This document shows, one piece after another, positions 1-64,000 of a stretch of 64,000 nucleotides of DNA (within the stretch, counting starts at the first letter, position 1; each line of letters starts with the position of its first letter). Origin of the DNA: Marinobacter adhaerens HP15. GTDB lineage: Bacteria; Pseudomonadota; Gammaproteobacteria; Pseudomonadales; Oleiphilaceae. The notes under the pieces were generated by a model. That model was not told the DNA's origin. It did not search any database and saw only the letters and a list, made by a program, of their open reading frames with translations. A program made the position numbers and the translations under genes. Where the stretch lies: positions 2,976,001 through 3,040,000 of the forward strand of contig NC_017506.1 of NCBI RefSeq assembly GCF_000166295.1, written 5' to 3'.

Positions 1-719
1 GTCACGCGCTTGTGTTTGCTCAGCAGCTGGTTAACGTCCCTCTCGGCGTATTCGCCAAAGCGGTCCTTGGGCAGCGCAGAGAAATCGTATTGAGCCACTG
101 CCGCGTTCACCAGCTCCGGCCGGGTGAGATACCCCCGGTTGATCATGTAACTCAGCGGTAGCTCGTAAATGCAGTGCTGAAAAGGCTTGTCATCCTCGCC
201 CCGAACAAAGCCCCGATAGTGATAGCGATAGATCCAGCCCATGGCCAGACGGTAAGGCGTAGCAGTCAGCCCGAGCACTTTCAGAGAATCGTTCTGTTGC
301 CGCAAGAGCTCTATGATGCGCTGATATTGGCTAGTTTCTTCTCCGCTGACCCGATGGCATTCATCAATAATGACCAGCGAGTATTCGTCCCGAAACTGAT
401 CCAGGTTCGCCGATACCGACTGCACACTGGCAAAGGTCACCTGGTGGTGACTTTCCTTCCGCTTCAGCCCGGCGGAGAAAATTCCGCCGGTTAATCCATA
501 ACTCTGATACTTGGCGTGATTCTGCTCCACCAGCTCCTTTACGTGGGTTACCACCAGGATCTTTCGCTTTGCGAGACGCGCCAACTCGGCAATAACCAGG
601 CTTTTCCCCGCACCGGTTGGCAGCACGATAACGGCGGACTCATCGGTTTTCCGAAAATGAGCCAGCGTGGCGTCAACCGCTTCCCGCTGGTAAGGCCGGA
701 GTTTGAAAGGAGCGTTCAT
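1..719 (-). CDS. radD: RadD-type DEAD/DEAH helicase, 5' part (runs off window)
   Basis: The first 239 residues of a superfamily 2 ATPase are encoded; the 3' part lies beyond base 1. Walker A PTGAGKS is at residues 34-40, a DECH box lies near residue 120 and the motif III segment LTATP follows. The opening region ([13 protein letters not shown], then [14 protein letters not shown]) follows the pattern of E. coli RadD/YejH, a helicase-like ATPase that works with SSB in recombinational repair. Start is the ATG at 717-719, chosen because homology begins right there; no good Shine-Dalgarno sequence is visible. The assignment is by recalled family sequence, not by a search. Confidence 0.85.
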
Positions 720-947
720 TTTGGAGGGCTTACTCGTTCTCAGACAGTGTGTTTCGGCTCTTAATGTTCATTGATAAATGCTCATGTGCACAACACCACT
801 GACTGCTATCTTTGAATTGAGGAAGTAGAGGCGTTTGAGCTGACAGATACCCTGAGTTCTCCTCCAGGTCCATTACCACAGATCAGCAACCTGACTGGAT
901 TAAAGGAATCAGTCAGGCCTCCGTTTTCCAGTATAAGGAGATATTGC

Positions 948-1334
948 ATGAGCAATTATATGTCGATATTGGGCGCCGTCGGGATTGCCGGCATAGCCGT
1001 CGCTATCACCGGTTGCGCGGGCTCCGTGGAGCCCCCCACCTCCCAAATGCGAGCCGCCGAATCTTCCGTTCAACAAGCGGTGTCATCCGACGCAAGAAAC
1101 TTTGAGCCAGTGCTGCTGAATCAGGCCCAGAACAAGCTTGCCGATGCCGAAGAGCTCATCGACGATGAAATGAGCGAGGAGAATTATCAGAAAGCACTGC
1201 ACCTTTTGGAACAGGCATCCGTCGATGCTCAGCTGGCCGGCGCGCGTGCCGAAACTGCAAAGGCCAAACAGGCTGTGGAAGAGATCAACAGGAACATTGA
1301 GTCTCTTCGCCAACGCATGAATGGAAGCCAGTAA
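948..1334 (+). CDS. DUF4398-type lipoprotein
   Basis: A 128-residue lipoprotein. A hydrophobic signal ends in a lipobox (AITGC, Cys23). The mature part is a helical, Glu/Ala/Gln-rich domain of DUF4398 type, with a C-terminal coiled coil (about residues 95-125). It sits 27 bases ahead of an OmpA-family lipoprotein that carries the same helical domain, so the pair is probably one operon acting in the outer membrane or periplasm. A good ribosome site (AAGGAGATATTGC) precedes the ATG. Molecular function is unknown for this family; a cell-envelope structural role is inferred only from the partner. Confidence 0.85.
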   Translation: MSNYMSILGAVGIAGIAVAITGCAGSVEPPTSQMRAAESSVQQAVSSDARNFEPVLLNQAQNKLADAEELIDDEMSEENYQKALHLLEQASVDAQLAGARAETAKAKQAVEEINRNIESLRQRMNGSQ

Positions 1335-1361
1335 GGGCGCCAGCTTAAACAGGAGATTGAT

Positions 1362-2171
1362 ATGAACAATCGATACATGATTTTGAGCATGGTTGTCAGC
1401 TTTTCCATCTTCCTGGCCGGATGTGCCAGTGCGCCCAAGGACAATCAGATGGTTGACGAAGCAAAGGCGGCCTATGAGGATATCCGAACCGATCCAGACG
1501 TTGCCCGCAGTGGCGACCGCCAGCTGAGAAGCGCCAGGGATCAGCTTGCCCGCGCTGAGCGATTACTGGAAGAGGGTGCCAGCACCGCGGAAATCGAGCA
1601 TGCGGCCTACCTGGCCAATCGCCATGCCGAGATTGCCCGGGAGCAGGCCGAACGCGCCAAGCTGCAGCAACAGATAAACTCCGCCGAAGAAAGACGCAAG
1701 GAACTGGAGTTGCAGGCTCGCTCTGCAGAGGCCCAGGCTGCCCAGCAGGAAGCCGCTGAATTGCGCCGTCAAATGGAAGCTATGCAGGCCGAACAGACAG
1801 ACCGTGGCATGGTACTTACCCTGGGTGACGTTCTGTTCGACCTGAATCGTGCTGAACTGAAACCTGCCGGGGAAACGACAGTAGGCCGCCTGGCTGAATT
1901 CATGGCTGAATATGAAAACCGTCGCGTGCGCGTGGAAGGCTACACGGACAGCACCGGAGCAGAATCTTACAACCAACAACTGTCAGAGCGTCGGGCTGAG
2001 GCTGTAAGAGAGGCCCTGATGGATAGAGGTATTAATCGGGCCCGGATTGAAGTGCAGGGATTCGGGGAACAATACCCGGTTGCGACGAACGAAACACCCG
2101 CAGGGCGCCAACAGAACAGGCGGGTCGAGATAGTGATTTCCGATGCGGACGGAAATATAAAAGAACGTTAG
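1362..2171 (+). CDS. OmpA-family lipoprotein with DUF4398 domain
   Basis: A 269-residue lipoprotein (lipobox LAGC, Cys21). Residues 30-140 form a DUF4398-like helical region running into a long coiled coil rich in Gln, Glu and Ala. Residues 150-265 are an OmpA C-terminal peptidoglycan-binding domain, with FDLNRAELKPAG, VEGYTDSTG, LSERRAEAV and GRQQNRRVEI. It should be anchored in the outer membrane and bind peptidoglycan. It follows the smaller DUF4398 lipoprotein closely and is followed by a strong hairpin terminator, consistent with a two-gene operon. Confidence 0.9.
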   Translation: MNNRYMILSMVVSFSIFLAGCASAPKDNQMVDEAKAAYEDIRTDPDVARSGDRQLRSARDQLARAERLLEEGASTAEIEHAAYLANRHAEIAREQAERAKLQQQINSAEERRKELELQARSAEAQAAQQEAAELRRQMEAMQAEQTDRGMVLTLGDVLFDLNRAELKPAGETTVGRLAEFMAEYENRRVRVEGYTDSTGAESYNQQLSERRAEAVREALMDRGINRARIEVQGFGEQYPVATNETPAGRQQNRRVEIVISDADGNIKER

Positions 2172-2184
2172 AACGCGAATGAAC

Positions 2185-2230
2185 ACCGGAACAGAGTGTT
2201 TGCCCAGCAAACAAGTCTGTTCCGGTTTTT
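2185..2230 (+). terminator. Intrinsic terminator after the OmpA lipoprotein
   Basis: An 11-bp perfect stem (ACCGGAACAGA at 2185-2195 with TCTGTTCCGGT at 2216-2226) encloses a second perfect 7-bp stem (TGTTTGC/GCAAACA) and is followed by a run of T. It lies 14 bases after the stop codon and closes the DUF4398/OmpA operon. Confidence 0.85.
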
Positions 2231-2453
2231 CGCAACAGTTGAAAACTTTGCTATGCAGGGCCTCCTAATTAGCGTACTGTCTTGCTCGTTGGAAAGATCT
2301 AGCAAAGCATTTCACGAATAAGACCTCTTGTGTTGCCACACCTTTTGTCCTGTTTTTGATCCTGCACGTTTTTTTATTTCCCGCATATCGCTGATCAATG
2401 ATCAAAACGATCCTTTGACGGCACCTTATTGATTAATTTCAGGATAACTATTT

Positions 2454-2660
2454 ATGTCTACAATTACCGGCAACGTTAAGTTCTTCAACGAAGCAAAAGG
2501 TTTTGGTTTTATTACTCGTGAAGGCGGCGCAGACGTCTTTGTTCATTACAGCAATATTCAGGGTGGCGGTTTCAAAACTCTGGCCGAAGGCCAGGAAGTT
2601 GAGTTCACCGTGACTCAGGGCCAAAAAGGCCCGCAAGCAGAAAACGTTATTGGCCTGTAA
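2454..2660 (+). CDS. CspA-family cold-shock protein
   Basis: A 68-residue single cold-shock domain with RNP1 (KGFGFI) and RNP2 (VFVHY) RNA-binding motifs and the usual family length. Such proteins bind single-stranded RNA or DNA and melt RNA structures, often at low temperature or in stationary phase. The gene is monocistronic: about 180 bases of AT-rich leader containing TGATCAATGATCA lie upstream, as in many csp genes with structured leaders, and a terminator follows 25 bases after the stop. Ribosome site AGGATAA precedes the ATG. Which paralogue this is cannot be told from sequence alone. Confidence 0.95.
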
Positions 2661-2680
2661 ATAACAGCCAATACGTGATC

Positions 2681-2713
2681 AAAAAAGGCAGCCTTAGGGC
2701 TGCCTTTTTTTTT
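2681..2713 (+). terminator. Intrinsic terminator after the cold-shock gene
   Basis: The stem AAGGCAGCC/GGCTGCCTT with a TTAG loop is followed by nine T. An A-run in front makes it potentially bidirectional, so it may also serve the minus-strand yidD operon that ends at 2752. Confidence 0.9.
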
Positions 2714-2751
2714 GAACACACTAAGCGATTTACCCATCCGTTTTTCATAGG

Positions 2752-3126
2752 TTAATAGCGTCGCAACAAATCCCGATAAAGCCGGTTATTCCAGTCCTGG
2801 ACAATAATCTGGGACCTGAAAAGTTGCCACAATTCCCAGGAATAAACGATCGCAAGCAGGATAACTCCGGGCAAAACCAAACCAGCGACGAAACACCCGA
2901 TAGCAACAAGCAAGGCGCCAATATCCATCAGCCCCCATTGCCATCGCCCCAGGTAAAAATGGTGCAATCCGGTGACAAAAAACCAGTTCAGTGCCGCGTA
3001 GGTATCCGGATCCTTCACCGCTTTCCCGGCCTTCCGGTAGAATTCCACTCGCTGTTCTTCTGAAAGCTCTCGAATCTTCTTTCTGAGGGCTTCTTCCTCG
3101 GCATCAACCTCTTCTTGTCTCAGCAT
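2752..3126 (-). CDS. Small membrane protein, TM2-like
   Basis: About 124 residues. A charged, coiled-coil-like N-terminus (residues 1-50) is followed by two or three hydrophobic segments: NWFFVTGLHHFYLGRW, MDIGALLVAIGCFVAGLVLPGVILL, and a region ending WELWQLF. The GLHHFYLGRWQWGL element resembles the turn of TM2 domains. Function unknown. The ATG at 3126 is preferred over an upstream TTG at 3153. It overlaps the end of yidD by about 20 bases and is probably translated from the same message. Confidence 0.75.
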   Translation of the reverse strand: MLRQEEVDAEEEALRKKIRELSEEQRVEFYRKAGKAVKDPDTYAALNWFFVTGLHHFYLGRWQWGLMDIGALLVAIGCFVAGLVLPGVILLAIVYSWELWQLFRSQIIVQDWNNRLYRDLLRRY

Positions 3127-3361
3127 GCCCGATATCCCCCGTGACCGGCTCAATGCATTTACAGATCGCGTCCGGCCTGTTGCACCTGCGAAGGCGGTGA
3201 AACGTTAACCTCACTCCCTCATAGAATCCGAACCGGCGGATAGCTTCCTCAGAGTAAGCCGAGCAACTCGGCTCAAAGTTGCAGTCGATGCCAAACCATC
3301 GAGTACCACCGCCTGTCCGACGATAAAACCCGATGGCCTTCAGTGCTAACGCCTGCAGCAC
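3104..3361 (-). CDS. yidD: YidD membrane-insertion efficiency factor
   Basis: An 85-residue YidD-family protein with the conserved Cys and Arg core: CNFEPSCSAYSEEAI followed by a Gly-rich turn and RLRRCNRP. YidD is a small inner-face membrane protein that helps YidC insert proteins. In most gammaproteobacteria it lies in the rpmH-rnpA-yidD-yidC cluster; here it is detached, sitting between a DUF4177-like gene and a small membrane protein gene, so it may be a second copy. Start is a GTG, 3 bases after the upstream stop. Confidence 0.8.
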   Translation of the reverse strand: MLQALALKAIGFYRRTGGGTRWFGIDCNFEPSCSAYSEEAIRRFGFYEGVRLTFHRLRRCNRPDAICKCIEPVTGDIGHAETRRG

Positions 3362-3364
3362 CGG

Positions 3365-3586
3365 TTAGCGCCCCAGGGTCACAATCACGGATTCACGCTG
3401 CCAGAACAGCCAGAAACGCTTCATCTCCAGAACCTGGAATACCACCTGCCAACCCTCGGCAGCATACCGATTCAATTCTGCTTCGATTTTTTTCAAAGGC
3501 AGGCCAGAGGAGCCGAGCAGGAGCGTGCCACAGCCACCTTCCGAAATATGGACCATCTTGTATTCGGTGAAACGTTGAGCCGTCAT
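3365..3586 (-). CDS. DUF4177-like small protein
   Basis: A 73-residue protein with the compact alpha/beta pattern of DUF4177: a short strand (FTEYKMVHI), a helix (LKKIEAELNRYAAEGWQVV) and closing strands (RFWLFWQRESVIVTLGR). The helix motif N-x-x-A-x-E-G-W-Q-V is typical of the family. Function unknown. It is the first gene of a tight three-gene minus-strand operon with yidD and the TM2-like gene. Confidence 0.7.
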   Translation of the reverse strand: MTAQRFTEYKMVHISEGGCGTLLLGSSGLPLKKIEAELNRYAAEGWQVVFQVLEMKRFWLFWQRESVIVTLGR

Positions 3587-3748
3587 TCCATTTCCTTATG
3601 TTTGAAAATTTATCCCTGATTTTAGGGACTTGAAAGCCTATCCCAAATTTGAGGCACGATAAACCTCGCAGTTCACATCGCACTATCAGGCAACCCCGGG
3701 GCCGTATTGATCAATCGGATTTTCAATTTCAGCACCGGAAATACAAAT

Positions 3749-3768
3749 AAGTAACCAACGGTCATTTA
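3749..3768. promoter_or_regulatory. Operator-like repeat 1 upstream of the SDR gene
   Basis: AAGTAACCAACGGTCATTTA is a near-copy of the element at 3794-3813. Its core is an imperfect dyad (GTAACC against GGTCAT), the style of TetR-family operators. A TetR gene lies just downstream of the SDR gene it would control. Confidence 0.55.
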
Positions 3769-3793
3769 CAGACAGAAATCACTAGAGTACATT

Positions 3794-3813
3794 AAGTAAC
3801 CACCGTTCATTTA
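3794..3813. promoter_or_regulatory. Operator-like repeat 2 upstream of the SDR gene
   Basis: AAGTAACCACCGTTCATTTA differs from repeat 1 at two positions and begins 45 bases downstream of it. It ends 13 bases before the ATG at 3827, where a bound repressor would block the promoter or ribosome access. Confidence 0.55.
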
Positions 3814-3826
3814 AATGGAGAGAATC

Positions 3827-4588
3827 ATGTCGTACGTGGTTATCACTGGCGCCAGCGCCGGCATTGGCGAGTGCTTCGCCCGGGCACTCGCCGCGGAAAA
3901 ACAGAACGTGATTCTGGTGGCTCGCCGGGAAGAGCGCCTGAATGCTCTGGCCGCAGAATTAAAGAAACAGCATGGAATTGAGGCCATCGTCCTGAAAGCC
4001 GACCTGGCGGATCAGACCGGCGCCGACGCACTGGCCCGGCGGATCAACGAGGGCGGCTGGCCGCTTGCCGGCTTGATCAACAACGCCGGGTTTGGCGACC
4101 GCGGCGCCTTTTCCGATCTGGCGCTGGAACGACAGCTGGCAATGATCCAGGTGAACATCACCTCGCTGGTCTCCCTCACCTGGCAGCTGCTGCCAGCCCT
4201 GCGCAAACAGAGCGGCAGTTTTGTGATCAACGTGGCTTCCACAGCGGCGTTCCAGGCCGGGCCGAATATGGCCATTTACTACGCCACCAAAGCATTTGTG
4301 TTGTCTTTCTCCGAAGCGCTTCATGAGGAACTCAAAGGGGCAGGCGTTGCGGTGAGTGCCTTGTGCCCTGGTGCCACTGCTTCAGAGTTTGCCCAGGAAG
4401 CACACATGACTGACACCAAACTCTTCAAAGCCGGCACCATGACAGCCGAGGCAGTGGTCAAGAAATCCCTGGCCCAACGCAGAAACGCCATTGTTATTCC
4501 GGGGCTGCGCAACCTGCTGATGGTCTGGTCTGGTAAACTCTCGCCCCGTGCCGTAACACGACGGCTGGCCGGGTGGCTGCAAGCCTGA
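3827..4588 (+). CDS. SDR-family NAD(P)-dependent oxidoreductase
   Basis: A 253-residue classical short-chain dehydrogenase/reductase. The cofactor motif GASAGIG is at residues 8-14, NNAG is near residue 88, the catalytic Ser is in the NVAS segment and the active-site YxxxK is YYATK. The Arg pair after the second strand (VARREERL) suggests NADP(H). The start at 3827 has ribosome site GGAGAG; an upstream in-frame ATG at 3815 lies inside that site. It is followed 27 bases later by a TetR regulator and preceded by two operator-like repeats. Substrate unknown. Confidence 0.9.
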   Translation: MSYVVITGASAGIGECFARALAAEKQNVILVARREERLNALAAELKKQHGIEAIVLKADLADQTGADALARRINEGGWPLAGLINNAGFGDRGAFSDLALERQLAMIQVNITSLVSLTWQLLPALRKQSGSFVINVASTAAFQAGPNMAIYYATKAFVLSFSEALHEELKGAGVAVSALCPGATASEFAQEAHMTDTKLFKAGTMTAEAVVKKSLAQRRNAIVIPGLRNLLMVWSGKLSPRAVTRRLAGWLQA

Positions 4589-4615
4589 TGTGGGCCAACA
4601 AACAAGCATTTTGAG

Positions 4616-5263
4616 GTGGTTTTGAAGCACAGACTATGCGGTGGTAAACAACGCGCCCGGACCGAGTCGGACAAGGCGCTGCGGGAACAGCAGATACTCG
4701 ATGCGGCGGAAAGGCTGTTTCTGGAGCACCGGTTCCACGGCCTGACCCTGGCGGATGTGGCCCGCGAAACCGGGCTCACCAAAGCGGCACTGTATCGCTA
4801 CTTCCGCAGCAAGGAACTGCTGTTCATTGCCGTTTATCGCCGCGCAATGTCAGGCTGGGTTTCAGACGTTGAAGCCGTTGGCCCGGACGGTTTCCCCAAC
4901 CAGTTTGTAGACCGCATCCTGGCCCACCCCGTGTTCTGCGGTCTCACCGCCATCCTGCACATTGCTCTTGAAACCGGCCTGAGCGAAGAGGAGGCCCGGG
5001 AGTTCAAACTGTTCCTGCTGTCACAGTCCCGGCGTATCACCGCTGTCATCGGCAAAGCAACAAACCGGGAAGAAGCCGCTTGCCTGCGATACCTCCTGCA
5101 GTGCCAGCAAGCACTGATCGGCTGCTGGCATATGTCTCACCCGCCGGAGCCGGCCCGAAAAGCCATGCAGCTGGAACCGCTGACCGTTTTCCAGCTGGAG
5201 TTTTCAGACACACTCGAACACCATCTGAGCATTCTGACCAAGGCGTTTATGCAAGACGAATGA
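4616..5263 (+). CDS. TetR-family transcriptional regulator
   Basis: A 215-residue repressor-type regulator. Residues 20-70 are a TetR N-terminal helix-turn-helix (ILDAAERLFLEHRF, then DVARETGLTKAALYRYFRSKE). The C-terminal ligand domain is all-helical. The GTG at 4616 is the apparent start; a TTG three codons later is possible. It lies directly after the SDR gene in the same direction and probably represses that promoter through the repeats at 3749 and 3794. Confidence 0.9.
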   Translation: MVLKHRLCGGKQRARTESDKALREQQILDAAERLFLEHRFHGLTLADVARETGLTKAALYRYFRSKELLFIAVYRRAMSGWVSDVEAVGPDGFPNQFVDRILAHPVFCGLTAILHIALETGLSEEEAREFKLFLLSQSRRITAVIGKATNREEAACLRYLLQCQQALIGCWHMSHPPEPARKAMQLEPLTVFQLEFSDTLEHHLSILTKAFMQDE

Positions 5264-5397
5264 TCGCCCTGCAGGCAGAAACAGACGCAAACTTTATACC
5301 GACGTGGTCGATACTATCTCTCGGCGGAACTCTTTCGCCGCTGCAAGCGTGTGCTGACCCAGGCCTGAGCCAGGGTCAGGTTCACGCTGGAAAGGAA

Positions 5398-6681
5398 CTA
5401 AGTACTCGGTGAACAACTGGCTCTTGGGAGATAGTCAATCCAGCTTCGGATCAGTTGAGCACCTTCCTGATGCACCGTGCTGCGGCCCAGCTCAGGCATC
5501 TTGTGCCTGCTATCTGTCGTTTCGACCCGGAACAGCAGGTAAGACTCATCCGCGTTGCCTGGAATCACATCGTACGGGTATCCCTCTTTGCCGCCCGCCA
5601 CCGGGTCCTTGCAGACACCGAATTTACCAGGCGAGTCGGCATAGTTGCGGTTGTACTCCAACTGCACGCCGCTGCTTCCAGCGGGCCCTGCATAGTCGGC
5701 AGGCAACGTCAGGTCGGCACGGTGGCAGTGGGCGCAGTTGATGTCTAGATAGGCTCTGGCCGCATCGTTCAATTCCGCATCACTCAATGACGGAATATGG
5801 GTGTTGTCATCGAATACCGGCGCCTTTTCCACGGTGTTGAAATCCCCTGGCAATCCGGTCAGCAACTCGCCTTCGGCCCAGTATTGAAGCTGGTTGTATA
5901 CCGTACCATCGGGATAACTGAAGTTGGTATTCAGATAACGGGCTTTGGGACCTATCGGCAGGAAGATCTGCTCGCGCTGGTCATCAGGCCCGGCAAGGTC
6001 CGGCACGATAGAATGGCAGGAGGTGCAGTCTGCGGCCTTGGGCACCGCGTAATCAAAGGTGAGTGCTTGCCCTTGATTGTTTACGGTGGACAGATCAGTC
6101 AGGCGTTTGCCCGCGATAGCCAAAGTCGCATCCGACTCCGAGGACCAGTAATACGGCAATGCGATCCAGCCATCGGTTCGATGAATCAGCAGCCGGGTCT
6201 CGATGACCAGCTCTGCACCGTCACGCATGGCGGTGTTCTCCGGCAACGCAAAAGTTTTTGCTATCACCGTCCCGACCGGAAACTCGAGAACCTCTGACGC
6301 GTTGTAACCGACCTGTTGGCCTTCCGGCACAAACACGAAACGGTACTTGGTGGTGTAGTCAGAAAACAAAGCGGTCGAGAGATCATAGGGCACCCCACCT
6401 CGCGTCGGTCCCGACGTGGGATCACTGGCGTCGGCAAACAGGTTGTAGTCGGAAAGCTTGGGACACACCTCGGTCATCAGCGCGTCCCAGTTCACGCCAT
6501 CTGTCGTTGCACTGCAGCTGCCTTCCGATCCTGTCGGCGCCCCTGCACTGGCATTCAGTGCGCTCCCGGTCAGACCCGAACCCTCGTCAACCGAGGAATC
6601 CCCACTTCCACCGCCTCCACAGGCGGCCAGAAGTACCGAAGCCCCCAATACCGCTGCGATTGCTCTATGGTTGTTGCTCAT
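5398..6681 (-). CDS. SO_2930-family diheme c-type cytochrome lipoprotein
   Basis: A 427-residue exported lipoprotein (LLAAC, Cys21) with two CxxCH haem sites, CTSCH in the middle and CAHCH in the C-terminal third. A domain of about 200 residues separates lipobox and first haem. The last 100 residues hold a Met-containing stretch (HKMPELGR) that could supply a distal ligand. I recall this as the SO_2930 cytochrome family, which occurs beside a beta-helix protein just as here. An electron-transfer or oxidase role outside the inner membrane is inferred; no substrate is known to me. Start at 6681 has ribosome site GGGAGGG. Confidence 0.8.
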   Translation of the reverse strand: MSNNHRAIAAVLGASVLLAACGGGGSGDSSVDEGSGLTGSALNASAGAPTGSEGSCSATTDGVNWDALMTEVCPKLSDYNLFADASDPTSGPTRGGVPYDLSTALFSDYTTKYRFVFVPEGQQVGYNASEVLEFPVGTVIAKTFALPENTAMRDGAELVIETRLLIHRTDGWIALPYYWSSESDATLAIAGKRLTDLSTVNNQGQALTFDYAVPKAADCTSCHSIVPDLAGPDDQREQIFLPIGPKARYLNTNFSYPDGTVYNQLQYWAEGELLTGLPGDFNTVEKAPVFDDNTHIPSLSDAELNDAARAYLDINCAHCHRADLTLPADYAGPAGSSGVQLEYNRNYADSPGKFGVCKDPVAGGKEGYPYDVIPGNADESYLLFRVETTDSRHKMPELGRSTVHQEGAQLIRSWIDYLPRASCSPST

Positions 6682-6694
6682 TCGAAACCCTCCC

Positions 6695-8290
6695 TTACAG
6701 CGCGCAGGCGGCTTCCGCCAGGTCATCCCCGGTACAGCCGTATATGTTGTTGCGGAAATTCACCACTGCCGGTGCCAGCCGGGGCTGAACGCAATTCAGA
6801 AAGGTATTGTTGACCATCTGATCAATCAGCAGATGCGGTAGCGGGTTGCCACTGCCGTCGACCATTGTTATCTGGGCGGGATCATCCGGATAGACCAGAC
6901 CAGTATTCACTTCGTCGTAGTCTGGCGCCGGGTTGCCGTTGATGTTGCTGTTGGCACAAATCTGATCACCTGGGCCATAAGGGTCGTAGTTCACGCCATC
7001 CGCCTGAGCCTCGGCGCCGACCAGCGCATTAAAGGCAGCCAGCTCACCGGCATTGGAGAGCAATTCACCAATCCCGTCGTACAGAATCGCCGGGAACGTT
7101 TGTGGTGTTCCCTTGCTGTTCATGTTCGAAGCGTAGCCATCAATAATTGGCTGGAGCAGCGCGCCCCGGGGGTTACCGCCGTTCCGGGCAATGGTGTTGT
7201 TGTGCAGGTAGACGTTCTTGAGCGTCGGGCTCCAGCCGTTACCGATGGTGGCGCCATAATTGGCTGGGTAACTGGGCAGGTCGTCATCGACCAAAAGGTA
7301 ACTGGTGATCGCAACAGCCGTGGTGTCGTTATCGGTGATCTGGTTGTTGTAAATCTCAACGTCGCTGGTCGCCAGCACCAGCGCACCGGTTCCCGGCGGT
7401 ACCAACCCAACCACACCAGCACCGACATTATCGGCGTTATTGCTGTATGCCTGGTTATTGAACACACGAACATTGCCACCATAGGCCTTATCCAGCCCGG
7501 GCAAGTCGAAGACCAGAATGCCACCGGAGTTTCCGAGCGCGATGTTGTTGTAGACATCCGCCATGGTGGAGTTCTCTATCTCGATGCCGGCCACGTTCTG
7601 CTTGGCGGTGTTGTTCCGTACCACAATATTTTCGGACTGGCCCACGTAGATGCCCGCATCCGCAGAGCCGAAGGCGTAATTGTTCTCCAGCAGCACGTTC
7701 TGGCTCTTCAGGGGATACAGCCCATAGGCCCCGTTATTGGCCTCCAGCTCACCTTCCCAGACAGTGGCGGTGTGGGTCATATGGATGCCGTTGACGTTGG
7801 TGGCTTTGATACCGTTTTTTGGGGCCTCATAAACGCCGAAGTCACGCACAGTGATTCCATTTCCGCCCTGAAAGCGGAATGCATCGTCGCCATTGGAATT
7901 ACTGAAGTCCAATGCGGTTTCGTTGATGCCGTGACCGGTGAGGGTTAACCCACTGGCACTGTTTACAACAATGCTCTCTGTGACCACAAAACGCCCTTTC
8001 GGCAAGACCACCAGGGCATCTTCCGGCAGATCAAAAAGTGCAACAGACAACGCCTCGGTAATGTCATCACCGTCTGCCGCATCGGGCGCTACCAGAATGG
8101 CACCCTCAGGGATTGAAAAACCGGAGGTGGTCACAGCAAGTTCGGCCACAACATCGGCGGGCTGCCCGTCGACCCCATCCTTGCCATCCACTCCGTCTTG
8201 ACCATCATCCCCTCCGCAACCGGAGAGCAGAACACTGCCTGCAATGGCTGTAACCAACAGTCGCTTCTTGAACGTTCTAGCCTGGCGCAT
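6695..8290 (-). CDS. Parallel beta-helix lipoprotein, partner of the diheme cytochrome
   Basis: A 531-residue lipoprotein (LLSGC, Cys25). After the lipobox comes a short collagen-like Gly-Asp repeat (GQDGVDGKDGVDGQP). Residues 60-420 then show repeated N-N-x-A and G-I-x-V strands typical of right-handed parallel beta-helix proteins of the pectate-lyase or carbohydrate-binding kind. It is followed 13 bases later by the diheme cytochrome, so the two are cotranscribed and probably work together on the cell surface. No catalytic residues can be assigned. Confidence 0.8.
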   Translation of the reverse strand: MRQARTFKKRLLVTAIAGSVLLSGCGGDDGQDGVDGKDGVDGQPADVVAELAVTTSGFSIPEGAILVAPDAADGDDITEALSVALFDLPEDALVVLPKGRFVVTESIVVNSASGLTLTGHGINETALDFSNSNGDDAFRFQGGNGITVRDFGVYEAPKNGIKATNVNGIHMTHTATVWEGELEANNGAYGLYPLKSQNVLLENNYAFGSADAGIYVGQSENIVVRNNTAKQNVAGIEIENSTMADVYNNIALGNSGGILVFDLPGLDKAYGGNVRVFNNQAYSNNADNVGAGVVGLVPPGTGALVLATSDVEIYNNQITDNDTTAVAITSYLLVDDDLPSYPANYGATIGNGWSPTLKNVYLHNNTIARNGGNPRGALLQPIIDGYASNMNSKGTPQTFPAILYDGIGELLSNAGELAAFNALVGAEAQADGVNYDPYGPGDQICANSNINGNPAPDYDEVNTGLVYPDDPAQITMVDGSGNPLPHLLIDQMVNNTFLNCVQPRLAPAVVNFRNNIYGCTGDDLAEAACAL

Positions 8291-8508
8291 CTTAACCTCT
8301 GTTTTCTTGTGTTTTTATTCTCACGTCCTCAAACGAACGCGGTGTACCGAACGACACTAAGCAGGCGGCAATGACTTGGCGAGAACAACAGATGTGCAGA
8401 AAGCCACACGCCCTGTGCAAATCCTGCAACGGCTTGTGCGCCAAGGGTTTGAAGAGGCAAGAAAGGGTATTGTGCAAAAACTAAAATTGCAGAAATTAAA
8501 GGTTTTAA

Positions 8509-9555
8509 TCAGCCAATATCGGCCCCGGAACGGGCCTGCCGGAACTCAGTTGGCGTTGTATTCTGAATATCCCGAAACGCCCGGTTGAACGAACTAAGAG
8601 TGCGATAGCCAACATCCAGAGAAATATTAAGAACTGGCGTCTCCGGCTCGTCCAGCAGACGCTCAGAAGCTTCGGCTACCCTGAGTTGATTGATGTAATC
8701 ATTAAAATTGCGATACCCCAAAGCCTGATTGATCACTTTCCGCAGACGATATTCAGGAATATCGGTGGCTTCAGACAGTTTTTTCAGGGTCAGTTTCTCC
8801 GTCCGATAAAAGCCCTCAGCCATTGTTCGGCCAAGTGCCTCGGCATCCTGTTCCTGTTGCGCCGAAAGAGGCTCTTGCGGATCTGAATTCAGGTTTGCAT
8901 TCAGTCTGGATGGTCTCTGGCCAGACGACAGGTCGCTGCCCACCAGGTCCATGATCCCCTCACGCGCCGTCACCAGACAGATCAGCGTTGCAAAAGCAGC
9001 GAGGCCCGAGATGATCCCGCGACTGTATTCATGATAGAGCCCGAAATTAAGGCTAATCGTCGCGATACCCACAGCGCCACCAATAATTAACAGGAAGGCC
9101 AGGCGAGCTTTCCTGCGGGTTTCTACCAGATCATTTCGCCAATATCGAATAACAAAGCTGAGACCATGCAACACGACGACATATTCGAAAAACTGACCCA
9201 GTCTCCAGCCAAAAAAGACCGCCACTATCGACGAGTCTTCGACTCCCACGAAGGGCCGTGACAGGGATGGCGCCAAAAAGCTATAGAGAGCCATCGCGCT
9301 CCAAACGGATCTCAAATGAGGACGTGGAGCAAAAATCAGTTGGCAAAGCAACCAGAATAGTCCGGGTAACGCAGTTTGCAGATCGGAGGTGATCCAGCGC
9401 CACTCCCTTGGCATCAGTGGATCGACCAGGAACCCAACTGAAGCGATGATCACCAGCAAGAAGAGCTTGCCAACCAACAAATGGCGAAAATCACGCAAAG
9501 TGATTACGAAAAGGGGTAGCAGGCAACCAAGCCCAAAGCCAGTTAGCAACATCAC
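8509..9555 (-). CDS. AraC-family regulator with membrane N-terminus
   Basis: A 348-residue protein. Residues 1-200 hold about six or seven hydrophobic segments; residues 240-345 are an AraC/XylS DNA-binding domain (LTLKKLSEATDIPEYRLRKVI, then LNISLDVGYRTLSSFNRAFR). This arrangement suggests a membrane-embedded sensor that binds DNA directly. It lies upstream of the beta-helix/cytochrome pair in the same direction with a 218-base gap, so it is the likely regulator of that pair. Signal unknown. Confidence 0.85.
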   Translation of the reverse strand: MMLLTGFGLGCLLPLFVITLRDFRHLLVGKLFLLVIIASVGFLVDPLMPREWRWITSDLQTALPGLFWLLCQLIFAPRPHLRSVWSAMALYSFLAPSLSRPFVGVEDSSIVAVFFGWRLGQFFEYVVVLHGLSFVIRYWRNDLVETRRKARLAFLLIIGGAVGIATISLNFGLYHEYSRGIISGLAAFATLICLVTAREGIMDLVGSDLSSGQRPSRLNANLNSDPQEPLSAQQEQDAEALGRTMAEGFYRTEKLTLKKLSEATDIPEYRLRKVINQALGYRNFNDYINQLRVAEASERLLDEPETPVLNISLDVGYRTLSSFNRAFRDIQNTTPTEFRQARSGADIG

Positions 9556-9655
9556 TGTTCTTTACCTTCTTGTTATTCTCTTGTTTTTCGCACGTGATAT
9601 TAGCCGAAGTACTGAGAGGTTTAATAGGAACTCCAGCCAGAACGAGAAAACCGAC

Positions 9656-10099
9656 ATGAACTCACGAAAGCTACTCCTCACCTTCGCCTCGGTCTTTAGC
9701 GCCACCATCTGGGCCTCTGAGCCTGCCGTCTACACCGGCCTGCTGAGCAATACCGGGGCGGGCGGCTACGACACAGTCAGCTACTTCGAAACGGGAAAAC
9801 CAGCCAAAGGCTCGCGCGAATACACCACAGAGCACCTGGGCGTAACCTGGCGATTCGCGAGTGCGGAGAACCTGACGCGCTTCGAAGCCAATCCTGAACG
9901 CTACTTGCCTGCCTACGGCGGCTACTGCGCCTGGGCGGTTGCCCAAGGCTACCTCGCCAAAGGCGACCCTCAACACTGGGCCATCCGCGATGGCCGGCTG
10001 TATCTCAACTACAATGAGTCAGTTCAGGATCGATGGCTGGAAGACACAGAGGGCTTCATTCGACAGGCAGACGCCAACTGGCCAAAGGTTCTGGAATGA
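9656..10099 (+). CDS. Exported YHS-domain protein
   Basis: A 147-residue protein with an N-terminal signal sequence (cleavage near residue 20). The mature region has the YHS pattern: GYDTVSYFETGKP, WRFASAENLTRFEANPERYLPAYGGYCAWAV. YHS proteins are small and often metal-linked; this periplasmic type is widespread in marine proteobacteria and has no firm function. The ATG at 9656 is chosen because it begins the signal peptide; a longer in-frame ORF extends upstream into the divergent AraC gene. Confidence 0.85.
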   Translation: MNSRKLLLTFASVFSATIWASEPAVYTGLLSNTGAGGYDTVSYFETGKPAKGSREYTTEHLGVTWRFASAENLTRFEANPERYLPAYGGYCAWAVAQGYLAKGDPQHWAIRDGRLYLNYNESVQDRWLEDTEGFIRQADANWPKVLE

Positions 10100-10220
10100 C
10101 GAAAAGAGTTTATCGCGGTTTAATCTCAAACACGCCAGTGGTAGCAGCCCGCCAGCGGTCTGCCCCGCTGCAAATACCGTACTACTGATGATGCATTTTA
10201 AATCAGGACCGGGGTGTCTT

Positions 10221-10388
10221 ATGGAATACGAACACGCTATTGTGAAATTTGAAGGCGACGTTGCCGTTCTGCTCTGCAATGGCTGTGGCATCAAGATCAC
10301 AGAGGGCACCAAGCACGAGGACCGTGAGCATTACTGCACCATGTGCATGAGCGGGAATTGCAAAGCGAAATTCAAAAAAGGGAACTGA
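10221..10388 (+). CDS. Small Cys-rich zinc-ribbon-like protein
   Basis: A 55-residue protein with CNGC and, 20 residues later, CTMCMSGNC, a spacing that could bind one zinc. The C-terminus is basic (GNCKAKFKKGN). A weak ribosome site (GGGGTG) precedes the ATG; an in-frame ATG at 10194 is an alternative. The family is not recognised. The last 11 residues nearly recur in a second small ORF at 19843-20010. Confidence 0.55.
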   Translation: MEYEHAIVKFEGDVAVLLCNGCGIKITEGTKHEDREHYCTMCMSGNCKAKFKKGN

Positions 10389-10418
10389 AACCACCGCGTT
10401 AAAGCGGTGTCATCGGCA

Positions 10419-11099
10419 ATGAACGAAACAACCGACGATAAACCAACATCCGCTCCACCACCCGCAAAGAAGGGCTTCAGTGGCCTGCATGTCTTTGGCA
10501 TTGTCCTGCTTACCATCATTGTCACTGTCGGCATTGGTTACTGGTGGTTAAGCCACTATGTGTTCCCAGACAACTTCGAACCCGTAACCCTGAATGCCAG
10601 TGAACAGAATTCACTCAACAGCAAATTGAACACCCTGGGGATTGACACCCAAGGTGGTGGATCTGCCGGCCCGTTAAAGCCAGAGCCCTACAGTGAGGAA
10701 GGTGCCAGCCGGGAGGTACGCTTCAGCGAGCGGGAACTCAACGGCATGCTCGCCAACAACACCGATCTGGCTCAACGACTCGCCGTCGATCTCTCGGACG
10801 ATCTTCTGAGTGCGGTGCTTCTCGTACCTTTTGAAGAGGGTTTCCCTGTACTCGGCGGCAGAACGGTGCGAGTAAATGCAGGAGTGGAACTCTCCTTTGC
10901 CAACGGTCGCCCGCTGGTTAAGTTAAAGGGAGTGAGCCTGATGGGCGTTCCCATCCCCAACGCCTGGCTGGGCAACCTCAAGAACGTGGATCTGGTCAAC
11001 GAGTTCGGTGCCAACCCGGGGTTCTGGCAATCCTTTGCAGCCGGCGTGGACTATATCCAGGTCCAGGATGGGCGGTTGCTCGTTCGGCTCAAGGAATAG
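10419..11099 (+). CDS. Membrane-anchored hypothetical protein
   Basis: A 226-residue protein with a Pro-rich cytoplasmic N-terminus, one membrane anchor (GLHVFGIVLLTIIVTVGIGYWW, about residues 26-48 in spaced form) and an extracytoplasmic domain. The segment EVRFSERELNGMLANNTDLAQRL followed by beta-rich stretches resembles lipid-transport-like or DUF2140-like folds, where a helix with N/L-x-x-L precedes a beta sheet, but this is only an impression. The ATG at 10419 is preferred over an upstream GTG at 10407 that lies in a small hairpin. Confidence 0.7.
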   Translation: MNETTDDKPTSAPPPAKKGFSGLHVFGIVLLTIIVTVGIGYWWLSHYVFPDNFEPVTLNASEQNSLNSKLNTLGIDTQGGGSAGPLKPEPYSEEGASREVRFSERELNGMLANNTDLAQRLAVDLSDDLLSAVLLVPFEEGFPVLGGRTVRVNAGVELSFANGRPLVKLKGVSLMGVPIPNAWLGNLKNVDLVNEFGANPGFWQSFAAGVDYIQVQDGRLLVRLKE

Positions 11100-11299
11100 C
11101 CTTTAGCACAAAAAGCCCGCAGCACTGGAACAGACTCCAGAGCGGCCTCTCAGTGACATTTCACGAGATTTTACTCCGGTTACCCCCTCAGTTCATAGCA
11201 AGCTCACCAACGCTCGGCTACCATGGCGCGCTGCCATAAGCTCCGGCGTGTCGGCAGGGAATAACTCAAAATAATCAATTAAGTAAGAAGGAATCTACT

Positions 11300-11851
11300 G
11301 TGCGAAACGCAAGGATCCTGGCAGTGCTGGCTGCTCTGCTATACCTCACAGGCTGCGCCTCCGGCGCCAAAATGGGCAACATGGTGTATGAGGGGCCAGT
11401 GAAGGCCTACGACACAGCCCTGGAAGACAATGTGGATGTCACCAACGTATCTGGCGGTGAAAAAACAAACCCCGCCTGGACTTCTGAAATCGACAACGAT
11501 GCGTTCGCTGGTGCCCTGAAGCAAACCCTGCAAAAACAGGGACTGCTCGCAGGCTCCGGCCGCTACCAGCTCGAAGCGCTCCTGCTGGAAGTTGACCAAC
11601 CCATGTTCGGTCTGGACTTCGAGGTAACCACCCACGTGAGATACATCCTCACTGACCGCGATAACAACGGTGCCGTGGTTCTGAATGAAACGGTTGTCGC
11701 CCCCTACACCGCCACCATTGGCGATGCATTCGCCGCTATCAAGCGCCTGAGACTGGCCAACGAAGGCTCCGGCAAAGCCAACATTCAGGGTCTGCTCGAC
11801 AAACTCGCCGAACTGCAAATCCAGCCCGGTGACGTCTCCCTCACGCAATAA
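11300..11851 (+). CDS. Hypothetical lipoprotein
   Basis: A 183-residue lipoprotein with lipobox LTGC (Cys19). The mature part has alternating strands and helices (YQLEALLLEVDQP, VTTHVRYILTDR) reminiscent of small secretion or envelope lipoproteins that build a mixed alpha/beta domain. It starts with GTG at 11300 after ribosome site AGAAGGAA and is followed 36 bases later by a second lipoprotein. No named family is recognised. Confidence 0.75.
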   Translation: MRNARILAVLAALLYLTGCASGAKMGNMVYEGPVKAYDTALEDNVDVTNVSGGEKTNPAWTSEIDNDAFAGALKQTLQKQGLLAGSGRYQLEALLLEVDQPMFGLDFEVTTHVRYILTDRDNNGAVVLNETVVAPYTATIGDAFAAIKRLRLANEGSGKANIQGLLDKLAELQIQPGDVSLTQ

Positions 11852-11887
11852 CGTTTCTGGAACCACGTTCTACAACAAGGAAGAACC

Positions 11888-12502
11888 ATGAAGTACTCCC
11901 TACTCCTCACACTCGCTGCAATCGCGTTTCTGTCGACCGGTTGCGCGTCGGTCGTCTCAGGAACCGACCAGAAGCTCACCTTCAACAGCGAGCCCGAAGA
12001 AGCCACCGTTACGGTTTCCGGCCGAGTGCTCGGTAAAACGCCACTGACAGTGCCAGTGGACCGGGGCTCCAACCAGTCCATTACCTTTGAGAAGGAAGGC
12101 TACAAGACCTACACCGCTCAGCTCTCTACCACAACCAACCCCTGGTTCTTCGGGAACATCGTGATCGGCGGGCTTCTGGGTTCCACTACCGATGGGGTTT
12201 CCGGTGCCATTCACGAGTTCTCGCCGGACCAGTACTTCGTCACCCTGAAACCTGACACCCCGACCGGGATCTCCACCTCCAAGCCGCGACAAATCAAGGA
12301 AATCATCATCGCGTTCAGCGGAGAGTTTCGCCACCAACTGGCAAGCGGTGGCGGTGAAAAGGTGGACACCATCGTGCAACTGCTGGGTGTCGATGCCTCC
12401 CAGAAAGACACCACCATCCGAGCACTGAACCAGCTCGCACTGGCGAACCAGAACGACCTGGAGCTGGCCAAGACGATTATTGAGGTTTACGGCGTTCAAT
12501 AG
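11888..12502 (+). CDS. PEGA-domain lipoprotein
   Basis: A 204-residue lipoprotein (STGC, Cys19). Residues 25-75 form a PEGA-like beta domain (FNSEPEEATVTVSGRVLGKTP, given here in part, then ITFEKEGYKTY). A Gly-rich hydrophobic loop (FGNIVIGGLLGSTTDGVSGA) follows, and a C-terminal helical region. The loop is typical of small envelope lipoproteins with a short membrane-dipping segment. It probably forms an operon with the preceding lipoprotein. Ribosome site AAGGAAGAACC precedes the ATG. Confidence 0.8.
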   Translation: MKYSLLLTLAAIAFLSTGCASVVSGTDQKLTFNSEPEEATVTVSGRVLGKTPLTVPVDRGSNQSITFEKEGYKTYTAQLSTTTNPWFFGNIVIGGLLGSTTDGVSGAIHEFSPDQYFVTLKPDTPTGISTSKPRQIKEIIIAFSGEFRHQLASGGGEKVDTIVQLLGVDASQKDTTIRALNQLALANQNDLELAKTIIEVYGVQ

Positions 12503-12529
12503 AGCGCCAATCTGGAAAATTTCCGGCCA

Positions 12530-12823
12530 TTACATGGATGTTTTATCCCCTTCGGACATTCCATCCTTTTTCATGGCGTCTTTTTCCATTCCCTCTTTCT
12601 TCATGTCCTCATCCATCATGCTTTCGGTCTTCATCCCGTCATGCATGGTGTCCATGGTGTCGGACTTCATGGAGTCTTTGGCCATACCGTCATCTTTCAT
12701 GTCGTCCTGCATCATGGTGTCGTCCATTCCCTTGTTGCCCTTGTCCATGTCGTCTGCATGGGCCGGGGCCATCAGGGCCAGGGTGGTACCGAGGGCCAGA
12801 AGCGTCGCTGTCAGGCTTTTCAT
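12530..12823 (-). CDS. Methionine-rich secreted peptide
   Basis: A 97-residue precursor: a clear signal peptide ending AHA (residue 23) and a 74-residue mature part made almost only of Met, Asp, Lys, Gly and Glu in irregular repeats such as MKKDGM, MKDDGM and MKSDTM. Seventeen of 74 mature residues are Met. Methionine-rich periplasmic peptides can bind copper(I) or scavenge oxidants, but no Cys and only one His is present here, so function is open. Ribosome site AAGGAG precedes the start. Confidence 0.75.
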   Translation of the reverse strand: MKSLTATLLALGTTLALMAPAHADDMDKGNKGMDDTMMQDDMKDDGMAKDSMKSDTMDTMHDGMKTESMMDEDMKKEGMEKDAMKKDGMSEGDKTSM

Positions 12824-13083
12824 TGTGCATTCTCCTTATTGGAAATAGTGTCTATTCGACACTGCCGACCCCATACCTGAAGACCAGCAGCATCAGAATG
12901 CAGACTAAGCAGGAACGCTTACGCGGCCGTCACGGCTGGGTAAAAAGTCGATCAAGGAAAGGTCACAAAACCGTCACGGGGGACCAGGCGGATTTCGTAT
13001 CTCCCTATATCGCCGTCTCCATAAGCATGCTAAAAGACTCCTCCCGGCAATAGCCCGGGCATTCTCCCCATCAGGATCTCAGC

Positions 13084-13428
13084 ATGTCAGACAAATTTTT
13101 CTTCAAAGGCCGGCAGGACGCACGCCAGCACCACACCACTTACGGCGGCTTTCAGACCAACGCCAGCCAGAAGAGTGGCAGCAAGAAATACCCGCTTACG
13201 CTGGTGGTAACCAGTGACGCGCGCAAGCAGGAAGTCGAAGCGCAGGTGGCCAGGGCAAAGCTGTACGCAAACATTTCGGTGGATACCCGCGAGGGCGCCG
13301 TTGAGTCCATTACCGAGCTCACTGCTATCCTGACCAAAGGCGGGACGGTTACCACGGTAAAATCGCCTTCACGTAACGATATCTGCAACTGCGGTAGCGG
13401 GCTCAAATTCAAGAAGTGCTGCGGCTGA
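13084..13428 (+). CDS. SEC-C/SWIM metal-binding motif protein (PBPRA1643 type)
   Basis: A 114-residue protein ending in a SEC-C zinc motif (CNCGSGLKFKKCCG), the same zinc finger found at the SecA C-terminus. The N-terminal part matches my recollection of the PBPRA1643 family (FFFKGRQDARQHHTTYGG). The middle is a small alpha/beta region. Cellular role unknown. It lies 21 bases upstream of a DUF3010 gene and is probably cotranscribed with it. Confidence 0.85.
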   Translation: MSDKFFFKGRQDARQHHTTYGGFQTNASQKSGSKKYPLTLVVTSDARKQEVEAQVARAKLYANISVDTREGAVESITELTAILTKGGTVTTVKSPSRNDICNCGSGLKFKKCCG

Positions 13429-13449
13429 TAACCGGCGGGCACGGGGGAA

Positions 13450-13890
13450 ATGGCTATGATTGTTTGCGGCGTTGAGCTTACCGGCAGTGATGCAGTGGTG
13501 TGTTTTCTGAATATGGACCGGGGGCAGTTCAATTTGCCGGAATGCAAGGTGCGCAAACTGTCACTGCCAAAAAACCATAGCCGTGAAGACCTGAAGCAGT
13601 TCCATGCGGCCTTTGCGGCATTAATGGCCGAGTACGGCGTGACTCACGTCGCGATCAAAGAGCGAATGCCCAAAGGCAAATTTGCCGGTGGTGCTGTCAG
13701 CTTTAAATTGGAAGCGGCCATTCAACTCATCGCCGACATCGAATTGACGGTGACCCTGCTGCCCTCCGCTCTCATCAAGTCCACCCTAGCCGCCAACCCG
13801 CTCCCCATTGCGTTTGCAGAGACGGGGTTAAAGGCCTTCCAGGAAGCGGCCTTCGTTTCCGCCTATGTAGGGCAGCTACAGAGCCAATGA
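13450..13890 (+). CDS. DUF3010 family protein
   Basis: A 146-residue protein with the RNase-H-like look of DUF3010: it begins with a strand containing a conserved Gly-Glu-x-Thr (VCGVELTGSDAVVC), followed by the segment HVAIKERMPKGKFAGGAVSFKLEAAIQL. Such proteins occur widely in marine gammaproteobacteria without an assigned role. The second codon Met is an alternative start. It follows the SEC-C gene closely and is convergent with the MFS gene. Confidence 0.85.
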   Translation: MAMIVCGVELTGSDAVVCFLNMDRGQFNLPECKVRKLSLPKNHSREDLKQFHAAFAALMAEYGVTHVAIKERMPKGKFAGGAVSFKLEAAIQLIADIELTVTLLPSALIKSTLAANPLPIAFAETGLKAFQEAAFVSAYVGQLQSQ

Positions 13891-13963
13891 CTTCCCGGCT
13901 ATCGAGAAGCTCGAACGCGGGTCACTCAGCGTCCCTGGAGCGGTGAGCCGGTGCGATAACTAT

Positions 13964-15163
13964 CTACCGCTCAATCATTTCAACAATCTCATGGGACGAC
14001 TGCGCCATCGGCTCAAAATGCGCCTGCTCGCCCGCGGTGAGCACGGAAACATGGCGTACCTGATAGATCGCATAGGTGGCGAGCAAGCCCAGAACAACCG
14101 CCATGTAAACAGGCATGCCCTGAGGGCCCACCAGATTCATAATCAAACCCACGAGCAGAGGCGCCAGGGCAGCGCCCGCTCCGTGCAGTACCAGCATGTC
14201 CGTGGAACCGGAAACCACCTCGTCGGGGTGCAGCTGATCGAGTAATTGCGCCACACCCAGCGGGTACAGCGAGAACGACAGACCGCCCCACACAAAGAAC
14301 ACCGCCATCAGTGACGTGTTGCTCCAGGCCAACGGCATCATCAGGCACATTCCGGCCGCCAGCGCCGCCACAACGACCAGCACCTTCCGACGGTCCTGAG
14401 TATCGGAAAACCGGCCGATCGGGATCTGCAGCAGCGCACCGCCCACAATGGTGAGGCTCATCAACAGCCCCACCTCCGACAACCCGAATCCGAGCTTGCT
14501 CGCGTACAACGGCGCCATCGCCCAGAAAGCGCCCATGGCCAGGCCGGAGAGCGCCGAGGTAGCAACGGCCAGCGGCGCAAAGCCGATGATTTTCTTCAGA
14601 CTGCTCTTCGCCCGCTCGGGAATGTGGGGTTGGCTGCGACTGCTGATGGTGATGGGCAGCAGCGCCCAGCAACTGAGGATGGCCGACACCGAAAACAGTA
14701 CCAACAGCTCGCCCGGGCTCAGCCTGAGCAGTTGCTGAGCAAGGGCAATTCCCCCAAGGTTGACCACCATATACATGGCGAAGACCCGCCCGCGCTCGTG
14801 CTTCTCAGCGCGGGCGTTTAGCCAGCTCTCCGTCACCGTCATCAGGGTGACCAGGGACAATCCGTAAAGAAAGCGAAGCGCCATCCATGCCCAGGGATCA
14901 ACCCATAGGGAGTGCAGCAGCGCGATGGACGCGCACACCGCCGCGCAGAAGGCAAAGGTACGGATATGGCCCATGCGGCGGATCAAACGGCCACTGATAA
15001 AGATGCCGCAGGCGAACCCCACGAAAAAACCGGACATGATGACGCCGATCCGCGCCGTGGAAAAACCCTGCTCATTGGCCGTAACCGCCAGCAGCGTATT
15101 CAACAAGCCACTGCCGAGCTGTAATAGCGCGACACTCGCGAGAATTGCACCAATAGGGCGCAT
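13964..15163 (-). CDS. MFS transporter, YcaD-like
   Basis: A 399-residue, twelve-helix major facilitator carrier. The loop between helices 2 and 3 has GRLIRRMGHIR, and the equivalent loop in the second half is GRFSDTQDRRKV, which together mark the two MFS halves. The shape resembles the YcaD/quinate-like group; substrate is unknown. The start at 15163 (MRPIGA) is preferred to an upstream in-frame codon at 15181 because helix 1 begins directly after it. Confidence 0.85.
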   Translation of the reverse strand: MRPIGAILASVALLQLGSGLLNTLLAVTANEQGFSTARIGVIMSGFFVGFACGIFISGRLIRRMGHIRTFAFCAAVCASIALLHSLWVDPWAWMALRFLYGLSLVTLMTVTESWLNARAEKHERGRVFAMYMVVNLGGIALAQQLLRLSPGELLVLFSVSAILSCWALLPITISSRSQPHIPERAKSSLKKIIGFAPLAVATSALSGLAMGAFWAMAPLYASKLGFGLSEVGLLMSLTIVGGALLQIPIGRFSDTQDRRKVLVVVAALAAGMCLMMPLAWSNTSLMAVFFVWGGLSFSLYPLGVAQLLDQLHPDEVVSGSTDMLVLHGAGAALAPLLVGLIMNLVGPQGMPVYMAVVLGLLATYAIYQVRHVSVLTAGEQAHFEPMAQSSHEIVEMIER

Positions 15164-15387
15164 TAAAGTCCAGATACACACCTCCCTGCCCTGAAATGAA
15201 AGGGCTTGTTTGCCTCAGACAGCAAGCACTTGGGGTGTGTTGTTCAGTTTTTGTATCGCCCTGATCGCCGTGCCACTGCTTACTGGCCTGCAATCGCTGC
15301 GCCATAGGTGACGCTGTTAAATCCGATTCCGGTATGAAAGCTGCAACGCATTCCTTATCTGAGCAAAAGTTTCGATAGGAGCAGACT

Positions 15388-17661
15388 ATGTTACTGGCCA
15401 CCGATCTCGATGGTACTTTTCTCGCGGGTGACCCCGACAACCGCCTCAAGCTCTACCGACTGGTTGCCGCCCACCCCGAAATAGACCTGGTATTTGTGAC
15501 CGGTCGCGGCCTGGAATCCGTGCTGCCGCTGCTGTCCGACCCCACCATTCCGCAGCCGGACTACATCATCTGTGACGTCGGCTGCACCGTGGTTCACGGC
15601 GAGACCCAGCAGGCCATCCAACCGCTGCAAGGCGAGATCGACGAGCTCTGGCCGGGCGAACAGATGATCGAAGACGCGCTGCTCCCCTTTGACGGCCTGC
15701 AGCGACAGGAAGTCCCCCAGGAACGCCGCGTGTCCTATTTCTGCGACGGCGATGTGGTCACTGACGAGATGGTCGCCCGCATCGAGGCGCTGTCCTGCAC
15801 TGCGCTCTTCTCCAACCACAAGTACCTGGACATCCTGCCCCAGGGCGTGAACAAGGGGCGCACCCTGTCACAACTGGTGAAACACCTGAACGTCGACCCG
15901 GAATCCGTGCTGGTGGCCGGCGACACCCTGAATGACCTGTCGATGTACGAGCACGGCTTCAAAGGCGTGTGCGTGGGCGAATCTGAGCCCGGCCTGCTGG
16001 ACGCTACCATGCACAAGGCAAGGGTTCTTCACGCCGGGGCAACCGGCTGTGGCGGTATCCTTGAGGCGTTCGAACACTTCGGGTATCTCGGCCATCTGGG
16101 CATTGAAGCGGAAGCGCCGGACTACATGAACCGGGGCAAATCCGACCTGGTGATCGTGTACCACCGCCTGCCCTACGAAGAAGTGGTGGAAAACGGCGAA
16201 CTGATCCGCCGTCGCCCCAAATCCCCCAATGGCATCATCCCCACGCTGCTGAGCTTCTTTGCCGACGGCAAAGCCGGCTCCTGGGTGGCCTGGTCCATTG
16301 ACGACCCGGACCTGGGCCCGTTCCAGACCCACACCGAAGTGGATACCGACCGCTACGAAAAACTGGTGGCCGCGCGGGTGCCCCTAAGCAAAGACGACGT
16401 CGAGATTTTCTACAAGCGGTTCTCCAAGGAAGCCTTCTGGCCAACCCTGCACACCTTCTGGGAGCGGGCCACCTTCCACGATGATCACTGGCAGGTGTTC
16501 CTCAAGGTCAACAAGCAGTTTGCGGAGCGCGCGGCCGAGGAAGCCGCAGAGAACGCGGTGGTGTGGATTCACGATTACAATCTATGGATGGTGCCGGCCT
16601 ACCTGCGCGAGATTCGCCCGGACCTCACCATTGCCTTTTTCCATCACACCTATTTCCCCTCAGCAGACGTGTTCAACGTGCTGCCCTGGCGCCGTGAAAT
16701 CGTTGGCAGCCTGTTGCAGTGCGATCACATCGGCTTCCACATTCCCAGGCAGGCGGAAAACTTTGTCGATGTGGCTCGCGGTGTCACGCCCCTGGAAGTG
16801 ACTCAGAAAGCCGGCTGTGCGCCCCGGTTCCTGACCTACGGCTGTGCCGTGGGCCTTGATGAGATGAGCACCGAAATCAAGGTGAATGATCGCAAGATCG
16901 GCCTGGGCGCCCACCCGGTGGGGCTGGACCTGAACCGGGTGCGACATGCGCTGGCAGACCAGAGCGTGATTGACCGCATGGAAACCCTGCGTAACGAACT
17001 GATGGACGTTCGGCTGATTCTGTCGGTCGAGCGCCTCGACTTCACCAAAGGCATCATCGAAAAACTCGATGCCTACGAACGCATGCTCAACGAGCACCCG
17101 GAGCTGAAAACCAAAGTTACCCTGATGATGGTCTGCGTGCCGGCGGCCGCAGGGATGACCATCTACGAGGAACTGCTTTCGCAGATCGAGCAGACGGTCG
17201 GTCGCATCAACGGCCAGTTCGCACAGGTGGGCTGGACGCCCGTGCAATTCTTCTTCCGCGCCCTGCCGTTCGAGGAACTGGTGTCTTACTACACCATGGC
17301 GGACGTGATGTGGATTACACCGCTGCGGGACGGCCTGAACCTGGTGGCCAAGGAATACATTGCCACCCAGGGCCTGACCCAGGGCAGTGGCAGACTGGTG
17401 CTCTCGGAATTCGCCGGCGCCGCCGCCGAACTGCGCGGTGCCATCCTGGCCAATCCCCACCACCCCCAGGACCTTGCCGACACCTGCTACTACGCCCTGG
17501 CCATGAGCCGCAGCGAAGCACAGAATCGGCTCAGCGAGGCCTTTGAAGTGGTCAGCCGTTACGACATCGATTACTGGGGGCGGGAATTCATCGACACCGC
17601 CGAACAGCGCCGCGCCACCAAACTGGAAAAGATTCTGCCCATTGGTCATTGCGCCGCCTGA
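15388..17661 (+). CDS. ggpPS: Bifunctional glucosylglycerol-phosphate phosphatase/synthase
   Basis: A 757-residue fusion. Residues 1-235 are a HAD phosphatase (DLDGTF at 6-11, [15 protein letters not shown]). Residues 245-757 are a GT20 glycosyltransferase of the glucosylglycerol-phosphate synthase kind ([37 protein letters not shown]-like [11 protein letters not shown]). Known relatives in Stenotrophomonas join ADP-glucose to glycerol-3-phosphate and remove the phosphate, making the compatible solute glucosylglycerol. Here the same order (phosphatase first) is seen. Ribosome site ATAGGAG precedes the ATG. Salt or osmotic control is likely but no motif is identified. A phosphorylase gene follows 17 bases later. 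Confidence 0.9.
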
Positions 17662-17678
17662 ACGGAGGAAACCACACC

Positions 17679-19121
17679 ATGTTGCTCAAAAATGCGGTGC
17701 AGCTGATCTGTTATCCGGACCGGATCGGCAACAATCTGAAAGACCTTTACACCGTGGTGGACACGCATCTGTCCGAAGCCATCGGCGGGCTGCACATCCT
17801 GCCGTTTTTTCCCTCCAACGCCGATGGCGGCTTCTCGCCGCTGACCCACAAGGAAGTGGACCCGAAGGTGGGCACCTGGGACGACATCGAAGCCTTTACG
17901 GCAAAGTACGATCTGTGCGTGGATCTGACGGTTAATCATATCTCGGACGAATCGCCGGAGTTCACCGACTTCATTGCCAACGGCTTCGACTCGGAATACG
18001 CCGATCTGTTTGTGCACGTGGACAAATTCGGCGAGATCTCACCGGACGACATGGCGAAGATTCACATCCGCAAGGAGAAGGAACCCTTCCGGGAAGTGAC
18101 CCTGTCCGACGGCACCAAAACCCGAGTGTGGTGTACCTTCACCGAGCAGCAGATCGACCTGAATTACGAATCCGACCTGGCCTATCAGCTGATGGAAAGC
18201 TACATCGGATTTCTGACGTCAAAAGGGGTTAATCTGCTGCGGCTGGACGCCTTCGGATACACCACCAAACGGATCGGCACCAGCTGCTTTCTGGTGGAAC
18301 CGGAGGTGTATCAGATCCTCGATTGGGTCAACCAGGTTGCCTTGAAACACGGGGCGGAATGCCTGCCGGAAGTACACGACCACACCAGCTACCAGTACGC
18401 CATCAGCCGGCGCAACATGCACCCCTACGGCTTTGCCCTGCCGCCGCTGCTGCTCTATTCACTGCTGGACGCCAACAGCACCTACCTGAAGAACTGGCTG
18501 CGCATGTGCCCGCGCAACATGGTCACCGTGCTGGATACCCATGACGGCATCTGCATTCCCGATGTGGAAGGCGTTTTGCCGGATGAGAAAATCAAAGTAC
18601 TGATCGACAACATCGACGCCCGCAGCGCGGACCCCATCATGCGGCGCTCAGCGGCCAACATTCACAGCGTGGGTGCCATCTATCAGCTCACCTGCACCTT
18701 TTATGACGCGCTGATGCAAAACGACGACGCCTACATCGCCGCCCGGGCCATCCAGTTTTTCACCCCGGGCATCCCACAGGTTTACTACGTGGGGCTACTG
18801 GCCGGCTGTAACGATCACGAGCTGATGGAACAAAGTGGCGAGTTGCGAGACATCAACCGCCATTACTACACCCTCGAAGAAGTGGAGCAGGACATCCAGA
18901 AACCGGTGGTACAACGCCTGCTAAGCCTGATGAAGTTCCGCAGCAACTACCCGGCCTTTGATGGGCACTTCGAACTGAACTATTCCAACAACTCAAGCGT
19001 GGCCATGGCCTGGCGCCATGGAGACTATTACTGCCACCTGTTTGTAGACCTGAACTTCAAAACCGTGAAGGTCACTTACACCGATGTGGAAACGGGGGAA
19101 ACCCGACACCTGGAGTGCTGA
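17679..19121 (+). CDS. GH13_18 phosphorylase, probable glucosylglycerol phosphorylase
   Basis: A 480-residue sucrose-phosphorylase-family enzyme. The nucleophile Asp is in RLDAFGY, the acid/base Glu in LPEVHDH and the third acid in LDTHDG. A relative from Marinobacter adhaerens was described as 2-O-alpha-glucosylglycerol phosphorylase; its position right after ggpPS supports the same role here, splitting glucosylglycerol with phosphate to glucose-1-phosphate and glycerol. Sucrose phosphorylase is the alternative. The ATG at 17679 has a strong ribosome site (GGAGGAA); 17649 is only the ORF opening. Confidence 0.85.
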   Translation: MLLKNAVQLICYPDRIGNNLKDLYTVVDTHLSEAIGGLHILPFFPSNADGGFSPLTHKEVDPKVGTWDDIEAFTAKYDLCVDLTVNHISDESPEFTDFIANGFDSEYADLFVHVDKFGEISPDDMAKIHIRKEKEPFREVTLSDGTKTRVWCTFTEQQIDLNYESDLAYQLMESYIGFLTSKGVNLLRLDAFGYTTKRIGTSCFLVEPEVYQILDWVNQVALKHGAECLPEVHDHTSYQYAISRRNMHPYGFALPPLLLYSLLDANSTYLKNWLRMCPRNMVTVLDTHDGICIPDVEGVLPDEKIKVLIDNIDARSADPIMRRSAANIHSVGAIYQLTCTFYDALMQNDDAYIAARAIQFFTPGIPQVYYVGLLAGCNDHELMEQSGELRDINRHYYTLEEVEQDIQKPVVQRLLSLMKFRSNYPAFDGHFELNYSNNSSVAMAWRHGDYYCHLFVDLNFKTVKVTYTDVETGETRHLEC

Positions 19122-19169
19122 CCGAGGGGCTGGATGCGCTGTGTGAGGGTATTGATCGGGTCTGATGCT

Positions 19170-19610
19170 TCAATCAGCGCGCATCTCCCGAATGCGCATC
19201 GGCATGCCGTCGATACGGCGGAAAATAGCGTCGAGGTCGAGACTCGATTCGCGGCTTTTGATACCGCCGTCTTTGCCGATCAACAGGACCCGGCCATACG
19301 AACGGGACTCGTCAAGAACAGCCTTGATGTCGGTCTCGAGGCTGCCCGAAACCGCCTTCTGATTTGAAACCACATCCGACCCGGTGTTCACAAACCAGAC
19401 AATATCCCGGTCATCGATCTCTGCCCGGGCACTCCTGAGCGATTCGATCTCACCGCCATTCTCGCTGGTGGCTTGAACCAGGATAAGCCGGTTTTTCCAC
19501 TGGTAGTCGTCCAGCCTGTTCATGTCGGCCCCGTGAGTCGTCAGTGTGATAAGCGAAAGCACCACCGTCAGAGTGGCTTGCCTTGTGGTGGCGACCAGAT
19601 TGAAACTCAT
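19170..19610 (-). CDS. DUF4174 family exported protein
   Basis: A 146-residue protein with an N-terminal signal sequence (cleavage about residue 28, after THG-A). The mature region has the thioredoxin-like order of DUF4174: WKNRLILVQATSENG, a strand DIVWFVN, and VLLIGKDGGIKSR, with no CxxC pair. Residues after LIGKDGG form the final helix (LDAIFRRIDGMPMR), the typical end of the family. Function unknown. Confidence 0.8.
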   Translation of the reverse strand: MSFNLVATTRQATLTVVLSLITLTTHGADMNRLDDYQWKNRLILVQATSENGGEIESLRSARAEIDDRDIVWFVNTGSDVVSNQKAVSGSLETDIKAVLDESRSYGRVLLIGKDGGIKSRESSLDLDAIFRRIDGMPMRIREMRAD

Positions 19611-19842
19611 GCCTTTATTCCCGTGAACATTATCTCAAGACGATACGAGAACCTGGGCTCACCTGATCATACTGGCTGCCATTTGAAGCTTACATTGGTT
19701 GTAGAGCTGACCAAGCTGCAGCGAAAAGCGGAACCGAAACGAAAGCCTCAGGTACTGATATAGTTACCAGCAACACGTAGTCGTAGGTTCAGGTTTCGAC
19801 ACCCTTCGTCACCCCACCCACAATCAAAAAAGGAGCACCGTC

Positions 19843-20010
19843 GTGATCCATTTCAAACAGGGCAGGCCTCCTCACAAACCGGTTGAAAACGCGGCTGCTG
19901 ATCGCAGGAGCTGGCGTAAGATACTCCTAATGATAGCCAATACTGTCAACTTGCGGGGAACCCGAGCTCTGGGCGGCAATTGCAAAGTGAAATTCAAAAA
20001 GAGAACCTAG
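19843..20010 (+). CDS. Small ORF, possible decayed relative of the 10221 gene
   Basis: A 55-codon reading frame with GTG start behind a strong ribosome site (AAAAAAGGAG). Its last residues, GNCKVKFKKRT, nearly repeat the end of the 55-residue Cys-rich protein at 10221-10388 (GNCKAKFKKGN), with matching DNA. The Cys pairs of that protein are absent. It may be a fusion of a copied tail to other sequence, or a degraded copy. The stretch 19611-20074 holds nothing else I can support. Confidence 0.35.
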   Translation: MIHFKQGRPPHKPVENAAADRRSWRKILLMIANTVNLRGTRALGGNCKVKFKKRT

Positions 20011-20074
20011 ACAAAACACTTCGCGATGCCCGAGGGCGAGACCAAACCTTATGGGAAAACAGGAGCATTCAGTG

Positions 20075-20821
20075 ATGTTTGATTTCCACGGCCGGCGCGT
20101 CATCGTCGCTGGCGGCAGCAAGGGGATTGGCCGGGCAATCGCGTTGGGCTTTGCCCGGGCCGGGGCCAGCGTCTCTGTGTGCGCCCGCGGGCAGGCGTCC
20201 CTGGACGCTCTGGCAGAAGAAGTGGCAAGCGAGGGGCTGGCACTGCATGTGACCCCCTGCGACATCGGCGACAAGGCCGAGCTGGAAGCTTATCTGCAGA
20301 ACGCCATGGGCGAGCTGGGCGGCCTGGACGTGCTGGTCAATTGCGCCTCGGCGTTCGGGCGGGAGGACAACGAAGAAGGCTGGTTGAGCAGTGTTGAAGT
20401 GGATCTGATGGGCACGGTTCGCGCCGGCCACATCTGCCTTCCGGCGCTCAAGGAAACCGGGGGCACGATCATCAACATTGCCTCCATCGCCGCCCTGCAC
20501 GCCTCAACACGCACCGCCCCCTACGCAGCCATCAAGGCCGCGGTCGCTCACTACACCGGCAGCCTGGCGGTGACCATGGCCCCGCATAAAGTGCGTGTTA
20601 ATGGCATTGCCCCTGGCTCGATCGAGTTTCCGGGCGGCGTGTGGGATCAGGCCCGGCAGAACAATCCAGAGCTCTACCAGCGTATTCGCGAGGGGATCCC
20701 CTTCGGGCGCCTGGGCACGCCGGAGGAAGTCGCCGACGTGGCGTTATTTCTGGCCTCCGATCTGGCCCGCTGGATTACCGGCCAGACACTGGTGGTGGAC
20801 GGCGGCCAGGTTTTGTCCTGA
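20075..20821 (+). CDS. SDR-family oxidoreductase
   Basis: A 248-residue short-chain dehydrogenase/reductase. Gly motif GGSKGIG near residue 13, then CARGQASL after the second strand, which favours NADP(H). The NCAS segment replaces the usual NNAG, and active-site Ser and YxxxK (YAAIK) follow. The C-terminus (GRLGTPEEVADVALFLASDLA, with TGQTLVVDGG) is of the FabG-like type. ATG at 20075 is chosen for ribosome site AGGAG. A MOSC gene follows 37 bases later. Confidence 0.88.
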   Translation: MFDFHGRRVIVAGGSKGIGRAIALGFARAGASVSVCARGQASLDALAEEVASEGLALHVTPCDIGDKAELEAYLQNAMGELGGLDVLVNCASAFGREDNEEGWLSSVEVDLMGTVRAGHICLPALKETGGTIINIASIAALHASTRTAPYAAIKAAVAHYTGSLAVTMAPHKVRVNGIAPGSIEFPGGVWDQARQNNPELYQRIREGIPFGRLGTPEEVADVALFLASDLARWITGQTLVVDGGQVLS

Positions 20822-20858
20822 ACCGCCAACCAATCGCACAAGGAGTTTTATAACGCCC

Positions 20859-21371
20859 ATGCCCGAATCGACCCCACTTCAAACCCTGCTCGACACACTC
20901 CCCCAATGCGGCCGCGTTGAGTGGATTGGCATCCGCCCTGCACGCGGCGAGCCCATGCAGGTGCTCAAGAGGGCAACGGTCACCCCGGGCAAAGGGCTGG
21001 ATGGGGATCGATTCAAGGGCCGCGACACCAGCAAACGGCAAGTGACCCTGATCCAGAAAGAACACCTGCATGCCATTGCCTCGTGCCTGCAGCGGGAAGC
21101 CATTGACCCCGAGGTTTTCCGGCGCAACATCGTTGTCTCTGGCCTGAACCTACTGGCCCTGAAAGGCAAACGGTTCCGGATTGGTGGTGTGGTGCTGGAA
21201 TACACGGGCCTGTGCCACCCCTGCAGCAAGATGGAGACTGCCCTCGGGCCGGGTGGGTATAACGCCATGCGTGGGCATGGCGGCATTACCACACGAGTGG
21301 TTGAAGGGGGTGAGCTGGCTCTTGGTGACGAAGTGCAGGCGTTGCTATTACCCCAAAAGGATCAGCCCTGA
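20859..21371 (+). CDS. MOSC domain protein
   Basis: A 170-residue single MOSC (molybdenum cofactor sulfurase C-terminal) domain. Landmarks are GLDGDRFKG, VTLIQKEHL, RRNIVVSGLNL, the Cys-bearing TGLCHPCSKME, the segment GHGGI and the end GELALGDEV. MOSC proteins bind or transfer a sulfur or the molybdenum cofactor. Ribosome site AAGGAG precedes the ATG at 20859. The last 11 codons recur almost identically at 23145-23177. Confidence 0.9.
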   Translation: MPESTPLQTLLDTLPQCGRVEWIGIRPARGEPMQVLKRATVTPGKGLDGDRFKGRDTSKRQVTLIQKEHLHAIASCLQREAIDPEVFRRNIVVSGLNLLALKGKRFRIGGVVLEYTGLCHPCSKMETALGPGGYNAMRGHGGITTRVVEGGELALGDEVQALLLPQKDQP

Positions 21372-21375
21372 GCCA

Positions 21376-22359
21376 TCAGCGCACCGGGCCATCGTGACCG
21401 GGGATGTTTTTCAGAAGCTCGGCGTTTGTGGGGTACTTCTCAAGCAGCTCCACCAACTTTTTTGTGCCCTCTAGCGGTTTAAGACCGCCAAGCGCCCGGC
21501 GCAATGCTCTTATTTTGTCTAAATCTTTTGGATCCAACAGCAGCTCTTCACGGCGTGTACTGCTTTTCGAAATATCCAGCGCGGGAAAAATTCGCTGATT
21601 CGCAACGTCTCTCGATAACACCAGCTCCATGTTTCCCGTGCCCTTGAATTCCTCAAAGATAACCTGGTCCATGCGGCTGCCCGTATCCACCAGAACGGTT
21701 GCCAGAATGGTCAGCGAGCCGCCATTCTCAATGTTTCGTGCAGCGCCAAACAACCTCCGCGGGATCTCCATCGCTCGAGCATCCATCCCGCCAGACATAG
21801 TACGACCGCTGCTCTTTCGCTCCGCATTATGCACACGCGAAAGCCTCGTGAGAGAATCAATCACAATCATAACGTTGTGACCCTCGCCCGCTTGTTGGCG
21901 AGCGATATCAAGAAGTTCATCGGCAACGCGAACGTGATGAGCATAGCTTTCATCCGAAGAAGAAGCGTGTACCTCAGCCGGGACGCTACGCCTGAAATCA
22001 GTGACCTCCTCGGGTCGCTCATCTATCAATAACGCGTAGAGTTTAATCTCGGGATACGCCTTTCCCACCGCCTGGCAAATATGTTTTAAAACCGTCGATT
22101 TTCCAGACCCCGGCGGCGCAACGATCAAACCTCGCTGCCCCATGCCAATCGGCGTGATCAAATCCATCGCGCGCACCGTGAGCTGTTCGGAACCCAACTC
22201 CAGGCGAATCCCCGGCGCGGGATTGATAGCCACAGCATTTAAAAAACGTTTTTGTGGATCAGCCTCACTTTCAACCTCAACCATAGCTTCGGTTTCCGTA
22301 GCCACTGGTTTAGGGTCTTTTTTTCGTGTTCCGGTTAAACCTAATGTCTTTCTCGTCAT
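21376..22359 (-). CDS. Rho-like ATPase lacking the RNA-binding domain
   Basis: A 327-residue paralogue of transcription terminator Rho. From about residue 45 it follows the Rho motor domain: Walker A APPGSGKS (Rho has APPKAGKT), [31 protein letters not shown] (Q-loop region), [20 protein letters not shown] and STRREELLL. The N-terminal helix bundle and cold-shock-like OB fold that bind rut RNA in normal Rho (about 130 residues) are absent, replaced by about 45 charged residues. It could form a hexamer with other substrates or partner Rho. Start ATG at 22359; upstream codons are unrelated. Confidence 0.85.
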
Positions 22360-22438
22360 GATTGTTTGATAGCTCTTGTTTGATACATATTTTTCGAAAA
22401 ACACAGCCCAAGGCAAAACACCAGCGTGCACAAAATAC

Positions 22439-22453
22439 GTCTGTCCCGCTTTT
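22439..22453. repeat. Weak copy of the transposase-tail motif
   Basis: GTCTGTCCCGCTTTT matches the dispersed ATCTGTCCCGGTTT motif with two changes. It sits between the Rho-like gene and the deoxyribosyltransferase gene. Alone it would mean little; it is listed as part of the set in this region. Confidence 0.3.
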
Positions 22454-22579
22454 CACTCATCCGAACGGTCACAAAGGAACGTGAAAGCAGGCTGGCGAGT
22501 ATGACCACGCTGCACCATTTCTGCTACCTCCGAAATACTGAATGCTATCCTGCAGTTTCATCAGCTCTATGAGGCACCC

Positions 22580-23122
22580 ATGACGAAGCCAAAACGAATC
22601 TACCTCGCCGGCCCGGAAGTTTTCTTCCCCGCAGCTGAACATCAGGCCATCGTGGCCGAGAAAAAACGCCTGCTACAGGAAAACGGACTGGAGGGCGTAG
22701 ACCCGCTGGATACTGAACTGGCACTGTCCGCCAACGAGGCGAAATTCAGGCGCGGGCATCGGATCTACCGGGCCAACCGGGAACTGATGGACAGCTGCGA
22801 TGCCATCATCGCCAACCTGACCCCCTTCCGCGGCATCAGCGCGGACCCGGGCACCGTCTTTGAGGTGGGGTATATGATCGGACAGGGTAAACCCGCCTTC
22901 GGGTTTACCCTCGAAAGCCGATATTACCGGGAACGAGCAGGCGCCACCGACCTGGACGAACTGGGCCATACCATTGAAGACTTTGAAATGAGCGACAACC
23001 TGATGATCGAGGGCGGAATCTACAGTTCAGGTGGCCAGCTCTTCGTGGCAGAGCAGCCCGGCGAACACCGGTACTTTTCGGCAGAGCTGTTCCGCCGTTG
23101 CGTGAGGGCGATAAAAAAATAA
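22580..23122 (+). CDS. Nucleoside 2-deoxyribosyltransferase
   Basis: A 180-residue enzyme of the nucleoside deoxyribosyltransferase family, which moves 2'-deoxyribose between bases or hydrolyses nucleosides. The opening strand YLAGPEVFF, the segment DAIIANLTPFRGISADPGT and the putative nucleophile Glu in GTVFEVGYM are characteristic. Other residues (RIYRANRELMDSC) line the usual helix. Ribosome site GAGG precedes the ATG. It lies alone, followed by transposase-tail and MOSC-tail remnants. Confidence 0.88.
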   Translation: MTKPKRIYLAGPEVFFPAAEHQAIVAEKKRLLQENGLEGVDPLDTELALSANEAKFRRGHRIYRANRELMDSCDAIIANLTPFRGISADPGTVFEVGYMIGQGKPAFGFTLESRYYRERAGATDLDELGHTIEDFEMSDNLMIEGGIYSSGGQLFVAEQPGEHRYFSAELFRRCVRAIKK

Positions 23123-23136
23123 ATCTGTCCCGGTTT
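23123..23136 (-). repeat. Transposase-tail remnant (ATCTGTCCCGGTTT)
   Basis: On the minus strand this reads AAACCGGGACAGAT, the codons for NRDRS at the end of the deleted REP-type transposase near 26.8 kb. Here only the tail remains, directly after the deoxyribosyltransferase stop codon. Confidence 0.5.
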
Positions 23137-23141
23137 CCCCC

Positions 23142-23183
23142 AAGCTAGCTCGTGGTGACGAAGTGCAGGCGTTGCTACAGTGA
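23142..23183 (+). pseudogene. Detached 3' end of a MOSC gene
   Basis: Fourteen codons read KLARGDEVQALLQ and stop. The DNA at 23145-23177 matches the end of the intact MOSC gene (21315-21347) at 31 of 33 positions, including 24 identical bases. No upstream part of a MOSC gene precedes it. Confidence 0.7.
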
Positions 23184-23253
23184 AACAAGACCACCGGTTT
23201 CCCGTATCCACTACCTGGCAGCAAAAGTCAGCAGCACAGGAAGGGAAGAACCC

Positions 23254-24055
23254 ATGAGCAAAAAGATCGATCTCTACAGTAGCTCGTACAGCAATTACTC
23301 GCTGGAAACCTACAGCGAGGTGCGGCTGGAGACTTATGGCGAGGATTATGGGCAAACCAGCTGGGTTTCGACTGAAGAATCCCACGAGATACCTGAGTTA
23401 CTTCAGCTGATATCGGATTCATCGGTCCTGGACATCGGCTGTGGATCTGGCGGGTACGCTGTCGGCCTGGCAAAGCGTATAGGCTGTCGGGTTGTAGGGT
23501 TCGAGATAAATGAATCGGGCGTGAAAACGGCGAATGCGTTGGCCGAAGATGAGAAGGTCAGCGCCCTCGTGAAATTCGAACAACACGATGCGTCTGAAGA
23601 ATTGCCCTATGAAGACAATTCGTTTGACGCCATCTATTCCACGGATGTCCTGTGTCATGTCCCTCGTCGGCGAGAAGTTCTCTCCAACACACAACGGTTG
23701 CTAAAACCTGGTGGGAAATTCGTCTTTAGCGACGCTTTGGTGATTGGCGGACTGATTTCCTATGAAGAGCTTGAGAATCGATGCCCAGACGGTCTGTATT
23801 TTTTCAGCCCCCCCCGGCGTCAACGAGCAATTAATACAGGAATCCGGCCTCAAGCTGCTTGAAGCTCGCGATACCACCGAGAATTGTGCTCTGTTGTCCA
23901 AACGTTGGCACGATGCGCGCGAAAAACGAAAAGAGGCACTTATCGCCTGTGAGGGTGAAGAGAACTTTCTGGGCGTGCAGCGATTTTTGGCCGGCGTTCA
24001 CCGGTTAACGAGCGAGAGGCGTTTGTTGCGCTTTTTGTACACCTGTTCGAAATAG
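23254..24055 (+). pseudogene. Class I SAM methyltransferase with a frameshift
   Basis: Residues 1-185 are a complete Rossmann methyltransferase core: SAM motif VLDIGCGSGGYAVGL, acidic FEIN, NSFDAIYSTDVLCHV and LLKPGGKFVFSD. At a run of eight C (23808-23815) the frame changes; one C fewer would join it to the +1 frame reading PPGVNEQLIQESGLKLLEA, which continues with a helical end to 24055 (about 266 residues in all). As written, the first frame stops at 23862. This may be true inactivation, slippage-based variation or a homopolymer sequencing error. Start ATG 23254 has ribosome site AAGGGAAG. Confidence 0.8.
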
Positions 24056-24107
24056 AGAGCGGCAACCGGGCACGAGTCGCATTGCCGGCACGTCGGCATT
24101 GCGCAAT

Positions 24108-24770
24108 TCAGATCCTCCGCAAAGCATCATCAAGATCCAACGAGCGAAACGTTTGACGCAACGTGTCGCCGGCCAGTCGGGCCTCCCATTGGCTGCGATG
24201 CTCCAGCACCGATTCGTCGGCAGGCACGGAATCGAAAACGGACAATGCATAATCCCGGAGCAGTTCACTCCGGCACTCAATGACAAGATCGGACAGCGCC
24301 GCAGTACCGGACCCCGAGTAGGCAAAGCATTGCTGGACATTGCGCCTGGCGCTTTCCCGTTCAACCGGTGAGATCGCAACCTCCCGCGCATCGTTGTCGG
24401 GAACCAGCAAAACGTTCACGCCCCGCCCGTTAATGGCCTCTGCGGCCTGCTGTGCGTCTTGTGGAACGTGGACGTTCTTGTGGTTTGGCCAGATGTCGAA
24501 CATGCCATAGTCGGCACAGGGGGCCTCTCGCTGAAACGTAAAGAAATCCGGGTAGGCATAAAACTCTGGCCCGCGCTCCCGATAGCGGTCATAAAACGCG
24601 GTGACGTAGGCCATGATGAGGGTCATTGCCCCAATGCCCTCAAACCGACGAGGGACAACGATGCCAAGGCGATCCGTATCCTGAAACAATGAGAACAAGT
24701 CCGCGTGCGGAATCGCCTCGCCATTCTGGGTGATGTTGAAATCGGTGCCTCGAAGGCTGCTGCTGTGCAT
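24108..24770 (-). CDS. Hypothetical protein
   Basis: A 220-residue soluble protein, no signal or membrane segment. The middle has RERGPEFYAYPDFFTFQRE and YGMFDIWPNHKNVHV, with a stretch GRGVNVLLVPDNDAREVAI that looks like a strand-turn-helix of an alpha/beta fold, then a helical C-terminus. I do not recognise a family. It is the downstream member of a run of minus-strand genes with the 101-residue gene at 24839. Confidence 0.55.
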   Translation of the reverse strand: MHSSSLRGTDFNITQNGEAIPHADLFSLFQDTDRLGIVVPRRFEGIGAMTLIMAYVTAFYDRYRERGPEFYAYPDFFTFQREAPCADYGMFDIWPNHKNVHVPQDAQQAAEAINGRGVNVLLVPDNDAREVAISPVERESARRNVQQCFAYSGSGTAALSDLVIECRSELLRDYALSVFDSVPADESVLEHRSQWEARLAGDTLRQTFRSLDLDDALRRI

Positions 24771-24838
24771 GGTTATGTCGAACGCTTTCCGAAAATGGGC
24801 CTGTCTCGATTCTGAGCGGTCACCCGGTGTCCCGAGCT

Positions 24839-25144
24839 TCAGCTTTCACGAACAGTGGAAATACCGTCGATCTCAGTAACCGTTTTTGCATCTGCCCGCT
24901 CAATGATTTTGAGGAGTGTGGACTGAATGGTTTCATCTTCCCTGGCATCACTGCCACTTACGAACGTTTGCTTCTGAGGTTCCGCGCCCTCTTCCTCGGT
25001 ATAAGAAATCACAACCTCGCTGGCTGAATCGGGCGTTTTGCCAGAGTTCGCTTTACCAAAGTACTCCAGCGAAACCAACGGATAGCCGTGAAAGCCCTTC
25101 TTAACCTGCTTTGCGATACGTTTTTTTGCTTTATCCACATTCAT
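24839..25144 (-). CDS. Hypothetical small protein
   Basis: A 101-residue acidic/basic protein. It opens with a very basic segment (KAKKRIAKQVKKGFHGYPLVS) and ends with a helix-strand pair (LLKIIERADAKTVTEIDGISTV). No signal, membrane segment or known domain is recognised. It lies 68 bases upstream of the 220-residue gene on the same strand. Confidence 0.5.
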   Translation of the reverse strand: MNVDKAKKRIAKQVKKGFHGYPLVSLEYFGKANSGKTPDSASEVVISYTEEEGAEPQKQTFVSGSDAREDETIQSTLLKIIERADAKTVTEIDGISTVRES

Positions 25145-25260
25145 AGTGAGGGCCTGTCTTTGCGGTTGTTATCTGAGTGCACATCCGCACCCAGTCGATA
25201 CCATTCGCCAATTCTATGCCCTTAACCCCATCCAAAATAGCTTTGCCCCGGTTTTCGCTG

Positions 25261-26151
25261 TCACCGTAAAAACCGGGCCAGGAAATCCAGCTGATCTTCG
25301 ATGGACCGATCCAGAGCTTCGCCCCGATAGACATCAAAATGGCCGACAGGATAGTGCTTCACGTCCGCGTTCGGCATTCTCTCGGCCGCTTTGACCGCAG
25401 CACTAGCCGGGGCGACCGTATCCTCGTCGCAGATTAATACCAGTGCCGGGCAGGCGACTTTGCTGGCCAACCGGATGGGCCGGAAAAGAGGAATCGCATA
25501 ACTCACTCCCGCCGCGACGTAATTCGACGCGTTATCCGCCAGCAAGGGAACATACCCCTCCTGGCAGTCCTCAGCCGTCATCATGCCCAACTCGCCGGGG
25601 CGGCCGGCCGATGCAATATACCGGGGAGACAGCCCCAGCCCACGACGAAGCCAGTCGACCGTTCCGTGCCAGGTCAGGCGCATCGCCTGCATGAAGCCGG
25701 CATAACTGACTACCCCCAGCAAAGACGCCAGACCATCCATCATCGGGCATTGGGAGATGGTGCATTGCACGTTTCCATCCTTTGCCGCGGCCGCAATCAC
25801 AAGCCCGCCGGAAAACGACGTTCCCCACAGGCAAATCCGGCCGCCATCCACACGATCGAGCTGCCGCACAAAATTTAGTGCTGCCAACCAATCTGCCACT
25901 TCCTTCCCGGGGCTCAGCGTTTGCCGTGGCTGGCCGTCACTGTCGCCGAAATGGCGGTAGTCAAAGGCAAAAACCGCGTAACCCGCATTGCAGAAGGCTT
26001 CCTTAAACGGTGCCAGACCGCTGGCATGAGTCAGCCCAAAACCATGGGCCATGACGACACACGGTAAACCTTTACTGCCGGCATCCGGCGTATAGAGAAC
26101 ACCGCGACAGGTTGTACCGTCGCTCTGAAATTCCAGGGGCGTTTCGATCAT
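25261..26151 (-). CDS. Alpha/beta hydrolase
   Basis: A 296-residue serine hydrolase of the alpha/beta fold. Oxyanion-side motif MAHGFGLTH, a FDYRHFGDSDG segment, nucleophile elbow GTSFSGG (Ser), an acidic residue in CDEDTVAPA and the catalytic His in PVGHFDVY. A helical lid of about 60 residues is inserted after the nucleophile. The shape fits the dienelactone-hydrolase or acyl-peptidase-like S9/DLH groups; substrate unknown. It is monocistronic by spacing. Confidence 0.88.
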   Translation of the reverse strand: MIETPLEFQSDGTTCRGVLYTPDAGSKGLPCVVMAHGFGLTHASGLAPFKEAFCNAGYAVFAFDYRHFGDSDGQPRQTLSPGKEVADWLAALNFVRQLDRVDGGRICLWGTSFSGGLVIAAAAKDGNVQCTISQCPMMDGLASLLGVVSYAGFMQAMRLTWHGTVDWLRRGLGLSPRYIASAGRPGELGMMTAEDCQEGYVPLLADNASNYVAAGVSYAIPLFRPIRLASKVACPALVLICDEDTVAPASAAVKAAERMPNADVKHYPVGHFDVYRGEALDRSIEDQLDFLARFLR

Positions 26152-26246
26152 TGTTTGGCTCTCATGCTTGAAGGTCGAGAGTCTCAGGATAGCTCATTGC
26201 TTCAATATCAAATCGGCAGCGTAAATCGCCGGGGCCAGGCAGATAA

Positions 26247-26267
26247 GCGTTGCTATAGTGAAACAAG
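26247..26267 (+). repeat. Third fragment of the MOSC-tail repeat
   Basis: GCGTTGCTATAGTGAAACAAG matches 23169-23189 with one difference. It lies upstream of the tautomerase gene. The stop codon and following bases are shared, so the copied unit extends past the MOSC coding end. Confidence 0.5.
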
Positions 26268-26330
26268 CCCGCCTCACTCCCATAGTGGCTAGATCCAGTG
26301 CAAACGTACAACCCATGGCAGGAGTTTCCC

Positions 26331-26762
26331 ATGCCCACTTACACCGTCACGGTCGCGAATCTGTCTCTGTCGCCGCAGCAGAAATCACAGATCGCCGAGG
26401 CCATCACAGCGGCCCACAATGCCCAAACCGGCGCTCCCCGGTTCTTTGCCCAGGTTCTTTTTTCCGCGGCCAGTGCGGGCGACCACTTTGTGGGTGGCAG
26501 AGTGAACACCGCGCCTCAGGTATATGTGCACGGCCTGGTGCGGGAGGGCAGAAGCATCGAGATCAAACAGGCCCTGATGAGCCAGATGCTTGAAGAAATC
26601 ACCCAAATCGTGGAGATCACAGCTGAGGACGTCTGGATCTATCTGCAGGACATTCCGGCCACCCAGATGATCGAGTTTGGGCGGTTTTTGCCGGCGCCGG
26701 GAGAGGAAGCTGTGTGGGAAAAGGGAATGTCTTCGGAAAAGCGGGCCAGCTTAAACAAATAA
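26331..26762 (+). CDS. Tautomerase-family protein (cis-CaaD-like)
   Basis: A 143-residue protein that begins Met-Pro, leaving Pro1 as the catalytic base typical of the 4-oxalocrotonate tautomerase superfamily. The length (double that of 4-OT) and the segments PTYTVTVANLSLS and RFFAQVLFS resemble cis-3-chloroacrylate dehalogenase-like members. ATG at 26331 with ribosome site GGCAGGAG is chosen, because it puts Pro at position 2. Substrate unknown. Confidence 0.85.
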   Translation: MPTYTVTVANLSLSPQQKSQIAEAITAAHNAQTGAPRFFAQVLFSAASAGDHFVGGRVNTAPQVYVHGLVREGRSIEIKQALMSQMLEEITQIVEITAEDVWIYLQDIPATQMIEFGRFLPAPGEEAVWEKGMSSEKRASLNK

Positions 26763-26763
26763 C

Positions 26764-26898
26764 CGCATTAATAGATCTGTCCCGGTTTCCCTCAGAGGGC
26801 TCAAATCTTTTGCGGCAACCGTAACAACTGCGCGCTTTCACTTCGGGCTCCGATTTGTCTGGAAAACCGGCCACAATCACTCTGGCCCGTCGCGGCAT
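26764..26898 (-). pseudogene. Deleted REP-associated (Y1) transposase gene
   Basis: On the minus strand an ATG with a perfect ribosome site (GGAGGTACTG) starts MPRRARVIVAGFP, which is how many REP-associated Y1 transposases begin. The following catalytic domain (HxH, Tyr) is missing; the frame passes directly to a basic tail with CYGCRKRF and ends GNRDRSI, overlapping the dispersed tail motif. An internal deletion of most of the gene is the simplest reading. The rest of 26763-27126 shows nothing else I can name. Confidence 0.6.
26775..26788 (-). repeat. Transposase-tail motif, left side of the AT-rich island
   Basis: ATCTGTCCCGGTTT, identical to 23123-23136 and inverted relative to 31146-31159. 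It is the 3' end of the deleted transposase gene on the minus strand. Confidence 0.55.
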
Positions 26899-27126
26899 CA
26901 GTACCTCCTTGCTTTTGAAAAACAGAATCCCTTCTGTTCTGAACGCCAACATAAACCGGAGCATGTTGGAGGTTAGAAGTGACTGACTAAAGCGCTGGAT
27001 CCGTCAGAGAAGACGAAAAAAATTCAATCCCAGTTTTCTCTCGGATTCCCTCTCGCGTTAGCGTGATAATGATTAAGCTGGTACCCTTTTGGAAAAATTC
27101 AGACTTAGAACAAACGGCTGAACACA

Positions 27127-27558
27127 ATGACGTTCAAGTACCAGAGTGAATTGGCAGCAATCTCTCAAAACGGCTCAACGTGCCCTCCTCAGACTGCTCA
27201 CGAGGCCAACCTTACCGCATGGCGTTGGGTCTTCTCACCAATTTCAGAAGCTCACTTTTTGCCTCAGGCACGTAAAAATCCAGCTCGATTAAATAAAGCG
27301 AAAGACGTAGAAGAAAAGTGTTCATGCTGGGGGATATCAATGCATGATACGAAAGAGAAGAGCATTACTGCCTTTAAACGAGTAGAGTGCTCTTTCAGAA
27401 AAGCTCGCAAGGTGCTAGGAACTCACGTTGCTAAAGCTGAAATCACTCCCGATCATGGTGTCTGCACCCCTTCCAATGAGGTAGGACACTTTGACTTTCA
27501 CCCTTATAAAAATATCAAAATGTCCGACAGCTTTTTTATTGATGGGCCAATTCCATGA
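27127..27558 (+). CDS. Unrecognised 143-residue protein in AT-rich island
   Basis: A soluble protein with many aromatic and charged residues. Landmarks are WRWVFSPISEAHFLPQARKNP, CSCWGISMHDTKEKSITAF and HFDFHPYKNIKMSDSFFI. The small-domain look is conserved-protein-like rather than random, but I cannot name the family. Its stop overlaps the start of the next gene by four bases (ATGA), so the two are translationally coupled. No clear ribosome site precedes 27127. Base composition is much more AT-rich than the surrounding genome, suggesting recent acquisition. Confidence 0.6.
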   Translation: MTFKYQSELAAISQNGSTCPPQTAHEANLTAWRWVFSPISEAHFLPQARKNPARLNKAKDVEEKCSCWGISMHDTKEKSITAFKRVECSFRKARKVLGTHVAKAEITPDHGVCTPSNEVGHFDFHPYKNIKMSDSFFIDGPIP

Positions 27559-28622
27559 AAAAAATGCCAAATATTGAGGGGAAAAAGATATCAGCTAAAG
27601 ATATACCTCAGTACACATGGAATGCTGACCTGGTTGACTTTGACGGCCCTCTCCTTAGTTTATTTAAGAGCGAGGACGGAGAAGATGCTCTATTTTCTTG
27701 GCTTGACTGTAGCAATTCGAGAAATCGCTGGTGCATCCTCCCGCTCAGTCGAGAGTTGCTAGGGAGTTACCTGAAACAAGAGACAAGCCTTTTGGAAGTT
27801 TTCCAGAGTCTCGATAGCTTTGTTGTATTTGACGTTACTCCAAGCCATAGACGAACAAACTTCACGCTTACCAATTTATCGGATTTACCCCAAGACTATA
27901 TACCAGACCCGGAATCTTATCTTTTTGATGAGATATCTACCGATGCAGCGACAGCCCTACGGGACGAGGAGACAGAAGAATATTATTTAGGGCTGGATGG
28001 AGGTATGTATATTGATGATTTGTCGTTGATACCAAAAACCTATCAACAACTATACTCTTTTCATTATGGACTGGAGCATCTCCAACGAGATGCGGTATCC
28101 CATTCGTTTTCGCGAATTTTAAAGGGTTGGACTGGTGGATTCAGCTCTGTCAACGTTTTCACAGGATTACGCTCAGTCATTCCATCCATACATAGGGTTA
28201 GAATTTCGGAGCTTCGATATAACTCACCTGGACACATAAAGGTAAACCTTCTTCCAAAGCTCGCTGAGAAGATTGAATCAGCCGCCAATTATATAGAAAA
28301 CGAGGAAAACTTCAGAGAATCTGAACAGTTTTATAAAGATGTTTACAACTTCTTTAAAGACCATAAAATAGCGGGCTTTGAGGAAGAGCGAAATCAACAC
28401 GAAAGAAGCCTAACTCCGGACACTAATAAAGAAATAATGGCGTATGTTGACACCTTTTTCGAAATGATGGACTGGACAGAGTACCAAGAAAACTTCAAAA
28501 AAGTTCATGCTAGCCCGCTCTTACAGCTAAGAATCCTTCTGGCGTATTATCGACGACTAAAAAAGCTCAGGCCGTACATAGTTCGAGGACATCTTTCAAT
28601 TGGATCATCACTGCTTACATGA
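27555..28622 (+). CDS. Unrecognised 355-residue protein, DUF6575-like N-terminus
   Basis: A soluble protein. The N-terminus (VDFDGPLLSLFKSEDGEDAL, then NRWCILPLSRELLGSYL) resembles what I remember as the DUF6575 domain, unverified. The middle is acidic (RDEETEEYYLGLDGG); the second half is helical, ending in a basic helix LLAYYRRLKKLRPY. It is coupled to the preceding 143-residue gene, which together look like a two-gene accessory module, possibly antiphage or toxin-type, but that is inference from context only. Confidence 0.6.
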   Translation: MKKMPNIEGKKISAKDIPQYTWNADLVDFDGPLLSLFKSEDGEDALFSWLDCSNSRNRWCILPLSRELLGSYLKQETSLLEVFQSLDSFVVFDVTPSHRRTNFTLTNLSDLPQDYIPDPESYLFDEISTDAATALRDEETEEYYLGLDGGMYIDDLSLIPKTYQQLYSFHYGLEHLQRDAVSHSFSRILKGWTGGFSSVNVFTGLRSVIPSIHRVRISELRYNSPGHIKVNLLPKLAEKIESAANYIENEENFRESEQFYKDVYNFFKDHKIAGFEEERNQHERSLTPDTNKEIMAYVDTFFEMMDWTEYQENFKKVHASPLLQLRILLAYYRRLKKLRPYIVRGHLSIGSSLLT

Positions 28623-28752
28623 GGCGAAGACCGGGGCAAAATGGACTAACCCGAGTTTTCTATATCAACCTTACCAATAGTTTTTCTTACGGCAACCAGA
28701 ATGGGATCGAAACTTGTATACCGTTATTATCCGCGGCCAACCAAAAAAATAG

Positions 28753-28769
28753 ATCTGCCCCAGATCCCC
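28753..28769 (-). repeat. Diverged transposase-tail motif inside the island
   Basis: ATCTGCCCCAGATCCCC preceded by an A-run resembles the sequence at 23113-23140 (A-run, ATCTGTCCCGGTTTCCCC). It lies in the 278-base gap between the two-gene module and the ATPase-nuclease gene. That gap otherwise shows nothing I can support. Confidence 0.35.
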
Positions 28770-28900
28770 AAAATTTATCGGATTGTCAGATCACTTAGCG
28801 GAAATCGGCAAATAATGCCTAATGTATGTATCAAGCAACTTGTTGAGTTCCTTAACCGCTGCATCATGTTTCTGAGGGTTGCGCAGCTTCGATAAATGTT

Positions 28901-30841
28901 TTACCAAATACTTGTATGATATTTTGATGACCACTTTTTTATGCTCAAAATAAAGCTCTTTCGCCCAACTAAGGCGTTTAAATTATTATCCGGATCCCTA
29001 CACACGATAAACGCCAAGTTTCCGTAATCATTATGAAGATAAGAGTTAACTTGACGATAATCTGCCGCTGTCAAACCCTCATAATTTTTTATCTCGAAAA
29101 CAACCTGCCTAACTTTGTAGTCATCAAAAACTCGTTGCCAAAAGCTATTATTAGACATATTAGTTGCAACAATATCTCTCTGTTGCAACTTATTCTTATT
29201 GGGATGCATTTCAATATTAACCAAACTTCCGGCAAAAACTAACTTTATCGCTTGATAACACCACTCCTCGAAATCATGGGCACCACCCCTGCCTTCCGGT
29301 ATTTCCTTTATCTCTTCAATTATACGACCAATTGTCGCGGCGCGCTGCTCTTGGGAGATTGAGCTTACCTCAATATCGTATTCATCATGTATATCTTCAG
29401 CATCTTGTATTGAGAGCTCTTTTTGCTTAAGATTTAATGCCAACCAATAACAAGGATGCACCAATAATCGCGAACTTTCACCGATTTCCTTCGAAAGCTC
29501 CCTCCCATCATGACAAAATACAAACGAACTTGATCTTTCATCGTAAATACCTACAAAACCAATCCCGTACAATCGCTGAAGTACCTTGTGCGGTTTCTCC
29601 AGAACAATGACATCCCTTTGCGTATTCGGGTCACTGAATTCCCCCTCTAGAATCTGCCTGATTTTAGAGTTAGCTTCCTCTATAGAGAGTTCTGCAGAGC
29701 CTGACGAGAACCCAGAAACAAACTCCTGCAACGCGGGAAATATATTTTCATATTCCTTAAACAGATCGTAAAGCCGGTTCTCGGATACAGATTTGGCAGA
29801 CTGCTCGATATCAGACACGATGATCGTGTTCCTATCTTGGGAGCTCGCCTTGAGAAATGCATTGTTTAATAAAACTAAAATGTCTCTGGGACGATAGAGC
29901 GTCAATCTTAATGCAACCCGGAAACCTTCTCTGCCTTTTAGGATGTCTGCGACAGCGCCATTCCAAACTTTTACGTTATTCTCTTGCCTGGAATTAATTG
30001 CAATTCTCAACCTATTACAAACAAGATTAAAAAGGTCGTAATCATCCCAGTGTAGCCGAAGAACTTGGCCCTCAATATTTCTTGTAAAATCAGGATCATT
30101 TATAACAATAGACCGAAACATGTTGTCTCTAAGAAATGCTATAGCCCTTACATTTCTAGAGTATTTCGAATTCAAATCAATTAAAGCTTGAACGAAACCA
30201 TCAATTACTCCAATACCAACAACATCCGGAGAATACCCTTCATCCAGCCTGTCAGCTAATATTACAATTTTCTGATCTGCCTTTGAAAATACGGAGTAAA
30301 GAGCATGCTCCAATGTATCAAGATCCAGTTTATCAGATAGGTCACCAATAATTTCTTCAGGAGCATCTAACTCGGACATTACCGATTTTATCTTTTTTCT
30401 AAGTCTGACGGTTACCGTCCTGCCACTTGTTTTCCACTCGTTAATATAAGGCTGAATAACAACATGATCCAACAGCTTTCCGAGCTTGTAGTGACCGTTT
30501 ACAGCCGAAATAATTTCCATGTATACAGCATATCTCCAACATAGCTTTGAGGCCGCCTTGACATAAGCGAACTTTTCGGAGAACTTTGCGAAGGCCGACC
30601 TTAAACCGATCATTTGCTCTTCTTCTGGAGCAACATTTATGACGAAGGTCTTCGCCTGCGCTCGGATATGCTTATTCAGTCGATAAACCAGTGCGCTCTT
30701 GCCGGTACCCCTTCGACCCACCACCAAACAACGGTCACCGGATTCCAGTATGGCCTTATAGTCTGATGTTTCGAGAAATGCCGACTCCAGCATTTGTAGG
30801 TCGTTTTCGGCTCTTATATCTCCCAGAAGATTCCCTTTCAT
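28901..30841 (-). CDS. P-loop ATPase fused to PD-(D/E)xK nuclease domain
   Basis: A 646-residue protein. Walker A GRRGTGKS is at residues 42-49, Walker B VILADRLDEGY at 193-203, and an LYRPRDIL segment at about 315 is typical of Sll1717-type P-loop ATPases. Residues 500-640 look like a restriction-type nuclease: Glu525 (HDFEEW), Asp556 (QRDIVAT), Glu583-Ile-Lys585 (FEIKNY) and a QxxxY motif (Gln597, Tyr601), as in Mrr/RecB-like enzymes. An ATP-driven DNA-cleaving defence protein is a reasonable inference. The ATG at 30841 is chosen over GTG 30847. AT-rich, like the preceding two-gene module. Confidence 0.8.
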   Translation of the reverse strand: MKGNLLGDIRAENDLQMLESAFLETSDYKAILESGDRCLVVGRRGTGKSALVYRLNKHIRAQAKTFVINVAPEEEQMIGLRSAFAKFSEKFAYVKAASKLCWRYAVYMEIISAVNGHYKLGKLLDHVVIQPYINEWKTSGRTVTVRLRKKIKSVMSELDAPEEIIGDLSDKLDLDTLEHALYSVFSKADQKIVILADRLDEGYSPDVVGIGVIDGFVQALIDLNSKYSRNVRAIAFLRDNMFRSIVINDPDFTRNIEGQVLRLHWDDYDLFNLVCNRLRIAINSRQENNVKVWNGAVADILKGREGFRVALRLTLYRPRDILVLLNNAFLKASSQDRNTIIVSDIEQSAKSVSENRLYDLFKEYENIFPALQEFVSGFSSGSAELSIEEANSKIRQILEGEFSDPNTQRDVIVLEKPHKVLQRLYGIGFVGIYDERSSSFVFCHDGRELSKEIGESSRLLVHPCYWLALNLKQKELSIQDAEDIHDEYDIEVSSISQEQRAATIGRIIEEIKEIPEGRGGAHDFEEWCYQAIKLVFAGSLVNIEMHPNKNKLQQRDIVATNMSNNSFWQRVFDDYKVRQVVFEIKNYEGLTAADYRQVNSYLHNDYGNLAFIVCRDPDNNLNALVGRKSFILSIKKWSSKYHTSIW

Positions 30842-30912
30842 AACCACCCTAAACCAGCAAAAACCCGTAGAATTATGATGGCTATGGTGCCCGACTAGCT
30901 ACGAAAATAAAA

Positions 30913-31140
30913 CTAAGAAAAACTCACAAAAAGTTCGGTGTAGAGGTTTTCTTCCGCGGCCAGCAACAGAAAAATCTGCCGGCTTTGAAGCGAGTTGCCG
31001 AGAACGATGCGAGAGCGGTCTTTCACTTTCTCTATCGGGAGTTCCACTCGGCCCAAAAGTTTTATTCCGCCGCTTTTCCTCGTGCCCTCGCCCCTAGCTC
31101 GTTTCATAAGGTTGGTTTTTCCGATTTCGTTGCGCACCAT
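30913..31140 (-). pseudogene. Decayed fragment of urtE
   Basis: The minus-strand frame reads RNEIGKTNLMK, then VELPIEKVKDRSR and QSRQIFLLLAAEENLYTEL. The genuine UrtE has RNGVGKTTLMK, VELTKKKVEDRSR and QGRQIFPLLTVEENLRTGL at the same spacing. About 75 residues spanning the Walker A region to past the Q-loop are kept, without the ABC signature or Walker B. It lies 6.4 kb from intact urtE, in the same orientation, and abuts a transposase-tail motif. Confidence 0.8.
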
Positions 31141-31145
31141 TGTGA

Positions 31146-31159
31146 AAACCGGGACAGAT
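31146..31159 (+). repeat. Transposase-tail motif, right side of the AT-rich island
   Basis: AAACCGGGACAGAT is the exact reverse complement of the motif at 26775-26788. The two inverted copies bracket the island containing the two-gene module, the ATPase-nuclease gene and the urtE fragment. Confidence 0.55.
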
Positions 31160-31181
31160 TTATCTTTCAGATGGATAGCGG

Positions 31182-31220
31182 AAAAGCCGCCCGGTTCCCC
31201 GAGCGGCTGTCTTGTTTTTT
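31182..31220 (-). terminator. Probable terminator of the urea operon (bidirectional)
   Basis: AGCCGC at 31185-31190 pairs with GCGGCT at 31203-31208. T-runs occur on both outer sides in the relevant direction (TTTTCC for minus, CTTGTTTTTT for plus). It lies 20 bases beyond the ureJ stop codon and so should end the urt-ure transcript. Confidence 0.7.
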
Positions 31221-31239
31221 GCTGCAGTCGAAGTGAGTA

Positions 31240-31815
31240 TCAGGCAGCCGCCAGGTACGCCCCCGCAACCGCCAGCACACCGCCAACACCGCGACTAAAC
31301 CGGCTATCCGCCTTCAACATCAAGCTACCCAGCCCACGGCCAACCAGGGTAATTGCGAGTGTAGCGATAGAGAACCCAGCCAGGTAAGCGGCAAGAGTCG
31401 CCCCCGCAGGCATCTCCGCCCCATGAGCAAAACCGTGGAACAGCATAAACGCCCCAACCAGAGTACCGCCCACAGCCGTCGGCAGTTTCGCCAGTGTGGC
31501 AATTAAGATACCAGCGACCAGTACGGAGAACGTAATCCCTGTTTCAACGCCGGGCAGGCTCAGGCCGCTCCAGGCGAGGGTGGCACCGAGAATCATGCCA
31601 CCGATCACGAAGGCGGGGGTGGCGTTCTTCATGTGTTTGCTCTGGCGCACACTCCAGAAGCCGATGGCGGCCATGGCCAGCAGGTGGTCCAGGCCCAGCA
31701 TGGGGTGCAGCAAACCGCTGGTGAATCCGCCTTCGGCATGGCCGGAGTGAGCCATGGCAGTGGCAGAAACAGTCAGCAACGCTGCAGCGGTGAGGAGTTT
31801 GGCTGTGAGTTTCAT
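31240..31815 (-). CDS. ureJ: HupE/UreJ family nickel permease-like protein
   Basis: A 191-residue membrane protein with a signal-like first segment and about six further hydrophobic helices. The conserved HPMLGLDHLLAM motif, plus LFHGFAHGAEMP, is the HupE/UreJ mark; the His and Asp residues are thought to handle nickel. It is the last gene of the urea operon, 43 bases after ureG, so nickel delivery to urease is the likely role. Confidence 0.9.
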   Translation of the reverse strand: MKLTAKLLTAAALLTVSATAMAHSGHAEGGFTSGLLHPMLGLDHLLAMAAIGFWSVRQSKHMKNATPAFVIGGMILGATLAWSGLSLPGVETGITFSVLVAGILIATLAKLPTAVGGTLVGAFMLFHGFAHGAEMPAGATLAAYLAGFSIATLAITLVGRGLGSLMLKADSRFSRGVGGVLAVAGAYLAAA

Positions 31816-31858
31816 GGTTTTCTCCTGATGGTTCTCAAGTCGTTCGAAGTCGGTTGGC

Positions 31859-32512
31859 TCAGGCGGTTTCCGCCAGTTTTTCAGGGCGGCGTTCCGGCAA
31901 CATGCCCCGCTCCAGAATGAAGCTGATGATCGTCTCCAGCCCTACCCCGTCATACAGGTTGGTAAACACAAAGGGCCGTTCGCCGCGCATTTTCTTGCTG
32001 TCCCGTTCCATTACATCCAGGGAGGCGTGCACCTGTTCGGCGATGTCGATCTTGTTGATGATCAGCAGGTCGGATTTGGTGATGCCGGGGCCGCCTTTGC
32101 GGGGAATCTTGTCGCCGGCGGAAACGTCGATCACGTACAGGGTGAGGTCGCTCAGTTCCGGGCTGAAGGTGGCGGAGAGGTTGTCGCCGCCGGATTCCAC
32201 CAGCACCAGTTCCAGATTTGGGTGGCGGTTTTGCAGGTCGTCGATGGCCGCCAGGTTCATGGAGGCGTCCTCACGAATGGCGGTGTGCGGGCAGCCGCCG
32301 GTTTCCACGCCGAGGATGCGGTCTGCGGCCAGGGCTTCGTGGCGGAGGAGGAAGTCGGCGTCTTCCCGGGTGTAGATGTCGTTGGTCACCACGGCGATGT
32401 CGTAGTGGTCCCGCAGGGCTTTGCACAACTGGCGCAGCAGGGCGGTTTTACCGGAACCAACCGGGCCACCCACTCCAACTCTCAGACAATGTGTCATGGC
32501 AGATCTCCTCAA
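31859..32512 (-). CDS. ureG: Urease accessory GTPase UreG
   Basis: A 217-residue SIMIBI GTPase that drives nickel insertion into urease. P-loop [14 protein letters not shown], the metal-site CPH motif in [14 protein letters not shown], the Glu/Ser segment [12 protein letters not shown] and the base-recognition NKID (IINKIDIAE) are all present. An alternative Met four codons in is possible (MTHCLRVG). It lies 7 bases downstream of ureF. Confidence 0.97.
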
Positions 32513-32519
32513 TTGTTAT

Positions 32520-33233
32520 TCAGCTTCTGAAAAGCCGTGAATACTGTGTTTCATGCAGGGCACTTCCGAGCGCCAGTCCCGGCAGGATGGGCCCGAGTTC
32601 GTGATCGTTTCGTTCCAGGGCCGTGTCTACCGCCACCGCCAGCTGCGGCCGTAGCCGTTCGATAATGCGCTGCGCGGCGGTGTGGCCCAAAGGCAATGCC
32701 TTGCAGGCCACGGCGAGCTGGTTTTCCAGCCAGGCCCAGGCGAAGCCGAGCAGCGTCTGACGAACCGGCACAAAGCGTTTGTGGGCGGCCCAGGCGAACA
32801 TGGTGATGTAGCCAGGCTCTTCCGGAATCAAGTGTGGCTCGGGCAGCAGCTCCAGGTTGCGCAATAGCGTGACGAGGGCGCCGCCAAGGCGGGTGTCTTC
32901 GTCGCTCAGTTCGGCGGTTTCCCGGGTGGCATGCAGCCAGTCGTTCCACTTGGCCAGCGCAATGGCGTCACCTTCGGCCCACGCGGTCTGCAAACGCACC
33001 AGCAGGGGCAATTCGCAGCGGCTCAGGCCGTCTTCCAACACGCCTTCAATCCACTGGGCCAGTTCGGCTTCGTTATTCACCCAGCCCAGCTCGAAGGCGC
33101 TTTCCAGGCCCTGGGACCAGGCGAAGGCGCCGATGGGCAGTGCGGGGCTGACCAGTTGCATCAGGCCCAGCAATGCCAGGTCGTCCACCTGCGGGGTGGC
33201 GGCCTCAGTGGGTGTGTTTATGACTGTGGCCAT
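32520..33233 (-). CDS. ureF: Urease accessory protein UreF
   Basis: A 237-residue helical UreF, the factor that checks UreG activity and nickel transfer. The SPALPIGAFAWSQGLE opening and the YSRLFRS end are typical. The real start is the ATG at 33231-33233; the longer open frame upstream only reads through the His tail of ureE in another frame. The start lies 29 bases inside ureE, so translation is coupled. Confidence 0.95.
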   Translation of the reverse strand: MATVINTPTEAATPQVDDLALLGLMQLVSPALPIGAFAWSQGLESAFELGWVNNEAELAQWIEGVLEDGLSRCELPLLVRLQTAWAEGDAIALAKWNDWLHATRETAELSDEDTRLGGALVTLLRNLELLPEPHLIPEEPGYITMFAWAAHKRFVPVRQTLLGFAWAWLENQLAVACKALPLGHTAAQRIIERLRPQLAVAVDTALERNDHELGPILPGLALGSALHETQYSRLFRS

Positions 33234-33747
33234 GGCTGTGCCCGTGGTCGTGATCGTGTGAATGGCTGTGGCCGTGCCCATGGGAATGGCCAGCTTGGGA
33301 GTAGGCGCCGGGCTCGGGGTCAAATGGAGCGGTGTGGTGCACCACGGTGGCGCCCAGGCGCTCGGCCAGCTCTTCCAGTACGTGATCCGGCGGGAAGCGC
33401 ACGAAGCTGCCCTGCTCGTCTTCACCGATGGCCAGAGTCACGTGGCGGTTGCCCAGGTGGTAGCACAGGCGGGCCAGCGGCTGGCCGGACTTAATGCGGG
33501 CCGTCACTACCTGCTCTTCGGCGGCGCGAATGCGTACGATCTCGCCGGTTCTGGCCTGCAGCAGGTCGCCGTCCCGCAGCACCGGGCCGCGATCCAGGAA
33601 CAGGCCTACGTCCACGTTGGTTTCGGTGGTGGCGCGCAGCCGGCCACGGATACGCAGCTCGTAAGGCAGGATCAGGTTGTCCAGAATCTCGCTGGTATCG
33701 ATGCCGGTGGATTTCACGTCACCGATGCGTTCAATCAGTTCCAACAT
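33205..33747 (-). CDS. ureE: Urease accessory protein UreE with His-rich tail
   Basis: A 180-residue nickel chaperone. The N-terminal peptide-binding-like domain is followed by the metal domain (LCYHLGNRHVTL) and a C-terminal tail from residue 153 with 14 or so His in HGHGHSHSHDHDHGHSHGHS, which can store several nickel ions. The repetitive CAC/CAT tail overlaps the ureF start. It lies 48 bases after ureC. Confidence 0.96.
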   Translation of the reverse strand: MLELIERIGDVKSTGIDTSEILDNLILPYELRIRGRLRATTETNVDVGLFLDRGPVLRDGDLLQARTGEIVRIRAAEEQVVTARIKSGQPLARLCYHLGNRHVTLAIGEDEQGSFVRFPPDHVLEELAERLGATVVHHTAPFDPEPGAYSQAGHSHGHGHSHSHDHDHGHSHGHSHKHTH

Positions 33748-33795
33748 AACAATGTCCTCTTATTCCCGGCTCAGAACAGCCTTGAGCTGTATTGA

Positions 33796-35495
<1,700 letters not shown>

Positions 35496-35499
<4 letters not shown>

Positions 35500-35813
35500 T
35501 TCTGGCCCTCCAGTTTGCCCATGACTTCCTGCCGGAAACCGTAGATTTCACGGCCACCCGCGAACGGGATCAGTGTGACTTCGCGGCTCTGGCCGGGTTC
35601 GAAGCGGATGGCGGTGCCGGCCGCCACGTCCAGGCGGTAGCCACGGGCCTTGGCGCGATCGAAATCCAGCGCCGGGTTGGCTTCGGCAAAGTGGTAGTGA
35701 GAGCCGATCTGGATCGGGCGGTCGCCGGTATTGGCAACGTCTATCTGGATGCGTTCGCGGCCTTCGCAGAGTTCGATGTCGCCGTCTTTGAGCTGGTATT
35801 CACCGGGGATCAT
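35496..35813 (-). CDS. ureB: Urease beta subunit UreB
   Basis: A 105-residue structural subunit of the separate-subunit bacterial urease. IPGEY opens it and [17 protein letters not shown] is the family core. The ATG at 35811-35813 is chosen; the longer upstream frame runs into ureA. It lies 10 bases after ureA and overlaps ureC by four bases. Confidence 0.98.
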
Positions 35814-35823
35814 GGCGCGCTCC

Positions 35824-36126
35824 TTACACGATTGGGTTGTGGACGGTGACGAGCTTGGTGCCATCGGGGAAGGTGGCTTCCACCTGCACTTCGTCGACCA
35901 TTTCGGCGATGCCGTCCATCACGTCATCACGGGTGAGGACTTCGGTGCCGGCGGTCATCAACTCGGCCACGGTACGGCCTTCGCGAGCGCCTTCCATGAT
36001 TTCGGCGCTGATCAGGGCCACGGCTTCCGGGTAGTTGAGCTTCAGGCCTTTGGCTTTGCGGCGCTCGGCCAGCAGGGCTGCGGTGAACAGCAGCAGTTTG
36101 TCTTTGTCTCTTGGCGTTAATTCCAT
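35824..36126 (-). CDS. ureA: Urease gamma subunit UreA
   Basis: A 100-residue subunit with the standard [14 protein letters not shown] opening, [11 protein letters not shown] and the end [18 protein letters not shown]. Start at 36126 is fixed by the family N-terminus; the longer open frame upstream overlaps ureD. It lies 41 bases downstream of ureD and precedes ureB by 10 bases. Confidence 0.98.
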
Positions 36127-36167
36127 CGTTGTTTGCTCCGTTGATCGCGTCGCATTCTGCTTGTTAT

Positions 36168-37064
36168 TCAGGTCAGCCAGATTCGGGGAACGCTGGCAGG
36201 CTGGCCGGTGAGTCTTGGTCTGATCAGTTCCCAGGCTTGCTGGCACAGCGCCCAGGCTTCGTTTCGTTCCTGCCCCAGGTAGCGCAGCAGCACCACACCC
36301 CGGCGGCGGGTCACCGCCCAACGGTGGCTTTCCGGCAGGGTTTCCCTGAGTTCTTCAATGGCGGCGGCTTCGTCGTCCAGGCCGACAACCCAGAGGGTGG
36401 CCTGTACGGTGGCGCCGCCCTGGCCCCAGTGGCCTTTGAACCGGGCGTGATTCGGTTCCATAAGCTGGCGTTCCAGCCACAGGGGGCGGCCGTCCATCAG
36501 CAGGCGGAATTTCTGCTCCAGGTGGCCCGAGACAAACGGCAGATTGCTGGCCGGGCGGCCGAGGGCGAGGATTTCCCAGCCGATGCATCGGGCGCCGGCT
36601 TCCAGTTCGATGGTGGTGCTCTGTTCGCCCCGGGAGCCATCAAACGCCAGGGTTTCCTGGGGCAGGTATTCGAGAATGCCGCCCTGCTCCACCTTCAACC
36701 GGGTGTGCTGGGCCCAGGCCACACCGTGGCTGTCGGCCTTATAGAGCTTGGCCGCCGCTGGCGTGGTCAGCAGAGTGTGTGAGTCTTTACCTACCCGAGC
36801 CTCGATGCTGAGGGCATCGCCACTCACCAATCCGCCCGGCGGATGCAGCAGGTACACGTGGCAGCAGCCATGACGGCCTTCCGGATAGAAGGGACGTTGC
36901 ACCCGCAACGGGCCTTTATGGCGCACGTGGGTCATCCGAGTGGCGGTGTTGCTGCCATCCGGCCGGGCGTCGAAGCCCAGGGCAATGGACGCGGCCCAGT
37001 GCCGGCCGGCGTCGAAGCGGTGGCCGGAGTCGTGGGCGGGTTCGATGCGTTCAAAAACCGTCAT
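36168..37064 (-). CDS. ureD: Urease accessory protein UreD
   Basis: A 298-residue UreD/UreH, the scaffold that links urease to UreF and UreG during nickel insertion. The conserved [15 protein letters not shown] and [15 protein letters not shown] segments are present, and [20 protein letters not shown] ends it. Its start codon overlaps the urtE stop by four bases, tying uptake and hydrolysis genes into one translation-coupled unit. Confidence 0.97.
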
Positions 37065-37759
37065 ACCGTCAGGTGCTTCTTGATGAGTTCATCGGTCAGG
37101 CCGGCGATTTCGCCTTCCGCCACCCGGCGACCCCGGTCGAGAATGGCAAACCGGTCGGCGTATTTGCGGGCGAACGGTAGCTTCTGTTCCACGAGCAGAA
37201 CGGTCAGGCCGTCCTCCTCGATGAGCTTGCGAATCACCTCGCCAATCTGGGCCACGATGTTGGGCTGGATGCCCTCACCCGGTTCGTCGAGGATCAGCAG
37301 GCGCGGCTCGATCACCAGGGCGCGACCGATGGCCAGTTGCTGCTGCTGGCCGCCGGAAAGATCACCGCCGCGGCGGTGGCGCATTTCTTTCAGTACCGGA
37401 AAGAGTTCGTACACCCGCTCGGGGATTTTCTTGCTGCCGTCCTTGCGCACGGCCAGGCCGGTGCGCAGGTTTTCTTCCACGGTCAGCAGCGGGAAGATCT
37501 GCCGGCCCTGGGGCACGTAACCAATGCCCAGCCGGGAGCGGTCTTCCACTTTCTTTTTGGTGAGTTCCACGTCGCCGGCGAATTCGATGCTGCCGTTCTT
37601 GGTGGTTTCCTCGCCCATGATGCATTTCATCAGGGTGGTCTTGCCCACGCCGTTACGGCCCATCACGCAGGTGCACTGGCCCTGGGGCACATCCAGGTCC
37701 AGATCCCAGAGGGTGTGGCTTTCGCCGTAGAACTGGTTGAGCTTTTCAATCTTCAGCAT
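37061..37759 (-). CDS. urtE: Urea ABC transporter ATPase UrtE
   Basis: A 232-residue ATPase of the branched-chain-amino-acid type urea importer. Walker A GRNGVGKTTL, Q-loop QGRQIF, signature LSGGQQQQLAIGRAL and Walker B LLILDEPGEGIQPN are intact. Start ATG 37757-37759 overlaps the urtD stop. A degenerate copy of its first half lies at 30913-31140. Confidence 0.97.
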   Translation of the reverse strand: MLKIEKLNQFYGESHTLWDLDLDVPQGQCTCVMGRNGVGKTTLMKCIMGEETTKNGSIEFAGDVELTKKKVEDRSRLGIGYVPQGRQIFPLLTVEENLRTGLAVRKDGSKKIPERVYELFPVLKEMRHRRGGDLSGGQQQQLAIGRALVIEPRLLILDEPGEGIQPNIVAQIGEVIRKLIEEDGLTVLLVEQKLPFARKYADRFAILDRGRRVAEGEIAGLTDELIKKHLTV

Positions 37760-38583
37760 TACGCCTCCTCCCCGAGATACACCTTGATCACTTCCGGATC
37801 GTTGGAGACCTGGTCCATGGAGCCTTCGGCCAGCACGCTGCCCTGGTGCAGCACGGTCACCTTGCGGGCGATGGAGCGCACGAAGCCCATGTCGTGCTCC
37901 ACCACAACTACGGACTGCTTCCCTGCAAGGCTGGTGAGCAGTTCGGCGGTGCGTTCCATTTCCTGTTCGGTCATGCCCGCTACCGGTTCGTCCACCAGAA
38001 GCAGCCGGGGTTTCTGCATCAGCAACATGCCGATTTCCAGCCACTGTTTCTGGCCGTGGGAGAGGATGCAGGCGAGGCGGTCGCGCAGGGATTCCAGGCC
38101 GATCATTTCCAGCACTTCGTCGATGCGGTCGCGGTATTCGGCTTTCATGATGGCGGTGAGCGTGGGGAACACCCGCTTGTCCGTCGCCATGGCCAGCTCC
38201 AGGTTTTCGAACACGGTGAGTGCTTCGAACACCGTGGGTTTCTGGAACTTGCGGCCGATGCCCAGGCTGGCGATGTCCGGCTCGTTCATGGTGAGCAGGT
38301 TGTGGCGGCTGCCAAACCACACCGAGCCGGTATCCGGCCGGGTTTTACCGGTGATGATGTCCATCATGGTGGTTTTACCCGCGCCGTTGGGGCCGATGAT
38401 GCAGCGCAGCTCGCCATCGTCGATGGTGAGGTTGAGGTTGTTGATGGCCTTGAAGCCGTCAAAGCTTACGTTCACGTCTTCCAGGTACAGGATTGGCCCG
38501 TGGCGCACGTCCACCGGGGACTGCACCTGGGTCAGAAACTCGAACACATGCTCGCGGTCGGTCAGCTCCTGAAAAAAGCTCAT
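37759..38583 (-). CDS. urtD: Urea ABC transporter ATPase UrtD
   Basis: A 274-residue ATPase. Walker A GPNGAGKTT, a signature-like LSHGQKQWLEIGMLL (LSHGQ instead of LSGGQ, as is usual in UrtD) and Walker B LLLVDEPVAGMT. An extra N-terminal 25 residues precede the ABC domain. Stop and start codons overlap with urtE and urtC by one and four bases. Confidence 0.96.
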   Translation of the reverse strand: MSFFQELTDREHVFEFLTQVQSPVDVRHGPILYLEDVNVSFDGFKAINNLNLTIDDGELRCIIGPNGAGKTTMMDIITGKTRPDTGSVWFGSRHNLLTMNEPDIASLGIGRKFQKPTVFEALTVFENLELAMATDKRVFPTLTAIMKAEYRDRIDEVLEMIGLESLRDRLACILSHGQKQWLEIGMLLMQKPRLLLVDEPVAGMTEQEMERTAELLTSLAGKQSVVVVEHDMGFVRSIARKVTVLHQGSVLAEGSMDQVSNDPEVIKVYLGEEA

Positions 38584-39704
38584 ACAGTCGCCTCCTGCGC
38601 GGTGGGGGTATCGTCATCTTCCCTGGCTTTGCGGCGCTTCTGCAGTAGCCCGGCAATGCCCTTGGGCAGGAACACGGTCACCAGCACGAACAGGCCACCG
38701 AGGGCGAACAGCCAGGCGTCCGGCATGATGCCGGTGAACACGGTTTTGGCGTAGTTCACCAGAATGGCCCCGATCACCGCACCGTAGAGGGTCGCCCGGC
38801 CACCCAGGGCCACCCACACCACGATCTCGATAGAGAACAGCGGCGAGAATTCGCTGGGGTTGATAATGCCCACCTGGGGCACATACAGCGCCCCCGCCAC
38901 ACCCGCCAGCATGGCGGAGACCACGAACACGAACAGCTGCACCCGCTCCACCCGGTAACCCAGGAAGCGGGTACGGGCCTCGGCATCCCGGCAGGCGACA
39001 CTCACCCGGCCCAGCTTGCTGATCACAATGCCCCGGCAAATCACGTAGCCAATGGCCAGGGCGATACCGGTGGCGATGAACAGCCCGAGGCGGGTGGCGT
39101 CGGTGCGCAGGTTAAAGCCAAGGATGTCTTTGAAGTCGGTGAGGCCGTTGTTGCCACCAAAGCCCATCTCGTTTCGGAAGAAGGCCAGCATCAGCGCGAA
39201 GGTGAGCGCCTGGGTGATGATGGAGAGGTACACCCCGGTCACCCGTGAGCGGAAGGCCAGGAAGCCGAACACCAGCGCCAGAAGGCCCGGGGCCAGAAGC
39301 ACCATGATGAAGGCAAACCAGGCCATGTCGAACCCGTGCCAGAACCAGGGCAGCTCCTGCCAGTTCAGGAACACCATGAAGTCCGGCAGGATCGGGTCGC
39401 CATACACGCCGCGATCACCAATCTGGCGCATCAGATACATGCCCATGGCATAGCCGCCGAGGGCAAAGAAGGCGCCGTGGCCCAGGCTGAGGATACCGAG
39501 GTAACCCCACACCAGGTCCACCGCCACCGCCAGCAGGGCGTAGCAGAGGTATTTGCCCAGCAGCGTGACGGTAAAGGCGCTCACATGCAGGGCGCTGTCC
39601 TGGGGCATGAACAAGTGAAGGAAGGTCACCAGCACCACGGCCGAAAACAGCACGCCGAGAAAGATCTGGGTTGAACGTTCCTGTAAGGGTCTTGTTAACC
39701 ACAT
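38580..39704 (-). CDS. urtC: Urea ABC transporter permease UrtC
   Basis: A 374-residue LivM-type permease with about ten membrane helices. VDLVWGYLGILSLGHGAFFALGGY, given here only as landmark of the LivM core around residue 60, and the helical EAxxxx loop region with RDAEARTRFLGYRVERV for ATPase contact are present. The cytoplasmic C-terminus is basic (LLQKRRKAREDD). Four-base overlap with urtD. Confidence 0.96.
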   Translation of the reverse strand: MWLTRPLQERSTQIFLGVLFSAVVLVTFLHLFMPQDSALHVSAFTVTLLGKYLCYALLAVAVDLVWGYLGILSLGHGAFFALGGYAMGMYLMRQIGDRGVYGDPILPDFMVFLNWQELPWFWHGFDMAWFAFIMVLLAPGLLALVFGFLAFRSRVTGVYLSIITQALTFALMLAFFRNEMGFGGNNGLTDFKDILGFNLRTDATRLGLFIATGIALAIGYVICRGIVISKLGRVSVACRDAEARTRFLGYRVERVQLFVFVVSAMLAGVAGALYVPQVGIINPSEFSPLFSIEIVVWVALGGRATLYGAVIGAILVNYAKTVFTGIMPDAWLFALGGLFVLVTVFLPKGIAGLLQKRRKAREDDDTPTAQEATV

Positions 39705-39707
39705 AAC

Positions 39708-41306
39708 TTAACCCTCCGCTGCCCGGCCTTTCTGGGGGAAGAGCCCCTTCGGCCGTTTCTGGATGAACAGGATGATGAACACCAGCACGATGATCTTGGC
39801 GAGTACGGCACCGGCCCAGGGTTCGAGCAGCTGGTTGATGGTGCCCAGGGAGAGCCCGGCAATGAGCGTGCCCCAGAGGTTACCGACGCCGCCGAACACC
39901 ACCACCATGAAGGAATCGATGATGTAGTTCTGGCCCAGGTTCGGGCCCACGTTGGTGAGCTGGGACAGCGCCACACCGGCCAGCCCGGCCACGCCGGAGC
40001 CCAGGGCAAAGGTCATGATGTCTACCCGGGTGGCGCGGATGCCCATGGAGCGTGCCATGGCGCGGTTCTGGGTAACGGCGCGCACTTCCAGGCCCAGGCG
40101 GGTCTTGCGCATGATCAGCATCAGCCCGGCGAAGACAATCAATGCAAAGGCCAGCACGTAGAGGCGGTTCAGGGTCAGCGATAGCGCGTCGTTGATCACG
40201 AGGGAGCCGCTCATCCAGTCCGGCGTTACCACGGTACGGTTCTGAGGAGAGATCACGGTGCGCACCAGCTGCTGCAGGATCAGGCTGATACCAAAGGTGG
40301 CCAACAGGGTTTCCAGCGGCCGGCCTTTGAGGTACTGGATCACGCTGCGTTCAATGATGATGCCGGCGGTGGCCGCCACCAGGAAGCCGGCGGGAATCGA
40401 CAGGATCAGCGCCAGGCCAGGTTGGCCAGGGAAGAGTTGCTGCATGCCCCAGGTGGTATAGGCACCGAGCATGATCAGTTCGCCGTGGGCCATGTTGATC
40501 ACGCCCATCACGCCGAAGGTGATGGCCAGGCCGATGGCGGCAAGCACCAGAACCGAACCGAGGGAGAGGCCGAAATACAGGGTCTCGGCGGCGCGGTTCA
40601 GTTGGAGTTTCTGTTCAATGCTTTCGAGGGCCTTGGCGGCACGTTGAGCCAGCGCCTCGTTGTCACCGCGAACGGCTTCGTTCAAAGCGGCGCGGGCCCG
40701 GGGATGCAGGCTGCCGGCGAGCACGTCCACGGCCTCCAGGTTGCCCTCGCCCACCCGGTAGATGGCCAGGGCTTCTTCAATGCGGTTGCGTACGGCCGCA
40801 TCTTCTTCTTTCGCCAGCTGAGCCTCGAGCGGCTCGACCAGGGAAGCATCCACTTTGCCCATCATGTCCTGCGCGGAGGCTTCTCGCACATCCGGGTCTT
40901 TGGCATTCAGGTCCAGCATGGCCAGTATGCCTTCAAGCTGGCCCCGTATGCGGTTATTGATGGCAACTCTGTCCAGCTCACGGCGGGACATTTCACCCAT
41001 ATTCTCTCCGGTCAGCGGATCGGCAATTTCCCAGTCCCTGCCCCGGTTGTTCAGTACCAGTACAACCTGCCCGGTGTCTTTCACCCGGCTCAGGCGGTTA
41101 TTTCCGTAGGCTTCGAGCCAGCCCCTGGCTCTTTCATCACCACTGCTGACGATGGCGTTCACCGCCTCTTCCACTTTACTGGCCGGCGCCTCTGCGAGAT
41201 TGATCAGCAGAGCCTTGCCAGGATCCTCTTCCTGCGCCGTTGCAGGTAGCGATAGCAGGGATAACAGGGCGATAAGCAGCAATGTGAGCGATCGGCAGAT
41301 GCTCAT
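39708..41306 (-). CDS. urtB: Urea ABC transporter permease UrtB
   Basis: A 532-residue LivH-type permease. As in other UrtB proteins, a signal sequence and about 200 residues of periplasmic, HEAT-like helices (with LINLAEAPASKVEEAVNAI) precede the membrane domain, which begins near residue 240. GVINMAHGELIMLGAY and the loop MARSMGIRATRVD are LivH landmarks. It lies three bases upstream of urtC and 95 bases after urtA. Confidence 0.96.
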   Translation of the reverse strand: MSICRSLTLLLIALLSLLSLPATAQEEDPGKALLINLAEAPASKVEEAVNAIVSSGDERARGWLEAYGNNRLSRVKDTGQVVLVLNNRGRDWEIADPLTGENMGEMSRRELDRVAINNRIRGQLEGILAMLDLNAKDPDVREASAQDMMGKVDASLVEPLEAQLAKEEDAAVRNRIEEALAIYRVGEGNLEAVDVLAGSLHPRARAALNEAVRGDNEALAQRAAKALESIEQKLQLNRAAETLYFGLSLGSVLVLAAIGLAITFGVMGVINMAHGELIMLGAYTTWGMQQLFPGQPGLALILSIPAGFLVAATAGIIIERSVIQYLKGRPLETLLATFGISLILQQLVRTVISPQNRTVVTPDWMSGSLVINDALSLTLNRLYVLAFALIVFAGLMLIMRKTRLGLEVRAVTQNRAMARSMGIRATRVDIMTFALGSGVAGLAGVALSQLTNVGPNLGQNYIIDSFMVVVFGGVGNLWGTLIAGLSLGTINQLLEPWAGAVLAKIIVLVFIILFIQKRPKGLFPQKGRAAEG

Positions 41307-41343
41307 GAGAGTGTCCTGTCTGTTTCAAGCGTGTTGCGGGGCA

Positions 41344-41377
41344 ACAACCGGAGGCAGCGCCTGCCACCCCCGGTTGT
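41344..41377 (-). promoter_or_regulatory. Strong hairpin between urtA and urtB
   Basis: The arms ACAACCGG and CCGGTTGT pair perfectly, and the interior folds further as GGCAG-GCG-CTGCC. No T-run follows on the minus strand, so it is more likely an mRNA stabiliser or partial attenuator keeping the binding-protein message more abundant than the permease message. Confidence 0.6.
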
Positions 41378-41401
41378 CCATGGTGCTATGCCAACGGAGC
41401 C

Positions 41402-42691
41402 TTACTCGGCTTCGGCGGCCATTTCACCCGCAGAGGCGCCACAGGTGCCGGTTGCGGTGTTGAACGTTCCGCAGAACAACGGCTTGCGCCAATCTGCAAT
41501 CATGTCCCGCGAACCAGGCAGGTAGTCAGACCAGGCATCGCCCGCGACCAGACCAGAGGTTTCCCAAACCACAGAGAACTGACCGTTGTCCTGGATCTCG
41601 CCGATCAGCACCGGCTTGGTGATGTGGTGGTTGGGCATCATGGCGGCGTAGCCACCGGTGAGGTTGGGTACAGTCACACCGATGATGGCGTCTTTTACCG
41701 CGTCAACATCTGTGGTGCCGGCCTTCTTGACCGCTTCCACGTACATGTTGAAGCCGATGTAATGCGCTTCCATCGGGTCGTTGGTGACCGCTTCATCATT
41801 GCCGGTGTGCTCGATCCACTGGTCGATGAAGTCGTAGTTGGCGTCGTTGTCCACGCTCATGAAGTAGTTCCAGGCGGCCAGGTGGCCAACCAGCGGGCCG
41901 GTGTCAATGCCGGAAAGTTCCTGCTCGCCCACGGAGAAGGCAACGACCGGGATGTCGGAGGCCGCAATACCCTGGTTGCCCAGCTCACGGTAGAAGGGCA
42001 CGTTGGCGTCACCGTTGATGGTGGAGACTACTGCGGTCTTCTTGCCGGCAGAGCCGAAGCGCTTGATGTCGGAGACGATGTTCTGCCAGTCGGAATGACC
42101 GAAAGGCGTGTAGTTGATCATGATGTCTTCCTTGGCCACACCCATGTCCATCAGGTAGGTCTCAAGGATCTTGTTGGTGGTGCGCGGGTAGACGTAGTCA
42201 GTACCTGCCAGAACCCAGCGCTCTACACCGATTTCGTTCATCAGGTAGTTAACCGCAGGAATCGCCTGCTGGTTGGGCGCAGCGCCGGTGTAGAAGACGT
42301 TTTCGGAGGATTCCTCACCCTCGTACTGAACCGGGTAAAACAGAAGGCCGTTCAGCTCTTCCACCACCGGCAGTACGGACTTACGGGAAACCGAGGTCCA
42401 GTTACCGAAGATCACGTCGACCTTTTCCTGGGCCAAAAGCTCGCGGGCTTTTTCAGCAAACAGCGGCCAGTTGGAGGCCGGGTCTACAACAACCGCTTCC
42501 ATTTGACGACCAAGCACACCGCCCTTGGCGTTCTGTTGTTCGATCAGCATTTCAACGGTGTCTTTCAGAACGGTTTCACTGATGGCCATGGTGCCGGACA
42601 GCGAATGCAGGATGCCCACCTTGATGGGATCTTCCGCTGCAACGGAGTTAAAAGAGATGGAGAGAGCGAGCGCAGAGAGTCCGAGTTTCAC
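41402..42691 (-). CDS. urtA: Urea ABC transporter binding protein UrtA
   Basis: A 429-residue periplasmic receptor of the FmdD/UrtA type. After a signal sequence ending SVAA come VGILHSLSGTMAISE, a lobe with GNWTSVSRKSVLPV and the segment NYLMNEIGVERWVLAGTDYVYPRT of which only parts are given. The open frame starts with GTG at 42691, with no ribosome site. An ATG at 42708 with site AAGGA opens in another frame and stops after six codons; one more A in an A-run would join it as MNLKKHVKLG. The true start is therefore uncertain. Confidence 0.95.
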   Translation of the reverse strand: MKLGLSALALSISFNSVAAEDPIKVGILHSLSGTMAISETVLKDTVEMLIEQQNAKGGVLGRQMEAVVVDPASNWPLFAEKARELLAQEKVDVIFGNWTSVSRKSVLPVVEELNGLLFYPVQYEGEESSENVFYTGAAPNQQAIPAVNYLMNEIGVERWVLAGTDYVYPRTTNKILETYLMDMGVAKEDIMINYTPFGHSDWQNIVSDIKRFGSAGKKTAVVSTINGDANVPFYRELGNQGIAASDIPVVAFSVGEQELSGIDTGPLVGHLAAWNYFMSVDNDANYDFIDQWIEHTGNDEAVTNDPMEAHYIGFNMYVEAVKKAGTTDVDAVKDAIIGVTVPNLTGGYAAMMPNHHITKPVLIGEIQDNGQFSVVWETSGLVAGDAWSDYLPGSRDMIADWRKPLFCGTFNTATGTCGASAGEMAAEAE

Positions 42692-42766
42692 GTGTTTTTG
42701 AGGTTCATTTCAGGCGTCCTTTTCTTAGTTGGGTATGCAGTTCGTCTTCAAACGCAGCAGGGCCTC

Positions 42767-42782
42767 TGCATCTGCTGTTCCA
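42767..42782 (-). promoter_or_regulatory. Putative sigma-54 promoter of the urt-ure operon
   Basis: On the minus strand TGGAACAGCAGATGCA matches the -24/-12 pattern (TGG at -24, TGC at -12, ten bases between GG and GC) with one change in each element. It lies about 60 bases before the urtA start. Sigma-54 with NtrC is a common route of nitrogen control for urea uptake. Confidence 0.5.
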
Positions 42783-42818
42783 TAACCCTTATATCTCCAT
42801 TAAAAACAGGACCTTATC

Positions 42819-42829
42819 TAGTATACAAG
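42819..42829. promoter_or_regulatory. GTATAC operator-like site, urtA side
   Basis: TAGTATACAAG shares GTATACAAG with the site at 43016-43026. Both have the AT-rich central dyad of FadR/VanR-type GntR operators. It lies about 40 bases upstream of the putative urtA sigma-54 promoter. Confidence 0.45.
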
Positions 42830-42834
42830 GCGAA

Positions 42835-42868
42835 CCAGAGGCATCCGTGCTCCTGAATATGCCTCTGG
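42835..42868. promoter_or_regulatory. Perfect 10-bp inverted repeat in the urtA-atzF gap
   Basis: CCAGAGGCAT at 42835-42844 and ATGCCTCTGG at 42859-42868, 14 bases apart. It could be a binding site for an activator or a small RNA hairpin. A second dyad (GGTGCGGCCGCACC, 42893-42906) lies nearby. Confidence 0.45.
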
Positions 42869-42892
42869 AGTGCAGCATTCCTGAGCGTTTTT

Positions 42893-42906
42893 GGTGCGGC
42901 CGCACC
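42893..42906. promoter_or_regulatory. Perfect 14-bp palindrome in the urtA-atzF gap
   Basis: GGTGCGGCCGCACC is fully self-complementary. It is not the NtrC arrangement, whose arms run GCACC then GGTGC. It is roughly 90 bases upstream of the atzF sigma-54 element. Confidence 0.35.
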
Positions 42907-42992
42907 TGATACGGGCAGACCTGAACCGCCTTGTGCCTCAAAAATACTCATAACCTTATGTTTTCTGGTCACTATCAAGAAAAATTGGCAAA

Positions 42993-43007
42993 TGGCACAA
43001 GCATTGC
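42993..43007 (+). promoter_or_regulatory. Sigma-54 promoter of atzF
   Basis: TGGCACAAGCATTGC is an exact match to the core consensus TGGCAC-N5-TTGC, with GG and GC ten bases apart. It lies 45 bases before the atzF ATG. Transcription should begin near 43019, which places the GTATAC site on the start point. Confidence 0.75.
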
Positions 43008-43015
43008 CATTCCAC

Positions 43016-43026
43016 ATGTATACAAG
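43016..43026. promoter_or_regulatory. GTATAC operator-like site, atzF side
   Basis: ATGTATACAAG repeats the GTATACAAG of 42819-42829. It covers the expected start point of the sigma-54 promoter, so a protein bound here would repress atzF. The GntR gene directly after atzF is the obvious candidate. Confidence 0.5.
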
Positions 43027-43051
43027 TTGATTACGCACATGAGGATGACCA

Positions 43052-44875
43052 ATGCCTTCAATGCTCGGATGGACCATCAGGGACTGGCAGCAAGCCTATA
43101 AAGAGGGCGCTACGCCCGAGTCATTGCTGGGTGAGTTACTGACCGGCCTGGACACAACAGACGTTGCCTGGATTTCGCTTCTGGACCAGAAAGGCCTGGA
43201 TGAGGCCCTTGCCGGGCTGAAACAGAAACTCCAGGACGCCGGCGGAGAGATCGACAAGCTGCCGCTCTACGGCATTCCCTTTGCCGCGAAAGACAATATT
43301 GATGCGGTAGGGTTTGAAACAACGGCGGCCTGCCCGGCCTTTGCCTATACCCCGGAAGAAGACGCCACCACCGTGGCCAGGCTCAAGGCCGCCGGCGCCA
43401 TCGTCATCGGCAAAACCAACCTGGACCAGTTCGCAACCGGCCTGGTGGGCACCCGCTCCCCCTATGGCGCCGTGCCCAACAGCTTCAAACCGGACGTGGT
43501 GAGCGGCGGCTCCAGCTCCGGCTCGGCTTCCGTGGTTGCAAGAGGCCTGGCGCCTTTTGCCCTGGGTACCGACACCGCCGGTTCCGGCCGGGTGCCTGCC
43601 GGGCTGAATAATCTGGTGGGGCTGAAACCGACCAAAGGGCTCTTCAGCATTCGCGGCGTGGTGCCGGCCTGTCGTTCACTGGATTGCGTGTCCATTTTTG
43701 CGCTGACCGTGAATGACGCCGGCCTGGTCTCGGATACCATGGCGGGCTTCGATGCCGATGATGCGTTTTCCCGCAAGCCTCCCTATGCGCTGCCTCTGGA
43801 TGGGCCCGCCCTTCGCCGGCCCGGCCCCATCCAACGACTGGCGATTCCCGACCACCCGCAATGGTTTGGTGATCAGCAGGCGGAAGCGGCCTGGAATACC
43901 GCCATCAGCCAGTGGCGACAACAGAATGTAGAACTGGTGCCGCTGGATTTCAGCCCCATGCTGGAACTGGCTGCACTGCTCTACGAAGGGCCCTGGGTGG
44001 CTGAACGCCACGCGGCGGTGGAATCGTTCATGACCAGCCACGGCGATGATATGAATCCGGTGGTCAAAGGCATTATCAGCAAGGCCGGGAATTTCAGCGC
44101 CACGGATACCTTCAAGGCCCAGTACCGCAAGGAAGAGCTGCAGCGCCAGATCGATGAACTGTTAGCCGATGTGGATGCCCTGCTGGTGCCCACGGCTCCG
44201 ACGGCTCCCACCATCGAAGCGGTAAACGCGGACCCGGTTGCACTGAACAGCCAACTCGGCACCTACACCAATTTCGTGAACCTGGCCGACATGAGTGCGC
44301 TCGCGATTCCTGCCGGTTTCCGGGACGACGGCCTGCCCTTTGGCGTTACCCTGATCAGTGGCGCCTGGAAAGACACCGAGCTGCAACGTCTCGCGTGCCA
44401 GTGGCTGAATGCCCACCCGACCCCTCTGGGCGCTACAGGCAACGACCGCCCCGAAGAAGCCCCCGGGGCCGCCATTTCGACACCCACCATCAAGGTGGCC
44501 GTTGTTGGTGCCCACCTCAGTGGCATGCCCCTGAACACCCAGCTCAGTGAGCGCTGCGCGGTTCTGCTTGAGCAAACCACAACGTCTGCCAACTACCGGC
44601 TGTTCGCCCTGCCAAACACCACACCGCCGAAGCCCGGGCTGAAACGGGCGGCCCCTGGCGAAGGCAGGGAAATCATTGTGGAAGTCTGGGAAATGCCCGC
44701 CTCGGCCTTTGGCTCCTTCGTGGACCTGATTCCTGCGCCGCTGGGCATTGGCAACGTCGAGCTGGCGGATGGCCGGTGGGTAAACGGTTTTGTTTGCGAG
44801 GGCTACGGCTTCGAGGGTGCAGAAGACGTAACAGAGTTCGGTGGCTGGCGCGCCTATATCGCCTCCAGAGCCTGA
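43052..44875 (+). CDS. atzF: Allophanate hydrolase
   Basis: A 607-residue amidase-signature enzyme. The catalytic Lys lies in PFAAKDNID, and the cis-Ser and nucleophile Ser in GGSSSGSA and DTAGSGRVPAG. The C-terminal 150 residues (from KVAVVGAHLSGMPLN) form the separate domain that distinguishes full-length allophanate hydrolase. It converts allophanate to ammonia and carbon dioxide. Usually paired with urea carboxylase; none is seen here, whereas urease and the urea importer lie opposite. It starts at 43052, after ribosome site GAGGATG. Confidence 0.95.
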   Translation: MPSMLGWTIRDWQQAYKEGATPESLLGELLTGLDTTDVAWISLLDQKGLDEALAGLKQKLQDAGGEIDKLPLYGIPFAAKDNIDAVGFETTAACPAFAYTPEEDATTVARLKAAGAIVIGKTNLDQFATGLVGTRSPYGAVPNSFKPDVVSGGSSSGSASVVARGLAPFALGTDTAGSGRVPAGLNNLVGLKPTKGLFSIRGVVPACRSLDCVSIFALTVNDAGLVSDTMAGFDADDAFSRKPPYALPLDGPALRRPGPIQRLAIPDHPQWFGDQQAEAAWNTAISQWRQQNVELVPLDFSPMLELAALLYEGPWVAERHAAVESFMTSHGDDMNPVVKGIISKAGNFSATDTFKAQYRKEELQRQIDELLADVDALLVPTAPTAPTIEAVNADPVALNSQLGTYTNFVNLADMSALAIPAGFRDDGLPFGVTLISGAWKDTELQRLACQWLNAHPTPLGATGNDRPEEAPGAAISTPTIKVAVVGAHLSGMPLNTQLSERCAVLLEQTTTSANYRLFALPNTTPPKPGLKRAAPGEGREIIVEVWEMPASAFGSFVDLIPAPLGIGNVELADGRWVNGFVCEGYGFEGAEDVTEFGGWRAYIASRA

Positions 44876-44913
44876 CCATACCGGGGCAATCTGGCGCTCC
44901 ACGAGGGGAAACG

Positions 44914-45612
44914 GTGCCAATGGCAAACCCTAGACGAAAAGAGTCCGTAGCCGACAGGGTCTATGAGGCCCTGAAAGAGGACATCTTCGAGTTCCGCCTG
45001 ATCCCTGGCGACCGATTCAGCGAGGGGGATGTCGGAACCCGCCTGAACGCAAGCCGGACACCGGTGCGGGAAGCACTGTACCGCTTGCAGCGGGAGGGCC
45101 ATGTGGAGGTGCTGTTCCGCAGTGGCTGGCAGGTAAAGCCATTCGATTTCCAGCAGGTGGAGGAACTCTATGACCTGCGCATCACCCTCGAACGGGCGGC
45201 CGTGCACAAGATCTGCAACCTGCCTGAAGAGCCCGCAGCACTGCGAACCCTGGTAGCCCTCTGGAACCCGGACCATCCATCCGAGCGTGCGGTGGGCAGC
45301 ACCGTCAGAATGCTGGACGAGAGCTTTCACTGCGATCTGATGGCCGCTGCCGGAAACCGGGAGATGACACGAATTCATCGTGAGATCACCGACAGGCTGA
45401 GAATTGTGCGGCGCCTGGACTTCAGCCGGGACGAGCGTATTGATGCCACTTACCTGGAGCATGCCGCGATTCTGGAGGCACTGCGCAACGGGCAGGCAAG
45501 CGAGGCGGCGGATCGTCTCACCCGTCATATCCGTGCCAGCCAGAAGGCCGTGCGGGAAATCACCATGGAGCGAATCCGCGAGGCGGCTGCCGCCCACCGC
45601 AGTGAGAAATAA
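44914..45612 (+). CDS. GntR-family regulator (FCD type)
   Basis: A 232-residue regulator. Residues 10-75 are a winged helix (VADRVYEALKEDIFEF, then LNASRTPVREALYRLQREG). The rest is an FCD-like helical ligand domain with metal-type acidic/His residues (DESFHCDLM, and EHAAILEAL). A GTG at 44914 has better spacing to ribosome site AGGGG than the ATG at 44920. It follows atzF by 38 bases, and the paired GTATAC sites are plausible targets. Confidence 0.88.
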   Translation: MPMANPRRKESVADRVYEALKEDIFEFRLIPGDRFSEGDVGTRLNASRTPVREALYRLQREGHVEVLFRSGWQVKPFDFQQVEELYDLRITLERAAVHKICNLPEEPAALRTLVALWNPDHPSERAVGSTVRMLDESFHCDLMAAAGNREMTRIHREITDRLRIVRRLDFSRDERIDATYLEHAAILEALRNGQASEAADRLTRHIRASQKAVREITMERIREAAAAHRSEK

Positions 45613-45681
45613 ATTGCCTCTCAGGCCCCGAAAATACTGAACTCAGGTTCATTTTGACACCCGCCGAAAAGCTTACAGATT

Positions 45682-45699
45682 CGTAAGATATATCGCACA
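45682..45699 (+). promoter_or_regulatory. Imperfect GacA/UvrY box upstream of the GGA-rich RNA
   Basis: CGTAAGATATATCGCACA fits the 18-base GacA/UvrY pattern TGTAAGA-N4-TCTTACA at 11 of 14 arm positions. It lies about 65 bases upstream of the expected RNA start, the usual place for this box at rsm/csr RNA promoters. TAGAAT at 45743-45748 could be the -10 element. Confidence 0.5.
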
Positions 45700-45753
45700 A
45701 ACCATGGAGCGATTCTCCGATAGGTAGGAATTCGATACACAGTAGAATGATCA

Positions 45754-45965
45754 GTGTCAGGGATGACAAGCCAGCAAGGAACGTTGGCTCAAGGACGAGA
45801 ACTCCAGGGAAGAGCCCTCCGCGGCTCGGGAGTTGCCCGAAGGATCAGGGCTTACAGGGATGGTCACAGGGAAGACGCGCTCAGGATGAGTCGCACGCCT
45901 GAGGGAACAGGCAGGGGTCAGCCACGGAATCGGGGATCACAAGGAATGTGGTCCCGTCCGTGCAC
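45754..45965 (+). ncRNA. CsrB/RsmZ-like CsrA-sequestering RNA
   Basis: About 210 bases of non-coding sequence hold 12 GGA triplets at 45761-45945, most as AGGGA, AAGGA or AGGAT in loops of short stems. Examples are GTC-AGGGAT-GAC (45756), CTC-AAGGAC-GAG (45788), GCCC-GAAGGATCA-GGGC (45835) and GCCTG-AGGGAA-CAGGC (45897). A long closing hairpin (CACGGA at 45923 with TCCGTG to 45962) ends it. This is the hallmark of CsrB/RsmY/RsmZ RNAs, which titrate the translational regulator CsrA/RsmA. A GacA-like box lies upstream. The 3' end is uncertain because no T-run follows. No protein gene is seen in 45613-46067. Confidence 0.8.
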
Positions 45966-46067
45966 TTCCCATACCCACCGACATTTCTGCTCTCTTCTTA
46001 CATTTCGCTTCTGCTGCTTTGCGCCCTGGCACACAACCATAAATGCAAATCTCAGGAGCTTGAATTC

Positions 46068-46337
46068 ATGAAGCGCACACCGCTTTTCGCAACTCTTATT
46101 CTGCTGTTCAGCCTGGTTACCGGTTTTGCCTACGCCCAGGACGCCGCTATCAATATCAACACAGCCGATGTGGCTACCCTCGCCAGCCTGAACGGCATTG
46201 GCCAGAGCAAGGCCGAAGCCATCGTTGCCTATCGCGAAGCGAATGGCCCTTTTGCAGTTACCGCAGACCTGGCAAATGTGAAGGGCATTGGCGAACGTAC
46301 CATCGAGAAAAATGCCGCGCGCCTGACCGTGAAGTAA
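46068..46337 (+). CDS. ComEA-like helix-hairpin-helix protein
   Basis: An 89-residue exported protein: signal peptide ending AYAQ (about residue 23), then a double helix-hairpin-helix (ININTADVATLASLNGIGQSK in part, GPFAVTADLANVKGIGERT). This is the short ComEA type that binds double-stranded DNA in the periplasm during natural transformation. Start ATG 46068 with ribosome site CAGGAG; the ORF extending to 45948 overlaps the regulatory RNA. Confidence 0.9.
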   Translation: MKRTPLFATLILLFSLVTGFAYAQDAAININTADVATLASLNGIGQSKAEAIVAYREANGPFAVTADLANVKGIGERTIEKNAARLTVK

Positions 46338-46488
46338 TACCCCGGGCAGTGGCGCGCTGCCGCTGCCCTTCCTCTTTCTAAATCCCCTCCCTTCCTCTTT
46401 ACTGCTGCCCATAAAGTCGTCTGGCAACACCGCGCTCGCCACCCTATTATAGCTGGATAACAATTCAAAAACCGTTGAGCATCCGCAC

Positions 46489-47268
46489 ATGGTTGATCCG
46501 ATCAAGGTTTATCCTGCAAAACCCGCGAAAGTCTATTTCTACGGCACCTGTCTGGTGGACATGTTCTACCCCGATGCGGGCATTGCCGGCGTGGAACTCC
46601 TGGAGCGTGAAGGCATTGAGGTGCTGTTTCCCCAGAACCAGACCTGCTGTGGCCAGCCAGCCTACACCTCCGGTTATCACGACGAGGCCCGATCAGTAGC
46701 CAGGGCCCAGCTCGACCTGTTCCCCGGCGACTGGCCCATTGTGGTGCCATCCGGCTCCTGTGGCGGGATGATGCGCAAGCACTACCCCGACCTGTTCGAG
46801 GACACCACGGATGAGGTGAAAGCCGCTGAGGTTGCGGGCCGGGTCTGGGAGCTGACGGATTTTCTGCTCAATGTGTGCCACATCAAACTGGAAGATCTGG
46901 GCGAACCCACCACCGTGGCCATGCACACCTCCTGTTCCGCCCGCCGCGAAATGGGCGTGGCCGAAGTTGGACCTAAACTGCTGGGACAACTCAAAAACGT
47001 GAACCTGGTGGAGCAGATCCGGCCGGAGGAATGCTGCGGGTTTGGCGGCACCTTTGCGGTTCGCCATCCGGAGATTTCCAGCGCCATGGTGAGCGAGAAG
47101 GTGGACGCTCTGGTGGATACCGGCACCAGGCAGTTTGTCACCACCGATTGCGGCTGCCTGATGAACATCGCCGGCTACGCCGAGAAGAACCAGAAGCCTG
47201 TTGAAGGCCAGCACATTCTCAGTTTCCTGTGGTCGCGCACCCAGGGCAAAGGGGGGCAGCAGTCATGA
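46489..47268 (+). CDS. lldE: Lactate oxidation Fe-S protein LldE/LutA
   Basis: A 259-residue protein with two cysteine-rich CCG domains (NQTCCGQPAYTSGY and EECCGFGGTFAVRHPEI), which hold Fe-S clusters. It is the electron-transfer subunit of the LldEFG (LutABC) L-lactate dehydrogenase complex. The start at 46489 has only a weak ribosome site. Its stop overlaps the start of lldF (ATGA). The lldP carrier and regulator normally found nearby are not in the window. Confidence 0.93.
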   Translation: MVDPIKVYPAKPAKVYFYGTCLVDMFYPDAGIAGVELLEREGIEVLFPQNQTCCGQPAYTSGYHDEARSVARAQLDLFPGDWPIVVPSGSCGGMMRKHYPDLFEDTTDEVKAAEVAGRVWELTDFLLNVCHIKLEDLGEPTTVAMHTSCSARREMGVAEVGPKLLGQLKNVNLVEQIRPEECCGFGGTFAVRHPEISSAMVSEKVDALVDTGTRQFVTTDCGCLMNIAGYAEKNQKPVEGQHILSFLWSRTQGKGGQQS

Positions 47269-48704
47269 GTGAGACAGCCGAGCACACTGGCCATCACATC
47301 GACGTAAAAGAGTTCCATCCGCGGGCTCAGGCGGCCATTCACGACCCCAAGATCCGCAAGAATTTCCGCAGCGCCATGGACGGGCTGATGTCCAAGCGCA
47401 AGACGGCGTTCGAGGGCTGGGATCTGGAAACCCTCCGGGATCTCGGTGCCAACGTCCGCCTCCGCGCCCTGGCCAATCTGCCAGACTTGCTGGAGCAGCT
47501 AGAAAAAAAGCTGATCGAAAACGGCATCAAGGTGCACTGGGCGGTGGACGGCGACGAGGCCTGCCGGATTGTGCGGGATATCTGCAAGGCGCGGGATGCC
47601 AAGACAGTGATCAAGGGCAAGTCCATGGTCTCCGAGGAAATGGAGCTGAACCATTACCTGGAGGAACAGGGGATCGAAGCCCTGGAATCGGACCTGGGCG
47701 AGTATATTGTGCAGTTGGCGGATGAAACGCCATCGCACATCATCATGCCGGCAATTCACAAGAACACCGGCGAGATCTCCCAGTTGCTGCACGAGAAAAC
47801 CGGCACGGATCTCTCCAACGATGTGGAATACCTCACCGCCAGTGCCCGCCTGCAATTGCGGGAAAAGTTCATGAATGCCGATGTGGGCGTTTCCGGGGTT
47901 AACTTTGCGGTGGCGGAGACCGGCACCCTGTGCCTGGTGGAAAACGAAGGCAACGGCCGGATGACCACCACGGTGCCCAAGTGCCATATTGCCGTTACCG
48001 GTATCGAGAAAGTGGTGCCGAGCATGGAGGACGTCTCTGCCCTGCTCGCCCTGCTGACCCGATCTGCCACAGGCCAGCATATCACCACCTACTTCAACAT
48101 GATTTCCGGCCCGCGCAAGGCAGAGGAGCTGGACGGGCCTGAAGAAGTGCATCTGGTGCTGGTGGATAACGGCCGCTCGTCGATCTACCAGGACGACGAG
48201 CTGCTGGACACGCTGCGCTGCATCCGTTGCGGCGCCTGCATGAACCACTGCCCGGTGTACACACGGGTAGGCGGCCATGCCTATGGCACCACCTATCCGG
48301 GCCCGATCGGCAAGATCCTGATGCCGCACCTGATTGGCCTGGACGAAGGCCGGCACCTACCCAGCGCCTCCAGCCTGTGTGGCGCCTGCGGCGAGGTCTG
48401 CCCGGTGAAAATCCCCATTCCCGATCTGTTGGTGCGACTGCGCCAGGAATCGGTGGATGGCGATAAGCTCCACCCGGCCAAGGTCCGTGGCCACGGGGCC
48501 AAGCGAAGCTCCATGGAAGCGATGATCTGGAAAGGCTGGGCCTGGATGCATGCCAGCCCCGGCATTTATCGCTTCGGCACCGGTGCCGCCAGCAAATTCA
48601 GGGCATTGCAGCCCTCGAAAGCGGGCGCCTGGACCGATTACCGCACGGCGCCCAAACTGGCGGCCAAAACCCTGCACCAGCGGATGAAGGAGCGTGGCCA
48701 ATGA
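47265..48704 (+). CDS. lldF: Lactate oxidation Fe-S protein LldF/LutB
   Basis: A 479-residue protein. An N-terminal LUD domain (KGKSMVSEEMELNHYLE, ETGTLCLVENEGN) is followed by two ferredoxin-like clusters, CIRCGACMNHCPVY and CGACGEVCPVKIP. It is the central electron carrier of the LldEFG complex. ATG at 47265 overlaps the lldE stop; the stop overlaps lldG. Confidence 0.95.
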   Translation: MSETAEHTGHHIDVKEFHPRAQAAIHDPKIRKNFRSAMDGLMSKRKTAFEGWDLETLRDLGANVRLRALANLPDLLEQLEKKLIENGIKVHWAVDGDEACRIVRDICKARDAKTVIKGKSMVSEEMELNHYLEEQGIEALESDLGEYIVQLADETPSHIIMPAIHKNTGEISQLLHEKTGTDLSNDVEYLTASARLQLREKFMNADVGVSGVNFAVAETGTLCLVENEGNGRMTTTVPKCHIAVTGIEKVVPSMEDVSALLALLTRSATGQHITTYFNMISGPRKAEELDGPEEVHLVLVDNGRSSIYQDDELLDTLRCIRCGACMNHCPVYTRVGGHAYGTTYPGPIGKILMPHLIGLDEGRHLPSASSLCGACGEVCPVKIPIPDLLVRLRQESVDGDKLHPAKVRGHGAKRSSMEAMIWKGWAWMHASPGIYRFGTGAASKFRALQPSKAGAWTDYRTAPKLAAKTLHQRMKERGQ

Positions 48705-49354
48705 GTTCCCGGGAAACGATTCTTCAGCGTCTGCGCAACCGAACCGGCGGTGAACTGACGGTGCCGGAGTGCGACTTCTCTGTTCTGGTACGGGATGACT
48801 GGTCGACAAAGGAGCGTATCGAGCGGTTCGAGAAGATGATCGAGTCGGTCCACGGGGAGGTGCACCACTGCACCGAAGACATGTGGATGGACCGCCTGGC
48901 CGAGGTGCTGAACACCCGCGGCGCCAGGAATCTGCTGATTCCGAAGCAACACGAAATCGGACAGTCCCTTCGCTCTGCCGGTCGTAACGATCTGCCGGAA
49001 CTGCTGATCTACGACGAGCCTATCGAAAGCTGGCAAGCGCACCTGTTCAACGAGGTGGACGCCAGCATCACGTCCACCCGCGGCGGTATTGCCGAAACCG
49101 GCTCGCTGATCCTGTGGCCAAACGAGGACGAGCCACGGCTCATGAGCCTGGTGCCGCCGGTGCACATTGCCGTGCTCCGGGCCTCTGAGCTCTATACCAC
49201 CTTCCACGAAGCCATGAAGGCCCAGAACTGGGCCGCTGGCATGCCGACCAATGCCCTGCTAATCTCTGGCCCTTCCAAAACCGCTGACATCGAGCAAACC
49301 CTTGCCTACGGTGTTCACGGTCCCAAAGAGCTGATTGTGTTGATTATTGAATGA
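48701..49354 (+). CDS. lldG: Lactate oxidation protein LldG/LutC
   Basis: A 217-residue LUD-domain protein, the third subunit of the lactate dehydrogenase complex. The segment ITSTRGGIAETGSLILWPNEDEPRL, shown here in part, and LISGPSKTADIEQTLAYGVHGPKEL are the LutC marks. Overlaps both neighbours by four bases (lldF and the EamA gene). Confidence 0.93.
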   Translation: MSSRETILQRLRNRTGGELTVPECDFSVLVRDDWSTKERIERFEKMIESVHGEVHHCTEDMWMDRLAEVLNTRGARNLLIPKQHEIGQSLRSAGRNDLPELLIYDEPIESWQAHLFNEVDASITSTRGGIAETGSLILWPNEDEPRLMSLVPPVHIAVLRASELYTTFHEAMKAQNWAAGMPTNALLISGPSKTADIEQTLAYGVHGPKELIVLIIE

Positions 49355-50304
49355 TCCAAGGCGCCCTGTTGATCGCCCTGGCTGCCCTGCTATGGGCGAC
49401 CACGGGCATTGTTGCGAAATTTCTGTTTACCGGTACCGAGCTGCAGGCCATTACGCTGGGCTTCCTGCGACTGGCGGTGGCCTTGCCGTTTTTCTGGCTG
49501 CTGATGCGACGGGAGCAGGCACGCCTTGAGCGGGCCAATCCGGGCGCTAAAGTGCCCGGCAGTTCCCTACGGAGCCTCACACGCCAGACCCTGATTCCGC
49601 TGGCCGCCCTTGGCCTGTTCCAGGCGTTCTACCAGGGCAGCTACCTTCTGGCCGTGGACCTCACCGGTGCCGGCATCGCCACCCTGATCGCGCTCTGCCT
49701 TCCGCCAGTACTGGTGGCAATTCTTGCTGCGCCTCTTCTGGGAGAAAAGCCCAGCCTTTTGACGGTTCTGTCGTTGTTTGCGGCCATCGCGGGCACGGGC
49801 ATGCTGGTTCTCAGCGATATGGACACCACCGGTACACTCCGGCTTGCGGGCATTCTAGTGGCGTTACTGGCCGCCTGCGTGTACACCGGTTTCACGCTGA
49901 CCAGCCGTTACAGCTCTACCGGGACACCGGTGTTCACCACGGCATTTATCTGCTTCTTCACGGCGGCGCTGATTCTGTTGCCGGTGGTCGCCCTGTCTGG
50001 CGGGTTCGAGGGGCTGGAAACCCTTGGTATCGGGCACTGGCTGATGGTGGTGTATGTGGGGGTGGTGCCAACCTGTATTGGCTATGTGTGCTTTTTCTCT
50101 GGCATGAAAACGACACCGGCCACGCTCTCCAGCATCATTGTGACTCTGGAACCGCTGTTTGTGGCGCTGCTGGCCTGGGTGTTTCTGGAGGAGATTCTGG
50201 GGCCGATTGGTATTGCGGGGGCACTGATACTGACCGCAGCGGTGGTGGTGGCCTCCCGCTACGGCCGTAAACCCGCAGCCGGCCAGGAGGCCGGTGCGGA
50301 GTAA
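49351..50304 (+). CDS. EamA/DMT family transporter
   Basis: A 317-residue, ten-helix drug/metabolite transporter made of two EamA repeats (LLIALAALLWATTGIVAKFL near the start, and LAGILVALLAACVYTGFTL in the second half). Substrate unknown; its translation overlap with lldG suggests a link to lactate or related organic acids, by position only. Confidence 0.9.
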   Translation: MIQGALLIALAALLWATTGIVAKFLFTGTELQAITLGFLRLAVALPFFWLLMRREQARLERANPGAKVPGSSLRSLTRQTLIPLAALGLFQAFYQGSYLLAVDLTGAGIATLIALCLPPVLVAILAAPLLGEKPSLLTVLSLFAAIAGTGMLVLSDMDTTGTLRLAGILVALLAACVYTGFTLTSRYSSTGTPVFTTAFICFFTAALILLPVVALSGGFEGLETLGIGHWLMVVYVGVVPTCIGYVCFFSGMKTTPATLSSIIVTLEPLFVALLAWVFLEEILGPIGIAGALILTAAVVVASRYGRKPAAGQEAGAE

Positions 50305-50310
50305 GGAAGA

Positions 50311-50859
50311 TCAGTCTTCCTTGCGCTGTTTCTCAAGCATGTCCGGCTGCAGGATTTCAATCCAGTAGCCGTCCGGGTCTTTGATAAAGGCCAGGCCTTT
50401 CATCTTGCCGTCGTCCGGCTTTTTCACAAACTCCACACCGAGCTTTTGAAAGCGGTCGCAGGCGGCGTAAACGTCTGGCACCGCTACGCCGATGTGGCCG
50501 AAGCCCTGGGGTTCGTCGTTGCCATTGTGGTAGCCGAAGTCGTTGTCGTCTTCGGTGCCCCAGTTGTGGGTGAGCTCAAGCATGGCTTCGCGGCCGAAGG
50601 TGTAGGTGGTGCGGTGGGCATCGTCCTGCGGCACGAGGCCGGCCTGGCGATCATCCAGGTAGCCAAGGAAATACAGGGTGAACTTCATTTCGGGGAAGTC
50701 CAGTTTGCGAACGAGGCGCATGCCCATCACTCGGGTGTAGAAGTCCATGGAGCGCTCGGGTTCCTTGATGCGCATCATGGTCTGGTTGAAGACGTAACCT
50801 TCGGTTTCGGGAACGGTTTCTTCGTATAGGCCAGGGGCCTGTTCGAAATGCTTGGGCAT
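50311..50859 (-). CDS. gloA: Glyoxalase I (lactoylglutathione lyase)
   Basis: A 182-residue glyoxalase I that turns the hemithioacetal of methylglyoxal and glutathione into S-lactoylglutathione. The metal ligands of the long form are recognisable: Gln in [10 protein letters not shown], Glu in [11 protein letters not shown], His in [10 protein letters not shown] and Glu in YWIEILQP. It is convergent with the EamA gene, six bases apart. D-lactate is the eventual product, next to a lactate-oxidation operon. Confidence 0.95.
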
Positions 50860-50932
50860 GTTGGTTTTCCCTTCTTTTTCGCAGGATTCAAAGGTTATAC
50901 CTGTGTGCGTTTCAGGGAGATTTCAAGGGCGT

Positions 50933-50973
50933 GAAAAAAGACCCCGGGGCCAGAGACGAACCGCCGGGGTCTT
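50933..50973 (-). terminator. Intrinsic terminator, downstream of alkB
   Basis: On the minus strand AAGACCCCGG pairs with CCGGGGTCTT (10 bp, 50938-50947 and 50964-50973) and is followed by TTTTTTC. It lies about 180 bases beyond the alkB stop and would end that message. Confidence 0.75.
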
Positions 50974-51040
50974 GAGGGCCGGTTTTTTAGGCCGGCGTTT
51001 CTTCAGAGACGCTCTGAAGATCGGTGGCTGGCAGGGCCAT

Positions 51041-51116
51041 GAGGGGGGTTCTTTCTTCCGGGAATCCGAACTCGCTTCGCTCAGGCAGTCGTTTCCCTGC
51101 AGAAAGAACCCCCCTC
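51041..51116. repeat. Large inverted repeat between alkB and its terminator
   Basis: GAGGGGGGTTCTTTC (51041-51055) and GAAAGAACCCCCCTC (51102-51116) are perfect 15-bp arms around a 46-base loop containing TCGCTTCGCTCAGGCAG. The shape is that of a repetitive extragenic palindromic element. Long open frames across it on both strands are not considered coding. Confidence 0.6.
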
Positions 51117-51153
51117 ACACCCCTGCCGACCGAACCTTTGGAGTGGCCCGCTT

Positions 51154-52290
51154 TCAGGCCAACTGGTGTTCTTCGCCTTCGTAATAAGCCTCTACCCTTG
51201 GGTTCATTACCCGCCGCCAGAGTGGGGGGAACATTGCCAGGACGATCATTGCGGAGTAGCCGGCCGGGAGCTGGGGGGCTACGTCGTGGTGGCGGAGGAT
51301 CTGGTATCTGCGTTTGGCCCAGGCGTGGTGGTCGCTGTGGCGTTGGAGGTGGAACAGGAAGACGTTGGTGAGGAAGTAGTTGCTGTTCCAGCTGTGTTCG
51401 GGGCCGGTGCGTTCGTAGCGGCCGTTTTCGAGTTTTCTCCGGTGCAGGCCGTAGTGTTCGAGGTAGTTGACGATTTCTAGGAGGGTGAATGCGATGAAGC
51501 TCTGGCCCAGGAAGAAGAGGGCGCCGAGCCAGCCGAAGGCGATGGTGAAACCAGCCAGTGCCAGGGCGCTGATGCTGTACCACCAGATCAGTTCGTTGCG
51601 CCAGCTGAGGGCTTTTTGGCCTTTGCGTTGCAGGCGTTCGGCTTCCAGTTTCCAAGCATTCAGGAAGTTGCGCATGTAGGCCTGGGGCAGGAAGTTGTAA
51701 AGGGACTGGTTGTAACGGGACGAGGAGGCGTCTTCCGGGGTGGAGACGTGTACGTGGTGGCCGCGCAGGTGTTCGACTTTGAAACCGGCGTAGCAGACCA
51801 GTGACAGCAGGAAGCCGCCAGCCCGGGTTTCGAGTTTTTCGTCTTTGTGGATGAGTTCGTGGGCGACGTTGATGCCGAGACCTCCGACGATGCCGATGGA
51901 GACGATCCAGCCAATACTGCCCACCAGGCTGAAGGTGCCGGATGCCAGTTCCAGCATGCTCCAGACCAGTAAGGCTGCAAAGCCTGCCACCCAGCCCAGG
52001 GTAATCGCTTTATAGAACCGTTCGCCGACCATCCGCGGCACGTCGGTTTCTTCATCCGGGTTCAGGGAATCCTTGCCGAGCAGCATGTCCAAGATCGGAA
52101 TGATCCCGAACACGACCACGGGGACGCCCCAGGAAAACAGGTTCACCAGATCAGTGGCCTGGCCGGCGGCCAGCAGCAGAGGCGGCAGCAACAGGGGCAC
52201 CATGGCGATCAGGTAGCTGTACTTCTTGAGGGTCAGCAATATCCTTCGGCGGGTGGCCTCTCGATTTACCGATAACTGCGTTGTGCTCAT
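51154..52290 (-). CDS. alkB: Alkane 1-monooxygenase AlkB
   Basis: A 378-residue membrane di-iron hydroxylase that oxidises medium-chain n-alkanes at the terminal carbon with rubredoxin as electron donor. Histidine boxes: HELIH 144-148, HLRGHH 174-179 and LQRHSDHH 315-322, plus the EHYGLHR signature near 279. Six membrane helices are visible. No rubredoxin gene is in the window. A GntR gene is divergent, 251 bases away. Confidence 0.97.
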   Translation of the reverse strand: MSTTQLSVNREATRRRILLTLKKYSYLIAMVPLLLPPLLLAAGQATDLVNLFSWGVPVVVFGIIPILDMLLGKDSLNPDEETDVPRMVGERFYKAITLGWVAGFAALLVWSMLELASGTFSLVGSIGWIVSIGIVGGLGINVAHELIHKDEKLETRAGGFLLSLVCYAGFKVEHLRGHHVHVSTPEDASSSRYNQSLYNFLPQAYMRNFLNAWKLEAERLQRKGQKALSWRNELIWWYSISALALAGFTIAFGWLGALFFLGQSFIAFTLLEIVNYLEHYGLHRRKLENGRYERTGPEHSWNSNYFLTNVFLFHLQRHSDHHAWAKRRYQILRHHDVAPQLPAGYSAMIVLAMFPPLWRRVMNPRVEAYYEGEEHQLA

Positions 52291-52350
52291 TGGGTTCTCT
52301 CCATCAAATGCTTGTTGGTGAAACTCTGATCACCTGTTGTTTTGTGCATT

Positions 52351-52363
52351 ATTGTCCTACAAT
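52351..52363. promoter_or_regulatory. Dyad ATTGTCCTACAAT in the alkB-gntR gap
   Basis: Five-base arms ATTGT/ACAAT around CCT form a perfect dyad, 61 bases upstream of the alkB start. It is a candidate GntR or RNA polymerase-blocking site. Confidence 0.4.
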
Positions 52364-52396
52364 ACATCAGTCGTCAACATTTCTGGCGAGGTTTTT

Positions 52397-52408
52397 TGAC
52401 AATTGTCA
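52397..52408. promoter_or_regulatory. Palindrome TGACAATTGTCA in the alkB-gntR gap
   Basis: A perfect 12-bp palindrome between alkB and the divergent GntR gene, directly behind a T-run. Together with the dyad at 52351 it suggests the GntR protein controls both genes. Confidence 0.45.
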
Positions 52409-52541
52409 GGAAGCCCCGCCGAATCAAGGCGTTGTCGCTATCGCACTCCGAGGCTGTGATAAACTCATGCGCATACACTCTTCCGCCGGTCGGCTTACCT
52501 CAGCAGCCGACCGGTTCTTTCGACCTGTCCAGAGAGCCTTT

Positions 52542-53201
52542 ATGGATTTTCAGGTGCCGAACACACTGGCCGAGCAGATTGCCAATTACCTGGCAGAACG
52601 GATCATGACCGGGCAGATTCGCCCGGGTGAGCGGATTCAGGAGGCCACGCTCGCCGGTGAACTGAAGGTGAGCCGGGCTTCGGTGAAGGAAGCCCTGTAC
52701 ACCCTGGAGCGCTGGCACCTGGTGGAGATCACGCCCCGTAAGGGCGCTTCGGCAACCCGGCTGGATGCGGCCCATGCTTCGGAGCTCTACGACGTTTATA
52801 TGCACTTGCTGATGATGATGGCGGTGCGTTTGTGCGAGCGCTGGCAGGAACGCGACAAGCCTCTGGTGCTTGGGGCGGTGAGCAAGGTTGTTGACAAGAT
52901 AAACGATGGCTCTGCCGACATCTCCGGGGTGGTTGAGGCGAGTTTTGGTGTGATGGATGCCTGTTGTGAGGTGGTTGGGAATCCTTATCTCACGGAGGCG
53001 CTGTCGAATTTCAAGCCGGCGGTCAGTCGGGCCTATTATCTGAGTGCCGATCGGTATCGTCGGGGTTTGACGCAGACCAGTGAGTTTTTTGCCAATCTGC
53101 CGCAGGCTGTTCTGGCGCGGGATTCGGTCAAGGCGCAGGCGTTGATTCGGGAATTTGCGGAGCACCAGAAGTCTCTTATTCAGCAGGCTTTGGCTTCGTA
53201 G
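52542..53201 (+). CDS. GntR-family regulator near alkB
   Basis: A 219-residue regulator with a winged helix (LAEQIANYLAERIMTGQIRPG in spaced form, and LKVSRASVKEALYTLERW) and a helical C-terminal domain with FCD-like length but few of its metal ligands. ATG 52542 is chosen since the domain begins there; the frame opens 261 bases earlier without homology. Divergent from alkB, so alkane-gene control is the likely task. Confidence 0.85.
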   Translation: MDFQVPNTLAEQIANYLAERIMTGQIRPGERIQEATLAGELKVSRASVKEALYTLERWHLVEITPRKGASATRLDAAHASELYDVYMHLLMMMAVRLCERWQERDKPLVLGAVSKVVDKINDGSADISGVVEASFGVMDACCEVVGNPYLTEALSNFKPAVSRAYYLSADRYRRGLTQTSEFFANLPQAVLARDSVKAQALIREFAEHQKSLIQQALAS

Positions 53202-53396
53202 TCCGAGCTTTGCCCCAACCTCTCCGGTGGCCTCTTCGTGTGACAGAGCTCACGGATCTTTTTCGCTTCACCCCCTATCGTAACAGTCTGTAACAAACCA
53301 AAGTTTTTGCTGCATTGGTTGTGCTGTCCCCCTGCGGCCCGGGGAGCGTTGAACGCTCACCACTAAAAAACAATAAACCAGACTTTTGGGGCCACC

Positions 53397-54419
53397 ATGA
53401 CTCAGTCACTAGCCTGTCGTCGAAACACCACATCTTCCACTCTCTCGCTCTGGGTGCTCGCCCTCTCGCTGCCATTGCCAGCGATGGCGGAGTTCAAGCC
53501 GTTGGACGATGGGGCGATGTCGGGTGTGACCGGGCAGGCGGGTGTGACGATTGAGCTGGAGACCAAGCTCAGCATTGATCGGTTCAGCTGGATTGATGAG
53601 GGTTCGTTGAATGTGAACGGGCTGCGGTTATCCGGGCAGAACGATACGGTGCTGGATAACATGAAGCTGACGATCGATATTGCCGGCGATGGGGAGGTGC
53701 TGGAGCACGGGTTTTCGGAGATTGCCCGGCGGGCCGATGCGGGGTTGTTGGACCCAACCAATCCGGATGTGGCCGATGCTCTGGCGAAGTATTCCGTCGC
53801 GGGCTCTTTTGGCAAGCAGTTCAATAGCGGTGATCTGGTGATGCACCTCGGTGCAACCGATTATGGCGATCCAACCAGTCTGGATGAATACCTGCAGGCG
53901 GTGGATTTTGAGCTGGCGGTAGACAGTGTGACCACTTCAGGCAGCGAGGGTTCGGCGACGCTGTTCTCGGACGTTCTTCTGCAAGGGCATATCGGGCCGA
54001 CGGATCTGGTGATTCGTAACGGGGGCAGTTCCACTCGCACTCTAGCGAACGGCAACGAGGTGTCCGGTTCTGAACTGCAGCTGGATACCCATTTCGAAAT
54101 TACCGACGGACGTCTGAACTGGGATGCAGCGGATGTGATTCTGCTGTTCAACTTTGCCGCGGTCGGTATTGAAGGACTTCAGATTCATAATCGGCGCGGC
54201 GATGACACGCTGGGCCATTTCGGTATGGCCAGTGCCACTGCAAAACTGTCACGGGGCACCAGTTCTGCTTCGGGCAACGACGGGCTTTCGGTGCACGATG
54301 TTGAGTTCCGGGCGGATATTGATATGCCGGTCTTCAAGATGGGCGGTACCAGTATCGGCAGTGTTCAGTTCACGGACTTCGCCATCACCAACACCACCAT
54401 GATGGTGTATGGCCACTAG
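53397..54419 (+). CDS. DUF6160-type exported protein
   Basis: A 340-residue protein with a signal peptide ending AMA (residue 31). The mature start FKPLDDGAMSGVTGQAGVTI is the DUF6160 mark. The rest is beta-rich with repeated strand patterns such as LVIRNGGSS and EFRADIDMPVFKMGG, suggesting a filamentous or surface beta protein. Related proteins are common in hydrocarbon degraders such as Acinetobacter (Fil-type); position next to alkB fits, but function is not established. Confidence 0.75.
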   Translation: MTQSLACRRNTTSSTLSLWVLALSLPLPAMAEFKPLDDGAMSGVTGQAGVTIELETKLSIDRFSWIDEGSLNVNGLRLSGQNDTVLDNMKLTIDIAGDGEVLEHGFSEIARRADAGLLDPTNPDVADALAKYSVAGSFGKQFNSGDLVMHLGATDYGDPTSLDEYLQAVDFELAVDSVTTSGSEGSATLFSDVLLQGHIGPTDLVIRNGGSSTRTLANGNEVSGSELQLDTHFEITDGRLNWDAADVILLFNFAAVGIEGLQIHNRRGDDTLGHFGMASATAKLSRGTSSASGNDGLSVHDVEFRADIDMPVFKMGGTSIGSVQFTDFAITNTTMMVYGH

Positions 54420-54456
54420 CCCGACACTGGACACCGACCACACCCTACCCTGTAAA

Positions 54457-54481
54457 CTGCCCGTCTCACTCTGACGGGCAG
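54457..54481 (+). promoter_or_regulatory. Hairpin overlapping the translation start region
   Basis: CTGCCCGTC and GACGGGCAG form a perfect 9-bp stem with a seven-base loop. It ends three bases before the ATG at 54485 and no T-run follows, so it would mask the ribosome-binding region rather than terminate. Confidence 0.45.
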
Positions 54482-54484
54482 CCC

Positions 54485-55543
54485 ATGACTGACTCCACTG
54501 AAATCAGCTATTCAAAGCGCGCTTCTGGAAAAAGACTGGCGATGTTCAGTCTGTTGTTTCTGGCGCTCACCGCTGCCGGGCTGTATGCCGTTTACCATCT
54601 GTTCGCCGAGCGCACCCTTACCTTCGATACCAGGCTGATCGCTCCGGGAACCCTGTTATCGGTGGCTGGCCTTTTGCTGGTTTATTTTATCTCGGATGGC
54701 CTTCGGCTCTATTTTACCCTGAGAGCCCTGGGGCACAGGATTCCCCTGCCGGCCATGGTGCGACTGGTGTTTATCAATCTGTTCTTTTCCAACATCACGC
54801 CGATGGCCACCGGGGGCGGTTTCGCCCAGATCTGGTTTCTGAGCCACCATGGCGTTCCGATTGGGCGTGCGACGGCTGCGACCACGATCCGGACGATCCT
54901 GGCGGTGCTGTTCATATTTTCGCTGACGCCAGTATTCCTGCTCACGCTCAAACCCCTGGACGGCAATTCCATTACTGGCGATATCGGTACCGCTCTGGCA
55001 GTTCTGATTGTGTTGTACCTCGGCTTTTTCCTGGTTCTGCTGTTCCGGACCCGCTGGCTGATCGGCCCCCTGACCCGGCTGCTGAGGGCCGCGCGTCGGC
55101 TCCATCTGATCAGTGAACCCCGCCATCGGCGCTGGCAGTTCAAGGCACGCCGGGAAATGCTCCGGCTGTCACGGAGTTTTGGTGATTACCTGCGTGGTGC
55201 GCCGGTATTCGTCTGGCTGTCCATCCTGTTCACCGCCGTGTTTCTGCTTAGCCTGTTCAGCTTCCCGGCGCTGCTGATGCACAGCCTGGACTACCGTGTT
55301 GACTATGTGATGTCCGTGGGCCTGCTGGTTGTGACCACCTTCGTGATGTACTTCTCGCCCACGCCGGGCGCCTCAGGCATCTCGGAGGGTGTTTTCGGGA
55401 GCTTCTTCCGGGATATCCTCTCGGGAAACCACCTGATTCTGGTCATCGTCTGCTGGCGTCTGCTGACCATCTATCTGGGCATGATTATCGGGCTGGTGGT
55501 GCTACAGAAGGAACTTGTTGCCAATCGCAGGAGAGCCGGATGA
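54485..55543 (+). CDS. Flippase-like membrane protein (UPF0104/LPG synthase TM family)
   Basis: A 352-residue, eight-helix integral membrane protein of the AglD/MprF-N group. Landmarks are FFSNITPMATGGGFAQIWFL, given here as the family's conserved Pro-x-x-x-Gly-Gly region, and FSPTPGASGISEG near the end. Such proteins move or modify lipid-linked sugars or phospholipids. It overlaps the following phosphoesterase/glycosyltransferase gene by four bases, implying a joint role in an envelope glycolipid pathway. Confidence 0.88.
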   Translation: MTDSTEISYSKRASGKRLAMFSLLFLALTAAGLYAVYHLFAERTLTFDTRLIAPGTLLSVAGLLLVYFISDGLRLYFTLRALGHRIPLPAMVRLVFINLFFSNITPMATGGGFAQIWFLSHHGVPIGRATAATTIRTILAVLFIFSLTPVFLLTLKPLDGNSITGDIGTALAVLIVLYLGFFLVLLFRTRWLIGPLTRLLRAARRLHLISEPRHRRWQFKARREMLRLSRSFGDYLRGAPVFVWLSILFTAVFLLSLFSFPALLMHSLDYRVDYVMSVGLLVVTTFVMYFSPTPGASGISEGVFGSFFRDILSGNHLILVIVCWRLLTIYLGMIIGLVVLQKELVANRRRAG

Positions 55544-57783
55544 TCTTCCGCAACCCACTCAAGCTGCTGTTTTACCTCTGCCTTCTGGTGGTGTTTCTGC
55601 TGGTTGGCTACAAGACCTACCTGAATCTGTTCACGGAGGATTTCGAGGGGGTACATACCGAGCAGGTAGAACGGATTTATCAGGCACTTGAACCCGGCGA
55701 GCCCTTCAGTTTTGCGGTGGTGGGCAATATCAATAACTCGGTGGGCATCTTCGAGGACCGCATCATCCCGGAGCTGAATCGATCCGGGCTGGATTTTCTG
55801 GTTTCGGCGGGGAACGCTGTCAGTGGTGGCGGCGAAGACAAGTACCGGGCACTCTACGGCACTCTGAGCCACCTGGAGATCCCCTATCTGCTTACCTTCG
55901 GTGCCCACGAGTACGAGGATTTTGGCAGCTTCCGATTCTACGATCACTTCGGCCCGCACTTCTTCAGTATCGAGGCCGGTAACAGCCGGCTGATTTTCCT
56001 GGACAGCACCGGCAAAACACCCTGGCGCTGGCAGATCCGCTGGCTGAAAGACCTGTTGGCCCAGGACACCTCCCGGGCTCGGATACTGTTTATTGGCCAC
56101 CCTCCCCTGCACCCGGACGAAAATGCCCCGTTCGATCAGAAAGAAGATTACCTGGCGCCCCCCGAGTTCCGGGATGCCCTGCTGGCGGCAATCAGGGACC
56201 ATGGCGTGGACCGGGTATTTTCCGCCAATCTTTCGCTCTATGCCGAGGAGCAGGTAGGCGAGACCACGTTTGTGACGACCGGCGGTGCCGGTGGCCTGGT
56301 GATGAACAATGACACCAGCTTCTATCACTACGTGCGGGTAAACGTGGACGCCAACGGCGAGGTAAGCCACAGCCTCCAGCGCCTGAAGGTGGGCCAGCAC
56401 CCGATCCTGAAGCGCCTGGAAAGCCTCTGGTTCTTTATCTACTCGCTGTTCTATACCGGGTATCTGAACTTTATTCTGATCGTCGCCGTGTTTGCGGCCA
56501 TTGCGATCAAGCTGTACGGCGCCATTTTCATCGGCAAGGATTATTACCCGGACTACGACCTGGACCCTTCGCCCTGGCTGGACAGACCGATGCGGGTGGC
56601 CATGTTTACCAACAACTACCTGCCGTTCATCGGTGGGGTACCCATTTCCATTGAACGGCTGCGCCGGGGCCTGGAAGCGCTTGGCGATAAACTGCTGGTC
56701 GTGGCGCCCCGCTACAAGGGGCAGCCGGAAACCGAATCCCACGTTTTGCGAGTGCCCTCGCTACTGGCCATGGGCGAGAAGCGGGAATTCCGGCTGGCTA
56801 ATATTTTCCTCGGGCGGATTCGCAAACGGGTACGGGCATTCAAGCCGGATATCATCCATCTGCACCATCCGTTCTGGCTGGGGTCGCTGGGCCTGTTCGT
56901 GGCGCGCACCCTGAACATCCCGGCCATCTACACCTACCACACCCGCCTGGAGCATTACGCCCACTTCGTGCCGCTGCCCGGCATGCTGTTCCGGAACCTG
57001 ATTTCCCACGCGCTGATCAAACGCTTTGCCAACAAGTGCGACGGCGTGATCGTGCCTACCTACTCCACGGAGGAATACCTGCGGATGATCGGGGTTAAAA
57101 CACCGACCTTCGTGCAGCCTACCGGCATTGAATATCACAAGTTCCAGGAGGTTCAGGAGAAGGACGTCGAACAACTCCGGGAGAAGCTGAAGCTCAGGAA
57201 TGAGAAAGTGTTTGTCAGTGTTTCCCGGCTCTCGAACGAGAAAAATATCGACTTCATGATTGAGGCCATTGATGCCCTGCGGCGGGAAACCGATGTGCCC
57301 TTCCGGTTCCTGATGATCGGCGATGGCCACCAGAAGGATCGCTTGCAGAAGAAGATCGAAGACCTGGGACTTGAACAACACTTCACCCTTGTTGGTGCCG
57401 TGCCGCCGGACGAAATGGCCATCTGGTACCGACTGGGGGATGCCTTCCTGTTCGCCTCCATCTCCGAAACCCAGGGCATGGTGATTCTGGAGGCGATGGC
57501 TGCCGGTTTGCCGGTCGTAGCGGTTCGCTCCAGTGGTATTGAAGACGTGGTCCGACACGGGTTCAACGGCTTCAAGACGCCGGAAAAACAGGACCAGTGG
57601 CGGGCGCAGGTCAAAAAACTGCTGGAAGACGACGAGCTGCGCGAAAAACTCTCCGAACAGGCCCTGGAGTTTGCCAGGGACTACTCCGTAGAGCAGTTCG
57701 CCCAAGACGTTCGCACCATCTACGCCACCACACTCGCCATGGCCGCGAAGAAACGAAAAGGCTCGATAATCCATCCTGAATAG
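55540..57783 (+). CDS. Degenerate metallophosphoesterase fused to GT4 glycosyltransferase
   Basis: A 747-residue protein. A membrane anchor (about 8-25) is followed by a metallophosphoesterase fold (50-300) in which metal ligands appear replaced: VGNINNS at 61-67 for the usual GDxH/GDS, SAGNAV at 89-94 for GD, and GAHEYE at 121-126 for GNHE; GHPPLHP at 186-192 is kept. A second membrane pair (305-335) leads to a GT4 glycosyltransferase (350-745) with FIGGVPISIERL, PTGIEYHKF and the ETQGMVILEAMAAGLP segment. Likely transfers a sugar to a lipid or membrane substrate. Coupled to the flippase-like gene. Confidence 0.85.
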   Translation: MIFRNPLKLLFYLCLLVVFLLVGYKTYLNLFTEDFEGVHTEQVERIYQALEPGEPFSFAVVGNINNSVGIFEDRIIPELNRSGLDFLVSAGNAVSGGGEDKYRALYGTLSHLEIPYLLTFGAHEYEDFGSFRFYDHFGPHFFSIEAGNSRLIFLDSTGKTPWRWQIRWLKDLLAQDTSRARILFIGHPPLHPDENAPFDQKEDYLAPPEFRDALLAAIRDHGVDRVFSANLSLYAEEQVGETTFVTTGGAGGLVMNNDTSFYHYVRVNVDANGEVSHSLQRLKVGQHPILKRLESLWFFIYSLFYTGYLNFILIVAVFAAIAIKLYGAIFIGKDYYPDYDLDPSPWLDRPMRVAMFTNNYLPFIGGVPISIERLRRGLEALGDKLLVVAPRYKGQPETESHVLRVPSLLAMGEKREFRLANIFLGRIRKRVRAFKPDIIHLHHPFWLGSLGLFVARTLNIPAIYTYHTRLEHYAHFVPLPGMLFRNLISHALIKRFANKCDGVIVPTYSTEEYLRMIGVKTPTFVQPTGIEYHKFQEVQEKDVEQLREKLKLRNEKVFVSVSRLSNEKNIDFMIEAIDALRRETDVPFRFLMIGDGHQKDRLQKKIEDLGLEQHFTLVGAVPPDEMAIWYRLGDAFLFASISETQGMVILEAMAAGLPVVAVRSSGIEDVVRHGFNGFKTPEKQDQWRAQVKKLLEDDELREKLSEQALEFARDYSVEQFAQDVRTIYATTLAMAAKKRKGSIIHPE

Positions 57784-57886
57784 TTGGGGTTACAGTTTTC
57801 CGCAGCGGCCTGATCGGGCTAGACTGAATTCACGTATTACAAAGACAGTTTTAGCTATCAGACCTGGTTAATTATCGGAGACTAAC

Positions 57887-58834
57887 GTGAGCGGCATCCC
57901 CGTCGGAATCAGCACCTGCCTGCTGGGCAAGGAAGTTCGCCATGATGGCGGCCATAAACATTCCCGCTACTGCACCCAGGTGCTCTCGAAACACTTTGAT
58001 TTCCGCTCCATCTGCCCGGAGCTGGAAGCGGGCCTGGGCGTTCCGCGCCCGGCGATCCACCTGCGCGAATACAGTGATGGCCTGCGCCTGATCGAGACCA
58101 AGGGTGCGGCGGATCACACTGATGCCATGCAGGGCTTCATCGAACAGGTGATGCCGACCCTGGCAGACCTTCGTGGTTACATCCTGATGGCCAAGTCCCC
58201 CAGCTGTGGCATGGAGCGGATCAAAGTACACAACGAGGATGGCAATGTAACCCGCCGGGATGGCCGGGGCATGTTTGCCGAGGCGCTGCTGAAGGCCTAC
58301 CCGCTGATGCCGGTGGAAGAGGAAGGCCGACTGAACGACAACATGATCCGGGAGAATTTCGTTGAAAGGGTTTTCGCCTACGACGACTGGATGCAGAACG
58401 TGGCCGGAGACAAGCTCTCGGCCAGGGCGCTGATTGAATTCCATACCCGCCACAAATTCCAGCTTCTGGCTCACTCCGAAAAGATCTACCGCCAGCTTGG
58501 TCCGATGCTTGGAGACCTGAAGTCCGAGCCGTTGGAAGACATTGCTGAACGCTACATCCACCAGTTCATGGAGGCCATGAGCAAGAAGGTAAGCCGGGGT
58601 TCACACATGAACGCCATGCAGCATCTGATGGGCTACCTCAGGGATTCCATGGGCGATGAAGACCGCAAGGTGTTGATGGAGCAGATGGAGGCCTACCATC
58701 GGGGCGAGGTACCGCTGGTGGTTCCCATGACGCTGCTGCGTATGGCCCAGAGAAGGGAGCCGGTGGATTACCTGCATGCCCAGCAGTACCTGACGCCTTA
58801 TCCCGATGAGCTGGGACTCAGAAACAACGTCTAG
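57887..58834 (+). CDS. DUF523-DUF1722 protein (YbgA-like)
   Basis: A 315-residue two-domain protein. Residues 1-155 are DUF523 (GISTCLLGKEVRHDGGHK, and SPSCGMERIKV with conserved Cys pairs); residues 190-310 are DUF1722 (HTRHKFQLLAHSEKIYRQLG, shown in part). Both domains occur together in many proteobacteria, often near photolyase or DNA-repair genes. Function unknown. A GTG start at 57887 with ribosome site CGGAG. Confidence 0.88.
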   Translation: MSGIPVGISTCLLGKEVRHDGGHKHSRYCTQVLSKHFDFRSICPELEAGLGVPRPAIHLREYSDGLRLIETKGAADHTDAMQGFIEQVMPTLADLRGYILMAKSPSCGMERIKVHNEDGNVTRRDGRGMFAEALLKAYPLMPVEEEGRLNDNMIRENFVERVFAYDDWMQNVAGDKLSARALIEFHTRHKFQLLAHSEKIYRQLGPMLGDLKSEPLEDIAERYIHQFMEAMSKKVSRGSHMNAMQHLMGYLRDSMGDEDRKVLMEQMEAYHRGEVPLVVPMTLLRMAQRREPVDYLHAQQYLTPYPDELGLRNNV

Positions 58835-59562
58835 AAACCGTAGAGCAGCGAGAGTGACGTTTCGGTGTCGGTGTTTTCGGAGCCGGCCGGAGCGTCAGAC
58901 ACGTGCTTGACCCGGAAAGCCGCCTTCATGGAGAGGTTGCCCACCACGTTCGCCTGCAGCGATGTTTCCGATTCGGTCACCGTGTTGTTTTCGTCCAGGC
59001 CAACTTCGGTGCTGAGCTTCTGACGGAACAGGGAATTTTCCGAAAGGGCGTAATCAAACTGGCCAGCAAGGCGGGCGATGGCCTCTTCCTCGGTGTCCTC
59101 GCCTTCGGCATTCACCATATCCAGCTTGTTATACCGATAACCGACACCGGCTGACAGGTCGAGGAAGGACCGCTCACCAGAGTTCCAGACCCGGTTGCCG
59201 TAACCCGTGGTTACGGTTGATTCGAAGTCGTAGCCGGAGAAGCGATCGTCTTCATAGGAGCCACGGAGAAACCAGTACTGGTTCTCGGCGAACTTGTAGT
59301 CGGTCTCCAGGGCGGCCTGATATTTCTCGGCAGTGGTTTCGTCTTCAGTCTCGGAATAGTTGGTGCGGAATTCGCCGGTGTTGCGCCAGGTTTCGACTTC
59401 ATGGACCAACCCCAGGCGCCCCTTGATGTTGGTCTCTTCGGTATTGCCCGAGGTAATCAACACACCCAGTTCGGTTTCGCCCTTCCAGTTATCGGCGTCC
59501 TGCGCGCTGGCAAAGGGCGCGATAGCAACTGCGGTAATGGCTACAGCCAGTCGTAAATCCAT
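58831..59562 (-). CDS. DUF481 outer-membrane beta-barrel protein
   Basis: A 243-residue exported protein: signal sequence ending ASA (about residue 20), then the DUF481 pattern beginning WKGETELGVLITSGNTEETN and ending in the C-terminal aromatic of an outer-membrane barrel (SLLYGF). Predicted monomeric beta-barrel; YdiY-type, function unknown. Its stop overlaps that of the convergent DUF523-DUF1722 gene by four bases. Confidence 0.88.
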   Translation of the reverse strand: MDLRLAVAITAVAIAPFASAQDADNWKGETELGVLITSGNTEETNIKGRLGLVHEVETWRNTGEFRTNYSETEDETTAEKYQAALETDYKFAENQYWFLRGSYEDDRFSGYDFESTVTTGYGNRVWNSGERSFLDLSAGVGYRYNKLDMVNAEGEDTEEEAIARLAGQFDYALSENSLFRQKLSTEVGLDENNTVTESETSLQANVVGNLSMKAAFRVKHVSDAPAGSENTDTETSLSLLYGF

Positions 59563-59583
59563 GAAGTCTCCTTTCTGGGTTGG

Positions 59584-60603
59584 TCAGGCCCCGTCGGTGC
59601 TTCTCGCCCTCTCGCCATCCAGGCTTTTCCGGGCCTGACGTTCTCTTTCCGCCTTTTTCCGGGCCTTACGCTCGGCGATGATGCGTGCAGCTTCTCCGCC
59701 CACGTGGGCTTCGCCCCGCTCCTCTGCCAGACGCATCTGGCGTTCACGCTCGGCAAACCGGGCTTTCTGCTCTTCGGTCAGCGAATCGATGCACTGATGG
59801 CAGCTCACACCCTGCTCATATTCGGGGCGCTGCTTGTCTTCTTCGGTGATCGGCCTGCGACAGGCATGGCACTGGTCGTAATCGCCACGCTCCAGCCGGT
59901 GGTTAACCGTTACCCGATCATCAAAAACAAAGCACTCTCCGTGCCACAGGCTCTGCTCTTCCGGTACCTCTTCCAGATATTTCAGGATGCCGCCCTTGAG
60001 GTGATAGACCTCCTCGAAACCCTGCTCCTTGAGATAGGCGGTGGATTTCTCGCAACGGATACCGCCTGTGCAGAACATGGCCACCTTCTTGTGCTTCGAA
60101 GGATCCAGGTTCTGCTTCACGTATTCCGGGAACTCCCGGAAGGTATCCGTGGCCGGATTGACGGCATTCCTGAACGTCCCGATTTCCACTTCGTACTGGT
60201 TGCGGGTATCCACCAGCACCACGTCCGGATCGGAAATCAGATTGTTCCACTCTTTGGGATCCACATACGTGCCAACAATCCGCTTCGGATCGATACCGTC
60301 CACACCCATGGTGACGATCTCTTTCTTGAGCTTCACTTTGGTGCGTTTGAACGGCTGGATGTCCACAAAGGACTCTTTGTAATCAATGCCGTCGAACCGC
60401 TCGTCGCTGGCGATCCAGGCTTTCACGGCATCAATGCCTTCGCGGCTGCCGGCAATGGTACCGTTGATGCCTTCGCGCGCCAGCAGCAAAGTGCCATGCA
60501 CGTCTTTATCAAGCATCAGATCCAGCAGCGGCTGGCGGAGGGATTTGTAATCGTTCAGGACTGCGAACTTGTACAGTGCGCAGACAACAACATTGTTGCT
60601 CAT
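59584..60603 (-). CDS. trhO: tRNA U34 hydroxylase TrhO (rhodanese family)
   Basis: A 339-residue TrhO/YceA. An N-terminal acylphosphatase-like part ([28 protein letters not shown]), a rhodanese domain with active Cys in [12 protein letters not shown], and a Cys-rich C-terminus ([16 protein letters not shown]) are typical. It makes 5-hydroxyuridine at tRNA position 34 using oxygen. ATG at 60603 is chosen over the adjacent ATG at 60606 by spacing to ribosome site AGGAG. Confidence 0.95.
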
Positions 60604-60738
60604 CATGTTCTCCTGCGGGCCGGACCGTAAATCCGGAGCATGGTTTCGGGGTTCATCTAAGGCGGGAGCCTGAGAGGGCGCAAATTTTAACCAACTCAGG
60701 CTCACGATCAAGTGCGGGGTTACCCGGGGCTCAACAGG

Positions 60739-61470
60739 TCACTCCGCCCCGTTGGCCAGTTCACGTTCAACTACGGCAGAGAGCTGCCCCCAGCCGGGAC
60801 GGGTCAGGCGGATGTTATCCACCAGAACCGTCGGTGTACTGGTGACTCTCAGTTGCATGGCCACCTGGCGGCTCTGTTCGACTGCTTCACGGTGCAATTC
60901 CGTGGTCATACAACGGCGAAAGCGACGCTCTTCAAGGCCCAGATCACCGGCGTAGCGGGTAAAGGTGGCAACCGGATCGTTTGAACCGCTCCACTCGGTC
61001 TGGGAATCGTAAAGGCGTTCGTGCATGGCCCAGTAGGCGTCCTGGTCTCCGGCACAGCGTGCTGCCTGGGCGGCCAGCATGGCGTTCTGATGCTGCTGTA
61101 ATGGCAGATCAAAGTAGACAAAGCGAACCTTGCCCTCAGCCACATACTCTTCCTTCAACTGCTTGCTGGCAGAGGCAAAGTTGCCGCAGGCGGGGCATTG
61201 ATAGTCGGCAAACTCACGCACCACGACCGGTGCGTCGTCGGGACCCACGGAGACACCGAACTGGTCTAACTGGGCGGGGAAGTCCTCGGCATTCGGAGCG
61301 GCCACAGGCAGCCCGTCAGACGTGGGTTTTGGTGGAGCGGTCAGGAAAAATACACCAAGAAGCACTGCCGCAAGCGCAAGCAGTCCGATACCCGCATACA
61401 AAAGCTTGTTTGATTTTCCTTTTTGGGGCGGCGGCGCACCGGTTTCCTTGCGACGTTTTGCTTCACCCAT
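60739..61470 (-). CDS. Membrane-anchored DsbA-like thiol oxidoreductase
   Basis: A 243-residue protein. A basic cytoplasmic tail (MGEAKRRKE) and one membrane anchor (about 24-44) precede a DsbA-like thioredoxin domain with active site CPAC (DYQCPACGNF) and cis-Pro in RVTSTPTVLVDN. It most likely handles disulfide bonds or electron transfer in the periplasm. The MGEAKRRKE start resembles short Sec-C type tags found in related proteins. Ribosome site GGAG precedes the ATG. Confidence 0.9.
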   Translation of the reverse strand: MGEAKRRKETGAPPPQKGKSNKLLYAGIGLLALAAVLLGVFFLTAPPKPTSDGLPVAAPNAEDFPAQLDQFGVSVGPDDAPVVVREFADYQCPACGNFASASKQLKEEYVAEGKVRFVYFDLPLQQHQNAMLAAQAARCAGDQDAYWAMHERLYDSQTEWSGSNDPVATFTRYAGDLGLEERRFRRCMTTELHREAVEQSRQVAMQLRVTSTPTVLVDNIRLTRPGWGQLSAVVERELANGAE

Positions 61471-61596
61471 GGAGGGACTCCTTATTGTGTTTCTGGTTTC
61501 CGGAATTAATTAGCTCGCGACCGTTTTCAGATCGGGCGTGGCACGCTAAGATCCTTTATATCCTACAAAAGTTCCAACAAAAATTAAGGAATCCTC

Positions 61597-62571
61597 ATGC
61601 CATTGCCCGCTTCCCTGACAGACTCTCTCTCACTGCCCCTGGTGGCCGCACCCATGTTTCTGATCTCTGGGCCCGAACTGGCGCTCGCCTGCTGCAAGCA
61701 GGGCATCGTTGGCAGTTTCCCGGCTTTGAACCAACGCACCAGCGAGGGCTTTGAGGAGTGGCTGATCCAGATGAACGATGAGCTGGCCGCTTACCGAAGC
61801 GCCAATCCGGAAGCAAAAACGGCGCCCTACGCCGTGAACCTGATCGTGCACCGGACCAATCCGCGCTGGCAGGCAGACCTGGAACTGTGTGTTAAACACA
61901 AGGTGCCCATTATCATCACCTCCCTGGGCGCCGCCAGCCAGGTGGTGGAGGCGGTGCACAGCTACGGCGGGGTGGTGTTCCATGACGTGACCAACCAGAA
62001 GCATGCCCGCAAGGCGGCCGAAGCCGGTGTGGACGGCATTATTGCCGTGGCAGCGGGTGCCGGTGGCCATGCGGGCACGATCAACCCGTTCGTTCTGGTG
62101 CATGAAATCCGGGAAGTCTTTGACGGCACGATTTTGCTGGCCGGGGGGCTGTCCCATGGTGAGGATCTGCTGGCGGCCCAGGCCCTCGGTGCGGACCTGG
62201 CCTACCTGGGTACCCGTTTTATAAACACGTTCGAGTCCCAGGCCGATGAGGCCTACCGGAACATGATCATTGAGGCAGTGTCTGGCGACATTATCCATAC
62301 CCCGGCGGTATCCGGTGTGCCCGCCAGCTTTATGCGCCAAAGCCTGGAAGCGGCCGGCTTCCCCATGGACAAACTTAACCAGGCCGGCGAGATCAACTAC
62401 GGGGAAAAGCTGAAGCCCATTGATGATGAAGCCAAGGCCTGGAAAACCGTATGGTCGGCCGGCCAGGGCGTCAGCCAGATCCACGACGTGCTCACCGTCC
62501 CGGAACTGGTGAGCCGTCTGTCCGAGGAGTACAGAAACGCCCGGGAGCGCCTGTTATCGACAGGTTCCTAA
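61597..62571 (+). CDS. Nitronate monooxygenase
   Basis: A 324-residue FMN TIM barrel of the nitronate monooxygenase (2-nitropropane dioxygenase) family. [19 protein letters not shown] opens it, the phosphate loop [14 protein letters not shown] and [20 protein letters not shown] follow, and the catalytic His is in the GGHAG element. It oxidises nitronates such as propionate-3-nitronate to remove toxic nitro compounds, by family knowledge. The stop overlaps that of the convergent chemoreceptor gene. Confidence 0.92.
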
Positions 62572-64000
62572 ACCTGGAACTGTGAGGCTTTATCCTTCAA
62601 CGAGGTCAGTGTCCGGGCAATCTGGCCGCTGGCCTCGTCGGAGCGCTCAATGGCTTCCACCGTCTCGCGGGAGGAGCCTGCAATATCGCTCACGCTCACA
62701 CTGACTTCACTGGCATGCCGGCCCTGCTCTTCCGCCACGGATGAAATAGCCATGGCCCGATCCTGAAGGCTGCTGAGCAACTGGTTGATCCGGTCGAAAT
62801 GCTCGTCAGCCCGACGGAACTCCGACGACGACTCCGCAACCTGCCCTGACACCTCGCCAATGGCGCTGACAGCCTGCCGGCTGCCCTGCTGCAGACGTTC
62901 AATGATGGACTGGATTTCGGTGGTGGATTCCTGGGTCCGGCTCGCCAGAGTGCGGACCTCATCGGCCACCACGGCAAAGCCCCGGCCGGATTCTCCGGCA
63001 CGCGCGGCCTCGATGGCGGCGTTGAGCGCCAGCAGGTTGGTCTGCTCTGCGATGGCGCCGATCACCGACAGCACCGATCCGATTTCCTTGCTCTGGTGGT
63101 CCAGCTGATTGACCGCTTCCACCGCCTGTTCAACATTACGGACTACCTGATCCAACCGGTTCCGCACTTCCCGGGAAATCCCCGCGGTGGCCTCACTCTC
63201 GGAACTGACGTTGCTGACCGAGCCTGCGATATCCTGAATGTTTTCCGCCACCTCGGAAATACTCCGGGACATGGCATCCATGGTGCCGGACACCTCCGCC
63301 ACTTCCTGTTCCTGACGGTTCACGGCCGCCACCGCACTGCGGCTGATGTCACCCTGAGCCTGGGCCTGGCCGGCGGCCGATTCGGCAGACTCTTTCACGT
63401 CGGAGACCAGCTCCTGGATACGGGCAATGAACCGGTTCACGCCCTCGGCCATCTCCGTAAGCTCATCATTGCCTTTCATGGACACCCGGCGGGTAAGATC
63501 GGCCTCGCCATCGGCGATACCCCAGATCGCCGAGCTCAAACGGAAAACTCTGGGCAGCAAGCCTCCGCCGAGCACCAGTGCCACCAGCAGGATCAGAACC
63601 ACCACGGAACCGATTGCCAACATGCTCAAATTGGCGGAGAGGCTCGAGGCTTCGGTATTCAACGCCTCCACAGTGTTCTGGATTCTGGAGCGAGTGTCAG
63701 CGTCCATACTCGCCAACTGCTGCTGAAGGCGCTGGTTAACCTGCTCGGTTTCTGCTTCGAGGGTGTCATGCAGCGCGTCGATGCTGCCGGTGATGGTAGC
63801 GCTGAATTCCTGCTCCAGGGCCGCCAGGTCCTGATTGATGCCTTCGAGCGACAGTCCCAGCTTCAGCTGACCAATGGCGGAACCCTGGGGAGCGATATCG
63901 GCCGTAATGATGACCACGTTGGGGTCGCGACTTGCCGCATCCAGGACCCGATTTGCCGCACCACGACCTTCCCCCTGCTCCATTAAGGTGCGTACCCGGT
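62568..64000 (-). CDS. Methyl-accepting chemotaxis protein, 3' part (runs off window)
   Basis: The last about 477 residues of a chemoreceptor; the frame stays open to base 64000 ([11 protein letters not shown] before the first internal Met), so the start is outside. Order: periplasmic helical region, a membrane helix ([20 protein letters not shown]), HAMP domain ([20 protein letters not shown]), and a signalling domain with the conserved tip [19 protein letters not shown] and [10 protein letters not shown]. Ligand unknown. Confidence 0.93.

Follow-up and report, generated by a model that had tools for sequence, protein, structure and literature searches.

A candidate CsrA-sequestering RNA encoded upstream of comEA across the genus Marinobacter

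Described Csr/Rsm RNAs and the gap upstream of comEA

The RNAs CsrB and CsrC and the RNAs RsmX, RsmY and RsmZ, known from Escherichia coli and Pseudomonas, carry GGA motifs in hairpin loops and linkers and have a GacA/UvrY-type box upstream, whose consensus is TGTAAGN6CTTACA. RNAs of the CsrB/RsmZ type end in intrinsic terminators, a usual rather than strictly defining trait. PMC9788540 gives the gene order fdxA-rsmZ and describes CsrR1 and CsrR2, from the marine alkane degrader Alcanivorax dieselolei, as putative Csr-type RNAs. CsrR1, reported there only in two species, adjoins hfq, CsrR2 adjoins a ferredoxin gene, and the origin of CsrR1 in the hfq 5' UTR is a proposed precedent for a sponge derived from an mRNA leader (PMC9788540). 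Alteromonas macleodii Te101 has three small RNAs, Aln1a-c, characterized in PMC5864184 as rich in single-stranded A(N)GGA.

We analysed a gap in the genome of Marinobacter adhaerens HP15 that encodes a proposed CsrA-sequestering RNA, here called RNA1 (Table 1). A GntR-type regulator gene (so named by the first-pass annotation) and a comEA-like gene flank the gap, and the two genes share the + strand. Coordinates refer to the window, the whole 64,000-nucleotide stretch analysed. The first-pass annotation had attributed a CsrB/RsmZ-like architecture to the gap, and the ten ANGGA motifs, conserved helices, covariation and retained unpaired GGA described below bear this out; the lack of a terminator after RNA1, the constant same-strand comEA and a second GGA-rich RNA in the genome (RNA2) were added here. 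RNA1 resembles CsrB/CsrC and RsmX/RsmY/RsmZ in its loop and linker GGA, in its upstream box and in the presence of GacA and CsrA in the genome. It differs from CsrB and RsmZ in having no Rfam match, no intrinsic terminator and a downstream comEA. It differs from CsrR1 and CsrR2 of A. dieselolei in adjoining comEA, and from CsrR1 also in being genus-wide. It shares with Aln1a-c an abundance of A(N)GGA in unpaired regions and an origin in marine gammaproteobacteria; Aln1a-c differ in being three RNAs, and the excerpted text of PMC5864184 mentions no comEA link. The way of working proposed for RNA1 is that of CsrB and RsmZ; the RNA itself lies outside Rfam, is present genus-wide and is probably coupled to comEA. 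Among the matches listed in our literature searches, titles and abstract openings mentioned neither a Csr sponge RNA in Marinobacter, of which an earlier prediction is possible, nor a link between a sponge and comEA.

Table 1. Features of the RNA1-comEA locus, in window coordinates
Feature	Position	Strand	Remarks
Putative GacA/UvrY-type upstream activating box, CGTAAGATATATCGCACA	45682-45699	+	18 bases
-10 hexamer TAGAAT	45743-45748	+	No recognisable -35; position kept in 64/80 loci
RNA1, proposed CsrA-sequestering RNA	45755-45966	+	8 helices; 13 GGA, 10 of them ANGGA
Hairpin 1	45755-45768	+	Loop GGA 45761, kept in 22/22 aligned sequences
Hairpin 2	45769-45789	+	Loop GGA 45778, 22/22; 96.1% of cells paired
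Linker with GGA 45793	45790-45799	+	GGA kept in 22/22
Hairpin 3	45800-45834	+	Loop GGA 45808, 21/22; two pairs with both-side changes
Hairpin 4	45835-45851	+	Loop GGA 45842, 22/22
Linker with GGA 45858 and 45870	45852-45876	+	GGA kept in 21/22 and 22/22
Hairpin 5	45877-45894	+	Loop GGA 45884, 21/22; two pairs with both-side changes; 85.1% of cells paired
Hairpin 6	45897-45912	+	Loop GGA 45904, 22/22; stem invariant
Terminal long hairpin (helices 7 and 8)	45923-45962	+	Loop GGA 45943, 21/22; five pairs with both-side changes
comEA-like gene (helix-hairpin-helix)	46068-46337	+	TIGR00426 above cut-off; proposed second part of the RNA1 transcript
Terminator-like stem after comEA	46344-46368	+	11 pairs, 8 of them G-C; T-rich tail

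Covariance models of the known families do not recover RNA1. A search of 45500-46100 with all 4227 Rfam families at E values up to 10 returned only Ocean-VII (10.7 bits, E 3.5), and no Csr family reached its gathering score anywhere in the window. The two Csr/Rsm families run genome-wide, CsrB and PrrB_RsmZ, exceeded their cut-offs in 0 of the 124 genus genomes, as anticipated by the earlier remark that such RNAs are often missed by covariance models; on control genomes the CsrB search finds E. coli and the PrrB_RsmZ search gave no match over cut-off. Below the cut-offs there was a single match to each model (PrrB_RsmZ at G155:C9:187709-187824, 28.9 bits; CsrB at G126:C3:82296-82495, 24.2 bits), neither of them at RNA1 or RNA2. 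Around RNA2, the only Csr family at E values up to 10 was RsmY (9.6 bits, E 7.5), and no Rfam family matches either RNA1 or RNA2 at its cut-off.

Structure, GGA sites and distribution of RNA1

The first-pass annotation had counted 12 GGA in about 185 bases. The richness in GGA stands and the count does not, the numbers being 13 in 45755-45966 and 15 in 45682-45965. Against so G-rich a background the raw count stands out only mildly: dinucleotide shuffles had a mean of 8.6 and were as high in 103 of 5000 cases, and 7 of 31,894 test windows away from RNA1 (both strands) matched it. The ANGGA count is far more distinctive, at 10 versus a mean of 2.2 in shuffles, none of 5000 being as high; across the same 31,894 test windows on both strands the best value was 9. 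The next-richest ANGGA stretch of the window, with 9 in 212 nt, lies at 12540-12790 on the - strand and looks coding for a Met/Asp/Lys-rich repetitive protein, so it is probably not an RNA.

Folding of the gap, proposed earlier as a check, gave a mixed outcome: the single-sequence fold of RNA1 was only slightly better than shuffles (z -1.33, 25/200 as good), and the structure therefore rests on the comparison of relatives, which did bring out the helices. The structure alignment (A1) holds 22 sequences, 16 of 38 non-redundant ones having been left out for long indels or divergence, and 4 of 53 RNA1 loci having been dropped because they failed the extraction pattern. Its eight helices comprise 44 pairs, with 94.9% of cells paired and changes on both sides in 10 pairs, counts that favour the helices because these were picked on the same alignment that scored them. 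The same caveat applies to covariation, which reached 0.163 compared with 0.115 +/- 0.006 in shuffles (0/500 as high) and with 0.030-0.063 when the structure was slid along the alignment. The hairpin GCCTG-AGGGAA-CAGGC singled out by the first-pass annotation is found exactly where it was placed, as hairpin 6; its invariant stem provides no covariation evidence. Hairpin 3 is longer in M. adhaerens than in most relatives. RNAalifold paired columns 82-85 of the alignment with columns 167-170; by eye, the local hairpin 4 was preferred to this pairing.

Conservation follows the predicted single-stranded sites. Of the ten unpaired GGA, seven lie in hairpin loops and three in linkers, and every one of them is retained by 21 or all 22 of the sequences, in agreement with the expectation that the GGA loops would be conserved in other Marinobacter, while the three GGA that touch stems are kept in 15, 17 and 18. 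RNA1, which is short and apparently non-coding, carries many ANGGA in its loops and linkers and has a conserved stem-loop architecture (with helices chosen on the alignment that scored them). Most loci have 9 to 11 ANGGA and 8 of 80 distinct loci have 5 or 6, so ten CsrA-type sites are not universal; the 80 loci were taken from 147 by a pattern requiring hairpin 1, the 3' part and no fewer than 7 GGA, which biases GGA counts upwards. The middle of RNA1 is missing in some species outside the 22-sequence alignment.

A DNA search with the gap sequence found matches in 53 of 97 genomes (61 of the genus, our own included, and 36 of other families), and all 53 were Marinobacter. A covariance model of RNA1 (R1) matched in 121 of 124 genus genomes, including 110/110 of good quality; the three without a match are 62, 82 and 82% complete. 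Across the order, 17 of 390 genomes matched, 16 of them of the genus and one among 374 others, in a search that scored six candidates per genome, so that distant relatives may be missed. The single non-genus match, in G307 (50.8 bits), belongs to another genus of the same family and is followed by a comEA-like gene (by eye). A pattern scan of named genomes yielded 76 records, and the full RNA1 pattern was passed by 58 of the 61 titled Marinobacter and by none of the other 15. A locus from a record titled Halomonas sp. MAG SAT58 (L163) carries the 3' part of RNA1 and fails the full pattern; its neighbours are Marinobacter-like (gntR, lutA and amidase matches), and the record is perhaps a mislabelled Marinobacter bin. 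Two equal-scoring R1 matches near both ends of one contig in G011 are probably an assembly overlap, and G016 has a weak second match.

Promoter, downstream comEA and RNA2

The first-pass annotation had noted an 18-base GacA-like box about 65 bases upstream of the likely start, and the box does occupy that place. In 75/80 distinct loci the best box has its centre 65 nt upstream of hairpin 1, with the consensus TGTARGAGATATCKCACA; it scores 9-11 of 12 in 68/80, compared with a score of 9 in 4/80 shuffled upstream stretches. The pattern by itself is not specific and is useless genome-wide, as it gave 108 matches with at most one mismatch versus 109 for a reversed control. TAGAAT sits 7 nt before hairpin 1 in 64/80 loci. 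A sigma-70 scan reported nothing at the RNA1 promoter and no -35 consensus is evident there, which would fit an activator-dependent promoter. RNA1 probably starts near 45755, making 45682-45754 the promoter region. By eye, a TCCGAT motif at about 45712-45721, between the box and the -10 hexamer, recurs in many aligned relatives; it is not at normal -35 spacing. The genome encodes GacA, adjoining uvrC (NF007018, the UvrY/SirA/GacA equivalog, 299.5 bits with a cut-off of 280), and two CsrA, both above the Pfam cut-off, the matched stretch of the second scoring under the NCBIfam cut-off. A putative GacA/UvrY-type box upstream of RNA1 is accompanied by both GacA and CsrA in the genome.

Downstream, comEA follows on the same strand in all 80 distinct loci, after a spacer that has a median of 119 nt, is about 70 nt in some species (e.g., L017 and L026) and lacks conservation between clades. 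No U tract follows RNA1, the longest T run in the next 40 nt being at most 4 in 70/80 loci. Between RNA1 and comEA we found terminator-like sites in 5/80 loci versus 7 in shuffles and promoter-like sites in 3/80 versus 4, whereas terminator-like sites after comEA occurred in 24/80 versus 7, each control being one mononucleotide shuffle per locus. In this respect RNA1 departs from a discrete RNA with its own intrinsic terminator, a property that RNA2 has in 30/30 loci (below). Since RNA1 lacks a terminator and comEA is always downstream, the primary transcript most probably runs through comEA. A predictor for this RNA class (PMC5568370) scanned only regions in which the last ANGGA is close to a poly-U tail and a Rho-independent terminator is predicted, and RNAs built like RNA1 would therefore be skipped; the main text of PMC5568370 makes no mention of Marinobacter. 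More sponges of this kind may sit hidden in mRNA leaders.

A clearly duplicated RNA1-comEA unit was seen in one genome only (G117). Its two loci (L203 and L210, 3.2 kb each) have in common a block of 704 bp, at 91.9% identity, which opens 21 nt upstream of the box (read by eye as CGTAGGAAAAGGCTTACA and CGTAGGAGAAAGCTTACA) and closes with a strong terminator directly behind comEA; apart from this block, the loci align only at the terminator's own inverted match. With its box, promoter, RNA1, comEA and terminator, the copied block has the appearance of an entire transcription unit. By eye, the second copy has a chemotaxis-receptor-like gene on one side and a Clp-type AAA ATPase gene on the other. 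comEA matches occur in 140 of 145 order genomes. Among the 24 comEA leaders resolved from the best 30 loci, the 5 from Marinobacter have 7-11 ANGGA per 200 nt and the 19 others 1-4.

The box pattern search also led to RNA2, at about 3547615-3547865 of the M. adhaerens chromosome sequence (G000:C1; L059:1685-1935), which has a GacA-type box (TGTGAGATATCTCTTACA) about 175 nt upstream and its own intrinsic terminator. RNA2 is present in 121/124 genus genomes and in 108/110 of good quality. In the 30 loci closest to M. adhaerens HP15 it has 10-11 ANGGA, and the scanner used for RNA1 found a terminator after it in 30/30 versus 4 in shuffles, again with one mononucleotide shuffle per locus. RNA1 and RNA2 are alike in their ANGGA richness, their GacA-type box and their presence in 121/124 genus genomes, and in M. 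adhaerens their first hairpins are nearly the same (GTCAAGGATGAC). They are otherwise distinct in sequence, R1 reporting only RNA1 in the M. adhaerens genome, and they differ in that RNA1 lacks the terminator and has its box 65 nt upstream, compared with 175-180 nt for RNA2 in 17/30 loci, those where the pattern was found.

Proposed function and alternative readings

RNA1 is best read as a GacA-activated CsrA sponge, with or without a transcript shared with comEA, and on the comparative sequence evidence we put the probability of this reading at roughly 0.87. We infer its transcription and start site, GacA binding, CsrA binding, a shared transcript and processing from the layout of the locus, as follows. 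Phosphorylated GacA would bind the box, some 65 nt ahead of the start, and activate a promoter that has no -35 element; CsrA dimers would then be taken up at about ten GGA sites in the hairpin loops and linkers of RNA1, which would deplete free CsrA and so release CsrA-bound mRNAs. RNA1 would act together with RNA2 and may be cut or trimmed to its terminal hairpin, and ComEA would be made under the same GacA control, with or without RNA1 being cut free. We consider it rather probable that RNA1 and comEA share one transcript, with RNA1 as the leader of the comEA mRNA. The fuller proposal, that across Marinobacter RNA1-comEA is a dual-function mRNA that is GacA-controlled, strips CsrA from its targets and makes a ComEA-type DNA-binding protein, is more tentative and in our judgement falls slightly short of even odds.

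The same sponge might instead stand alone in the manner of CsrB and RsmZ, its 3' end set by Rho or by trimming back to the terminal hairpin; comEA would then be a mere neighbour under its own promoter. We regard this variant of the sponge reading, whose odds overlap with those of the reading as a whole, as possible but rather doubtful. A Rho-dependent ending is compatible with the excess of C over G in the 100 nt after RNA1 in 80/80 loci, the conserved structure extends no further than the base of the terminal hairpin, and the detection of a terminator after comEA in under a third of loci counts against a shared transcript; yet the promoter signal in the spacer is no higher than chance, some spacers are only about 70 nt long, and comEA and its terminator are part of the extra copy in G117. 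The constant linkage to comEA would also suit a purely cis-acting 5' leader through which CsrA controls comEA translation or stability with no titration. This we think improbable: a leader would hardly seem to need as many as ten sites, 125 nt separate the last GGA loop from the comEA start codon in M. adhaerens HP15, and the box and architecture resemble those of sponge RNAs.

Hardly any weight falls on a gene for a small protein or on a G-rich spacer arising by chance. A 105-aa ORF with a GTG start (45754-46071) does overlap RNA1 in M. adhaerens HP15, and GGA as such is only slightly enriched. Across the 80 distinct homologues, however, any given frame stays open over the RNA in 11 at most, and the homologue lengths represent all three classes modulo 3. 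The protein-coding reading was rejected on these grounds, consistent with the earlier statement that the gap holds no credible ORF, and covariation and GGA conservation also speak against both possibilities. Relatives show the reverse of what the first-pass annotation named as evidence against its own reading, namely GGA loops lost and an ORF retained: the loops are kept and the ORF is not.

Under the sponge reading, RNA1 is a candidate for the RNA arm of the Gac/Csr system in an entire marine genus, and with comEA so constant a neighbour, a direct link from Csr control to DNA uptake can be put to the test. If the dual-function proposal is true, RNA1-comEA would tie the Gac/Csr lifestyle switch directly to DNA uptake. 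Nothing in the analysis supports the link to surface growth and biofilm on oil that had been suggested earlier. A metatranscriptome in which csrA itself was up in a Marinobacter under nutrient-amended dispersant-oil treatment, as reported in PMC10516948, is an indirect lead only, and the oil-biofilm link is speculation.

Elsewhere in the window, on the + strand, Rfam reports a cspA thermoregulator match at 2285-2712 (88 bits, gathering score 78) and a 5_ureB_sRNA match at 35067-35349 (109 bits), the latter of which may reflect the conserved ureB coding sequence.
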